DNA from: Gemmatimonadota bacterium | Lineage (GTDB): Bacteria > Gemmatimonadota > Gemmatimonadetes > Longimicrobiales > Gaopeijiaceae | DNA: 41,648 nt | Direction: 5' to 3' | NCBI GenBank assembly: GCA_029863525.1 | Contig: JAOTVL010000014.1 | Coordinates: 1 to 41,648, forward strand | In this document: piece after piece, positions 1-41,648 of the stretch | Layout: each line of letters begins with the position of its first letter | Position numbering within the stretch: position 1 is the first letter of the stretch | Position numbers and translations under genes: made by a program | The notes under the pieces: model-generated | Told to the model about the DNA's origin: nothing | The model's input: the letters and a program-made list of their open reading frames with translations, nothing else | Database searches by the model: none

Positions 1-192
1 GTCTCGGAGGTCTCCGGCAAGCGCGTGCTCCGGGCCTCCCCGTATCCGCGCCCGATCCCGGGGGTTCCGCCGGAGCGGAATTTCAACGGCATCAGCTTCG
101 CCGTCGCCAACGCCTCGGGTGTGGTCGCGCGGCTGCTCCAGACTCGCCCGGGTCTGTCCTCTGCCGACGAGGTGATCGAAGCGCTTTCGTAG
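1..192 (+). CDS. C-terminal fragment of a subtilisin-like (S8) serine peptidase
   Basis: The reading frame is open from the first base and stops with TAG, giving the last 63 residues of a protein that begins outside the window. The segment NGISFAVANASGVVARLL resembles the GTSxAxPxxxGxxALLL signature around the catalytic Ser of subtilases, with the Ser in G-I-S. A short helix follows (SSADEVIEAL), as at the end of S8 domains where a DP(x)EV-like helix closes the fold. The usual Pro after the second Ala is replaced (AVAN instead of AAPH), so this is a divergent member. The catalytic Asp and His cannot be checked because they lie upstream. An alternative is another protein with a chance GxSxA motif, which is less likely given the length of the match. 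Confidence 0.65.
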   Translation, partial: VSEVSGKRVLRASPYPRPIPGVPPERNFNGISFAVANASGVVARLLQTRPGLSSADEVIEALS

Positions 193-290
193 CGCATGGC
201 CCCGCATCGTGTTCCCGGCCGCGCGCGGGGTTTGACGCCGGGCCCCGAGAGCCGCACCCTGCGGGCGCCACCTACCACCGAGGTCGCCGT

Positions 291-1526
291 ATGCCCCTTC
301 CGGAGATCCGTCTCGACGTTCGCCGGCGAGACTTCCTTCGTTGGCTCGCCGCCAGCCCACTCCTGGCTTCGGCCGGCGGTCTCGCCGGACTGGAGCCCGT
401 CATCGCGCAGGAAGCCCCGCAACGGACGCTGGACGACCTGGTCGAGACGGCCCAGGAGGCGCTCGACGTCTTCGACCTGCAACGGGTCGCGGCCGAGCAG
501 GTGCCGACCGCGCATTGGGGTTACATCATGACCGGCGTCGACGGCGAGGAGACGCAGGCGAACAACCGGGCCGGGCTCGAGCGGATGTACCTGCGTGCTC
601 GGCGCATGATCGACGTCTCGAGCCTCGACACCACCGTGGCGCTCTTCGATCGCGAATGGCCCACGCCCCTGATGATCGCCCCGTGTGGGTATCAGCGCGC
701 CTTCCATCCCGACGGAGAGCTCGCGACAGCGCGGGCGGCGGCGGCGCGGACTCACCTCCAGACCCTGTCGACGGTGACCTCCACCGCGGTCGAGGAGGTG
801 AACGACGCGAGGGGCGAGCCGGTGTGGTACCAGCTCTACGCGCGTCCGAACTGGGAGGGGACCGTCGCGCTCGTTCGGCGCAGTGTCGACGCGGGATGCC
901 CCGTCCTCGTGCTCACCGTGGACCTCAACGGCGGAAGCAATCGATTGACGCTCGAGCGCTACCGTCGCGTCGACGACCGGGACTGCGCGAGCTGCCACCG
1001 GTCGGGGGGGCGCGCCGATCCGGTCAGGCCGATGCTCCGCGGCCTTCCTCGAGGCGTGTCGGACGGCTCGTCGGGCGCGAGCATGACCTGGGCGTACGTG
1101 GATCGCCTCCGGAGTGTCACGGACCAGAAGATCATCGTGAAAGGACTCGTGACGGCCGAGGACGCCGAGCTCGCGCTTCGAACCGGTGTCGACGGAATCT
1201 GGGTCTCCAACCACGGCGGGCGCGCAGAGGGCGATGGGCGCGCGACGATCGACGCGCTTCCCGAGATCTCGCGCGTGGTCGGAGGTCGGGTGCCGGTCAT
1301 CGTGGACGGTGGCTTTCGTCGGGGCACCGACCTCTTCAAAGGGATCGCCCGAGGCGCCACCGCGGTCGCGGTCGGCAGACCCTATCTGTGGGGGCTCGGC
1401 GCCTTCGGCCAGGAGGGGGTGGAACGAGCGCTGCAGATCCTGACGAGAGAGCTCGAGATCACGATGCGGGCCGTGGGCACACCTTCTCTGGCCGACATCG
1501 GACCTCATTCGGTCGGGGTGGATTGA
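291..1526 (+). CDS. Tat-exported FMN-dependent 2-hydroxyacid dehydrogenase with a CxxCH motif
   Basis: 411-residue member of the FMN alpha-hydroxyacid dehydrogenase family (L-lactate dehydrogenase LldD, glycolate oxidase, mandelate dehydrogenase), which oxidises an L-2-hydroxyacid to the 2-oxoacid. A twin-arginine signal is visible (R12-R13-D-F-L-R, then a hydrophobic stretch), so export as a folded FMN protein is predicted. Family landmarks in order: Y-I-M-T-G near 78, IAPCGYQRAFHPDGE near 129-143, WYQLY at 179, the active-site-side Lys in IIVKG (K284), SNHGGR with catalytic His308 and Arg311, and the phosphate-binding DGGFRRGTD and GRPYLWGL segments. In place of the usual loop 4 there is a segment containing C-A-S-C-H at 232-236, a c-type heme attachment motif. 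A GAGG sequence lies 8-10 bases before the ATG. The stop overlaps the start of the Sel1 gene, suggesting coupling. The substrate cannot be read from sequence. Confidence 0.88.
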   Translation: MPLPEIRLDVRRRDFLRWLAASPLLASAGGLAGLEPVIAQEAPQRTLDDLVETAQEALDVFDLQRVAAEQVPTAHWGYIMTGVDGEETQANNRAGLERMYLRARRMIDVSSLDTTVALFDREWPTPLMIAPCGYQRAFHPDGELATARAAAARTHLQTLSTVTSTAVEEVNDARGEPVWYQLYARPNWEGTVALVRRSVDAGCPVLVLTVDLNGGSNRLTLERYRRVDDRDCASCHRSGGRADPVRPMLRGLPRGVSDGSSGASMTWAYVDRLRSVTDQKIIVKGLVTAEDAELALRTGVDGIWVSNHGGRAEGDGRATIDALPEISRVVGGRVPVIVDGGFRRGTDLFKGIARGATAVAVGRPYLWGLGAFGQEGVERALQILTRELEITMRAVGTPSLADIGPHSVGVD

Positions 1527-2347
1527 TGCGTGCGCCGGTCCTCGCCGCGGCGATCGCGTTCGCGCTCCTCACCCCGCCCACGCTGGCCCAGCAGCGACCG
1601 CCACCCGGTCCCCGCCCCACGCTCCCGCCGGACGCAGGGACGACCGCGGACGCTCGGCTCCTGCGCGCCATCGACCTCTACACCGGCGTCGCAGGCCGAG
1701 TGGACGATGGGGCCGCCCGCGCGCTTCTCGAGGCGGTGGGGTCCGACGGCTCGGACCCGTTGGCGCGGATGTGGATCGCACGCGTGCACTCGCGCGGCCG
1801 GATGACCTTCGAGCGCGATGAAGCCCGAGCGGCTGCGCTCGCCGCAGAGGTGATCACGGAGGTGCGCTCTCTGGCCGCGGCCGGAGATGTCGAGGCGCAG
1901 TTCCTCATGGGAACGGCGTACGACGAGGGCCTCGGCGTACGCACGGACTACGGGGAGGCGATGCGGTGGTATCGACGAGCCGCGGCGCGGGGACACGTGC
2001 TCGCGACGCACAACGTGGGCAACATGCACCGAGACGGTCGCGGCGTGGACATCGACCACGCGCTGGCGGCGATGTGGTGGCTCCGGGCGGCCCGAGCGGG
2101 CGACGCGATTCCAGCCCTTCGGCTCGGAGAGGCGTTCGAGGCTGGGCGGGGCGTCACCCGCGACCTCGAGCGCGCGCGCTTCTGGTACGGACGCGCCGCG
2201 GACCGGGGCAATCCGTCCGCCCCCGCGGCGCTGCGGCGGCTTGGGGGGTCGGCGGAGGCACGGAGTCAGAGAGGGCCCACGGCGAGTCGAGGCTCGTCGA
2301 CCCGGCTGTCGGCCGACCACGACGGCCGGATCGGGGGGCCGGGCTAG
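1526..2347 (+). CDS. Exported Sel1-repeat protein
   Basis: 273 residues. The ATG overlaps the TGA of the upstream dehydrogenase (TGATG), so I take this start; the open frame continues upstream but would run through the dehydrogenase gene. A Sec signal peptide is visible (MRAPVLAAAIAFALLTPPTLAQQ). Three Sel1-type helical repeats follow at about residues 112-220, with the typical A-x-x-x-L-G...G-x-G-V-x-x-D-x-x-x-A-x-x-W-Y-x-x-A-A pattern (for example GLGVRTDYGEAMRWYRRAA). The C-terminal 35 residues are Arg/Ser/Gly-rich and look disordered. Sel1 repeats serve in protein-protein contacts. Co-translation with the exported dehydrogenase suggests a periplasmic scaffold or partner for it, which is inference. 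Confidence 0.82.
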   Translation: MRAPVLAAAIAFALLTPPTLAQQRPPPGPRPTLPPDAGTTADARLLRAIDLYTGVAGRVDDGAARALLEAVGSDGSDPLARMWIARVHSRGRMTFERDEARAAALAAEVITEVRSLAAAGDVEAQFLMGTAYDEGLGVRTDYGEAMRWYRRAAARGHVLATHNVGNMHRDGRGVDIDHALAAMWWLRAARAGDAIPALRLGEAFEAGRGVTRDLERARFWYGRAADRGNPSAPAALRRLGGSAEARSQRGPTASRGSSTRLSADHDGRIGGPG

Positions 2348-4068
2348 CGGCCCGCGTCCTCCTCCTGGCTGATCGGCCCCACCCTGCACTGTCCGTCGGG
2401 CTGACGGAGCGTCGGGTAGGAAACGCCGAGTTGCTCCAGGTACGAGTCGTAGCGGTCGGGATCGAAGTAGAACGGGCGCATGTCCTCACGGAAGTCGTCC
2501 ATGATGCGCGCATTCATCTCGATCGCGGGCTCGTCGCTCGGTCGAATGAACGCCTGGTACTGCAGGTCGGCCGTCTGCTCTTCCTCGAAGTACCTCCATG
2601 CATCCTCGATGAGGTCGGGCCTCACCATGAAGTCCAGGAGCGTCATTGCCTGCGCCATCGCCCCTTGGGTCGCCCCCTTGTGCGCGATCGGCGTCGCCAT
2701 GGCAATCGCATTCGCCCAGTTGTGTCCGGGGAGCCCGGGTACGTTCGACGGAAACGAGAGCACCGCGGTGGGCACGTTCCACGAAATGTCACCGATGTCG
2801 TCCGCGTAGCCCGCGGTTCGCTGCTCCTCGGTCAGCCCACCACGCAGAGGTGAGAGCTCGGTCTCGAGCCCGGTCTCGGGCCCCTGGACTTCCTGCTGCA
2901 CGGCACGAGCGAAGCGCTGGTCGGCTTCCGTCCATTCGGGCAGACCCACACGCTCGATGTTGTCCTGCATCGTCTCCGCCACGACCCGGTTGAAGTGTCC
3001 CGGCCAGGCCGACCCGATGATCCGAACCTCCTTGAGCGTGGTCCCCGTCATCATCGCGGCACCCCGCGCCACCGAATCGCCGATCGCGAAGAGGTCACGG
3101 ATCTGCGGATAGTTCTTTTCGCGGAAGTAGAACCAGACGCTCGCCTCGGACGGCACCACGTTGGGCTGGTCGCCGCCGTCGTAGATCACCGAGTGTGACC
3201 GGTGTTGGGTGCGGAGATGCTCCCGTCGGAAATTCCATCCGACCTCCATGAGGTTCGCGGCATCGGCCGCGCTGCGGCCCCTCCACGGGGCGCCACCGGC
3301 GTGGGCCGCGAAGCCCTCGAACGTGAACATCGCCGAGACGAGGCCGGTCCCCGGCGTCATGCCCCAACTGGTCGACAGATTCGAGCCGACGTGCGCGTAA
3401 AGCACGATGTCGACGTCATCGAAAACCCCCTCGCGCACGTAGTACGCCTTGGTCGCGACCAGCTCTTCGGCCACGCCGGGCCAGATCTGGATCGTACCCG
3501 GGAGATTCTCGCGTTCCATCAGCTCCTTCACGGCCAGCGCCGCGGTTACTTGCACCGCCATTCCGGAGTTGTGGCCCTCTCCGTGTCCCGGAGCCCCTTC
3601 GACCATCGGCAGATGGCACGCGACCCCCGGCATCTGCGACGCCTTGGGGATGTTATCGATGTCCGTCCCGAGCGAGATCTTCGGCTCCCCCTCTCCCCAT
3701 GTGGCGACCCAAGCCGTCGGGATCCCCGCGACGCCCTCTTCGACCGTGAAGCCGTTCTCCCTGAGCAGGCCAACGAGATAGCGGGACGTCTCGAACTCCT
3801 GGAAGCCGAGCTCCGCGTAGCTGAAGATCTGGTCCACCATGTCGGCGGTGGTCTCTCGCCGGGCTTGAATGGAGGCCACCAGTTGCGCCTTCCACTGATC
3901 GAGCTGGGCGGGAGCTTGAGCGGTCACGGAGGGCGCGACCGCCACGGCGAGTCCCACGACGAGTGCGGCTTCGCGTGCGACCGACCGCATGCGCGTGCGA
4001 GCGGCGGATACGACGTGCGGGGCCACTGCCGTCTCGGCGCGAGGCCGTAGGGCTGCGGTGAGCTTCAT
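2344..4068 (-). CDS. Exported M20 amidohydrolase, AbgB-like
   Basis: 574 residues, M20 metallopeptidase family, closest in pattern to the p-aminobenzoyl-glutamate hydrolase (AbgB) branch that cleaves amide bonds of N-acylated amino acids. A hydrophobic stretch with TAQA at about 48-51 predicts export. Metal-site landmarks: GTDIDNIP at 134-141, GHGEGHNSG at 161-169, GVAEEL with Glu201-Glu202, YAH with His226, the dimerisation domain opening at FAAHAGGAPWRGRSAADAA, and a late His in PGHNWANA. In typical M20D enzymes the second motif reads HxCGHD/N; here the Cys position is Glu164. A GGAG lies 8 bases before the chosen ATG; the internal ATG at residue 28 has no such site. The 3' end overlaps the Sel1 gene by four bases, tail to tail. 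The substrate is unknown. Confidence 0.88.
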   Translation of the reverse strand: MKLTAALRPRAETAVAPHVVSAARTRMRSVAREAALVVGLAVAVAPSVTAQAPAQLDQWKAQLVASIQARRETTADMVDQIFSYAELGFQEFETSRYLVGLLRENGFTVEEGVAGIPTAWVATWGEGEPKISLGTDIDNIPKASQMPGVACHLPMVEGAPGHGEGHNSGMAVQVTAALAVKELMERENLPGTIQIWPGVAEELVATKAYYVREGVFDDVDIVLYAHVGSNLSTSWGMTPGTGLVSAMFTFEGFAAHAGGAPWRGRSAADAANLMEVGWNFRREHLRTQHRSHSVIYDGGDQPNVVPSEASVWFYFREKNYPQIRDLFAIGDSVARGAAMMTGTTLKEVRIIGSAWPGHFNRVVAETMQDNIERVGLPEWTEADQRFARAVQQEVQGPETGLETELSPLRGGLTEEQRTAGYADDIGDISWNVPTAVLSFPSNVPGLPGHNWANAIAMATPIAHKGATQGAMAQAMTLLDFMVRPDLIEDAWRYFEEEQTADLQYQAFIRPSDEPAIEMNARIMDDFREDMRPFYFDPDRYDSYLEQLGVSYPTLRQPDGQCRVGPISQEEDAGR

Positions 4069-4125
4069 GGGGCGTCTCCGAGTTCGAGTTCGGGGACAAC
4101 ATGAGCTGTCTCGCCCGCCGGGTCG

Positions 4126-4165
4126 AGCCGAAGCCCGCGGGCCTACGTCATCCTGGGCTTCGGCT
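4126..4165. repeat. 11-bp perfect inverted repeat between divergent genes
   Basis: AGCCGAAGCCC at 4126-4136 is repeated in inverse orientation as GGGCTTCGGCT at 4155-4165, with 18 bases between. A second nested palindrome, CTACGTAG, sits at 4164-4171. The element lies in the 176-base space between the divergent amidohydrolase (-) and glycine-rich membrane protein (+) genes. It may be an operator for a dimeric regulator or an RNA hairpin in one of the leaders; there is no T tract, so a terminator is unlikely. Confidence 0.5.
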
Positions 4166-4244
4166 ACGTAGACACGCGTATGCCATGAGGGCTCGTCCCC
4201 GTCTAGGCTTCATCTGCACAGCCCAAGCGACCCCGAGGTGAGCG

Positions 4245-4823
4245 ATGAAATCGACCGCGCCGATCGCGCGCATGACGGTCCGTACCGTGCTGGCCGTGCT
4301 CCTCGCGAGCACGCCCCAAACGATTGCGGCTCAGGCCACCGGACTCGCACCGGGCGACGAGGTCCGCGTACGCTGGGAATACGCGGGTCGCCCTTCGTAC
4401 GCGTTCGGCTACACGCGGTCCGCGATCGCGCGCGTCGTGGACGTGTCCCCGTCGCACCTCACGCTCCGCCGCGGGAACCGCGACTTCGTGGTCCCAGTCC
4501 GCGGCGTACAGACCCTCGAACGGCGCGTCGGAACGCGCCCTGCGTCGGCCCCACGCATGGTCATCGGCTCCGGACTCGGCTTCCTCGGCGGCGTCGCCAT
4601 AGGTGTCCTCCGAGCCGAAGCCGACCCGACGATCGAGAGCTCGGGAGACTTCGGTCTGAGCATGGGCGTGCTCATCGGAGCGCCGGTTGGGGCCCTCATT
4701 GCGTACGTCACGTCGCGCGAGCGCGGCATCTACGAGCCCGTAGGCGTCGCCGGGATCTTCTCCGGGATGCGGATCGACCCGAGTGGACGAGTCGGGCTGT
4801 CGGTGCGGATCGGTGGTGGGTGA
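4245..4823 (+). CDS. Exported glycine-rich membrane protein of unknown function
   Basis: 192 residues, no family recognised. The start is supported by GAGG six bases upstream of the ATG. It has a Sec signal peptide ending near Q-T-I-A-A-Q-A (about residue 30). A beta-type segment follows (EVRVRWEYAGRP...VVDVSPSHLTLRRGNRDFVVPV), resembling the small domains that measure a value against a rule in Gemmatimonadota envelope proteins. Two Gly-rich hydrophobic stretches then occur at about 104-120 (MVIGSGLGFLGGVAIGVL) and 139-154 (MGVLIGAPVGALIAYV), of the glycine-zipper type. The last 35 residues again look like beta strands. A glycine-zipper protein that inserts in a membrane is the most that can be said. 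Confidence 0.72.
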   Translation: MKSTAPIARMTVRTVLAVLLASTPQTIAAQATGLAPGDEVRVRWEYAGRPSYAFGYTRSAIARVVDVSPSHLTLRRGNRDFVVPVRGVQTLERRVGTRPASAPRMVIGSGLGFLGGVAIGVLRAEADPTIESSGDFGLSMGVLIGAPVGALIAYVTSRERGIYEPVGVAGIFSGMRIDPSGRVGLSVRIGGG

Positions 4824-4838
4824 ACCGACGCCGGTCCG

Positions 4839-5465
4839 TCAGCCTTCGATCGTCTCCAGCATCGACGAAGCGTTCGACCGCCACCCGTCATTGACCTGAT
4901 ACACCGCGAGGAATCGCTCGAGGTAGCCACGCGCCACCTCGTGGTCGCCGCGCTCGTAGCGTGCTGCGCCCGCGTGGTACAAGGCCATGTAGTGATTCGG
5001 CCAGAACTCGACGACGAGCTCCATGAGCGGGCCCGCGGCGAGCTCGTCTCCAGCGTCGGCAGCCGGGTGTCCAGCTTCGAAGACGACGCCGGCGCCCTGG
5101 TAGCGCATCGCGGGTGGAAGCCGCTCGATGGACGCGCGTGCCAGATCGATTTTGCCCGCCAGCGCGTAACATGCCGCCTGCCATTTCCAACCCTCCTCGT
5201 TGCCGGGCGCGGGCTGCCAACGCAGACGCGTCTCGACATCGACGGGGTTGCAGTAGCCGCGGATCTGCTGGAACCAGGCGGCGGCCGACTGAGGCGGGGT
5301 TGCTGGAAGGAGATCGGCCGGCGTCGGACCGATCAGCGCCGGGTCGACGAGCACGGCGGGATCGATGGCGCTCGAAGGCTGCTCGAGGAAGTACACCGCG
5401 GTGAGCCCCGTGAGGGCAAAGAGGGCCATTGCCGCGATCAGCAACGTCTCGGGTCGAGTGCGCAT
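4839..5465 (-). CDS. Membrane-anchored TPR-like protein
   Basis: 208 residues. I place the start at the ATG whose first base is 5465 because GGGAGG stands 6 bases ahead of it and a membrane anchor follows at once (LLIAAMALFALTGLTAVYFL, residues 8-27). The open frame extends 38 codons further upstream, but that part is Arg-rich and lacks such a site. The middle contains a conserved-looking helix pair, WFQQIRGYCNP and EEGWKWQAACYALAGKIDLARASIERLP. The C-terminus resembles a TPR pair (YMALYHAGAARYERGDHEVA). It is probably a periplasm-facing helical adaptor. It converges with the upstream plus-strand gene, leaving 15 bases. Confidence 0.7.
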   Translation of the reverse strand: MRTRPETLLIAAMALFALTGLTAVYFLEQPSSAIDPAVLVDPALIGPTPADLLPATPPQSAAAWFQQIRGYCNPVDVETRLRWQPAPGNEEGWKWQAACYALAGKIDLARASIERLPPAMRYQGAGVVFEAGHPAADAGDELAAGPLMELVVEFWPNHYMALYHAGAARYERGDHEVARGYLERFLAVYQVNDGWRSNASSMLETIEG

Positions 5466-5471
5466 TTTCTT

Positions 5472-5477
5472 CCTCCC
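5472..5477 (-). promoter_or_regulatory. Ribosome binding site fixing the start at 5465
   Basis: Read on the minus strand this is GGGAGG, 6 bases before the ATG. It decides between this start and a 38-codon-longer version. Confidence 0.75.
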
Positions 5478-5624
5478 TTCGGTAATCCTGTCGTCGTCCG
5501 TCACCCTTATCAGACGAGCAACGCCCCCCTCGCTGCACATCTGCCCATTGATATCGGCAAGGCGCGTGCCACGTTTCAATACCCCTCGTCGCGACTTTTA
5601 CACACTCCTCCGTCCGTCCGAACC

Positions 5625-5933
5625 ATGTCGCTCACCTCCAAGCAGCGTGCCCATCTCCGCAAGCTGGCGCATCACCTCAAGCCCGTCGTGCTGGTCGGGA
5701 GCGACGGGGTCACGCCGGCCGTGTTGGATTCCGTGATGGACGCCTTCAATACGAGAGAGCTGCTGAAGGTGAAGCTGCAGGAGTCGGCCCCCCTCGACGT
5801 GCGCGACGCGGCCGGTGCCATCAGCGAGGCGCTCACCGACGTCCATGCGGTTCAGACGATCGGCCGCACGGCGGTCCTGTACCGCGCCGATCCGGACGAC
5901 CCCGAGATCCGGCTTCCCTCGAAGGGACGCTGA
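5625..5933 (+). CDS. yhbY: YhbY/CRM-domain RNA-binding protein
   Basis: 102 residues, the normal length of bacterial YhbY, a ribosome-associated single CRM domain that binds pre-50S particles. The match is clear along the whole chain: LTSKQRAHLRKLAHHLKPVV at the start, the RNA-binding GxxG loop in VLVGSDGVT (Gly25-Gly28), ELLKVKL in the central strand, and QTIGRTAVLYR at the end. The start chosen gives the family length; the open frame upstream is antisense to the neighbouring gene. No clear ribosome binding site precedes this ATG. A small acidic protein gene begins one base after the stop. Confidence 0.92.
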   Translation: MSLTSKQRAHLRKLAHHLKPVVLVGSDGVTPAVLDSVMDAFNTRELLKVKLQESAPLDVRDAAGAISEALTDVHAVQTIGRTAVLYRADPDDPEIRLPSKGR

Positions 5934-5934
5934 C

Positions 5935-6210
5935 GTGTCGCGCGCCTTCGTGAAGGACGACGACCACGAGCGGGAGCCGGATTATCGCCTCCCCGATCCG
6001 GACTCACCGTATTTCCCGGAGGCCGCGGCGTGGGCGCTCATCCAGGGAGCCGACGAGGGCGATTCACGCAGCGCGGAGCTCGCGACCGGATACCGGTGGG
6101 GCGACCGTGCCCTCGTCGAACACGTCTACGCGATCCTGGAGAGAGCCGAAGCCGACGGAGAGGACCGCGTCGCACAACTCGCCCGCCGGTTCCTGCAGGC
6201 CGCTGGCTGA
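5935..6210 (+). CDS. Small acidic protein with a GreB-like N-terminal head
   Basis: 91 residues from a GTG one base after the yhbY stop, with AGGGA about eight bases upstream inside yhbY; the two genes are almost certainly co-translated. The first residues, S-R-A-F-V-K-D-D-D, match the N-terminal head common in GreB-type transcription cleavage factors, but no Gre coiled coil or FKBP-like domain follows. Instead there is a Pro/Asp-rich linker and an acidic helical part (ALIQGADEGDSRSAELATGY and ALVEHVYAILERAEADGE). I do not recognise the family. Its position suggests a role in transcription or ribosome assembly alongside YhbY, which is inference. Confidence 0.7.
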   Translation: MSRAFVKDDDHEREPDYRLPDPDSPYFPEAAAWALIQGADEGDSRSAELATGYRWGDRALVEHVYAILERAEADGEDRVAQLARRFLQAAG

Positions 6211-6253
6211 CCAGGGTGGCGCGCCCGCCAATGCTCCAGCCCCCGGGTAAGGA

Positions 6254-7699
6254 CTAGGGGTCGACGACCGCCTCCGCTTCGATCTCGACCAGATAGCCGT
6301 CGCCGATCAGCCCGGCCCGGACCAGCGTGTTCGCGGGCTGGATGTGGCCGAGTCGCTGACCGTGCGCGCGCGAGACCGCCTCGGCCGCTTCCGCCGACGC
6401 CACATAGATCCGCGTTCGAACCACATCGTCCAGGGTACCGCCCAAGGACCGGATGGCGCCTTCGATCTTGTCCAGGCAGAAGTGCGCTTGGGAGCCCGCG
6501 TCGGAACCGCCGACGAGACGGGCGCGGTGCGTGGCCGTGGTTCCCGACACGAAGATGCGGTTCCCCTTCCGGACGGCGCGTGCGAACCCTGCGAGGTCCT
6601 CCCAGACCGTCCCGCTCAGCGCCCGTTGGCGGTCGCCGGGTCCGTCCACGACCGGGTACGGGCCCGGCATGTCGTCGAGGTGGTCGCTGAGATCACCCGC
6701 CGCCGTGAGGAAGGGCGGCTTCCGATACTCGTCTCCGCAGTCCCCGGGAATCGGGTCGAGTGCGGCGATCGCCTCCGCGATGTCGCCGCGCCCTTCGTCG
6801 TCGATCTCGAAGTCGAACATGCGGAGCGTATCGTCGATGTGCGCGCTCCTGCCCAGGCGAGCTCCCACGATGACGCCGCCGACGGCGGGTGCGTCCAGGA
6901 TGTACCGACAGGCGACGTTCGCCATGGAAACGCCGAGTCGATTCCCGGTGCGCTGGACCGCTCGAAGAAGGCGCTGGAGTCGGTCCCAGCCTCCGGCCGC
7001 GTCGACGAAGCGCTTGTACTTCATCTGAGACCACGTCTCCAGCGCATCCATCGTAGGCTCGTCTTCGCCCAGCCACCGCTCGGTCAGGAACCCGCCCGCG
7101 AGCGTCCCGAAGGCCAGGATCTTCACTCCACGCGCAGCACACAGCTCGGTCATCGCACCCGCCGCGCGGCGGTCCAGCAGCGAGTAGCAGACCTGGTTCG
7201 AAACGATGGGTACGCCCGAATCGAGCAGCATCCCGAGATGCGCGGTGTCGGTATTGGTCAGCCCCAAATGCGCGATCGCACCCTGCTCGCGGAGCTCGTT
7301 CAGGTGGAAGACACAGTCGAGCCAGCCGGGATCCGAGTAGCTCCACGCGTGGAATTGTAGGAGCCGGATGCGCTCCTGGCGCATCCTGCTCCGCGCCCGA
7401 TCGACCGCTGCCCGGACTTCACCCATCGTCCCGGTACCCGGTTTGGGAACCCACTTTGTGAAGAGCTCGGCCGTGCCCGGGTGGTCCGCGGCGTAGCGCC
7501 CGGCGATGAGCTCGGACGACCCGTAGTGGTCAGCCATGTCGAACGTGGTCAGTCCGGCCTCGACGTATCGGCTCATCTCGCGCGCGCCCTCGGCCTCGTC
7601 CACAGTGCCGGCATCGCGCTCCATGTCCGCGATCTGCCAAAGCCCCGTGAGCGCACGGGAGATCTCGAGGCCCGGAGCGATCTCGATCCGTTCAACCAT
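6254..7699 (-). CDS. Aldo/keto reductase fused to a RidA-like domain
   Basis: 481 residues in two parts. Residues 1-330 are an aldo/keto reductase (TIM barrel, NADPH-dependent carbonyl reduction): the tetrad can be placed at Asp54 or Asp57 in FDMADHYG, Tyr59, Lys82 in FTKWV and His117 in LLQFHAW, and a late VGGVIVGARL segment fits the cofactor site. Residues about 365-481 are a YjgF/YER057c/UK114 (RidA) domain: NRIFVSGTTATH, GGTLDDVVRTRIYV and the closing VEIEAEAV. The Arg that RidA uses for enamine/imine deamination, normally in P-A-R, is Asn457 here (P-A-N-T), so deaminase activity is doubtful. It is the last gene of a run with the APC permease (57-base gap), suggesting handling of an imported amine or carbonyl compound. 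Start supported by GGGG six bases upstream. Confidence 0.85.
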   Translation of the reverse strand: MVERIEIAPGLEISRALTGLWQIADMERDAGTVDEAEGAREMSRYVEAGLTTFDMADHYGSSELIAGRYAADHPGTAELFTKWVPKPGTGTMGEVRAAVDRARSRMRQERIRLLQFHAWSYSDPGWLDCVFHLNELREQGAIAHLGLTNTDTAHLGMLLDSGVPIVSNQVCYSLLDRRAAGAMTELCAARGVKILAFGTLAGGFLTERWLGEDEPTMDALETWSQMKYKRFVDAAGGWDRLQRLLRAVQRTGNRLGVSMANVACRYILDAPAVGGVIVGARLGRSAHIDDTLRMFDFEIDDEGRGDIAEAIAALDPIPGDCGDEYRKPPFLTAAGDLSDHLDDMPGPYPVVDGPGDRQRALSGTVWEDLAGFARAVRKGNRIFVSGTTATHRARLVGGSDAGSQAHFCLDKIEGAIRSLGGTLDDVVRTRIYVASAEAAEAVSRAHGQRLGHIQPANTLVRAGLIGDGYLVEIEAEAVVDP

Positions 7700-7756
7700 C
7701 GTCAGCCCCGCTCGATCGTCGTCATGGGCAGTCGGCGGCCTGGGGCTTCGAGACCG

Positions 7757-9274
7757 TCACTCGGGCGGGAGCTCGGCGAAGATCGCGGGCACGTCGACGC
7801 CTCGCTTGCGTAGCGCGGCGACCTCACGGAGGTAGATGACGCTGGCGAGCGCCATGACGGCGATCCACAGCGGTGTGGAGTGGAAGTACCACGCGCCGAC
7901 CTCGGCCGTGAGGTCCTTCCAGATGTGTACCCCGAGAAAGAGGCTGAGCAGCGCGACGCCGGCACCGGCGACCGGGAGCTGGAGGGAGCGCTTCGAAAGC
8001 ACGGTCATGTCGGCGGCCACCGCGGGGTTCTTGATGGGGAGGGCGATGACCGTGAGACACATCACTCCGAAGTTGACCAGCATCGACGTGACGAGGATGT
8101 CCACGCCGAGGAAGAAGTCCCCGGCGAAATGACTGCCGAGAATCGCCGCGGTCGCCATGAGCCCGCTGAGCACGAGCGCGACGTGCGGCGTGTGGAACCG
8201 TGCGTGCACGCGGGCGACCGATCGCGGAAATACCCCATCCTCTGCCCACGCGAACATGAGGCGGGAGACGGCGAGAAGCATCGCGGGCAGATCATTGATC
8301 AGGGCGATGGCGGCACCCGCGACGATCAGTACGGTCCACTGCGGCTCCAGCACATATCCGAGAAGCCCGGGCGCGGTGAGATCCTGAGTCTGGGCGCGCT
8401 CCGCCACGAAGCTCCACGGGACGGTGTGGTAGACCGCCGCCGTGAAGAGGAGGTAGAACGTCCCCACCGTCACCACCGCGATCCCGATGGCCAGCGGGAG
8501 CGTGCGGGACGGGTTCTTCGCCTCTCCTCCGGCCTGAGCAATCGAATCGAAGCCAATGAAGCTCGAGAACAGAATCGCCGAGGCGGCCAGGAAGCGGCCC
8601 CATCCGAATTCGGCCGTGGTCTCAGGGACGACCGCCCCCTCCCGCGCCGCGAGCGCGGTGGCGAAGTCGGCCTGGTCGAAGAGGAAACCGGTCACGATGA
8701 CGATCCCGCCCAGGACGAACATCACGAACATGAGCGGCACCAGGACGCGCTCGACGCTCTTCACACCCCGCATGTTGATCAGCACGGAAATCCACAGGAA
8801 GGCGAGTGCCAACCCGACGCGGATCGGCCCCGTGTCGAGGGCGGCGGCCAGCCCCTCCCATCCGACCGCCGACACCACGTCTCGGATGAACGGGATCATC
8901 ACGTACGAGACGACGCCGATCGCAACCGAGAGCCCGAACCACTGCGAGAAGCTCGCGACGAACCCGAGGTAAGGACTCAAGCCTCGGCTCGCGAAGACAT
9001 AACTCCCGCCCGCGCGCGGCATCGCCGACGAGAGCGCCGCGTACGCGAGGGCCGCCAGGAGTGCGGGGACGGCGGCGAAGAGGTACGCCGGCAGCACGTA
9101 GGGGCCGATCCCCGGCACGTTCCGTTGGATCATGAAGGGGATGATGTTGATGGCCGCGCCCAGCATGGAGCAGATTCCCGTCGCCGCGAGGCCGAGGAGT
9201 CCGAGCCGCCGCTCGAGGCCCGAGCGCCCGGGCGAGGAGTCGGTCACCGTCGAGGTTGGGCGGGTGTCAGTCAT
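7757..9274 (-). CDS. APC-superfamily amino acid permease
   Basis: 505 residues with about 12 hydrophobic segments, the normal size for amino acid-polyamine-organocation transporters. The first membrane segment carries the Gly-rich LGLAATGICSMLGAAI pattern, and the GGSYVF segment and FIGFDSIAQAGGEAKNP (the conserved segment after TM6 with F-x-x-x-E-x-x-x-N-P) are diagnostic. It imports an amino acid or related amine, probably by proton symport or exchange; the substrate cannot be specified. Its start overlaps the 3' end of the RND exporter gene by eight bases and there is no good ribosome site, so translational coupling is expected. Confidence 0.9.
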   Translation of the reverse strand: MTDTRPTSTVTDSSPGRSGLERRLGLLGLAATGICSMLGAAINIIPFMIQRNVPGIGPYVLPAYLFAAVPALLAALAYAALSSAMPRAGGSYVFASRGLSPYLGFVASFSQWFGLSVAIGVVSYVMIPFIRDVVSAVGWEGLAAALDTGPIRVGLALAFLWISVLINMRGVKSVERVLVPLMFVMFVLGGIVIVTGFLFDQADFATALAAREGAVVPETTAEFGWGRFLAASAILFSSFIGFDSIAQAGGEAKNPSRTLPLAIGIAVVTVGTFYLLFTAAVYHTVPWSFVAERAQTQDLTAPGLLGYVLEPQWTVLIVAGAAIALINDLPAMLLAVSRLMFAWAEDGVFPRSVARVHARFHTPHVALVLSGLMATAAILGSHFAGDFFLGVDILVTSMLVNFGVMCLTVIALPIKNPAVAADMTVLSKRSLQLPVAGAGVALLSLFLGVHIWKDLTAEVGAWYFHSTPLWIAVMALASVIYLREVAALRKRGVDVPAIFAELPPE

Positions 9275-11432
9275 GGGAGGACGGGACGGTGTTCTCGAGT
9301 GTCAGAGCCAACCTCGGCATCACGGCCAACGCCATGAACGCCGCGGTCATCGTGCCCACGATCACCGCGAAGCCGAAGCGCTGGGTCGGGGGGAACGAGG
9401 AAAGAGCGAAGATACCGAATCCGGCGCAAACGATCGCCGTCGCGCTCAAGACCGGAGGGCCGATCTGACGAACCCCTTCCGGCCAGGCGTCGGAGCCCGT
9501 CTCACCGAGCCGCCGCACCCTCACCACGAGGTGGATCATCGAATCCGCCCCGATGGCGAGCGCGATGTTGGCCGCCGGGGAGGTGATGAGGTCGAGGGAC
9601 ACGCCGAAGTGACCGAACACGCCGAGGGTGACGACGGGGATGGACGCGAGGCAGAGCCACATCGTGAGCGTGAGCCGACCGGATCGCGACACCACGAGGG
9701 CCACGCCGAAAAAGAGCAGGAGCAGCCCACCGATCCCGATCCGAAGGCTCGACGCGATCAACCGTCCGAGCTGCGCCTGCAGGTCGTACAACCCCGCGAC
9801 CACGACGGGGGTGAGTCCAGCACCGCGGACCGATGCCTCGACGCGGGCCAGCACCTGCCCCCTGGGCTCGTTGACGGTCTCACGCATGCGGAGCGAGAAG
9901 CGGGCTCGGTCTCGGTCCGGGGTGACGAACCCCAGCGCCACACCCCCGAGGGCTTCGCCCGATGCGATGTCGAGAAGCATCGGCACTGGGAGCAGGCGCG
10001 CCAGTGGAATCGTCCGCGCGTGCTCGATGAGCAGCGCGGGGGAGAGAACGACACCGACGGCGGCATCGGCCTCGAGTGCGGTTTGCAGCTCCACGAGGCG
10101 CCCGAAAACGCCAGGTGCCGCGACCGAGCCGCCTTCCGGGTCGGCGACCACCACGTCGAGCGTGCTGCTACCGCCATCGGCGTCGATCTTGGAGAGGCCG
10201 TCGCGCAGCTCCGAGCCGTCCGCGAAGTACGTGAGAAGCCCTGGATCCGTGTCGATCCTCATCACGCCGAGGCCCATCGCCAAAACCAGCACCACCGCCC
10301 CGGGGACGATCCACCGTCCCGGCCTTGGCCGACCACCCGGTTCGGGCCCCGCCGACGGGTCGCCGGTCTCGTCTCCCGGTGTATCGACCCCCTGGGCCCA
10401 GCCACCCAGAAAGGCGGGATAGACGAGATAGGCCACCACCAGCGCCGTCGCGGCACCCACGACGCCGGCGATACCGAGCTCGCGGAGCGGGCGGGCCGAC
10501 GCCACCAGGAGACTGGCGAATCCGAGGAGCGTCGTTGCCATGCTCCAAAACGAGCCCTCCACCGTATCGCGCACCGCGCGGTCCAGAGCGGCCTCGCGCG
10601 TCGGGGTCACCGGGTCGGCGATCGAGCGCCGACCGGACCCTTCAGCCGTCGTGACGCGGCGCCAGTTCCCGGTCATGAAGACCACGTGCGAGAGCGTCAG
10701 CACGAAGACGATCGTGATGAGATTGGCCGTCAGAAGCCCGATCCCGATCCCGAAGGCGTGCACCGTGAGCAGCGTGATCCCGACCGCGATGACGCAGGTC
10801 GTGAGCGTCCCCACCACCACCGCCGCCTCCCGATACACCCACGACATGAGGAGCGCGAACACGAACACGGCGGCCGAGCTGAACACGACGAGGTCGCGAA
10901 AGAGGCTCCGTCGGATCAATTCGACGATCGCAGGAACGCCGGACACCACGACATCGAGCGCCGCGCTCTCGTGCCGCGCCACGACCGCCTCCACGCGCGG
11001 AAGCAGGAGGCGCGGGTCGGTCTCGTCCACTTGGAGGACGATGTTCGTCGCGGCCGGGTCCGGCGTGAGGAGGATGCGCCGGAACAACGGACTGGCCGGG
11101 TCGTCGGTGGTCACGCTGAGTCCCCCGACGACGCCAGCGACCGCGAGAAGGTCCGTGGTGAGTGCCGCGACCTGGTCGACGTAGAGGCGGTCGGCAAGGC
11201 CTTCGCCACCCAGAGGGTCGCGGTCCTCGACCCGCAAGATCAGCTGCGCCGCGAGCGGAAAGCTGCGCTCGACCTCCCGCGACGCGAGCATCTGCGGGTC
11301 GTCTCGGGCGAAGAAGAAATCGCCCTCCACGCGCGGCGAGAGATCGACATACATGGCCACCGCGGCCACGGCGACGACGGCCAGAACGAGCGCCGCGCCC
11401 GCGCCCGCCCGTGACGTCCAGAGCCTCAGCAC
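9267..11432 (-). CDS. RND-superfamily exporter, MMPL/HAE3 type
   Basis: 721 residues. The architecture is the duplicated RND plan: TM1 at 10-28, a large extracytoplasmic loop (about 29-185), five membrane helices, a cytoplasmic Pro/Gly-rich linker near 350-372, TM7, a second large loop and five more helices. The segments DLVVFSSAAVFVFALL, ITLLTVHAFGIGIGLLTANL and ALAIGADSMIHLVVRV fit the MMPL family, whose members export lipids or hydrophobic compounds without needing a long HAE1-type porter. Shorter than HAE1 pumps (about 1,040), normal for HAE3. GTG start. It follows the TPR lipoprotein by 45 bases and overlaps the APC permease, so an envelope transport complex with the lipoprotein is plausible. 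Confidence 0.87.
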   Translation of the reverse strand: MLRLWTSRAGAGAALVLAVVAVAAVAMYVDLSPRVEGDFFFARDDPQMLASREVERSFPLAAQLILRVEDRDPLGGEGLADRLYVDQVAALTTDLLAVAGVVGGLSVTTDDPASPLFRRILLTPDPAATNIVLQVDETDPRLLLPRVEAVVARHESAALDVVVSGVPAIVELIRRSLFRDLVVFSSAAVFVFALLMSWVYREAAVVVGTLTTCVIAVGITLLTVHAFGIGIGLLTANLITIVFVLTLSHVVFMTGNWRRVTTAEGSGRRSIADPVTPTREAALDRAVRDTVEGSFWSMATTLLGFASLLVASARPLRELGIAGVVGAATALVVAYLVYPAFLGGWAQGVDTPGDETGDPSAGPEPGGRPRPGRWIVPGAVVLVLAMGLGVMRIDTDPGLLTYFADGSELRDGLSKIDADGGSSTLDVVVADPEGGSVAAPGVFGRLVELQTALEADAAVGVVLSPALLIEHARTIPLARLLPVPMLLDIASGEALGGVALGFVTPDRDRARFSLRMRETVNEPRGQVLARVEASVRGAGLTPVVVAGLYDLQAQLGRLIASSLRIGIGGLLLLFFGVALVVSRSGRLTLTMWLCLASIPVVTLGVFGHFGVSLDLITSPAANIALAIGADSMIHLVVRVRRLGETGSDAWPEGVRQIGPPVLSATAIVCAGFGIFALSSFPPTQRFGFAVIVGTMTAAFMALAVMPRLALTLENTVPSSHD

Positions 11433-11477
11433 GACACGATCGCGGGGCCCGGGGCGTCGCGGTCGATGCGTGGCCGA

Positions 11478-12824
11478 TCAGCGAATGTTGGCCAGAACCT
11501 GATCGTACGTACCCGCCGCGATCGCGACCGCGAGGTCTTCGAGCAGCGCCCCCTCGATGGCGGCCATCTGGCTGTTGATGACCGTCGGGTCGAAGAATCG
11601 GGCCTGGTTCCCCTCGAGAGCCAGCTCCGACGGGTCCCCGTCGTACTCCCCTCGCGAGAACGGCCCAGCCTGCGTCGACGAAGCGGTGAATCGCCCGACT
11701 TCCCGACCACTCGGATCCACGAGCGTGATATCCGCCTCGAGGTAGTACGACAAAGTCCCGTCGAGCGTGACGTAGGTCACCGTGTCGGTGACCGCCCGTC
11801 GCGCCACGCCCTCACGTACGTTTCTGCTGACGACCGCTTCGTGCCGGTCTCGATCCACGTCCTCTTCGACGACCTCGATCCCGGTCAGCGTAATCATGAC
11901 CGCGAGATCCGCGCCGACCAGATCGAGCGCCCGACCGACGAGCAGCGGGGATTGGGTCGCCTGACCACGGAGCAGGCCGCGCAGCTCACGCCGGAGAATC
12001 AACGGATCGGCGATCTCGACGAAGAGCGGGGGCTGCGTCCAATGATCGAGCGAGAGATCGTCGTCGAGCTCGACCTCGAATTCGCCGCCGAGCCACTCGC
12101 GAACCCCGGGCTCGGCCGTGACGGGCACCACCGCCAGCACCACCGTGCCGAGCTCGAGCGCCTCCTCCTGGAGATCCCGGACCGACAGAACCGTTTCCCG
12201 GGCCGGCGAGGATCGGATTCCCAGCGCATCCTGCGCGATGTCGTGCGCGAGTCTGAAATTGCGGTCCTGGAGCTCGACCCGCGACCAGTCCAGGAGGAGT
12301 CGGGTCTCGGCGTCCAGAGACTCTTCGACTTGGTCCCGAGAGGGCAGGTAGTCCCCGCGGGCTCCTCTGTAGAAAATGCGCGCGTCCTGCCAGCGCCCTT
12401 CGGCGGCGGCCTCGTCACCCTGGACCATCTGCCAATTGATCGCGGTATCGTAGATCGCCCGCCGAATCGCGGGATAATCCGAAGGAACGTCGATCCGGAG
12501 CCCGACCAGGCGGACTCGTTCGAGCATCGCGTCGACCTGGCTGTATTGGGCTGCGGCCCGCACCGGATCGCCCCGACGCTCCAGAAGATCCGCCTCGTCC
12601 ATGGCGATCATTACGGCCGAATCACCCGCTGCGAGCAGTCGATCACGGGCCTCGGTAAGCTCGCGATCGCGGTCCCACGCGTCGGCGTACGAATAGACGG
12701 CCTGGACGTAGCGCCCTTGGGATTGGAGGGCGATGCCCTCGTTCAGACGGTCCGTCGCGGAGGTGCATGCGGACGCGAATGCGAGCAACAGAAGCAACGT
12801 CACACGTGATCGGGCGGAGGCCAT
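11478..12824 (-). CDS. TPR-containing lipoprotein, first gene of the exporter operon
   Basis: 448 residues. The start at 12824 has GAGGGA about seven bases upstream and opens directly into a lipoprotein signal (TLLLLLAFASAC with the lipidated Cys at 20); the frame runs 29 codons further upstream without such features. Residues 25-210 are helical with TPR character (LNEGIALQSQGRYVQAVYSY, AEGRWQDARIFYRGARG). Residues about 230-448 form a different alpha/beta part beginning TVVLAVVPV, with a strand-rich stretch DTVTYVTLDGTLSYYLEADI. That resembles the layout of outer-membrane lipoproteins with a CsgG-like fold, but I cannot assign it. As the head of a run with an RND exporter it may be an accessory of that pump. 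Confidence 0.75.
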   Translation of the reverse strand: MASARSRVTLLLLLAFASACTSATDRLNEGIALQSQGRYVQAVYSYADAWDRDRELTEARDRLLAAGDSAVMIAMDEADLLERRGDPVRAAAQYSQVDAMLERVRLVGLRIDVPSDYPAIRRAIYDTAINWQMVQGDEAAAEGRWQDARIFYRGARGDYLPSRDQVEESLDAETRLLLDWSRVELQDRNFRLAHDIAQDALGIRSSPARETVLSVRDLQEEALELGTVVLAVVPVTAEPGVREWLGGEFEVELDDDLSLDHWTQPPLFVEIADPLILRRELRGLLRGQATQSPLLVGRALDLVGADLAVMITLTGIEVVEEDVDRDRHEAVVSRNVREGVARRAVTDTVTYVTLDGTLSYYLEADITLVDPSGREVGRFTASSTQAGPFSRGEYDGDPSELALEGNQARFFDPTVINSQMAAIEGALLEDLAVAIAAGTYDQVLANIR

Positions 12825-12954
12825 CGATTCGGTCCCTCGTCTTGGATCGGCTGGACGTCCAGCAAGATAGTCCAGGCGGGTAGCGAATGTCATGGTTCCT
12901 CTTGTTGCCACCGCTGCGCCCCCTCAGCTTGGCATCCCCCATGACGAATCAATC

Positions 12955-12959
12955 GGAGG
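12955..12959 (+). promoter_or_regulatory. Ribosome binding site fixing a GTG start at 12965
   Basis: GGAGG five bases before GTG. It outweighs two upstream in-frame ATGs (12887, 12941) that lack such a site and would put extra residues before the signal peptide. Confidence 0.75.
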
Positions 12960-12964
12960 ACGAT

Positions 12965-15502
12965 GTGACTTACGGTCGGTGCATCCGCGCGGCGGCTCTG
13001 GTCTCCCTCATGGCTCTTTGCGGCGCGCCCGCTTCGGGTCAAGAACGCTTCGGCTCGTACCCGGCGACGCGGATGGGAGGCAACTACATGCACAACTTCT
13101 ATCTGCCACCCGCGGTGAACTCCACGCCCTGGTATCCAGCATGGGCTCCGGACGGCCAGAGCGTCGCCGTTTCGATGCACGGCTCGATCTGGAGCGTCGA
13201 CGTCGAGTCCGGTCTCGCGATCGAGCTGGTATCGGGCTCCAAGTACTACTCGTCCCCCGATTACTCGGCCGACGGTCGCTGGATGATCTACACCGCCGAC
13301 GACCATGGACGCTCGATCCAGCTGGAGATCCTGGACCTGGAAACGGGAGCCACGCACGCGCTCACGGGCGACGAGGAGGTCTACGCGGAGCCTTCGTTCA
13401 GCCCCGACGGGACCCGCGTCGTCTACGTTTCGACCGCCCCGTCCGGGTACTTCAACGTATACGTCCGCGACTTCGCGGACGGCGATTGGGCGGGCGAGCC
13501 GATCGCGATCACCTATGACAACAGCTTCGGGACGGATCGCCTCTACTTCGGTTCGGAAGACATCCATATCAACCCGGCGTGGTTCCCCAACGGCGAGGAG
13601 CTCCTGCTGGTGTCCAACCGAGACGTCGCGTTGGGGAGCGGGAACGTTTTCCGCGTGCCCGCCATCGCCAACGGCTTTGATCGTCGCACGGTCGTGCTGC
13701 GGGAGCAGACGCTCTATCGGACGGCTCCGCACGTTTCGATCGACGGGAGGCGCTTCATCTTTTCATCGACCCGCGGATCGGCCGACCAGTACAACAACCT
13801 GTACGTACAACCGACGGTCGGGGGTGAGCCGTACAAGATGACCTTCTTCGAGCACGATGCCTTCCACCCGCGCTGGTCGCCGGATGGAGAGTGGATCGCG
13901 TTCATCGACAACCGGGCGGGCCTCCCTCAGCTCAAGCTGCTGGAGACGTACGGCGGTCGAATCGTCGACGTGGAGATCACCGGTCGGAGCTGGATGAGCC
14001 CCATGGGCACGTTACGGGTGACGACGCTCGACACGGACGGGCAGCCGACGGCTAGCCGCGTCCACCTCACGGGCTCGGACGGGAAATCGTGGACCCCGGC
14101 GAACGAGTACGCGCGCATTCCCCAGCGCGCTCGAGTCGGCGCCTTCCACCACGAAGGAACCTTCGAAGTCGAGGTCCCGGCCGGAGCGACCTCTTTGGTC
14201 GCCGTGAGAGGGTTCGAGCGATCGCCGATCGAGCGCTCGGTGGAGATCGTGGCGGGTCAGGTCACTGAGCTGACCCTCCGTTTCGAGGCGCTCATCGACC
14301 TCCAGGCGGACGGATGGTACAACGGCTCCACGCACGTCCACGCGAACTACGCCGGGAATCTGCACAACTCGCTCGAGAACCTGATGATGATGTCCGACGC
14401 CGAGGACCAGGACATCGTGCTCGAGCAGATCGCGAACAAAGACAACCGGATCCTCGACTATCAGTACTTCGTGCCGGGTGGGGGCGCGCACCCCCTTTCG
14501 ACCGACGAGCGCATCCTGGTCGTGGGTCAGGAATACCGTCCGCCCTTCTATGGTCACGTCTTCATGTTCGGGATGCGGGAGCACCTCATCTCGCCGTTCA
14601 CGACCGGGTACGAGGGCACCGGAATCGAGAGTCTCTATCCCTCGAACACGGACATGTTCAGGAAGGCGAAGAGACAGGGCGCATACACCGGTTACGTGCA
14701 CTCCTTCTACAACGGAGACCCACTGCAGGGGAATCTGGGCGGGGCCAAGGGCTTCATCGTCGACGCAGCCCTGGGCACGGCGGACGCCGTCGAATGGTCG
14801 ACGTCACAAAACGGTTGGGCGCCACTTTACGCGGTCTGGAACAACGGCCTGCGCCCGGCATTGGTCGGTGGCGAGGACTCGATCAGTAATCTGCATACGA
14901 CACCGCTGCTCGGGTCGGTGCGCACCTATGTGAAGATCCCCGACGACGAATTCACGATGGAGGCGTGGTTCGAGGGCATGAAGAACCAACACGCTTTCAT
15001 GACCAACGGACCCCTCATCGAGTTCGAGATGGACGGCCACATCGTGGGAGACGAGATCTCGATTCGCTCCGGAGAAGAAATCGAAGCGACGCTACGCGTG
15101 ACCTCGGTCACCCCGTTGGAGCGCGCCGAGATCGTCTTCAACGGCGAGGTGATCGCCTCGATTCCGCTGAGCGGCGACCGTACCTCCCTGACGGTCGACC
15201 GGTCGTTCCGGCCCACCGAGTCGGGGTGGTACCACGTCCGGGTCAACGGGTCGGAGGAGGAGAGCTTTCCGATGGATATCACATGGGTCCAGGCCGCTAC
15301 GAACCCGATTTGGGTCACCGTAGACGGTGCCCCCGTACGCTCAGCGGAGTCCGCCGACTACGCCGTCGCCTGGATCGACAAGCTCCAGGCCATGGCGGAG
15401 GAATGGCCCTACTGGCGATCCCAGGCAGAGAAGGACCACGTCTACGCGCAGTTCGAGGAAGCGCGCGACATCTACCGCGCGTTCAAGGAGGAGGCGCGCT
15501 AG
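12965..15502 (+). CDS. Exported TolB-type propeller fused to a CehA/McbA-like metallohydrolase
   Basis: 845 residues from a GTG with an ideal ribosome site. A signal peptide (LVSLMALCGAPASGQ) precedes a PD40/TolB-type beta propeller at about 45-340, with repeated S-P-D-G blades (WAPDGQSVAV, FSPDGTRVVYVS, WSPDGEWIAFI). A short beta domain follows (about 345-440, GTLRVTTLDTDGQP, of the carboxypeptidase regulatory type). The C-terminal half is a PHP-like hydrolase: GSTHVHANYAG with His457 and His459 as metal ligands, later YVHSF and GGEDSISN, where CehA/McbA carbaryl-hydrolase relatives have the second His and the final metal-binding residues. It hydrolyses an ester or amide of unknown nature in the periplasm. 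Its 3' end overlaps the convergent small membrane protein by four bases. Confidence 0.85.
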   Translation: MTYGRCIRAAALVSLMALCGAPASGQERFGSYPATRMGGNYMHNFYLPPAVNSTPWYPAWAPDGQSVAVSMHGSIWSVDVESGLAIELVSGSKYYSSPDYSADGRWMIYTADDHGRSIQLEILDLETGATHALTGDEEVYAEPSFSPDGTRVVYVSTAPSGYFNVYVRDFADGDWAGEPIAITYDNSFGTDRLYFGSEDIHINPAWFPNGEELLLVSNRDVALGSGNVFRVPAIANGFDRRTVVLREQTLYRTAPHVSIDGRRFIFSSTRGSADQYNNLYVQPTVGGEPYKMTFFEHDAFHPRWSPDGEWIAFIDNRAGLPQLKLLETYGGRIVDVEITGRSWMSPMGTLRVTTLDTDGQPTASRVHLTGSDGKSWTPANEYARIPQRARVGAFHHEGTFEVEVPAGATSLVAVRGFERSPIERSVEIVAGQVTELTLRFEALIDLQADGWYNGSTHVHANYAGNLHNSLENLMMMSDAEDQDIVLEQIANKDNRILDYQYFVPGGGAHPLSTDERILVVGQEYRPPFYGHVFMFGMREHLISPFTTGYEGTGIESLYPSNTDMFRKAKRQGAYTGYVHSFYNGDPLQGNLGGAKGFIVDAALGTADAVEWSTSQNGWAPLYAVWNNGLRPALVGGEDSISNLHTTPLLGSVRTYVKIPDDEFTMEAWFEGMKNQHAFMTNGPLIEFEMDGHIVGDEISIRSGEEIEATLRVTSVTPLERAEIVFNGEVIASIPLSGDRTSLTVDRSFRPTESGWYHVRVNGSEEESFPMDITWVQAATNPIWVTVDGAPVRSAESADYAVAWIDKLQAMAEEWPYWRSQAEKDHVYAQFEEARDIYRAFKEEAR

Positions 15503-15837
15503 AAGAGTATCCGGAAGGCTAGGAAGTTCATCACGGCGAAGACGATGCTGCCGATGACGGCGGACCCGAAGTCGTCGATCTCGAACCCGTCCACAAACGC
15601 GGCGGCGAGCATGAGCATCAGCGCGTTGATGACCAGCATGAAGAGCCCGAGCGTCAGGATCGTGATGGGAAGGGTCAGCAGCGTGAGAATCGGGCGTACG
15701 AGCCCGTTGGCAAACCCGAGCGCCAATGCGCCCCAGATGGCAGCTTTCCCATCGCGGACCTCGATCCCGCTGACCAGCCGTCCGACCGCGAAGAGCAGGA
15801 CCGAGTTGATGAGAATCTGTATTGCGAACTGAAGCAC
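15499..15837 (-). CDS. YvlD/mycobacterial phage-holin-like four-helix membrane protein
   Basis: 112 residues from a GTG with GGGAGG five bases upstream; a 199-residue extension of the frame is rejected because it crosses basic low-complexity sequence antisense to nothing conserved. Four membrane helices are visible, with the family signature N-x-(L/I)-V-R-P-I-L-x-L-L-T-L-P (GLVRPILTLLTLPITILTLGLF) and INALMLMLAAAFVDGF. This is PF04020, called a phage holin by homology but widespread on chromosomes, where the YvlD member is tied to cell-envelope stress in Bacillus. Nothing here indicates a prophage. Confidence 0.87.
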   Translation of the reverse strand: MLQFAIQILINSVLLFAVGRLVSGIEVRDGKAAIWGALALGFANGLVRPILTLLTLPITILTLGLFMLVINALMLMLAAAFVDGFEIDDFGSAVIGSIVFAVMNFLAFRILF

Positions 15838-15842
15838 CGTAG

Positions 15843-15848
15843 CCTCCC
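15843..15848 (-). promoter_or_regulatory. Ribosome binding site fixing the GTG at 15837
   Basis: GGGAGG on the minus strand five bases ahead of GTG, which gives the PF04020 protein its usual length. Confidence 0.75.
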
Positions 15849-15982
15849 GTCTTCGTTGACCAGCGAGCGGACGCTCGCGCGCTCGCCGTGGGATCGTCCC
15901 ACACTCTATCAGACGGGATCCGGGCCAAAAACGTTTCTCAGGGTTCGAGGGCCGACGAAAACGCGGCCCGAGAAACCCGGAT

Positions 15983-16858
15983 CTACTTCTTCTTTTGCTT
16001 CTTCTTGCTTTGCTTCTTCTTGCTTTGCTTCTTCCTGCCGTGGGAGCCCATCTCCCGGCCGCCTGAGCCCCGATCGTCGTCGCCGGATGCGACAACACGC
16101 TCGCTTTCTTCCGGTTCGTCCTCGCGCGCTCGGTTCTCGTCGGGGTCGGACTCGTTCTTCGGCTCGGACTCGCCGGAATCGCGGTCGTCTACCTCACGGC
16201 CGTCGTCCGATTTCCCCTGCGATTCGTCGTCGACCAGGAGAATCCCGCCCGACTGGTTGGACCGTATCGCCGCCCTCAGGCAGGCGTCCGAGTGGTCGTG
16301 CCGCTCGGCCTCGGCCTCTTCGTCGCCCGTCTCGTCCGCCGCCCATCCTCGCACTTCTCGCGCGCGATTCGGATAGTCGAGGCCGTCGAGCGCATCCGCG
16401 ACCGCGCCGGTAAACTCCGACGAGTGAGAGAGCTTCGCCATTTCGAAGATCTGGGTCGCGGCTCGTGCCCGCTCACCCGCTTCCCTCGCGCCTTCCACGT
16501 AGTCGCGCAGGTGAAGCAGCGCCGTGGCCTGATGCCTGGCGGCGAGGTCCAACCACGTGAGCGTGCAGAGCGTGCGGACCGCCGCAGGACGCACGCGGAT
16601 GATCTTGTTCGCCACACCTCGGGCGGCCTCGCGCTGGGCGTCCTCGAGGAAGGCATCGATCGCCTGACCGTAGTAGTCGACCGCCTGCTCGGGGCGGCCC
16701 TCCCGCAACGCGAGATCACCCGCCCGATTGTACGCGCTCCCTACGTACCCCGGCGCAGCTCGCTCCGCCTCGGCTTCGAGACGCGCGAGACGAGCGTCGA
16801 GGTCCTTCGTGGCTTTCGCGTCGGATCGGGATCCGAAGAGCCGTGCAAGGAACGACAT
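15983..16858 (-). CDS. TPR protein with an acidic linker and poly-Lys tail
   Basis: 291 residues, apparently cytoplasmic (no signal). The opening MSFLARLFGSRSDAK is typical of bacterial TPR proteins. TPR-like helices occupy about 35-165 (SAYNRAGDLALREGRPEQAVDYYGQA is the clearest repeat). From about 195 to 270 the chain is disordered and strongly acidic (DDESQGKSDDGREVDDRD, EDEPEESERVV). The last 17 residues are almost all Lys and Gln: KKQ-S-KKK repeated, encoded by a tandem DNA repeat. Acidic plus basic ends suggest binding to nucleic acid, ribosome or acidic surfaces. It lies 33 bases downstream of the FKBP gene and probably shares its transcript. Confidence 0.75.
   Translation of the reverse strand: MSFLARLFGSRSDAKATKDLDARLARLEAEAERAAPGYVGSAYNRAGDLALREGRPEQAVDYYGQAIDAFLEDAQREAARGVANKIIRVRPAAVRTLCTLTWLDLAARHQATALLHLRDYVEGAREAGERARAATQIFEMAKLSHSSEFTGAVADALDGLDYPNRAREVRGWAADETGDEEAEAERHDHSDACLRAAIRSNQSGGILLVDDESQGKSDDGREVDDRDSGESEPKNESDPDENRAREDEPEESERVVASGDDDRGSGGREMGSHGRKKQSKKKQSKKKQKKK
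15997..16037. repeat. 15-bp tandem repeat encoding the Lys/Gln tail
   Basis: The unit GCTTCTTCTTGCTTT occurs at 15997-16011 and 16012-16026 and continues in part to 16037 (on the plus strand; the coding strand reads as repeats of K-Q-S-K-K). Being a multiple of three, slippage would change tail length without shifting frame. Confidence 0.85.
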
Positions 16859-16891
16859 GATGCGGTTCGCGAGTCCTCGCGGTGCTCCGAC

Positions 16892-17599
16892 CTACTGAAC
16901 GACCTCGAAGAGCTCGATCTCGAAGACCAGAGTCGAATTCGGTCCGATCGCGGGACCCGAGCCCGCGGGCCCGTACGCGAGGTCGGACGGGATCGCGATC
17001 CGGAAATGGCTACCCTCCCGCATGAGGAGAAGCGCCTCCGTGAATCCCGGAATCAGACGCCCGGCCGAGAAGACGACCGGCTCACCCTCGTACGACGAGT
17101 CGAACTCCGTTCCGTCGATGAGCGTCCCCCGGTAGTGGAGGCGCACTTGATCTTCCCGCGTCGGCGATGCGCCGTCGCCTTCGCGGAGCACCTCGTACTG
17201 CAGTCCACTCTCCGTGACGGTCACGTCCTCACGCTCCGCATTCTCGGCCAGGAACGCTTCCCCTTCCGCGACGTTCGACTCGGCTGCTGCGGAGCGCGCC
17301 TCCTCGGCGGCCGCCTGGATCTCCTGACCGAACGTCTGCAGAACGCCCTCCAGCTCGCTTCGCTCGATCGCCGGATCACTCGACGTGAGGGCATCGTTCA
17401 CACCCCGCAGAAAGGCCTGCCGGTCGAGGCGATCGTTCGCGTCGACCAGCTGCGTACCCACGTTGAGGCCGATGGCATAGCTGGCCTTCTGGTCGTTCGA
17501 ATCGAGTGCCGCACTTTCGTACGCGGTGCCTCCCGCATTCGAGCACGCACCGAGCATCAACGAGGCGCCTAACAGCGCCGAACCCCAACGAGCAATCAT
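16892..17599 (-). CDS. FKBP-type peptidyl-prolyl isomerase lipoprotein (Mip/FkpA-like)
   Basis: 235 residues. The signal ends in a lipobox, L-G-A-C-S with Cys19. Residues about 35-115 are the helical N-terminal domain (KASYAIGLNVGTQL and a long helix with repeated Ala/Glu), which makes the dimer in Mip and FkpA. Residues about 132-234 are the FKBP domain: VRLHYRGTLIDGTEFDSSY, VVFSAGRLIPGFTEALLLM, HFRIAIPSDLAYG and the closing LVFEIELFEV. It assists folding of exported proteins in the envelope. AGGA lies ten bases before the ATG. It opens a minus-strand run with the TPR and holin-like genes. Confidence 0.93.
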   Translation of the reverse strand: MIARWGSALLGASLMLGACSNAGGTAYESAALDSNDQKASYAIGLNVGTQLVDANDRLDRQAFLRGVNDALTSSDPAIERSELEGVLQTFGQEIQAAAEEARSAAAESNVAEGEAFLAENAEREDVTVTESGLQYEVLREGDGASPTREDQVRLHYRGTLIDGTEFDSSYEGEPVVFSAGRLIPGFTEALLLMREGSHFRIAIPSDLAYGPAGSGPAIGPNSTLVFEIELFEVVQ

Positions 17600-17802
17600 C
17601 TAATGCAGTCCTTCAAGTAGAAGCGATTCCGAGGCCCGAAGCTAACGGCAGACGCTTCAAGTCCCAACGGTTCGGTAGCGTCGTCGACGCGTACCGGGGC
17701 TGTCGACTGGGTTGGCTGGAGCCTGGAGATCTGTCGAGTTCGACGTCGAGCCCTCAGTTTGTCCGGTCGGACCGAAGTGCGACCGCTCCCGGAGATCTCA
17801 GA

Positions 17803-20391
17803 ATGATCAGTATGATGCGCAGACTGCCCCTTGGACTCTTCTTCTTCGCCGTGCTCGTGGCGGCCCCGGCCGCCGTCCTCGGCCAGTACGACCCCCACGC
17901 CGTGCTGGCTCAAAAGGAGTTCGTGACTCCCCCGAGCGCGATCGCCGACATGGTGCTCGCCCCGCGTCATCTCAACGTCACGCTGCAGGACGTGAGTCCC
18001 GATCGAAGATGGTTCATCCACGAGATCGGCGACGGTCCCGTCACGATGGATCGCTTCTCCAAGGAGTTCGACGAACTGGGCGGCGTGTTCATCGATTACC
18101 GCGCCAACCGGCACCGGAACCTGACCATCCGGACCGACGTGGGCATCCACCTGATTTCCGCAGCCGACGGGTCGGTGACGGAGATCGACGTCCCGAGTGG
18201 GGTGCGCGTGTCGAACGCGACGTGGTCCCCAGACGGATCCCGGCTGGCCTTCTTTGGCCACACCGACGACGAGACGCATATCTACGTGGCTGACCCTCGG
18301 AGCGGGGATTCCCGCCGGATCACGCGTCGTCCCGTGTTGGCAACGATGGTGACGGGCTTCGAGTGGACTTCGGACGGGGACGAAATCGCCACGATCTTGG
18401 TGCCCCAACGTCGAACGGCACGGCCGATCGAATCGCGGGTTCCGGTCGGTCCGCAGGTCAAGCAGACCGAAGAGGGCAAGAACATGTTGCGGACCTACGC
18501 GAGCCTGATGGCGACGCCGTACGACGAGGAGCTCCTCGAGTGGCACGCGACGGGTCAGCTCGCATTGGTCCAGGTGGACAGCCGCGACGTCGAAGAGGTC
18601 GGCGAGCCGGCGATGATCACCAGCTTCGACTTCTCCCCGACCGGTGAATACGCCCGAGTCGAGATCATGCAGAAGCCGTTCAGCTACGTCGTGCCGGTGC
18701 GCAGCTTCGGCCATGTCGAAGAGGTCTGGGATCGCGACGGCGCGGTGATGGTCGAGCTCGAGGTCACGGAAACCCAAACCGGCCTGGATGGAAACCTACC
18801 GACCGCCCCGGGCGTGGGTGGCGCCGACGATGACCCGGAGCGCAGGCAGCTCGCATGGCGTGAGGACGGAGCAGGTCTGACCTTCCTCCAGCAAGAGCAA
18901 GCCCCGGACGAAGACGAGGAGGCCGAGGAGTCGAACGGTCGTCGTGCAGACCGGGTCATGCTCTGGGCCCCACCCTTCGACGAGGGGAGCCTCTCGGTGG
19001 TCTACGAGTCGAGCGCTCGGATGTCGGGGCACATGTTCTCCGAAGACCATGAGATGCTCTTCATCGTCGAGCGGCCGCGCGGCGGAGGCGACAACGGCGG
19101 GACGATCAAGGAATACGCGATCGACCTCGACGATCCGGAGACGACCTACACGCTGGTCGAGTACGACTCCGAAGACTTTTACGCGAACCCGGGCACACTC
19201 CTCCCCGCAGGCGGAGGGGTCCCCGCACGTGGCTTCGGCGAAGGTGGCAACGAGGCCGTGGTCGTCGAGACCTCCGCGGACGGGCGGTATGCGTACCTCT
19301 ACGGAAGCGCGTACGACGAAGACCCGATGGCCGCGAGCCCACGGAACTTCCTCGACCGCATCGAGATTCGCACGGGCGAGAAGGACCGGGTGTTCGAGGC
19401 AAACAACGACGACCAGCACGAGGAGATCGTCGCGGTGCTCGACGCGGACGCCGGGTCGTTCATCGTGTCGAGAGAGTCCCCGACGGAGATCGCACAGTCG
19501 TTTCTATGGACCGGCGGGCAGCGCATGCAGCTCACGGAGAACATCGACTACACCCCGACGATGACGAGCGCCCCGCGGCAGCGCTTCACGGTCGAGCGAC
19601 CCGACGGGTTCCGCTTCCTCGTCAACGTCACGCTTCCTCCCGGTTACCAAGAAGGTACGCGACTCCCGGCCATGTTCTGGTTCTATCCTCGGGAGTATAC
19701 GGACCAGGAGAGCTACGACGAACGCGGACGGACCTACAACAAGAACGCGTTCCCCAACTTCGGCACGCGCTCCATGCAGTACCTCGTACAGCTCGGATAC
19801 GCGGTCGTCGAGCCCGACGCGCCGATCGTGGGTGAGCGTGGGCAGATGAACAACAACTATGAGTACGACCTGCGCAACAATCTCTCGGCGGTGATCGACG
19901 AGCTCGATCGTCGTGAGCTGATCGACCGGTCCAAGCTGGGGATCGGAGGGCATTCCTACGGTTCGTTCAGCACGGCCAACGCGATGGTCCACACTCCCTT
20001 CTTCAAGGCGGGCATCGCGGGCGATGGCAACTTCAACCGCACGCTCACACCGCTGATGTTCCAGAGTGAGCGTCGGATCTTCTGGGACGCGAAGGACACG
20101 TACACCCGCATGTCGCCCTTCTACTACGCGAACGAGATGACAGGTGCGCTCCTCATCTACCACGGCCTCCAGGACCAGAACGTCGGTACGGCGCCCGACC
20201 ATGCACCGCGCATGTTCCACGCACTCAACGGGCTCGGAAAAGAGGCGGCCATGTACCTCTATCCGTACGAGGATCACGGACCGGCGAGCCGTTCGACCCT
20301 GCTCGATCTGTGGGGACGCTGGACTGCGTGGCTCGACGTGCACCTCAGAGACGTCACATCGCAGCCAGTGACGCAGGATCAGGGGATGTAG
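17803..20391 (+). CDS. Exported S9 peptidase (prolyl oligopeptidase family)
   Basis: 862 residues. The ATG chosen has GGAG eight bases upstream and opens a signal peptide (LPLGLFFFAVLVAAPAAVLGQ); the frame is open for 99 codons before it without such features. Residues about 60-590 form a beta propeller (WSPDGSRLAFFG, FEWTSDGDEIATI). The C-terminal hydrolase has the triad Ser718 in GGHSYGS, Asp791 in HGLQDQNVG and His825 in EDHGP. It cleaves short peptides, often after Pro or Ala, in the periplasm. An unusual long acidic insert (DEDEEAEESNGR) lies in the propeller. The next gene, 133 bases on, is separated by a strong inverted repeat. Confidence 0.9.
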   Translation: MISMMRRLPLGLFFFAVLVAAPAAVLGQYDPHAVLAQKEFVTPPSAIADMVLAPRHLNVTLQDVSPDRRWFIHEIGDGPVTMDRFSKEFDELGGVFIDYRANRHRNLTIRTDVGIHLISAADGSVTEIDVPSGVRVSNATWSPDGSRLAFFGHTDDETHIYVADPRSGDSRRITRRPVLATMVTGFEWTSDGDEIATILVPQRRTARPIESRVPVGPQVKQTEEGKNMLRTYASLMATPYDEELLEWHATGQLALVQVDSRDVEEVGEPAMITSFDFSPTGEYARVEIMQKPFSYVVPVRSFGHVEEVWDRDGAVMVELEVTETQTGLDGNLPTAPGVGGADDDPERRQLAWREDGAGLTFLQQEQAPDEDEEAEESNGRRADRVMLWAPPFDEGSLSVVYESSARMSGHMFSEDHEMLFIVERPRGGGDNGGTIKEYAIDLDDPETTYTLVEYDSEDFYANPGTLLPAGGGVPARGFGEGGNEAVVVETSADGRYAYLYGSAYDEDPMAASPRNFLDRIEIRTGEKDRVFEANNDDQHEEIVAVLDADAGSFIVSRESPTEIAQSFLWTGGQRMQLTENIDYTPTMTSAPRQRFTVERPDGFRFLVNVTLPPGYQEGTRLPAMFWFYPREYTDQESYDERGRTYNKNAFPNFGTRSMQYLVQLGYAVVEPDAPIVGERGQMNNNYEYDLRNNLSAVIDELDRRELIDRSKLGIGGHSYGSFSTANAMVHTPFFKAGIAGDGNFNRTLTPLMFQSERRIFWDAKDTYTRMSPFYYANEMTGALLIYHGLQDQNVGTAPDHAPRMFHALNGLGKEAAMYLYPYEDHGPASRSTLLDLWGRWTAWLDVHLRDVTSQPVTQDQGM

Positions 20392-20436
20392 CAGGCAGAC
20401 GCAACGATTGGGACGGATGCCACGTCCAACCGAATA

Positions 20437-20475
20437 GGGAGGAACGGCGGCCGGAACTCGGGCGCCGTTCCTCCC
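20437..20475. terminator. 13-bp inverted repeat between S9 peptidase and repeat-protein genes
   Basis: GGGAGGAACGGCG at 20437-20449 pairs perfectly with CGCCGTTCCTCCC at 20463-20475 across a 13-base loop. It stands 45 bases after the peptidase stop and 48 before the next start. There is no T tract, so it may be a Rho-independent-like stop without a tail, an mRNA-stabilising hairpin, or a leader structure of the next gene. Confidence 0.5.
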
Positions 20476-20508
20476 GTAGAGGAAGAAGAGCGCGACGACC
20501 ATCGACCA

Positions 20509-20514
20509 GGGAGG
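20509..20514 (+). promoter_or_regulatory. Ribosome binding site pointing to the ATG at 20524
   Basis: GGGAGG touches the first in-frame ATG (20515) and so cannot serve it; it lies nine bases ahead of the second ATG at 20524. Confidence 0.65.
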
Positions 20515-20523
20515 ATGAAGACG

Positions 20524-21798
20524 ATGAGGCACGAACCAGGGCTCAAGGAAGACGCGAAGAACCTGTCGGTGGTCGCCGGATCCGCCGCACTCGCGGCGTT
20601 GCTTACCATCGGCTTTATCGCCGCCAGGACGACCGCAGAGCCAATACGAGACATCCGGCCGGTCGTCGTGGAGGTCGAGGTCCAGCCGGTCGTGATGGAA
20701 CCGGTCGCGAAGGTCGAGCCGGCTCCGCGGGCTCCGCTCACTGGAATCGACCGGATCTACGGCACGGTCACGACCGTCCACGGCACGGAGTTCACCGGCT
20801 TCATTCGGTGGGACAGAAACGAGGGCAGCTGGACCGACCTGCTCGACGCGCTCAAGCCTCGACACCGGGGTGGTTCGAGCATTTCCGGGATTCGGTTCGG
20901 CCATGTCGCTCACCTCGAGGTTCTCGATCGGGACGCCGCGCTTCTGACGCTGCGTAACGGCGAGCAGATCGAGCTCAACGGCAACGCGAGCGACCTCGGT
21001 AGCGGGCTGCGCGCGCTGATCGTGACGGAGGCCGACGGAAGCCAAGCCGAGTTCGAATGGCGCGACCTGCAGACGATCGATTTCGAGTCGGCAGGGTCGA
21101 CCTCTCCCCTGGAGCAACGCCTCCACGGCACCGTGACGACCCAGTCTGGTCTCGAGTTCACCGGATACGTGACGTGGGACGTCGACGAGATCTACTCGAC
21201 CGACGTGCTCGACGGCGACTCGGACGGCACGCGCATGGAGATCCGGTTCGGCGACATCGCCTCCATCGAACGATACGCGTCGTGGGGAAGTCGAGTCACG
21301 CTCTCCGACGGCCGGACGTACGTGCTCGAGGGCACGAACGACGTCGACGCTTCCATCAGCGGAATCGAGGTCTCCGACGCCACCCTCGGCTCGGTGAAGC
21401 TCGACTGGCGGAGCTTCGACAAGGTTCGATTCCACGAGCCCTCGGGCGACGTGTCGGACGCGAACTTCGACGGTGGCTCGACCATTCGCGGGACGGTGAT
21501 TTCGCTCGACGGTTATCAGCGCGAGGGCGAGATCGTCTGGGACGACGACGAGCGCTTCACCTGGGAGATGCTGAACGGCGAGCTCGACGGGATTGAATTC
21601 CACATCGAGTTCGGCAACATCTACCATATCGAGCGCGTGGGTGACGGCGCGGTCGTGACACTCCGCGACGGGCGGTCGTTCGAGCTCTCGAACTCGAATG
21701 ACGTCGACCGCGGCAATCGTGGAATCACGATCCGCACCGACGGTCGGGACTACGATGTGCGGTGGAGCGACTTCGCGGAGGCGGTCTTTCCGCGCTGA
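20524..21798 (+). CDS. Membrane-anchored protein with three copies of an unnamed ~105-residue domain
   Basis: 424 residues. A single uncleaved anchor lies at about 15-34 (VVAGSAALAALLTIGFIAA), followed by a Val/Glu/Pro linker (EVEVQPVVMEPVAKVEP) and three tandem homologous domains at about 78-187, 200-303 and 321-422. Each copy runs G-T-V-(T/I)-(T/S)...(E/R)-(F/G)...G-x-(I/V)-x-W-D, then (R)-F-G-(D/N/H)-(I/V)-x-x-(I/L)-E, T-L-x-(N/D)-G-(R/E), N-(D)...D-(V/L)...G-(I/L), and W-x-(D/S)-(L/F)...(I/V/A)-x-F. The strand-rich pattern suggests beta barrels or sandwiches. I do not recognise a named family. A periplasmic binding or sensing role is plausible only from location. A strong terminator follows. 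Confidence 0.75.
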   Translation: MRHEPGLKEDAKNLSVVAGSAALAALLTIGFIAARTTAEPIRDIRPVVVEVEVQPVVMEPVAKVEPAPRAPLTGIDRIYGTVTTVHGTEFTGFIRWDRNEGSWTDLLDALKPRHRGGSSISGIRFGHVAHLEVLDRDAALLTLRNGEQIELNGNASDLGSGLRALIVTEADGSQAEFEWRDLQTIDFESAGSTSPLEQRLHGTVTTQSGLEFTGYVTWDVDEIYSTDVLDGDSDGTRMEIRFGDIASIERYASWGSRVTLSDGRTYVLEGTNDVDASISGIEVSDATLGSVKLDWRSFDKVRFHEPSGDVSDANFDGGSTIRGTVISLDGYQREGEIVWDDDERFTWEMLNGELDGIEFHIEFGNIYHIERVGDGAVVTLRDGRSFELSNSNDVDRGNRGITIRTDGRDYDVRWSDFAEAVFPR

Positions 21799-21832
21799 CC
21801 GACCGCGCATCAGGCACGACGTGCTGAGATCG

Positions 21833-21863
21833 AACCCCGCCCGGTGAGCCCGGGCGGGGTTTT
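21833..21863 (+). terminator. Rho-independent terminator
   Basis: AACCCCGCCCGG (21833-21844) pairs with CCGGGCGGGGTT (21850-21861) across a five-base loop, followed by TTTT and a further CCTTT. It stands 34 bases after the three-domain protein's stop and is the clearest intrinsic terminator in the window. Confidence 0.9.
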
Positions 21864-21938
21864 CCTTTACGGGTCGGATGCCCAAAATGGCGGAGATCGT
21901 CGCCCAAGCAGCCACCCCGCCCCACCCGTGAGCCCTCG

Positions 21939-23687
21939 ATGACCCGACGCACCCCCGCACAAACGCCTCCGCCCCCGCCCTCGACTCGCCCGTCGCTCGC
22001 GACTCGTCGGCTCGCGCTCACGCTGGGGATCCCGCGCGCGCCCGGCCGCCGCATCGGGCCCGTGCTCGGCGCCGCCCTGGTTGTCGCGATCTGCCTGCCG
22101 ATCAGCGCGCAAGCACCTCCCGACGCCGCCGAACGCGTCGACGAGATCTTCGAGCGCTGGAACAGCAATGCATCTCCGGGATGCGCCATCGGCGTAGTTC
22201 AAGACGGACTCGTGGTCCTCGAGCGTGCCTACGGGATGGCGGACCTCGAGCACGGGATCCCGAACACACCCGAGACCGTCTTCGAGGGCGGGTCGCTCTC
22301 GAAGCAGTTCACCGCCGCAGCCACCGTGCTGCTGGCGCTCGACGGCAAGCTCTCGCTCGACGACGACGTCCGGGACTACGTGCCGGAGCTCCCCGATTAC
22401 GGGTACACGATCACGTTACACCACCTCATGACCCACACGAGCGGGCTGCGCGATTGGGGAAGCGTGGCGTCGATCTCGGGATGGGGGCGCGAGCAGCGAA
22501 GCCACGATCACGCCGATGTGATCGACATCCTCAGCCGACAGACGGCGCTCAACTTCGTGCCCGGGCACGAGTATTCGTACAGCAACAGCGGATACAACTT
22601 GTTGGCGATCGTCGTGGCCCGGGTGAGCGGCATGTCGTTCGCCGAGTTCTCGAGGGAACGGATCTTCGAGCCCCTCGGTCTTCGACATACCCAGTGGCGC
22701 GACGACTACCGTCGCATCGTTCCGGGCCGGAGCACCGCCTACTCGACCACGTCGAACGGGTGGGAGATCAACCGACCCATCGAGGACGTGCACGGCAACG
22801 GCGGGATCCTCACGACCGTGGGCGACCTCGGGATCTGGGCGGCAGCGCTCCAAGACGGACGACTCGGCGGACCCGACTTCGTTCGGATGATGCACCAACG
22901 GGGAACGCTCAACGACGGGTCGACGATCGTGTACGCCGGCGGACTCATGATCGAGCCGTTCGCGGGGGTCCCGTCCGTGACGCACACGGGCTCGACGGCC
23001 GGCTATCGCGCGTTCATCGGCCGCTATCCCGACCAGGCGCTGTCGGTCGCGATGCTCTGCAACGCCTCGAACGCACCGACGGGCGGCAATGGCAGCGCGG
23101 TGGCGCGTGTGTATCTCGGAGGAATGGCCACCGATCCGCCCCGCCCGGACTATGAGGCAGCGTCTCGCGCGAGAAGCCTGGACCGATTCGCGGGCCTGTA
23201 CGCCGACCCGGTCACCGGCTCCACGCTGGAACTGAGGGTGCAGGACGGAATCCTGCGACAGGGATCGGCGATGCTCCTGCCGCTATCCGAGACCGCCTTC
23301 CAGGTCGGATCCGGCGGACGGCGCTACGTCTTCGATCGTGCCTCGGACGCGCGCTCCGGCTTCGAGGTCGAGGACTGGCAGTACTCGAACCAGCGATACG
23401 AACCCGTCGAGTCGTGGTCCCCCAGCGCACCGGAGCTAGCAGCCTTCGCCGGTACCTACCAAAGCGTCGAGGCCGAGACCACGTATCGAGTGCGATCGGA
23501 GGACGGAAGACTGGTGATCTGGCAGCGGCCCGACGACGAGTACGCCGTCGAGCCCATCTATGCGGATACGTTCGAGGGCCGCGGACGCGTCATCCGGTTC
23601 CGTAGAGGTGAGTCGGGCCGTATCGACGCGCTCTCCCTCAGCCTCGGGCGCGTCTACGACATGAGCTTCGAGCGCGTACCCGGTTGA
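21939..23687 (+). CDS. Exported serine hydrolase, class C beta-lactamase fold
   Basis: 582 residues, beta-lactamase/transpeptidase-like family (PF00144: AmpC, EstB, D-aminopeptidases). After an Arg/Pro-rich head there is a hydrophobic stretch (VLGAALVVAICLPISAQA) that predicts export. The three active-site motifs are visible: S-L-S-K (Ser119, Lys122), Y-S-N (Tyr214, Asn216) and H-T-G (His349-Gly351), where the last replaces K-T-G as in many esterases and peptidases of this family. Residues about 400-582 form a lipocalin-like C-terminal part with two similar openings, LDRFAGLYADP and LAAFAGTYQSV. Reaction likely peptide or ester hydrolysis; a role in antibiotic resistance is not indicated. Confidence 0.9.
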   Translation: MTRRTPAQTPPPPPSTRPSLATRRLALTLGIPRAPGRRIGPVLGAALVVAICLPISAQAPPDAAERVDEIFERWNSNASPGCAIGVVQDGLVVLERAYGMADLEHGIPNTPETVFEGGSLSKQFTAAATVLLALDGKLSLDDDVRDYVPELPDYGYTITLHHLMTHTSGLRDWGSVASISGWGREQRSHDHADVIDILSRQTALNFVPGHEYSYSNSGYNLLAIVVARVSGMSFAEFSRERIFEPLGLRHTQWRDDYRRIVPGRSTAYSTTSNGWEINRPIEDVHGNGGILTTVGDLGIWAAALQDGRLGGPDFVRMMHQRGTLNDGSTIVYAGGLMIEPFAGVPSVTHTGSTAGYRAFIGRYPDQALSVAMLCNASNAPTGGNGSAVARVYLGGMATDPPRPDYEAASRARSLDRFAGLYADPVTGSTLELRVQDGILRQGSAMLLPLSETAFQVGSGGRRYVFDRASDARSGFEVEDWQYSNQRYEPVESWSPSAPELAAFAGTYQSVEAETTYRVRSEDGRLVIWQRPDDEYAVEPIYADTFEGRGRVIRFRRGESGRIDALSLSLGRVYDMSFERVPG

Positions 23688-23691
23688 GTGA

Positions 23692-23715
23692 GGGGGAGGG
23701 CTACCGCCCTCCCCC
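23692..23715. terminator. 10-bp hairpin between convergent genes
   Basis: GGGGGAGGGC at 23692-23701 pairs perfectly with GCCCTCCCCC at 23706-23715, loop TACC. It sits between the stop of the beta-lactamase-fold gene (+) and overlaps the last codons of the S9 gene (-), a position that fits a bidirectional terminator, although neither side has a T tract. Confidence 0.55.
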
Positions 23716-25854
23716 ATCGGTCGCGACGCTACGATTCTTCAGCTTCCGGGTGAGGAAGTCGTCCGACGCTTCGAACGCCTCGATCCAGCGATGGAAGAGA
23801 AGCGAGTCGTGCACGTCGTCGGGGAAAACGATGAGCTCGTACTCCACGTCGTGCGCGCGCAGTGCTTGTACGAGGCCCACGGTCTGCGAGAAGTCGACGT
23901 TTCGGTCGTCGTCTCCGTGGATGAGCAGCACCGGCGAGGTCCAATTCTCGATCTCGGAGATCGAGGACGCCTGGTACGAGACGCTCTCGGGATCGAGGGA
24001 ATTCCCCCAGAGGTGTACCCCGGCAATGTCGACACCGGCCGCGAAGAGGTCGGAGTTACGGGCGAGCCCCTGGGCCGTCAGAATCCCGCCGTACGAGAGC
24101 CCCCACAGGCCGACGCGGGATGTATCGACATCGTCACGGTCGTGGAGGTAGAGCCCCGCGGCCAGGATGTCACGATACTCGGTGTTCCCCTCCCGTCCGC
24201 GCCCCGGTGACTCGCGGAACTCCTTGCCGTAGCCGATGCCGCTCCGGTAGTTGACCGACATCACGATGTAGCCCTGGGACGCCCAATACTGATTCATGGC
24301 GTACGCCATGTGATAGAAGTGACGGTGGTGGTAGCCGAGGAGCATCTGCCGCCGCGAGCCGCCGTGAATGAAGATGAGCGCCGGCCGCCGCTCGCCAGGC
24401 CTCAAGTCCGGCGGTAGGAAGAGCTGGCTGTTGAAGGCGATCCCGTCTTCGGCCGTGAGCGTCACGTTCGTGGGTACCACGTGCGCCGACCGCGGATACT
24501 CAGCGGGCAACGGGGTGATGACGCGCGCATCACCCCCAGAAGAAGGCAGCACCGCGACCGACTGCGGCTGCCGGGCGTCGGCGTAGAGGGTCGCGAGCTG
24601 TCCACCCGAAGCGAGTGCGGCGGGATATGTCTCGATGGCGTCTCCACGCGTGAGCTGACGCGGCTGCCCGCCCGCGACCGGAACGCTCCAGAGGTCGCGC
24701 CGGTCGATGTCGGAATGGTTCGAGGAGTAGAAGAGCGTCCGCCCGTCCTTCGAGAAGGCGACCTGCATGACGAAGCCGTCGCCCGGTGTCAGCTCGACCG
24801 GCTCCGGGCGCGGGTCATCCACCGAGATCGAATACCAATGCTGCCAGTTTCCCGGCTCGGCCTGGAACACGATGTGGCCGCCCCGCCATTCGATGCTGCG
24901 GATCTCGGCGAATCCCTCTTCCTCTCCCGGCGAGCTGTGCCAGAGACGACGTCCCTCTCCCGTCGCGGCGTCCGCGATCCAGATCTCCAACAAATGGCCA
25001 CCCGCGAATCGCGACTCGATCAGGCCCGCGGGAAGCTCCTCGGGATCCGCATCGCCCAAGTCGGCCCGCGCGCCGAACGGGTCTCCCGGGCGGCGCAAGA
25101 ACGCCACGCGCGTCCCGTCGGGCGACCACGTGGGAGAGAAATCACGGTCGACGCCGGGGCTCAGGTAGGTGATCGCGGGACTGCGCGCATCGTACACGCC
25201 GATGAACGAATGATCTCCCCGGTCGCTCTCGTACGCGATCCGGCGCGCATCGGGGGCCCACACAGGGTCCGCGTTTCGCCCGTACGCGGTAAAGAAGGGC
25301 TCGCTCGTGTCCGTGCCCACGCCAGCGCCGGAGTTCACGGGAGCCCGATGGATCTGGCCGTCACGAGCGAAGGCGACCCAGCGCCCATCCGGCGACAGGG
25401 TGTAGGAGGTCGCTTCCGCAACTCGCCACGGTGTTCCGCCTCGCGAGCTCATCGCCCAGATCGCGCGTTCGGCTCCGCGCGGATCGCTCGTGGGGTTTGC
25501 GACCCATCCCTCCCGGTTGGGCTGATGGCCCCGCAGGAAGGTCACGACCTCGCCGTCGGTGGACAGCTGCAGGTTTTGGAGGTCGACACCGTCGTCCTTC
25601 AGGAAATCCGTCAGGCGGGTCGGCTCGAATCCGGGGGGCGTCGCCGTGTACACGTTGCGCATGCCGCGCTCGTACTCGAGCCACGCGATTCGATCGACGG
25701 CGTCGGCAGAGACGAGGGCGTAGGGGAAGCCGGGTGACAGGACGTCGGCGACGGAGAAGTCTTGAGCCGAGGCTGTCGACGCCGCGAGCGCCGGAAGCAA
25801 CAGGGCGGCCAGGGCCGAAGTCAGGGTGGTCGGGATGCGTCGAAGCTGTTGCAT
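23701..25854 (-). CDS. Exported S9 peptidase (second copy, S9C-like)
   Basis: 717 residues counted from the ATG at 25854, which opens a signal peptide (TSALAALLLPALAASTASAQ); the frame runs 53 codons further upstream without a ribosome site. A TolB/PD40-like propeller occupies about 50-440 (YTLSPDGRWVAFARDG, WAPDARRIAYESDRGDHS, WSPDGTRVAFLRRP). The hydrolase domain has Ser587 in GLSYGG, Asp650 in HGDDDRNV and His682 in DDVHDS. It resembles acylaminoacyl- or dipeptidyl-peptidases of the S9 family and would release small peptides in the periplasm. It is not closely similar to the S9 enzyme at 17803-20391; the active-site contexts differ. Confidence 0.9.
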   Translation of the reverse strand: MQQLRRIPTTLTSALAALLLPALAASTASAQDFSVADVLSPGFPYALVSADAVDRIAWLEYERGMRNVYTATPPGFEPTRLTDFLKDDGVDLQNLQLSTDGEVVTFLRGHQPNREGWVANPTSDPRGAERAIWAMSSRGGTPWRVAEATSYTLSPDGRWVAFARDGQIHRAPVNSGAGVGTDTSEPFFTAYGRNADPVWAPDARRIAYESDRGDHSFIGVYDARSPAITYLSPGVDRDFSPTWSPDGTRVAFLRRPGDPFGARADLGDADPEELPAGLIESRFAGGHLLEIWIADAATGEGRRLWHSSPGEEEGFAEIRSIEWRGGHIVFQAEPGNWQHWYSISVDDPRPEPVELTPGDGFVMQVAFSKDGRTLFYSSNHSDIDRRDLWSVPVAGGQPRQLTRGDAIETYPAALASGGQLATLYADARQPQSVAVLPSSGGDARVITPLPAEYPRSAHVVPTNVTLTAEDGIAFNSQLFLPPDLRPGERRPALIFIHGGSRRQMLLGYHHRHFYHMAYAMNQYWASQGYIVMSVNYRSGIGYGKEFRESPGRGREGNTEYRDILAAGLYLHDRDDVDTSRVGLWGLSYGGILTAQGLARNSDLFAAGVDIAGVHLWGNSLDPESVSYQASSISEIENWTSPVLLIHGDDDRNVDFSQTVGLVQALRAHDVEYELIVFPDDVHDSLLFHRWIEAFEASDDFLTRKLKNRSVATDGGGR

Positions 25855-26038
25855 GGGTCCCCCGCGGAAAGTCGCTCGTTGCGTGACGGCACGATCCTCG
25901 TGGGGTCGGGCCCGCCAACGTCGCGAAATAATGACGGAGTAGCCCGATTCGGGCCAGCCGACGAGCGTCCGCAGGCCCACGCTGGCGGCGAGCCCGGAGG
26001 GGCCCGCCGCCATGCATGTCTTTAGGGTTCCTGCCGGC

Positions 26039-27766
26039 TCACCCCACGGGGATCCTGCGAATCGTGAGACTCAGGAGCTCCAGGGATACGGGCTCCTCCC
26101 CGGTCACGAAGCCCCAACCCCAGACGCGGACCCGGTCTCCCTGGCCGAGCACCTCGGCCGCGCCAGCCAGAGTCGAAGGGCTCGCATCGTCTGCAGCGGT
26201 GATCGACGTGGTCTCGGTCAGCTGCAGAAGCCACCCGCTTTCGAGAACCACGGTTCCGGCCTCGACGTCGATCCGAGCGACGTCGCTCTCGAAGTCCTCG
26301 ACGGCGGTCTTGAGCACGATTCGACGCGCGACGATCACGAGCGGATCCTCGGACTCGAGCGTCCCGTATCCCCATGCCCGGACGATCCGACCACGCTCCA
26401 GCGCGGCCGCAATGTCCTCGAGACCATGTGGGCTGTGGTCGTGGTAGGCCACGACCTCCGTGTCACCGGTCAGCCGGATCTTCGCGCCGCTGGCCAGCAC
26501 GACCGTGCCTTCTTCGACGATGACGCGAGCGACCGTGCCCTCGAACTCGACCGAGGCCAAGTCGGGCTCGTGGGCCTTGAAGACCACGCGCAGGGCCTCG
26601 AGCACGAGCGGCTCTTCGCTCTCGACTTCGGCCTTGCCCCAAGCGACGACTTTCCTGCCGTCTTCGAGTGCGGCGGCGACGCCGACGAGGGTGCTCGGGC
26701 TGTGGTCGTCCGCGGCCACCACCTCGGTGTCGTCCGCGACCCGCGCCACCGTGCCATCCGCCAGCTCGAAGGTCCCGGCCTCCGGCGACACGGCTACGAC
26801 GACGCCCTCGAACTCCACGACGCGCGGCTCCTCGGGCTCGCGCTGCGCGAACGCGATCTTGAGCGCGAGCAGCGCGAGCGGCTCCTCGGACTCGACGGCG
26901 CCCTTGCCCCATGCCAGAACCCTCGAGCCCGCGGCGAGGGCTTCGGCAACCCCTTCGAGAGAGTGGATGAGCGCTTCGCCGCTGGCGACCTGCGTCCGGT
27001 CGGACACGCGGACCAAGGTGCCGTCCGTCAGGGTCAGGGTCCGGTCGCCGAGATCGACGGAGCGAACCGCACCCTCGAACTCCTCGACGTGCTCGAATTC
27101 GTGCTCGTGCGACTCGACGTCGGTCGTACCGTCGCTGATACGAAGCTGGATCCGCAGGCCGAGCACGTGGAGCCAGGCGTCGGGGTCGCCGTCCTGTCGG
27201 TCCGTGAGCAGCTCCAGGTTGTCGGCGTCGACGGCCAGGCGAAGTCGCCCCGTTCCGTCGCCGGTCACGGCCAGGGCGGCCGCGACGAACGAGCCGTCGT
27301 CGGGGTCTTGGGGCGTCGACGGCATGGCGCGCTCGGCGACGATCGGTGGCTCGCGCCCCGCCTCCAGCTCACGCCCGACTTCGGCGATGAACGCCTCCAT
27401 GGCGACTTCGTCACCACCGATCCAGAAGCGGGTGGTCTGGTCGAAGCCGACCTCGAGCTCGCCGAGCAGCAAAGTTGCCAGGCCCCCGAACGCGTCGGCC
27501 GAGATGGCCACCGCTCGACTCTGGACCCGCTCCTCACCGGACGTCGGGTAGGGGCGAACGGCGAGCTCTTTCGCCGTCAGACCGCCCGGCAGGAGCACGA
27601 CCTCGACCTGCGCGGGGCCGGAGATCATCGATGACTCGAGGCTCTGGAGGTCGAGAGACTGTACGAACAGATCGACCGAATCGGGCGTTGCGACTACGTC
27701 ACTGATGCCACATGCGCCGACAAAGGGCATGGCGGCGAGGACGAGTTTGCTGGCCAGTTTCTGCAT
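26039..27766 (-). CDS. Lipoprotein with four tandem DUF5666-type repeats
   Basis: 575 residues. The signal ends in a lipobox (V-G-A-C-G, Cys19), with AAGGAG ten bases before the ATG. Residues 30-225 are a separate part (DUF4382-like position: TGPAQVEVVLLP style strand followed by A-V-x-x-D-A-x-x-L), not assigned with confidence. Four homologous repeats follow at about 228-308, 316-397, 405-486 and 490-571: each runs F-E-G-x-V...V-x-x-E-x-G-T-x-x-L-x-x-G, T-x-V-V-A, L-x-x-A-A-x-x-L-x-x-G, V-x-A-W-G-x-G-x-x-E-S-E-(E/D)-P-L. DUF5666 is a small OB-like beta domain of unknown function, usually single or double. Residual DNA similarity between copies points to local duplication. Confidence 0.82.
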   Translation of the reverse strand: MQKLASKLVLAAMPFVGACGISDVVATPDSVDLFVQSLDLQSLESSMISGPAQVEVVLLPGGLTAKELAVRPYPTSGEERVQSRAVAISADAFGGLATLLLGELEVGFDQTTRFWIGGDEVAMEAFIAEVGRELEAGREPPIVAERAMPSTPQDPDDGSFVAAALAVTGDGTGRLRLAVDADNLELLTDRQDGDPDAWLHVLGLRIQLRISDGTTDVESHEHEFEHVEEFEGAVRSVDLGDRTLTLTDGTLVRVSDRTQVASGEALIHSLEGVAEALAAGSRVLAWGKGAVESEEPLALLALKIAFAQREPEEPRVVEFEGVVVAVSPEAGTFELADGTVARVADDTEVVAADDHSPSTLVGVAAALEDGRKVVAWGKAEVESEEPLVLEALRVVFKAHEPDLASVEFEGTVARVIVEEGTVVLASGAKIRLTGDTEVVAYHDHSPHGLEDIAAALERGRIVRAWGYGTLESEDPLVIVARRIVLKTAVEDFESDVARIDVEAGTVVLESGWLLQLTETTSITAADDASPSTLAGAAEVLGQGDRVRVWGWGFVTGEEPVSLELLSLTIRRIPVG

Positions 27767-28049
27767 GGTGCGGATACTCCTTGCTCATCGTCGCGGGGAG
27801 TCAGGCGGGGGAGAGCGCGACCCCCGGGCAAAGCGCAAGCGACGTGCCAGAGGCTGGTTCGCCCCTTAGTATGCAAGCGCCTTCACGCTCGTCCGACTCC
27901 GAGACGATTGCAGATCGCGAGGATCCTTGCGTAGCGCACCGATGTCGGCACACGGTTGAAGGTCCGATCTTCCCCATCCGTACGGTGTATGGCATCGCAC
28001 GTGAGGGTCTCGCGCCTCTGAGGCCCCGCCCCACGAGACATGGACCATC

Positions 28050-29027
28050 GTGAGCACAGCAACGACAACCCACGGGCCCGTCGAACGTCTCCGCGGAATC
28101 GTTCCCGACGCCGAGATCGCGGCGATCACGCCCCTGATCGAAGAGATCGAGGAGCTGAAGGTCCGTCGAAACGCGGTCGTATTGGCGCACAACTACATGA
28201 CGCCCGACATCTTCCACGGCGTCTCGGACCTGAAGGGCGACTCCCTCGCTCTGGCGAAGATGGCGGCCGAAACGGACGCGGACGTCATCGTCATGGCCGG
28301 CGTCCATTTCATGGCGGAGACCGCGAAGATCGTCAACGAACAAAAGACGGTCCTCATCCCCGACCTCGAAGCGGGGTGCTCACTGGCGGACGCCGTCACG
28401 GGGGCGGACGTTCGCCTGCTCCGTGAGCGGTATCCTGGCGTCCCCGTGGTCACGTACGTGAACACGTCGGCCGAGGTGAAAGCCGAGTCCGACATCTGCT
28501 GCACGTCGAGTAACGCGGTCCAGGTGGTCGAGTCGCTGGGCGCCGAACGCGTGATCTTCTTGCCCGATCAATACCTGGGCCGCTGGGTCGCGTCGCAGAC
28601 CGACGTCGACGTGATCCTCTGGGAAGGCTCGTGCATGGTCCATGAGCGCTTCACGGCCGAAGAGCTGAGGGCGTATCGCGCGCTCAACCCCGGCATCCAA
28701 ATCATCGCCCATCCCGAGTGCCCCCAGGACGTGCTCGCGGAAGCGGACTTCGTCGGATCGACGTCGGGAATGATCAACTGGGCCAAGACCGAGCGTCCGC
28801 GGCAGCTCGTCATGGTGACCGAGTGCTCCATGAGCGACAACGTCGCTGCCGAGGTGCCGGAGACCGAGTTCATCCGGCCGTGCAATCTCTGCCCGTACAT
28901 GAAGCTCATCACGCTACAAAAGATCCGGGACAGCCTCCTGGAGATGAAGCATGAGGTCCACGTTGAGCCGGAGATCGCGGCGCGGGCGCGGATCGCAGTG
29001 GAGCGCATGCTGGCGGTGCAGATCTGA
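28050..29027 (+). CDS. nadA: Quinolinate synthase
   Basis: 325 residues, GTG start. NadA condenses iminoaspartate with dihydroxyacetone phosphate to quinolinate using a [4Fe-4S] cluster in the cytoplasm. The family pattern is complete: [31 protein letters not shown], and the three cluster Cys in EAGCSLAD (Cys110), EGSCMVH (Cys195) and NLCPYMK (Cys281), plus HPECP, STSGMI and VTECSM. nadC follows at once, overlapping its stop. No nadB is in the window, so iminoaspartate must come from an oxidase or dehydrogenase encoded elsewhere. The 283 bases before this gene hold no other gene that I can see. Confidence 0.96.
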
Positions 29028-29884
29028 GCAGAGACGTCGGGTCGGGCCTCGACGCTTTTCTCCTCGCTGCGCTCGACGAAGACCTGGCCGAACGGGGGGA
29101 CGTCACCTCCGCGGCGACCGTACCTGAAGACGCCACCGCGACGGCTCACATCGTCGCGCGCGAATCCGGCTGCGTGGCCGGTCTCGGCGTCGCACTGCGT
29201 GTCTTCGAGCTCCTTGACGACGGGATCGCCGTGGGCGCCCTCGTCTCGGATGGAGCGATCGTGGAGGCGGGAGCGCGACTCGCCTCCGTCGACGGCCCCG
29301 CTCGTTCGATCCTCGCCGCCGAGCGGCTCGCGCTGAATCTGCTCGGCCAGCTCAGCGGCGTCGCAACCGCGACGCGTGCCCTCGTCGATCGAGTGGATGG
29401 CACGAAAGCGCGCATCCTCGACACCCGAAAGACCGTTCCCCTGCTCAGAAGCCTCCAAAAGCAGGCCGTCGTCGCGGGGGGAGGTGAAAACCACCGCATG
29501 GGGCTTTACGACCAGGTCTTGATCAAGGACAACCACGCCGAAGCGGTCGGCTCCGCCGCCGAGGCCGTGCGTCGAGCCCGCGCCTTCGTCAGCGACCACT
29601 ACGAGGGCGAGGAGATCCTCGTCGAGGTAGAGATCGACGAGCTGGCAGACTTGGAGTCGGTGATCGAGGCGGGCGCCGACGTGGTCATGCTCGACAACAT
29701 GTCCCCCCAACTGATGCGGGAGGCCGTGCACCTCGCGAACGGGCGCGTCGTCCTCGAAGCGTCCGGCGGGATCACGCTCGACACCGTGAGGGCCGTCGCC
29801 GAGTCCGGGGTCCACCAGATCTCGGTCGGCTGGATCACACATTCGGCGCCCGCATTGGACGTGGCGCTGGACTTCGAGGGGTAG
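29024..29884 (+). CDS. nadC: Nicotinate-nucleotide pyrophosphorylase (carboxylating)
   Basis: NadC converts quinolinate and PRPP to nicotinate mononucleotide, the step after NadA. Family segments are plain: [77 protein letters not shown] and the end ISVGWITHS. The frame has no ATG, GTG or TTG between the upstream stop and 29174, yet the conserved N-terminal residues are encoded before 29174. The only plausible start is CTG at 29024, overlapping the nadA stop (CTGA), giving 286 residues, the normal family length. A GTG start at 29174 would delete about 50 conserved residues. An error in the sequence or a slippery fusion with nadA are the alternatives. Confidence 0.85.
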
Positions 29885-29981
29885 GGCAAAGGCGGCCGGT
29901 ACCCGCCGGGCCCCGACACTCGCGCGTCTCGGCGCATGGTCTCATGTTGGGCCGGGCAGCCGTGGCTCCGGAGGCTCGTCG

Positions 29982-32900
29982 ATGTCCCAACCCATTTCCC
30001 GCCTGAACGCCGCCCTCCGCGGCCGCTACCGGATCGAGCGAGAGCTCGGCGAGGGGGGAATGGCGACGGTATACGTCGCAGCGGATCTGAGCCACGACCG
30101 CCAAGTGGCGATTAAGGTCCTGCGACCCGAATACGCCGACGCCGTCAACGGCGAACGATTTTCGCGCGAAATCAGGCTCATGCGGAGGATAGCGCACTCC
30201 AGCGTGCTTCCGGTACTCGACTCCGGAGTTGCAGCCGGGCTCCCCTTCTACGCGACGCCATACCTGCCCGAGGGTTCGCTTCGGGACAGACTGCTGAAGG
30301 AGCGGCAGCTGGCGCTCGATGAGTCGTACCAATACACGCTGGATCTACTCGAAGCGGTCGGCGCAGCCCACGCCTCCGGCATCCTGCATCGCGATATCAA
30401 GCCGGAGAACCTGTTCATCGAAGACGGTCGCATTATAGTCGCCGATTTCGGAATCGCCCGAGCGCTCGAGGACGCAGGTGCCAACAAGCTCACCAAGACG
30501 GGGGTGGTGTTAGGTACGCCTGGGTACATGAGCCCCGAGCAGGCGACCGGGGACGGGCCGCTCGATGCACGTTCGGACGTCTACAGTATCGGATGCGTGC
30601 TTTTCGAGCTCCTCGCGGGTGAGCCACCTTACACCGGACGCTCGAGTCAGGCGATTATCGCCCGCCAGCTAAGCCAGCCCGTCCCGGACCTCCGCGTGCT
30701 ACGAGACAGTGTTTCTCTGCCTGTTAGCGACGTTCTCAAGAAGGCCCTCGCTAGGTCGCCTGCTGATCGCTTCGCGTCTTGCGAATCGTTCGCGGAAGCC
30801 CTGAATGGAGCCATCGCGGCGGGTAATGCGGGGGAAGGATTCCGCAGCGAAAAGCGCTCCAGACGGCTCGCATTCCTCACAGGAGCCCTCTTCGTCATTG
30901 TCGGAACATGGGTCGGTATCGATTCCTGGCGCGAACGCGAAGAACTGCAACTGCGAGACGACCACTATCTCGTGCTTCCGTTCGACTATTCCAGCGCGGA
31001 TACCAACGTTCCGAGGCTCGACGAGGTGCGTCAGTTCCGGGACGCGCTCTCACGTTGGTCTGGTCTCACGGTGGTCGATCCACTGTCCGTTCAAGAGCTG
31101 GTGACCGATGAATCCGTCACCGATCGAGAGGCCGATCGAATCGCGAGGGCGGTCGGAGCGGGCTGGTACATTCGAGGGGAAGTCTCCTCGTCCGGAGATT
31201 CGCTGCGGGTCTATGCCTCCCTTCGCCGCACCGGAGGCGATGCCGTCGAAGCCGACGCCGTGCTTCGCGTCGGCGTCGATCAAGCCGACCGTCGTGAGCC
31301 CCTTACTCGCCTTGCCGATCAACTCCTGTTTCGAGGACACCCACCGAGATCCCAGGAGGTTGGGAGCAATTCCTTTCCTGCCCAGTGGGCATTCTTTGCG
31401 GGGCAGGCGGCCCTCGACACCTGGGACCTGGCCGCGGCGGAAGTCGCATTCGGACAGGCTACTTCAGAGGACCCACAATTTGCGGCCGCGCACCTCTGGT
31501 TGGCCGTCACACGCGCGTGGATAGCTCAACCAGTTTCTCGATGGGTCGTTGCGGCCGAGCAGGCTGCGCTGGGGGCCGCCACGCTAGCACCCAGAGATTC
31601 AGCAACGTCCGTTGCGATCTTGGCGATGGCCCGGGAAGAGGTAGCTGGATCCTGCGCCTCCTGGGCCGCGATGACCGAAACGTGGCCAAACGACTTCGTC
31701 GCCTGGTACGGCAGCGCGCACTGCCAGGCTCGTGACGACATCGTGGTGTTGGACGAGCGAAGTCCCTCGGGATTCAGCTTTCGGTCCAGCGAGCACAACG
31801 CGCTCCAGGGATATCGACGAGCGTTCGCGCTTCGGCCCGCGGTTCTGTCGGCATTCAGCGCCCGCTCGTTCGAGCCGCTCCGGCGGCTCTTCAAGACGTC
31901 CGGCAACGAGCGCCGCTTCGGTCGCAGTTCAACCGCCACCCAGGAGCGATTCGTGGCGGACCTGTCATGGGACGGCGATACGCTGGCTCTGGTTCCCTAT
32001 CCTCTTTCTGATCAGACGGCTCGCCTCGGTGCCAGCCCCGCTGCAATCGAAAGGGCAGTCCGCCGCCAGCGCGAGCTCTTCCGGGATGTGACGTCAGCTT
32101 GGGTGACTGAGGACCCGGCTTCCTCGAAGGCAATGCTCGCCTTCTCGATCGCGCTCCACCAATTGGGTGAGAGGACAGCCTTGGATTCGATCTCGAAGGC
32201 GAGAGTGCTCGCGGTCGAAGTCGAGGACGAGCGACTTGCAATGGTCGCGGAGGTTTGGTTGCGGCTATCTCGAGCATTGCCTTCCAACATTCGTGAGGTT
32301 GAGCGGGCACGATCGATTGCGGATACACTGTTGCTGAGCAGCAGCGCTCCCAGCGATCCGTTGCTCATGTCGGGGCTCGCCGCCCTCACGGGGCGCGCAG
32401 GCCAGGCGGTCGAGTTGGCTACGCACGCGCGTGCTGCGGCCGAACTCGAGGTTCCGGTGTCCCTTCGTGGTCTCGCGGAGCCTCTGTTGGTATTGTCGGC
32501 GATGGGCGCTGCTCCTGATACGCTGGCGCTCCTTCGAAGGCGAACGGGCGCGCGGATCGAAAGGTTCGTCGACGGTCCTGATCGCGAGATCGCTGCCATG
32601 CGCTGGTTGGCGCGGCCCGCGACGCTCGCATTCTCCTCCGCTAGCCTCGAGACGGCCTCGTCCCTCATCGGATTGGATCCGCTCCTCGATGCTCAGGTCT
32701 CTTGGCTCGAGGGAGATACGGCCGCAGCTCGCGCGAGCCTCGAGGATTTCGGTCGCGCGAGGAGCGATCTTCGGCCCGGTACGATCACGCTCGACGCCCT
32801 GTATCCCGAGGCTGAACTCTGGGTGTTCCTCGGCTACCCTGAGCGGGCGACCGAGTGGATCGATCCGACCTTGGACGCGCTCGCGGAGAGCGCCCCCCAT

Positions 32901-33104
32901 ATCCTCGGTTCCCCGGTGCGCGCGGCGTCCTTGGTTCGGGCCTTAGCCCTCAGGGCACGCTTGGCCCAAGAACTGGGCGATACCGAAGGGGCGCGCACGT
33001 GGGCACAAGCGTTCGTTGCCCTCTGGATAGACGCGGACGACAACCTTCAGTCGCTCGTTACGGAGATGGCAGAGATCGCCTCCGGGCAGTTCCCGCCACC
33101 GTAG
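29982..33104 (+). CDS. Ser/Thr protein kinase with TM anchor and TPR-like sensor region
   Basis: 1,040 residues, start supported by GGAGG seven bases upstream. Kinase domain about 16-275: GEGGMATV (23-30), Lys45 in VAIKVL, catalytic HRDIKPEN (136-143), DFG (155-157), activation segment to SPEQ, as in PknB-type kinases that phosphorylate Ser/Thr. A single membrane helix lies near 297-313 (AFLTGALFVIVGTWVGI). The rest is probably periplasmic: first a TolB/FlgO-like alpha/beta domain (YLVLPFDYSSADTN, RAVGAGWYIRGEV), then helical TPR-like repeats to the end (FFAGQAALDTWDLAAAEVAF). Such kinases are plentiful in Gemmatimonadota and Acidobacteriota. The base composition looks lower in GC than its neighbours. 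Confidence 0.92.
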   Translation: MSQPISRLNAALRGRYRIERELGEGGMATVYVAADLSHDRQVAIKVLRPEYADAVNGERFSREIRLMRRIAHSSVLPVLDSGVAAGLPFYATPYLPEGSLRDRLLKERQLALDESYQYTLDLLEAVGAAHASGILHRDIKPENLFIEDGRIIVADFGIARALEDAGANKLTKTGVVLGTPGYMSPEQATGDGPLDARSDVYSIGCVLFELLAGEPPYTGRSSQAIIARQLSQPVPDLRVLRDSVSLPVSDVLKKALARSPADRFASCESFAEALNGAIAAGNAGEGFRSEKRSRRLAFLTGALFVIVGTWVGIDSWREREELQLRDDHYLVLPFDYSSADTNVPRLDEVRQFRDALSRWSGLTVVDPLSVQELVTDESVTDREADRIARAVGAGWYIRGEVSSSGDSLRVYASLRRTGGDAVEADAVLRVGVDQADRREPLTRLADQLLFRGHPPRSQEVGSNSFPAQWAFFAGQAALDTWDLAAAEVAFGQATSEDPQFAAAHLWLAVTRAWIAQPVSRWVVAAEQAALGAATLAPRDSATSVAILAMAREEVAGSCASWAAMTETWPNDFVAWYGSAHCQARDDIVVLDERSPSGFSFRSSEHNALQGYRRAFALRPAVLSAFSARSFEPLRRLFKTSGNERRFGRSSTATQERFVADLSWDGDTLALVPYPLSDQTARLGASPAAIERAVRRQRELFRDVTSAWVTEDPASSKAMLAFSIALHQLGERTALDSISKARVLAVEVEDERLAMVAEVWLRLSRALPSNIREVERARSIADTLLLSSSAPSDPLLMSGLAALTGRAGQAVELATHARAAAELEVPVSLRGLAEPLLVLSAMGAAPDTLALLRRRTGARIERFVDGPDREIAAMRWLARPATLAFSSASLETASSLIGLDPLLDAQVSWLEGDTAAARASLEDFGRARSDLRPGTITLDALYPEAELWVFLGYPERATEWIDPTLDALAESAPHILGSPVRAASLVRALALRARLAQELGDTEGARTWAQAFVALWIDADDNLQSLVTEMAEIASGQFPPP

Positions 33105-33116
33105 CGCACGCTCCGC

Positions 33117-34301
33117 CTACAGGAGCTCGCAGCAGCCCTGAGGGCACCGCATCCAGCCCCCTTCGTCGAGGACGCGCCACCTCCAACGCACGGTCCCCGG
33201 ATCGGCGACCGGGTTCGAGACAAAGTGGCGGGTAATGCACTTGTACTTGTCTGCTTCCGGTGCAGATCCCGGACGCGACAGTCTCGCCCACCACGTGGGT
33301 GGACCGACGCAGGCGGATTTGTCCGCCACCCCTTCCGTCCCAACGCACGTCGCCTCGTCCCCTTGGCACAACTCGATCCGGCTGAGCCGATCGGCGGTGG
33401 CCGGAACGAAATTGAATTCCGCTGCATACGCGGGAAGCGCGCCTGTGAGCGAGACCTCCGCGACGAACAACCACCTTCCGGCAAAGTCCGCCGCCGAATA
33501 GCGACCGAGATCGGGGGCCGGATAGATGGTTCCCATGACCCCCGACGGGACGAGGGAGTCCCCGTCCACGACGGCGAGAATCTGCTGGTCGTGCCAACCC
33601 ACGATGTCGCGCGTACGATCACCCGTGTCGCTGACGGGCGCCGGCGTAAACCCTCTCGGCCCGACGTCGCACCATCGGCGCGGGCCGCACCACATCGTCA
33701 CGTACTGGACCCGGTCGTGGTACGCCCACCGTGCCACCTGCGGGAAGTCCCTCTCCTCGTACTCGGAGGAATACGACGGGACTCGCACATCTAGATTGAC
33801 GAAGTCATTTGGCCCCCGGGGCAAGGTGGCCGAGCACTCATGCTCATTCTGGATGCTGACGAGTCTGGCCACGAGCGGGCTTCCAGCCTGCGGATTCGGC
33901 TCGACGAGAAGACACTGAAAGAACCGAGTCTCTTCCGGGTATCCTGAGGGCGGACGGAGTCCGAGCGGGTCGTACGATCCACCTTCCTCCGAGACGATGA
34001 GCGCCACGAACGTCTCGGTATCGTACGCCTGCTCGCCCATGAAGACCGCAAAGAGCGATGTATAGCCCTCCTCCTCGATGAAGCGCTGACAATCATGTAG
34101 CTCGGGGATCGCGAGACGGTCGGGAGAGAACTGCGTGGTCGAGGCCGGATCCCTCTCGGCCCACGTTGGGTCGTGCGGGCACTCCCTCCGATCGAAGTTC
34201 GCGTCCGTCTTCGTGGCTCGGGGTGACGCGCAGGCCAAGGCAAGCAGTAGGGGAAGGCTCAGGGTGGTCAGGGCGAGAACGCCCTTTCGCGTAACGTGCA
34301 T
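33117..34301 (-). CDS. Cys-rich lipoprotein of unknown function
   Basis: 394 residues. The start at 34301 follows GGAGG by five bases; the longer frame's ATG contains that site and is rejected. A lipobox (LALLLALAC type, A-L-A-C-A) makes Cys24 the lipidation site. The mature part has 13 further Cys, including E-C-P, M-W-C-G-P-R-R-W-C-D-V-G, C-Q-G-D-E-A-T-C and the end C-P-Q-G-C-C, so a set of disulfides in the envelope is likely. No family recognised. Its last base lies 12 bases from the convergent kinase gene. Composition resembles the kinase gene rather than the GC-rich genes either side. Confidence 0.75.
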   Translation of the reverse strand: MHVTRKGVLALTTLSLPLLLALACASPRATKTDANFDRRECPHDPTWAERDPASTTQFSPDRLAIPELHDCQRFIEEEGYTSLFAVFMGEQAYDTETFVALIVSEEGGSYDPLGLRPPSGYPEETRFFQCLLVEPNPQAGSPLVARLVSIQNEHECSATLPRGPNDFVNLDVRVPSYSSEYEERDFPQVARWAYHDRVQYVTMWCGPRRWCDVGPRGFTPAPVSDTGDRTRDIVGWHDQQILAVVDGDSLVPSGVMGTIYPAPDLGRYSAADFAGRWLFVAEVSLTGALPAYAAEFNFVPATADRLSRIELCQGDEATCVGTEGVADKSACVGPPTWWARLSRPGSAPEADKYKCITRHFVSNPVADPGTVRWRWRVLDEGGWMRCPQGCCELL

Positions 34302-34306
34302 GGGGT

Positions 34307-34311
34307 CCTCC
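34307..34311 (-). promoter_or_regulatory. Ribosome binding site fixing the start at 34301
   Basis: GGAGG on the minus strand five bases before the ATG at 34301, overlapping an earlier in-frame ATG at 34313, which therefore cannot be the start. Confidence 0.8.
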
Positions 34312-34549
34312 ATCAGTCAGGTGACTTGCACGCGGCCCAGGCTCGACCTATCGGCGGGTTGCCGGATCAGTGGTCCCCGTGCACGTCCCGTCAATCTTTC
34401 GGCCGATCGTCAATCGCGCAAGCAATCCGCATCCGCAAGTGCCTACCAGGCCCTCCGCGGATGGCGTGACCGGCGCATCGGCTTGCGCACTGGTCTTCTC
34501 GCCGGCAGAGTCACGGCCGAGATGGCCCCGACTCCCGACCGAGGTGCCG

Positions 34550-37500
34550 ATGCGACCCGCGTTGCCGAAATCGATCGTTTCCACCCAGCGCTGTAACACA
34601 CGCCTCGTCCGAGCAGGCTGGGTCGGCACACGGCTCGCCTTCTCGCTCGTCGCGGCGCTCGGCGCCGCGTCCGCGATCGCCGCTCCCCTCGCTGCACAGG
34701 ACGAGCCCACCGACCTCGCCACGCTCTTTGCGCTCGGCACACTGATCTCGGACACGAACGGTGACGACGTCCCCGACTTCGTGAACGCGAGCCTGGTGCT
34801 CGGGGCGAGTCCCACGGTCAGTGCGCAGGCGGCCGCGGCCGAGATCTCGGCACGGCTCGGCTTCGAGACGATGGCGCTCGATCTTCCGCTCGCTCGGAGC
34901 GTCGATGCGGGGACCCCGATCGTGATCGGCCGCGGCGGGTTGGCCGCCTCGGGCGTCTCCGCTCCCGGCATCGATCCCACGTCGCTCGACTCCGGCGAGG
35001 GCGCGGTGACCGTCGCCGAGATCGACGGCCGCACGTGGATCTTCGTCCTCGGGGGCGACGACGACGGACTGCTGGCCGCGGCCAGGCTCTTCGCCGGCGT
35101 GCTGCCGCACACGCGCACGCTATCGACCGCCGACCTGGCGCGCGTGCGCGGCGATTTGGAGCGCGTGCTCACCGCTGCCGGGATCTCCGATGCGACCGTC
35201 CGCCTCACGCAGGCTCGTGCCCGATCGGGCCAGGACGGCATCGCGCGTCTCGTCGTCCGGATCGACACGGCCGATCCAGAAAGCGCCGCCTCCGCGCTCG
35301 AACCGTTGACCAGCGTCGACGGTACGCCTGCTCCCGCGGCGGCCCCGGACAGCGCTCAGGCGGCGGACTCCGCCGCTGTCGCTGCGCCCGACGACCCGCT
35401 CGCCTACCCCGGCCTCGTCTCCGTCGAGGTCCGCCTGACGGGCGGCGAGGTCTTGCGGCTCCCCGGACGAGCCGCCCCGGACACCCCAGGACCCATCGGA
35501 GGGCGTCCGGGGAGCGGCGGCAAGGATGAACTCGACCTCTCGAACCTGTACACTGCAGACGGACTGCTCGGTGGCGGCCCGATCCCCGATCGCGTCGACG
35601 CCATCCTCGTCGCCGACGGCACCGGCATCGACCGGCTGCCCGACCTCGCCGCTCGGCTCGGCCTGGAGTCGACCGGAATGGCGGTCCCGCTCGCGCACCC
35701 CGCGTCGACGGTGGACCGGCCCCGCGCACAGCCGACGATGGTCCTGGCGGGCGCCGATCATCGTCTCACGACGCAGCTCGCCGACAGCGGAAAGATCGAT
35801 CTGGAGGCTCTCGCGCCGGGCGAGGGGTTGATCGAGTTGGTGCCCGACGCGTTCGGCAAGCCAGCGCTCGTGGTGACGGGGGCGGATTCTTCGGGCGCCG
35901 AGCGGGCGCTCGAGCAGGTCTCGCTCACCTTCCCCAACATCGACCCGCGCGGCGACGATCGGCCGACCGTGGACGACGTCGAACGGGACCTCTGGAGCGC
36001 CCTCTCGGGACACAGTCCGATCGGCCAGGCAGCCATCGGGCTGTACAAGCTCGATCGTATCGGTTCGGCCCTCTCCGACCGGACCCTCACTTCAGCGTCG
36101 GTCTTGATCTCCGTCGAGAAGGCCGCGCCCGGATTGGAGGAGGTCGTGACCCGGCGCGCGGCCCAGGCTCTGCGCACGCCGAACATCGACGTCACCGTGG
36201 ACGACCGTGACGTTCTCGAGGCCGCCCCGATCTTCCGCGAGTCGGCGATCTTCCCGTCCGAGGTCGAGCGCTTCTGGCAGCGTTTCCGTTCCGAGGTACT
36301 CCCGGCCGCTTCGTCGGGCGACGCGGTCCGCGTCGAGGCACGCCTGAGCGAGCCCCCGGAGATCCGCGCGCGGATCGAACGCGAGGCACGCGCTGCCCTG
36401 CTCGACGAGGGAGCGGACCCCGGCGGCACGGAGGTGGAGGTCCTGTCGGCCTTCAAGCAAGGCTTCTCCTGGCTCCACGACCGGATCCTTCCCGAGATCT
36501 CCGGGGCCGACATCGGCGAGGTCGTGATCCGCTTCCGCCGTAACGACCCACCCGAGGCCTGGCCGCAGCAGGCGATCAATACCCCGGTGCGATGGCTGCA
36601 CGAGATCTTCCCCATCGACGAGGTCTTCGCGCGGGAATTGGGCGTGGGTCTCGAGCGCATCCGCTTCGAGCAGGTCCTCGAAGGCCCCACGTACGAGGTC
36701 GAGGTCACGGACCGATCGGGTGCGCTCATCCTGGGCGACACCTTCGATCCGAAGTGGGTCCTCCGTCCGTACTTCGACCGTTTCCAGGACTACGAGCAGG
36801 TCCGGGTCACCACCGGATGGCTCACCGCCACGAGCGACGGGGGCACGCTCGTCGACGAGCGAATCGAGACAGACCCCGAAGCGTTCTGGGACTACTTCCA
36901 GAGCACGGTCCTCCCCGCCATGTACGACCACGTGATGGAGCTGCACGACGGGTTGCCGAGAGGCGGGAACGCGGACGCGCCGTTCTTCGGGGAACTGATC
37001 GTGGAGTTGGAGATGAGCGAGCCGAACTACCGGCTCGGCGTCGACAACGAGATCCACGCTCCGATGGACGCGCTCCATGAAGAGATCTACTTCGGGACCA
37101 TCGAGTTCTTCGACGTGCTCGGCCGCAACTCACGCGGTCAGGGGATCACCTTTCCCGGACGGATCGTGCCGGTCATGCGACCGAAGTCCGACGGCGGAGG
37201 CGCAACGGCGGAGATCACGGTAACGGGCTTCGCCACGTCGAGACCGGCCGTGGTCGTGCAGTACGAGACGACGGGCGGAGTCCGAGACGAGCTCCGCCTC
37301 GACATCCCGAAGACGAGTCTGGAGCGGCCGTCGGCTCGGCTCGCTCGCGTGCGAGTCGGCACCCCAGGGCTGACCCACCTGGGCCTGAGAGTCAGGGTCG
37401 ACACGGAACGCGACATGCGCGACAGCCTCGTCACGACCACGCGCGAGCTCTCCGTCGACGAGCGCATGGTCTCCGCCGAGCAGGTCGTCGCGACGATGCG

Positions 37501-38866
37501 TGAGATCGAGGGCCTTCGCGCCGCGGGGCTGTACACCGACGCGCTCGCCTATCAGGGGCTCGGGTCGATCGAGGTGTGGGCCGAGTGGACGCACGAGCAG
37601 GACCCCGAATCGCGCACGGTGGGCACGCTCGCCGCCAATGGCGAGCCCCCCGCGCTGCCCGACTGGCGCTCCCTCCTTCCCCCCGGCTGGAGCTACGGGG
37701 GAGACCGGATCGTGCATTGGGACACGCCGATCCCACCGCCGGAGGGCCATCAGATGCTGGCCAAAATGGCGGCGGCCTTTCCGGAAGCGTCGATGTACAA
37801 GGTCGGGGAGAGCTACCTGGGACGGGACATCTGGGCCCTGGATCTGATGCCTCCCATCCGAGCCAGTCACTGGTCGCGAGTGAAGGCGTCGACGTTCAAG
37901 CCCACGGTCGTGTACTCGGCCCGCCAGCACGCCAACGAAGTCTCGTCGACGAGCCACGTCCTGCGTCACGCCGAGCTGCTTCTGACCGACCCGGAGCAAC
38001 GTCGCAAGCTCGACGCCGTGAACGTGATCGTGCACCCGTTCACGAATCCGGATGGTGCCCAGACCGCGTACGACCTCTACACAATGACTCCGGACTACAT
38101 CCTTCACGCCGGCTATTTGGGGTCGCTCGGTCAGGACGCGACCTCGGGGGGTAGCGACGATCACCCGATCTATCCCGAATCCACGGTACGCGGGCGTCTC
38201 TGGGAGATGTGGCTCCCCGACATCTTCCTGAACCCGCACGGCTACCCCAGCCACCAAGTCGTCCAGCTCTTCTCCGAATACACCGGCCTGGTTCGGCGAG
38301 GACGCGTCACGGAGCGAAACTGGGGCTTCAACAAGGGCTGGTTCATGCCGGGCTTCGGATACGTGGACAGTCCGGAGTTCCCTCGCCACAAAGACGCCGC
38401 GTTTACGATCCGGGACTACATCACCAGGGGCATCAACTCGAATCGCGACGTGTTCGATCTCAACCAGCGGGCGTACGGGCGGTACGAGCGCTACGGTGCC
38501 CGTTTCGATCCGGACGTCTTCAACCTTCCCATGACCGACAGCGTCATGATCGAGATGCCGCTCAAGGGCTCGAGCGGTCAGGGGGGAGGAGGCTACAACC
38601 CGCGGGTGACCATCTGGAGCGGCACCACCGAGGCGCCCGACGAGACCGCGTACGGCCCGTGGATGGAGCTCATGGGCAAGGCCGGGCTGTCGTGGGATCA
38701 GGCGATCACCGACTACCTCTACGACGGAGAACACGAGGTCGAGCGATCGGGCTCGCGCTTCTTCGATGGCGTGTCGCTGCGGATGAACCGGCCCCGCCCG
38801 CCCGAGACGGAGGACGACGACTCCGAGGAGACCGTCGCACCGCCGACCGGTGGAGGCGGGCGATGA
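34550..38866 (+). CDS. Giant exported M14 (carboxypeptidase-like) metallopeptidase
   Basis: 1,438 residues from an ATG with GAGG five bases ahead and a long signal peptide (LAFSLVAALGAASAIAAPLAAQ). The M14 domain is at the C-terminal end: zinc ligands H-A-N-E (His1127, Glu1130) and His1230 in FLNPHGYPSHQ, with NPDG between them, and a candidate general-base Glu1335 in MIEMPLKG. M14 enzymes remove C-terminal residues or cleave peptidoglycan side chains. The first 700 residues are unassigned and contain a duplicated alpha/beta unit (about 55-180 and 345-465): V-P-D-x-V-x-A-x-L-V...A-A-x-L-G-x-E-(T/S)-x-x-(A/M)-x-x-P-L-A, then P-x-(I/M)-V-(I/L)-x-G, G-E-G-x-(V/I), G-x-D. The tail is acidic and Gly-rich. 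A DUF4399 gene follows 70 bases on. Confidence 0.85.
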   Translation: MRPALPKSIVSTQRCNTRLVRAGWVGTRLAFSLVAALGAASAIAAPLAAQDEPTDLATLFALGTLISDTNGDDVPDFVNASLVLGASPTVSAQAAAAEISARLGFETMALDLPLARSVDAGTPIVIGRGGLAASGVSAPGIDPTSLDSGEGAVTVAEIDGRTWIFVLGGDDDGLLAAARLFAGVLPHTRTLSTADLARVRGDLERVLTAAGISDATVRLTQARARSGQDGIARLVVRIDTADPESAASALEPLTSVDGTPAPAAAPDSAQAADSAAVAAPDDPLAYPGLVSVEVRLTGGEVLRLPGRAAPDTPGPIGGRPGSGGKDELDLSNLYTADGLLGGGPIPDRVDAILVADGTGIDRLPDLAARLGLESTGMAVPLAHPASTVDRPRAQPTMVLAGADHRLTTQLADSGKIDLEALAPGEGLIELVPDAFGKPALVVTGADSSGAERALEQVSLTFPNIDPRGDDRPTVDDVERDLWSALSGHSPIGQAAIGLYKLDRIGSALSDRTLTSASVLISVEKAAPGLEEVVTRRAAQALRTPNIDVTVDDRDVLEAAPIFRESAIFPSEVERFWQRFRSEVLPAASSGDAVRVEARLSEPPEIRARIEREARAALLDEGADPGGTEVEVLSAFKQGFSWLHDRILPEISGADIGEVVIRFRRNDPPEAWPQQAINTPVRWLHEIFPIDEVFARELGVGLERIRFEQVLEGPTYEVEVTDRSGALILGDTFDPKWVLRPYFDRFQDYEQVRVTTGWLTATSDGGTLVDERIETDPEAFWDYFQSTVLPAMYDHVMELHDGLPRGGNADAPFFGELIVELEMSEPNYRLGVDNEIHAPMDALHEEIYFGTIEFFDVLGRNSRGQGITFPGRIVPVMRPKSDGGGATAEITVTGFATSRPAVVVQYETTGGVRDELRLDIPKTSLERPSARLARVRVGTPGLTHLGLRVRVDTERDMRDSLVTTTRELSVDERMVSAEQVVATMREIEGLRAAGLYTDALAYQGLGSIEVWAEWTHEQDPESRTVGTLAANGEPPALPDWRSLLPPGWSYGGDRIVHWDTPIPPPEGHQMLAKMAAAFPEASMYKVGESYLGRDIWALDLMPPIRASHWSRVKASTFKPTVVYSARQHANEVSSTSHVLRHAELLLTDPEQRRKLDAVNVIVHPFTNPDGAQTAYDLYTMTPDYILHAGYLGSLGQDATSGGSDDHPIYPESTVRGRLWEMWLPDIFLNPHGYPSHQVVQLFSEYTGLVRRGRVTERNWGFNKGWFMPGFGYVDSPEFPRHKDAAFTIRDYITRGINSNRDVFDLNQRAYGRYERYGARFDPDVFNLPMTDSVMIEMPLKGSSGQGGGGYNPRVTIWSGTTEAPDETAYGPWMELMGKAGLSWDQAITDYLYDGEHEVERSGSRFFDGVSLRMNRPRPPETEDDDSEETVAPPTGGGGR

Positions 38867-38936
38867 CGCTTGACGGCCCCCGCGGCTCAGGCTTCGTTGA
38901 TGGTCCTTCACGTGCCCCCGACCCTTCCCGACGACC

Positions 38937-39377
38937 ATGAAGAACGCAACCACCGCGCTCCTGCTCTCGTTGACCCTCGTTGCATGCGGCGGCGACTCCG
39001 ACACGGATGCCACGCCCGAGACCGAAGAGACGACCGGTACCGTCACCATCGTGACGCCGATGGAGGGCGCGCTCATCAACGGTTCGACCGTCACGGTTCA
39101 GCTGTCGTCGTCCGTGCCGATCGTTCCCGCCGGTGAGCTGACCGAGGGCACGGGCCATCACCACCTGTATCTCGACGCCGACCTGACCCCGGCCGACCAA
39201 CCGGTCCCCACCGTGCCGGGGAGCATCGTCCACATGGGTGATGCGTCGGCGACCTACGTTTTCGAGGGCGTGGCGCCCGGGGAGCACCGGATCATCGCCG
39301 TGGTCGCCGACGGCGTGCACGTCCCGCTTCAGCCGTGGGTCGTCGACACCGTGCGGTTCACGGTCGGGGGCAACTAG
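38937..39377 (+). CDS. DUF4399-domain lipoprotein
   Basis: 146 residues. Signal peptide with lipobox L-V-A-C-G (Cys17), then an acidic Thr/Glu linker (DTDATPETEETTG). The mature domain matches DUF4399 (PF14347): VTIVTPMEGALINGSTVTVQL at the start, GTGHHHLYLD in the middle, and FEGVAPGEHRIIAVVADGVHVPL at the end. The triple His is a typical feature of the family and could bind metal. Function unknown. It is probably co-transcribed with the M14 peptidase. Confidence 0.85.
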   Translation: MKNATTALLLSLTLVACGGDSDTDATPETEETTGTVTIVTPMEGALINGSTVTVQLSSSVPIVPAGELTEGTGHHHLYLDADLTPADQPVPTVPGSIVHMGDASATYVFEGVAPGEHRIIAVVADGVHVPLQPWVVDTVRFTVGGN

Positions 39378-39415
39378 CGGCGCCGATCGGCTCCGGCTGC
39401 CCCATCGCGCCGGGC

Positions 39416-39631
39416 CTACGAGAGCTTACGGAAGCCTCCCGTACGCTCGGTCACGACGCGGAAACCGCCGACCTTCGAGGGTACCACCTTCGAGCCGGCC
39501 GGACTGCTGACGTACACCTTGAGGCACGGGGACCCACGGTGCAGGCCGATGGCGGTACCCTCGACGCCGGGCTTGCCCAGCACGCGCCCGTTCAGCTCGG
39601 CCTGAGCGCCCTTGAGATCGGCCCTGGCCAT
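39416..39631 (-). CDS. Stand-alone copy of the neighbouring protease's N-terminal module
   Basis: 71 residues with no signal peptide. The ATG overlaps the stop of the trypsin-like protease (TGATG), so translation is probably coupled. Residues about 19-67 repeat the pattern of protease residues 57-103: G-V-(E/V)-G-T-A-I-G, then L-K-V-Y-(V/L)-x-S-P, P-x-x-V...V-V, and T-G-(G/R)-F. Codon use is as GC-rich at third positions as in neighbouring genes, which favours a real protein. In proteases, free propeptide domains commonly act as inhibitors or chaperones; this is a plausible role here. The alternative is the remnant of a decayed tandem protease gene. Confidence 0.7.
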   Translation of the reverse strand: MARADLKGAQAELNGRVLGKPGVEGTAIGLHRGSPCLKVYVSSPAGSKVVPSKVGGFRVVTERTGGFRKLS

Positions 39632-40662
39632 CAGTTCCCGTCGATGCGGATCCCGAACCGGTCGAGCACCACGTCGATCGGGTTCGCGAGCGTCGAGGTT
39701 GCGGTTCCGGCGAAGAGCAAGCCCACCGGCCGACGGTCGGCCATGAGCAGTCCCTTCGAGACGACGAGCGAGCCCGAGTCACCGCCGGCGCTGAAGCCGC
39801 GGCCCGAGATCACGATCTGACCCTCGAAGCGGGCCTTGCCGTCTCGATAGCCGACGTCGATCGTCGCGTTCAGTCCCGTGACCTGGCCGACCGTGTGTCC
39901 CGTCGTGCGACCGTACTTCTGGACCGACATGCCCAGCTCCGCGTCCGCGCTCCATGACCGCGGCGTCCCGTACCCACCCTCCGGTGTCTCGACCCCCACG
40001 TCGTCCGTCGTCGTCAACGCGATCGCAGCGTCGATCTCGTTCGGCGGGCAGAGCAGGGCCTTACAGAAGCTGATCGGCTCGTAATCGTAGAGGGTGCCGA
40101 TGACATCGTCCGGGTCGCGCCCGCCGTCGACGACGCCGGGTTGCAGGAGGTTGTCTCCGGTTTGGCCGATGTTGTTCGCGGCGAAGATGTGGTTGTTGCT
40201 GAGCGCGAACGTCCGATCGCCGTCGGTGGCGCGAGCTCCGATCGTTCCGGCCGTGACTCTTCCGTGACCGGTGCTGACACCGATCGGGACCGGACGGGGA
40301 AAGCTCTTGGTCGGATCCGCGGCTTCGGCCGACTCAGCCGACATTGGTAGGGCGGTGAAGCGCCCCGTGACCTCCGGGACGACCTGTACGTCGGCAACGA
40401 AGTTGGGGAACGTCGTGATGCCCGGGCTCACCAAGTACACCTTGAGCACGGCCCGCCCGGCGCCGTCCACCCCGATCGCGGTGCCGACCACGCCATCGCG
40501 CGTCAGCCATTCATCCGTGACCTGCTCCTGGAGCGAGAGCGCGGCCTCGAAGGAGGACCGCGAGTAGTCGTACGGGCCGTGAACGCCTGCGTACAGCACG
40601 AGGTCGGCGGCCAAGGCCAGGACCAATGCGAAGCGGGATCGGAGCAAGCGGGTCATGTTCAC
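39631..40662 (-). CDS. Exported trypsin-like serine protease with an N-terminal module
   Basis: 343 residues. A hydrophobic start (FALVLALAADLVLYAGV) predicts export or anchoring. Residues about 50-105 form a small module (GVVGTAIGVDGAGRAVLKVY, then VVPEVTGRF) seen at the front of bacterial trypsin-like proteins related to Nal1-type proteases. The catalytic part follows: His158 in ALSNNHIF, Asp211 in NEIDAAIAL and Ser296 in GFSAGGDSGSLV. Two Cys (200 and 205) may pair. The GTG at 40662 is taken as start; the ATG two codons later is equally possible. The stop overlaps the start of the 71-residue gene that repeats the module. Confidence 0.87.
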   Translation of the reverse strand: MNMTRLLRSRFALVLALAADLVLYAGVHGPYDYSRSSFEAALSLQEQVTDEWLTRDGVVGTAIGVDGAGRAVLKVYLVSPGITTFPNFVADVQVVPEVTGRFTALPMSAESAEAADPTKSFPRPVPIGVSTGHGRVTAGTIGARATDGDRTFALSNNHIFAANNIGQTGDNLLQPGVVDGGRDPDDVIGTLYDYEPISFCKALLCPPNEIDAAIALTTTDDVGVETPEGGYGTPRSWSADAELGMSVQKYGRTTGHTVGQVTGLNATIDVGYRDGKARFEGQIVISGRGFSAGGDSGSLVVSKGLLMADRRPVGLLFAGTATSTLANPIDVVLDRFGIRIDGN

Positions 40663-40673
40663 ATTCTACTATA
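40663..40673 (-). promoter_or_regulatory. Candidate -10 box for a leaderless protease mRNA
   Basis: On the minus strand TATAGT (40673-40668) stands five bases before the GTG at 40662. No ribosome binding site precedes this GTG. TANNNT boxes at this distance are typical of leaderless transcripts; no -35 box is visible. Confidence 0.3.
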
Positions 40674-40778
40674 CGAGAGCCACCGGCGCCGGGGTTTCGT
40701 CCGAACCCCTGCCCGTCATCTTACGTAGGCGTCCAGCACAAGGGTCCCCCTGGGCCCACCGCTCCCACCTACGCATCG

Positions 40779-41222
40779 ATGCGCCCGACCTACGCACTCC
40801 TTCTCGCGCTCGGACTCGGACTCGGGCTCGCGGCTTGCGCGACCGGCTCGGGCCCGGGCTCACCGGGCCACCCGTACAACGTGGAGGGAGCCTATGAAGG
40901 CAGCTTCGTCTTCGATGGGTCGCCGTTCGAGGCGACGGTCCGACTCAGGACCCGGTCCGGCGGTCGCGTGACGGGGGCATTCCGCGTCGGAGCCCCCGTC
41001 GAAATCGACGGTCCCGTGCAAGGGGCGGTACGCGACGAGCTCCTCCGACTCACGGTTCGCTATACGAATCCCGGCGGCTGCGACGGGCGAATCGAGGGCA
41101 TCCTCACCATCGAACGGGGGGGCGGAGAAATCACGGGACCGGTCACCGTGACCGACTGCGGTACGCCCGTCGCAGGGCGTGTGCGTCTGGTTCGCCGGCC
41201 GCTCGGACCAGGCGGCGCTTAG
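40779..41222 (+). CDS. Small beta-rich lipoprotein
   Basis: 147 residues from the ATG at 40779, which opens a lipoprotein signal (ALLLALGLGLGLAAC, Cys20). The longer frame upstream would precede the signal with about 50 unrelated residues and is rejected. The mature part is all short strands: YEGSFVFDGSPFEATVRL, GRVTGAFRVG, EGILTIERGGGEITGPVTV. This is the pattern of lipocalin-like or DUF-type barrels that measure substitution of a ligand. Two Cys (C-D-G and D-C-G) could form a disulfide. No family assigned. It is divergent from the protease gene, sharing a 116-base upstream region. Confidence 0.72.
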   Translation: MRPTYALLLALGLGLGLAACATGSGPGSPGHPYNVEGAYEGSFVFDGSPFEATVRLRTRSGGRVTGAFRVGAPVEIDGPVQGAVRDELLRLTVRYTNPGGCDGRIEGILTIERGGGEITGPVTVTDCGTPVAGRVRLVRRPLGPGGA

Positions 41223-41276
41223 GGTGCGACCGAAGCAGCCTGCCGAGCGCACTTGGCGCGCGGCCCAGCCCCCTCG

Positions 41277-41648
41277 CTAGGCCCGCTCGACTTCCACCGG
41301 AGCGCCTCCGGCTCGGGAGGAGCGATAGAGCGCCTCGATCGCCCGCATGTTTGCGGCGGCCTCCGACGCCGAATAGCGCGGCGCTCGGTCCTCGAGAACG
41401 CACTCGGCGAAGTGCTCGACCATGAGGCGGTACTCGTCGTCGCCGCGGATGACCTCCGTCGTCGTTCCTTGGTGGCCTCGAGCGTGCTCGATGGCCACGT
41501 CGTCGGTCCCCGGGAGAAACGCCGAGGCTACGCGAAGCGACCCCTCGGTGCCACCCACCTCGTACGCTTCCGAGCGCTCCATGGTGAGCGCACAGTCGAA
41601 GTGCGACACGAGCCCACTCGGGAATCGCATCATACCAGCCAAGAACTC
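41277..41648 (-). CDS. C-terminal part of a Gfo/Idh/MocA-family oxidoreductase
   Basis: The gene enters from the right edge, so only the last 123 residues are seen. The segment SHFDCALTMERSEAYEVGGTEGSLRV matches the closing beta-sheet domain of Gfo/Idh/MocA oxidoreductases (strand, then Y-E-V-x-G-T-E-G-S-L), and the end DEYRLMVEHFAECVLEDRAPRYSASEAAANMRAIEALYRSSRAG is the usual C-terminal helix pair with E-F-(A/x)-x-x-(I/V)...P. These enzymes oxidise or reduce sugars and other polyols with NAD(P). The catalytic Lys and the Rossmann part are outside the window. Confidence 0.85.
   Translation of the reverse strand, partial: EFLAGMMRFPSGLVSHFDCALTMERSEAYEVGGTEGSLRVASAFLPGTDDVAIEHARGHQGTTTEVIRGDDEYRLMVEHFAECVLEDRAPRYSASEAAANMRAIEALYRSSRAGGAPVEVERA

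What the first reader, a model, noticed from the sequence alone, without database searches (positions are those of the whole stretch)
39416..40662. Trypsin-like protease translationally coupled to a free copy of its own N-terminal module
The 71-residue downstream gene starts on the protease's stop codon and repeats the pattern of the protease's residues 57-103 (GTAIG, LKVY, SP, VV, TG-F). It lacks the signal peptide that the protease has. A free propeptide-like module made in a fixed ratio to the protease could be a cytoplasmic inhibitor, a folding chaperone, or a regulator, forming a two-gene protease control system. I know of no named system of this form.
Basis: partly seen in the sequence, partly recalled or inferred. 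Interest (0 to 1): 0.75.

Follow-up and report, generated by a model that had tools for sequence, protein, structure and literature searches.

The report
Protease paired with free module partner
A predicted bacterial protein-cutting enzyme is encoded next to a small separate protein resembling the enzyme's own front segment; this pairing recurs in several bacterial phyla, and the small protein is probably a dedicated brake on the enzyme, but no experiment has shown that.

Summary
On the minus strand, 39631-40662 encodes a Nal1-type trypsin-like serine protease with an intact triad and an N-terminal alpha-beta-beta-beta module (residues about 46-103). The next gene, 39416-39631, overlaps its stop codon by one base (TGATG) and encodes the module alone. 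The arrangement is widely conserved. Of 108 distinct module-bearing proteases examined, 94 have a free module directly downstream on the same strand, mostly in Gemmatimonadota but also in Planctomycetota, Pseudomonadota, Chloroflexota, Nitrospinota, Thermodesulfobacteriota and KSB1. The 80 best of at least 546 hits were kept, so that rate is biased upward. One correction: the free gene is not a copy of its own protease's module. Free and N-terminal modules are old, separate paralogues. A cysteine near the second strand is present in 107/110 free modules and 0/106 N-terminal ones. In the window's lineage the free module lacks a signal peptide; elsewhere it is usually an exported lipoprotein. 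Most likely mechanism (inferred, not shown): a propeptide-like trans-acting inhibitor. Exceptions exist: proteases without a free module and free modules without a protease.

The parts
39631..40662 (-). Nal1-type trypsin-like serine protease (343 aa) with N-terminal module
   Evidence: ORF; Pfam Nal1_C 26.6 bits vs cut-off 26.1; rice NAL1 best in PDB by sequence and by fold
40588..40650 (-). basic N-terminus plus hydrophobic segment of the protease: likely signal anchor/export signal (approximate bounds)
   Evidence: sequence TRLLRSRFALVLALAADLVLYAG; equivalent segment in relatives; inference
40354..40527 (-). N-terminal module of the protease, residues about 46-103
   Evidence: HMM; model helix and three strands, pLDDT mostly above 90
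40189..40191 (-). catalytic His (LSNNH), residue 158
   Evidence: invariant in 42 sequences; role inferred from motif
40030..40032 (-). catalytic Asp (IDAA), residue 211
   Evidence: invariant in 42 sequences; role inferred from motif
39775..39777 (-). catalytic Ser (GDSGS), residue 296
   Evidence: invariant in 42 sequences; role inferred from motif
39629..39633 (-). TGATG: protease stop codon overlaps start codon of the free module gene by one base
   Evidence: sequence
39416..39631 (-). free module protein, 71 aa, no signal peptide
   Evidence: model alpha-beta-beta-beta, mean pLDDT 89.6; dN/dS in relatives
39524..39526 (-). Cys36 of the free module, hallmark of free copies
   Evidence: Cys in 107/110 free modules, 0/106 N-terminal modules
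39419..39442 (-). C-terminal tail TGGFRKLS of the free module; the chain ends at a nearly fixed distance after the last strand

Best explanation
The two genes form a protease-regulator unit. The first encodes a membrane-anchored or exported Nal1-type chymotrypsin-fold serine protease that carries an N-terminal alpha-beta-beta-beta module. The second encodes an old paralogue of that module as a separate protein. Most likely the free module docks on the protease much as the N-terminal module does and blocks it, as a propeptide-like inhibitor in trans. Where it has no signal peptide (the window's lineage) it would neutralise protease that folds too early in the cytoplasm. Where it is an exported lipoprotein it would restrain the protease in the envelope. 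Shown: the genes, their homology, conservation, adjacency, selection, the two export classes, and the folds as predictions. Inferred: physical contact, inhibition, and the place of action.
For: Adjacency: free module directly downstream on the same strand in 94 of 108 distinct proteases, 2 upstream, 1 divergent. In the window's family, reading the match table, all but about one of roughly 27 genomes with a full module-bearing protease also have an adjacent free module. No third gene is conserved beside the pair over all lineages. Module and protease are also fused in cis in both orders: N-terminal as here, and C-terminal in L175/L197, a protease without an N-terminal module. Purifying selection on the free gene. 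The free protein ends at a nearly fixed tail TG-x-[FIMV]-R-x-[L/R/W/F] with basic or bulky residues, which would suit a product-like tail in a protease cleft. The best PDB fold match of the free module is the pro region of alpha-lytic protease (2pro_A), but only E=0.054, TM 0.33. Exported free modules mostly have a C-x5-C pair (34/44), leaderless ones almost never (1/48), as expected if they sit in oxidising and reducing compartments. Precedents: Spi (PMC2873492, PMC3462683), SUB1-ProM (PMC6993865), exported lipoprotein inhibitors Bti (PMC3462683).
Against: No contact or inhibition was shown; no complex could be modelled. The N-terminal module is not shown to be a cleaved propeptide. The fold match to an alpha-lytic pro region is weak, and no member of the module alignment matches the Pfam pro-region family. 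Some proteases lack a linked free module (L089, L168, L176/L198, L180-L183), and free modules exist without a detected protease nearby (L061, L192-L196) or fused to beta-propeller-like proteins (L054-L057), so the module cannot only be an inhibitor of this protease. The Cys/export association rests on 3-6 independent contrasts and is not significant after phylogeny.
Confidence: 0.5

Rival explanations
1. The free module is a folding or assembly partner: it helps the protease fold (foldase in trans, like the pro region of alpha-lytic protease) or joins the N-terminal modules in a mixed oligomer.
For: Same fold as the N-terminal module; exported and possibly co-localised with the protease in many lineages; weak fold match to the alpha-lytic pro region, which is a foldase as well as an inhibitor (foldase role from general knowledge).
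Against: In the window's lineage the free module lacks any signal peptide while the protease appears to be exported, so it could not help folding outside the cytoplasm; some proteases of the family have no linked free module.
Confidence: 0.2
2. The module is a general peptide- or ligand-binding domain. The free protein is an adaptor, sensor or substrate of the protease rather than an inhibitor.
For: The module occurs in other settings: C-terminal on beta-propeller-like proteins (L054-L057), four in tandem (L188), and free proteins with no detected protease nearby (L192-L196). The free-only Cys could be a redox or ligand site.
Against: In the Gemmatimonadota sample the free Cys-bearing subfamily is nearly always beside the protease; no ligand site is evident.
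Confidence: 0.22
3. The small ORF is a chance or decaying duplicate of the protease's N-terminus, without a function of its own.
For: Short ORF overlapping the upstream gene; GC-rich genome with many spurious ORFs.
Against: Purifying selection, conservation and adjacency in several phyla, separate ancient clade with its own hallmark Cys.
Confidence: 0.02

Closest known systems
SpeB-Spi of Streptococcus pyogenes
   Same: Secreted protease gene coupled to an adjacent gene for a small protein described as a propeptide analogue that inhibits the protease, thought to act in the cytoplasm on prematurely active enzyme (PMC2873492, PMC3462683).
   Different: Protease is a papain-like C10 cysteine protease; here it is a chymotrypsin-fold Nal1-type serine protease; inhibition not shown here; the free partner here is exported in many lineages.
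Plasmodium SUB1 / SUB1-ProM
   Same: Stand-alone propeptide-like protein encoded in a syntenic locus beside protease genes; shown to inhibit SUB1 potently (PMC6993865).
   Different: Eukaryotic subtilisin fold; no operon; activity proven there and not here.
Staphopain-staphostatin and Bacteroides Bfp/Btp-Bfi/Bti pairs
   Same: Protease gene beside a small inhibitor gene, cytoplasmic in staphylococci, exported or lipoprotein in Bacteroides (PMC3462683): the same split in location as seen here.
   Different: Inhibitors are lipocalin-like beta proteins unrelated to the propeptide; proteases are cysteine proteases.
Alpha-lytic protease / streptogrisin pro regions (PF02983)
   Same: Pro region of a chymotrypsin-fold bacterial protease that folds and inhibits it; top fold match of the free module.
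   Different: Match is weak; no sequence match to PF02983; not encoded as a free gene.
Rice NARROW LEAF 1 (NAL1) and bacterial Nal1-like proteases
   Same: Same protease family by sequence and fold.
   Different: The sequence match covers only parts of the catalytic domain; a matching N-terminal module in NAL1 was not established; no free partner known to me.

Membership tests
Nal1-like trypsin-fold serine protease | Pfam Nal1_C match over the curated cut-off | tested here: met
   26.6 vs 26.1 bits, only just over
Nal1-like trypsin-fold serine protease | His-Asp-Ser triad with GDSG motif | tested here: met
   LSNNH, IDAA, GDSGS invariant over 42 relatives
Nal1-like trypsin-fold serine protease | Fold of solved NAL1 | tested here: met
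   Foldseek E about 7e-15, probability 1.00, TMq about 0.6-0.68
Protease with free propeptide-homologue inhibitor (SpeB-Spi kind) | Adjacent, conserved gene for the partner | tested here: met
   94 of 108 distinct proteases
Protease with free propeptide-homologue inhibitor (SpeB-Spi kind) | Partner homologous to the protease's N-terminal segment | tested here: met
Protease with free propeptide-homologue inhibitor (SpeB-Spi kind) | N-terminal segment is a cleaved propeptide | not testable with these tools
   no protein chemistry; no coordinates or error matrix of the model
Protease with free propeptide-homologue inhibitor (SpeB-Spi kind) | Partner inhibits the protease | not testable with these tools
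   needs purified proteins
Alpha-lytic protease pro region (PF02983) | Sequence profile match | tested here: not met
   no match among 63 modules at E up to 10
Alpha-lytic protease pro region (PF02983) | Fold match | tested here: inconclusive
   best of all PDB chains but E=0.054, TMq 0.33
Staphostatin | Lipocalin-like all-beta fold | tested here: not met
   model is alpha-beta-beta-beta

The most novel reading that the evidence does not exclude
An unnamed module family, present across several bacterial phyla, supplies a dedicated trans-acting inhibitor to chymotrypsin-fold Nal1-type proteases, with an invariant cysteine that lets redox state or compartment set its action: leaderless single-Cys forms in the cytoplasm, exported forms with a disulfide or, in Planctomycetota, possibly a mixed disulfide with the TIGCRV cysteine of the protease.
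Probability: 0.12. Interest if true: 0.8.

Novelty: new variant of a known kind. Interest (0 to 1): 0.6.

Why it matters
The NAL1 family includes a rice protein with many solved structures, and its bacterial relatives have no known control partner that I could find. A conserved free partner found in several phyla, including a cultured isolate (Oceanimonas marisflavi, L169), makes the control of this family testable in vitro. It would also extend the logic of propeptide homologues acting as separate inhibitors to the chymotrypsin fold in bacteria.

Tried and rejected
Pfam and NCBIfam gave no family for the free module. PDB sequence search with the module profile gave only chance hits (ribosomal proteins, E 0.05 and above). 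No plasmid record matches the free protein. Weak module hits at E about 0.003 in the phylum search proved to be chance (L092 LpxC/FabZ-like, L060 penicillin-binding protein, L059 no plausible gene), so its 91 of 298 genomes is an upper bound. Free-module rows placed in such an alignment fall on the N-terminal module. Idea of programmed read-through at the stop codon: rejected, the relative frame and spacing vary between relatives. Idea of a fixed third gene: rejected, neighbours differ between lineages; a DUF4399 lipoprotein gene is shared only by the nearest relatives. Idea of a recent local duplication: rejected by the tree. Family PF02983 is nearly absent from the phylum (1 of 150 genomes), so no profile-profile test against it was possible.

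Full report
What is there. On the minus strand at the right end of the window, 40662-39631 encodes a 343-residue trypsin-like protease, and 39631-39416 a 71-residue protein; the stop and start codons overlap as TGATG. The protease just passes the Pfam Nal1_C cut-off. Its closest solved relatives by sequence are rice NARROW LEAF 1 and, more weakly, bacterial glutamyl, streptogrisin and alpha-lytic proteases. An AlphaFold model (42 sequences, pLDDT 87, pTM 0.86) matches NAL1 best (E about 7e-15). His, Asp and Ser of the triad are invariant among 42 relatives.

The repeated module. A genome-wide search with the small protein finds the protease N-terminus at E=1e-4, and an iterated profile puts it beyond doubt (residues 46-103, E about 1e-20). 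The module is predicted as helix plus three strands, both in the protease and alone (pLDDT 89.6). No Pfam or NCBIfam family covers it.

Conservation of the pair. A sample of 298 genomes of the phylum gave matches in 91; some matches near E=0.003 are chance. I read 60 regions of these genomes and 80 named loci found with the protease alignment. Of 108 distinct module-bearing proteases, 94 have a free module within 400 nt downstream on the same strand, 2 have it upstream, 1 divergent, 1 further downstream and 10 none within the stretch held. From the coordinates, at least L141, L147 and L159 of those ten are cut by contig ends, and L090 looks frameshifted in both genes. Only the 80 best of at least 546 confirmed hits were kept, so the rate applies to relatives near the window's protease. 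In 199 Planctomycetota genomes the module appears in 16 and the link is looser there: L185 and L186 have the pair, L180-L183 have a protease without a neighbouring free module, and L192-L196 have a free module without a detected protease in the stretch read (L194 and L195 are from one genome). In a sample of 198 genomes of the order of Oceanimonas only 4 have a match.

Not its own copy. In a tree of 188 modules, free and N-terminal modules separate with only two label changes against 63 in shuffles; support of the deep branch is weak (70) because the module is short, and the exceptions are the two free modules without the Cys (L073, L080). A Cys before strand 2 is present in 107 of 110 free modules and in none of 106 N-terminal ones. 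So the pair is an old two-gene unit, not a local duplication.

Selection. dN/dS of the free gene is 0.09-0.38 over six groups of relatives.

Where it works. In the window's family the free protein has no signal peptide; in most other lineages it has a signal sequence, usually with a lipoprotein box. Exported copies mostly carry a C-x5-C pair (34 of 44); leaderless ones carry it once in 48 (Fisher p=4e-15). On the tree this rests on only 3-6 independent contrasts and does not reach significance. Ten exported copies lack the pair; eight of these, all in Planctomycetota, keep the single hallmark Cys, and their proteases carry a Cys in the motif TIGCRV or a variant of it. That could mean a mixed disulfide, but TIGCRV also occurs with two-Cys partners (L157, L164, L173), so I only note it.

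Mechanism. Adjacency, co-inheritance, cis fusion in both orders (N-terminal here, C-terminal in L175/L197) and selection make a functional link between module and protease very likely. Inhibition is the most economical role: a module without a signal peptide cannot help an exported protease to fold outside the cytoplasm but could neutralise enzyme folding too early, as proposed for Spi and staphostatins (PMC3462683), and exported lipoprotein inhibitors are known in Bacteroides (PMC3462683). The fixed tail of the free protein and the weak fold resemblance to the alpha-lytic pro region point the same way but prove nothing. Binding, inhibition and stoichiometry are untested.

Known or new. The general form is known: Spi is a propeptide analogue beside the SpeB gene (PMC2873492), and SUB1-ProM is a stand-alone propeptide-like inhibitor beside subtilisin genes (PMC6993865). 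I found no description of such a pair for a chymotrypsin-fold protease in seven searches of the open-access library, which misses most subscription papers. I file it as a new variant of a known kind.

Noticed in passing
L054, L055, L056, L057 (genus g2 of the window's family): The Cys-bearing module is fused to the C-terminus of larger proteins whose sequence looks like a secreted six-bladed beta-propeller (L057), in genomes that mostly also carry the protease pair.
   Followed up: partly
L175 460-1713 (+), same gene in L197 2491-3744 (+): A protease of the same family, in the sampled order of Oceanimonas, has no N-terminal module but one at its C-terminus: a natural permutation.
   Followed up: partly
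L188 3043-4587 (+): Planctomycetota protein with four tandem module-like repeats (weak matches, E 6e-5 to 0.007) and no protease domain recognised.
   Followed up: no
L186 2567-3715 (-), L187 3525-5957 (+): Proteases with an NVxxVxxG-type N-terminal module match the same profile (E 6e-7 and 0.0016), so the module may be part of a much wider family of Nal1-like proteins; L186 also has a free module just downstream.
   Followed up: no
L142, L144, L148-L152, L160, L163, L172: Planctomycetota proteases with a Cys in TIGCRV or a variant; their free modules keep the single hallmark Cys: possible mixed disulfide.
   Followed up: partly
L063, L093 (genus g63): The free module gene lies upstream of the protease gene instead of downstream, without a signal peptide.
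   Followed up: partly
L090 4654-6627 (-): Protease and free module both look broken by frameshifts in the same genome (assembly error or decay).
   Followed up: no
L062, L064, L065, L068, L074, L076, L077: In family f4 the protease has long C-terminal tails, identified as tandem CARDB (Ig-like) domains in L062 and L064, up to about 1,480 residues in all.
   Followed up: no
window 38937-39377 (+): DUF4399 lipoprotein gene convergent with the pair; also beside the pair in the nearest relatives only.
   Followed up: partly
window 34370-38866 (+): Large ORF (1,498 aa) whose C-terminal part looks like an M14-type zinc carboxypeptidase (motifs only).
   Followed up: no
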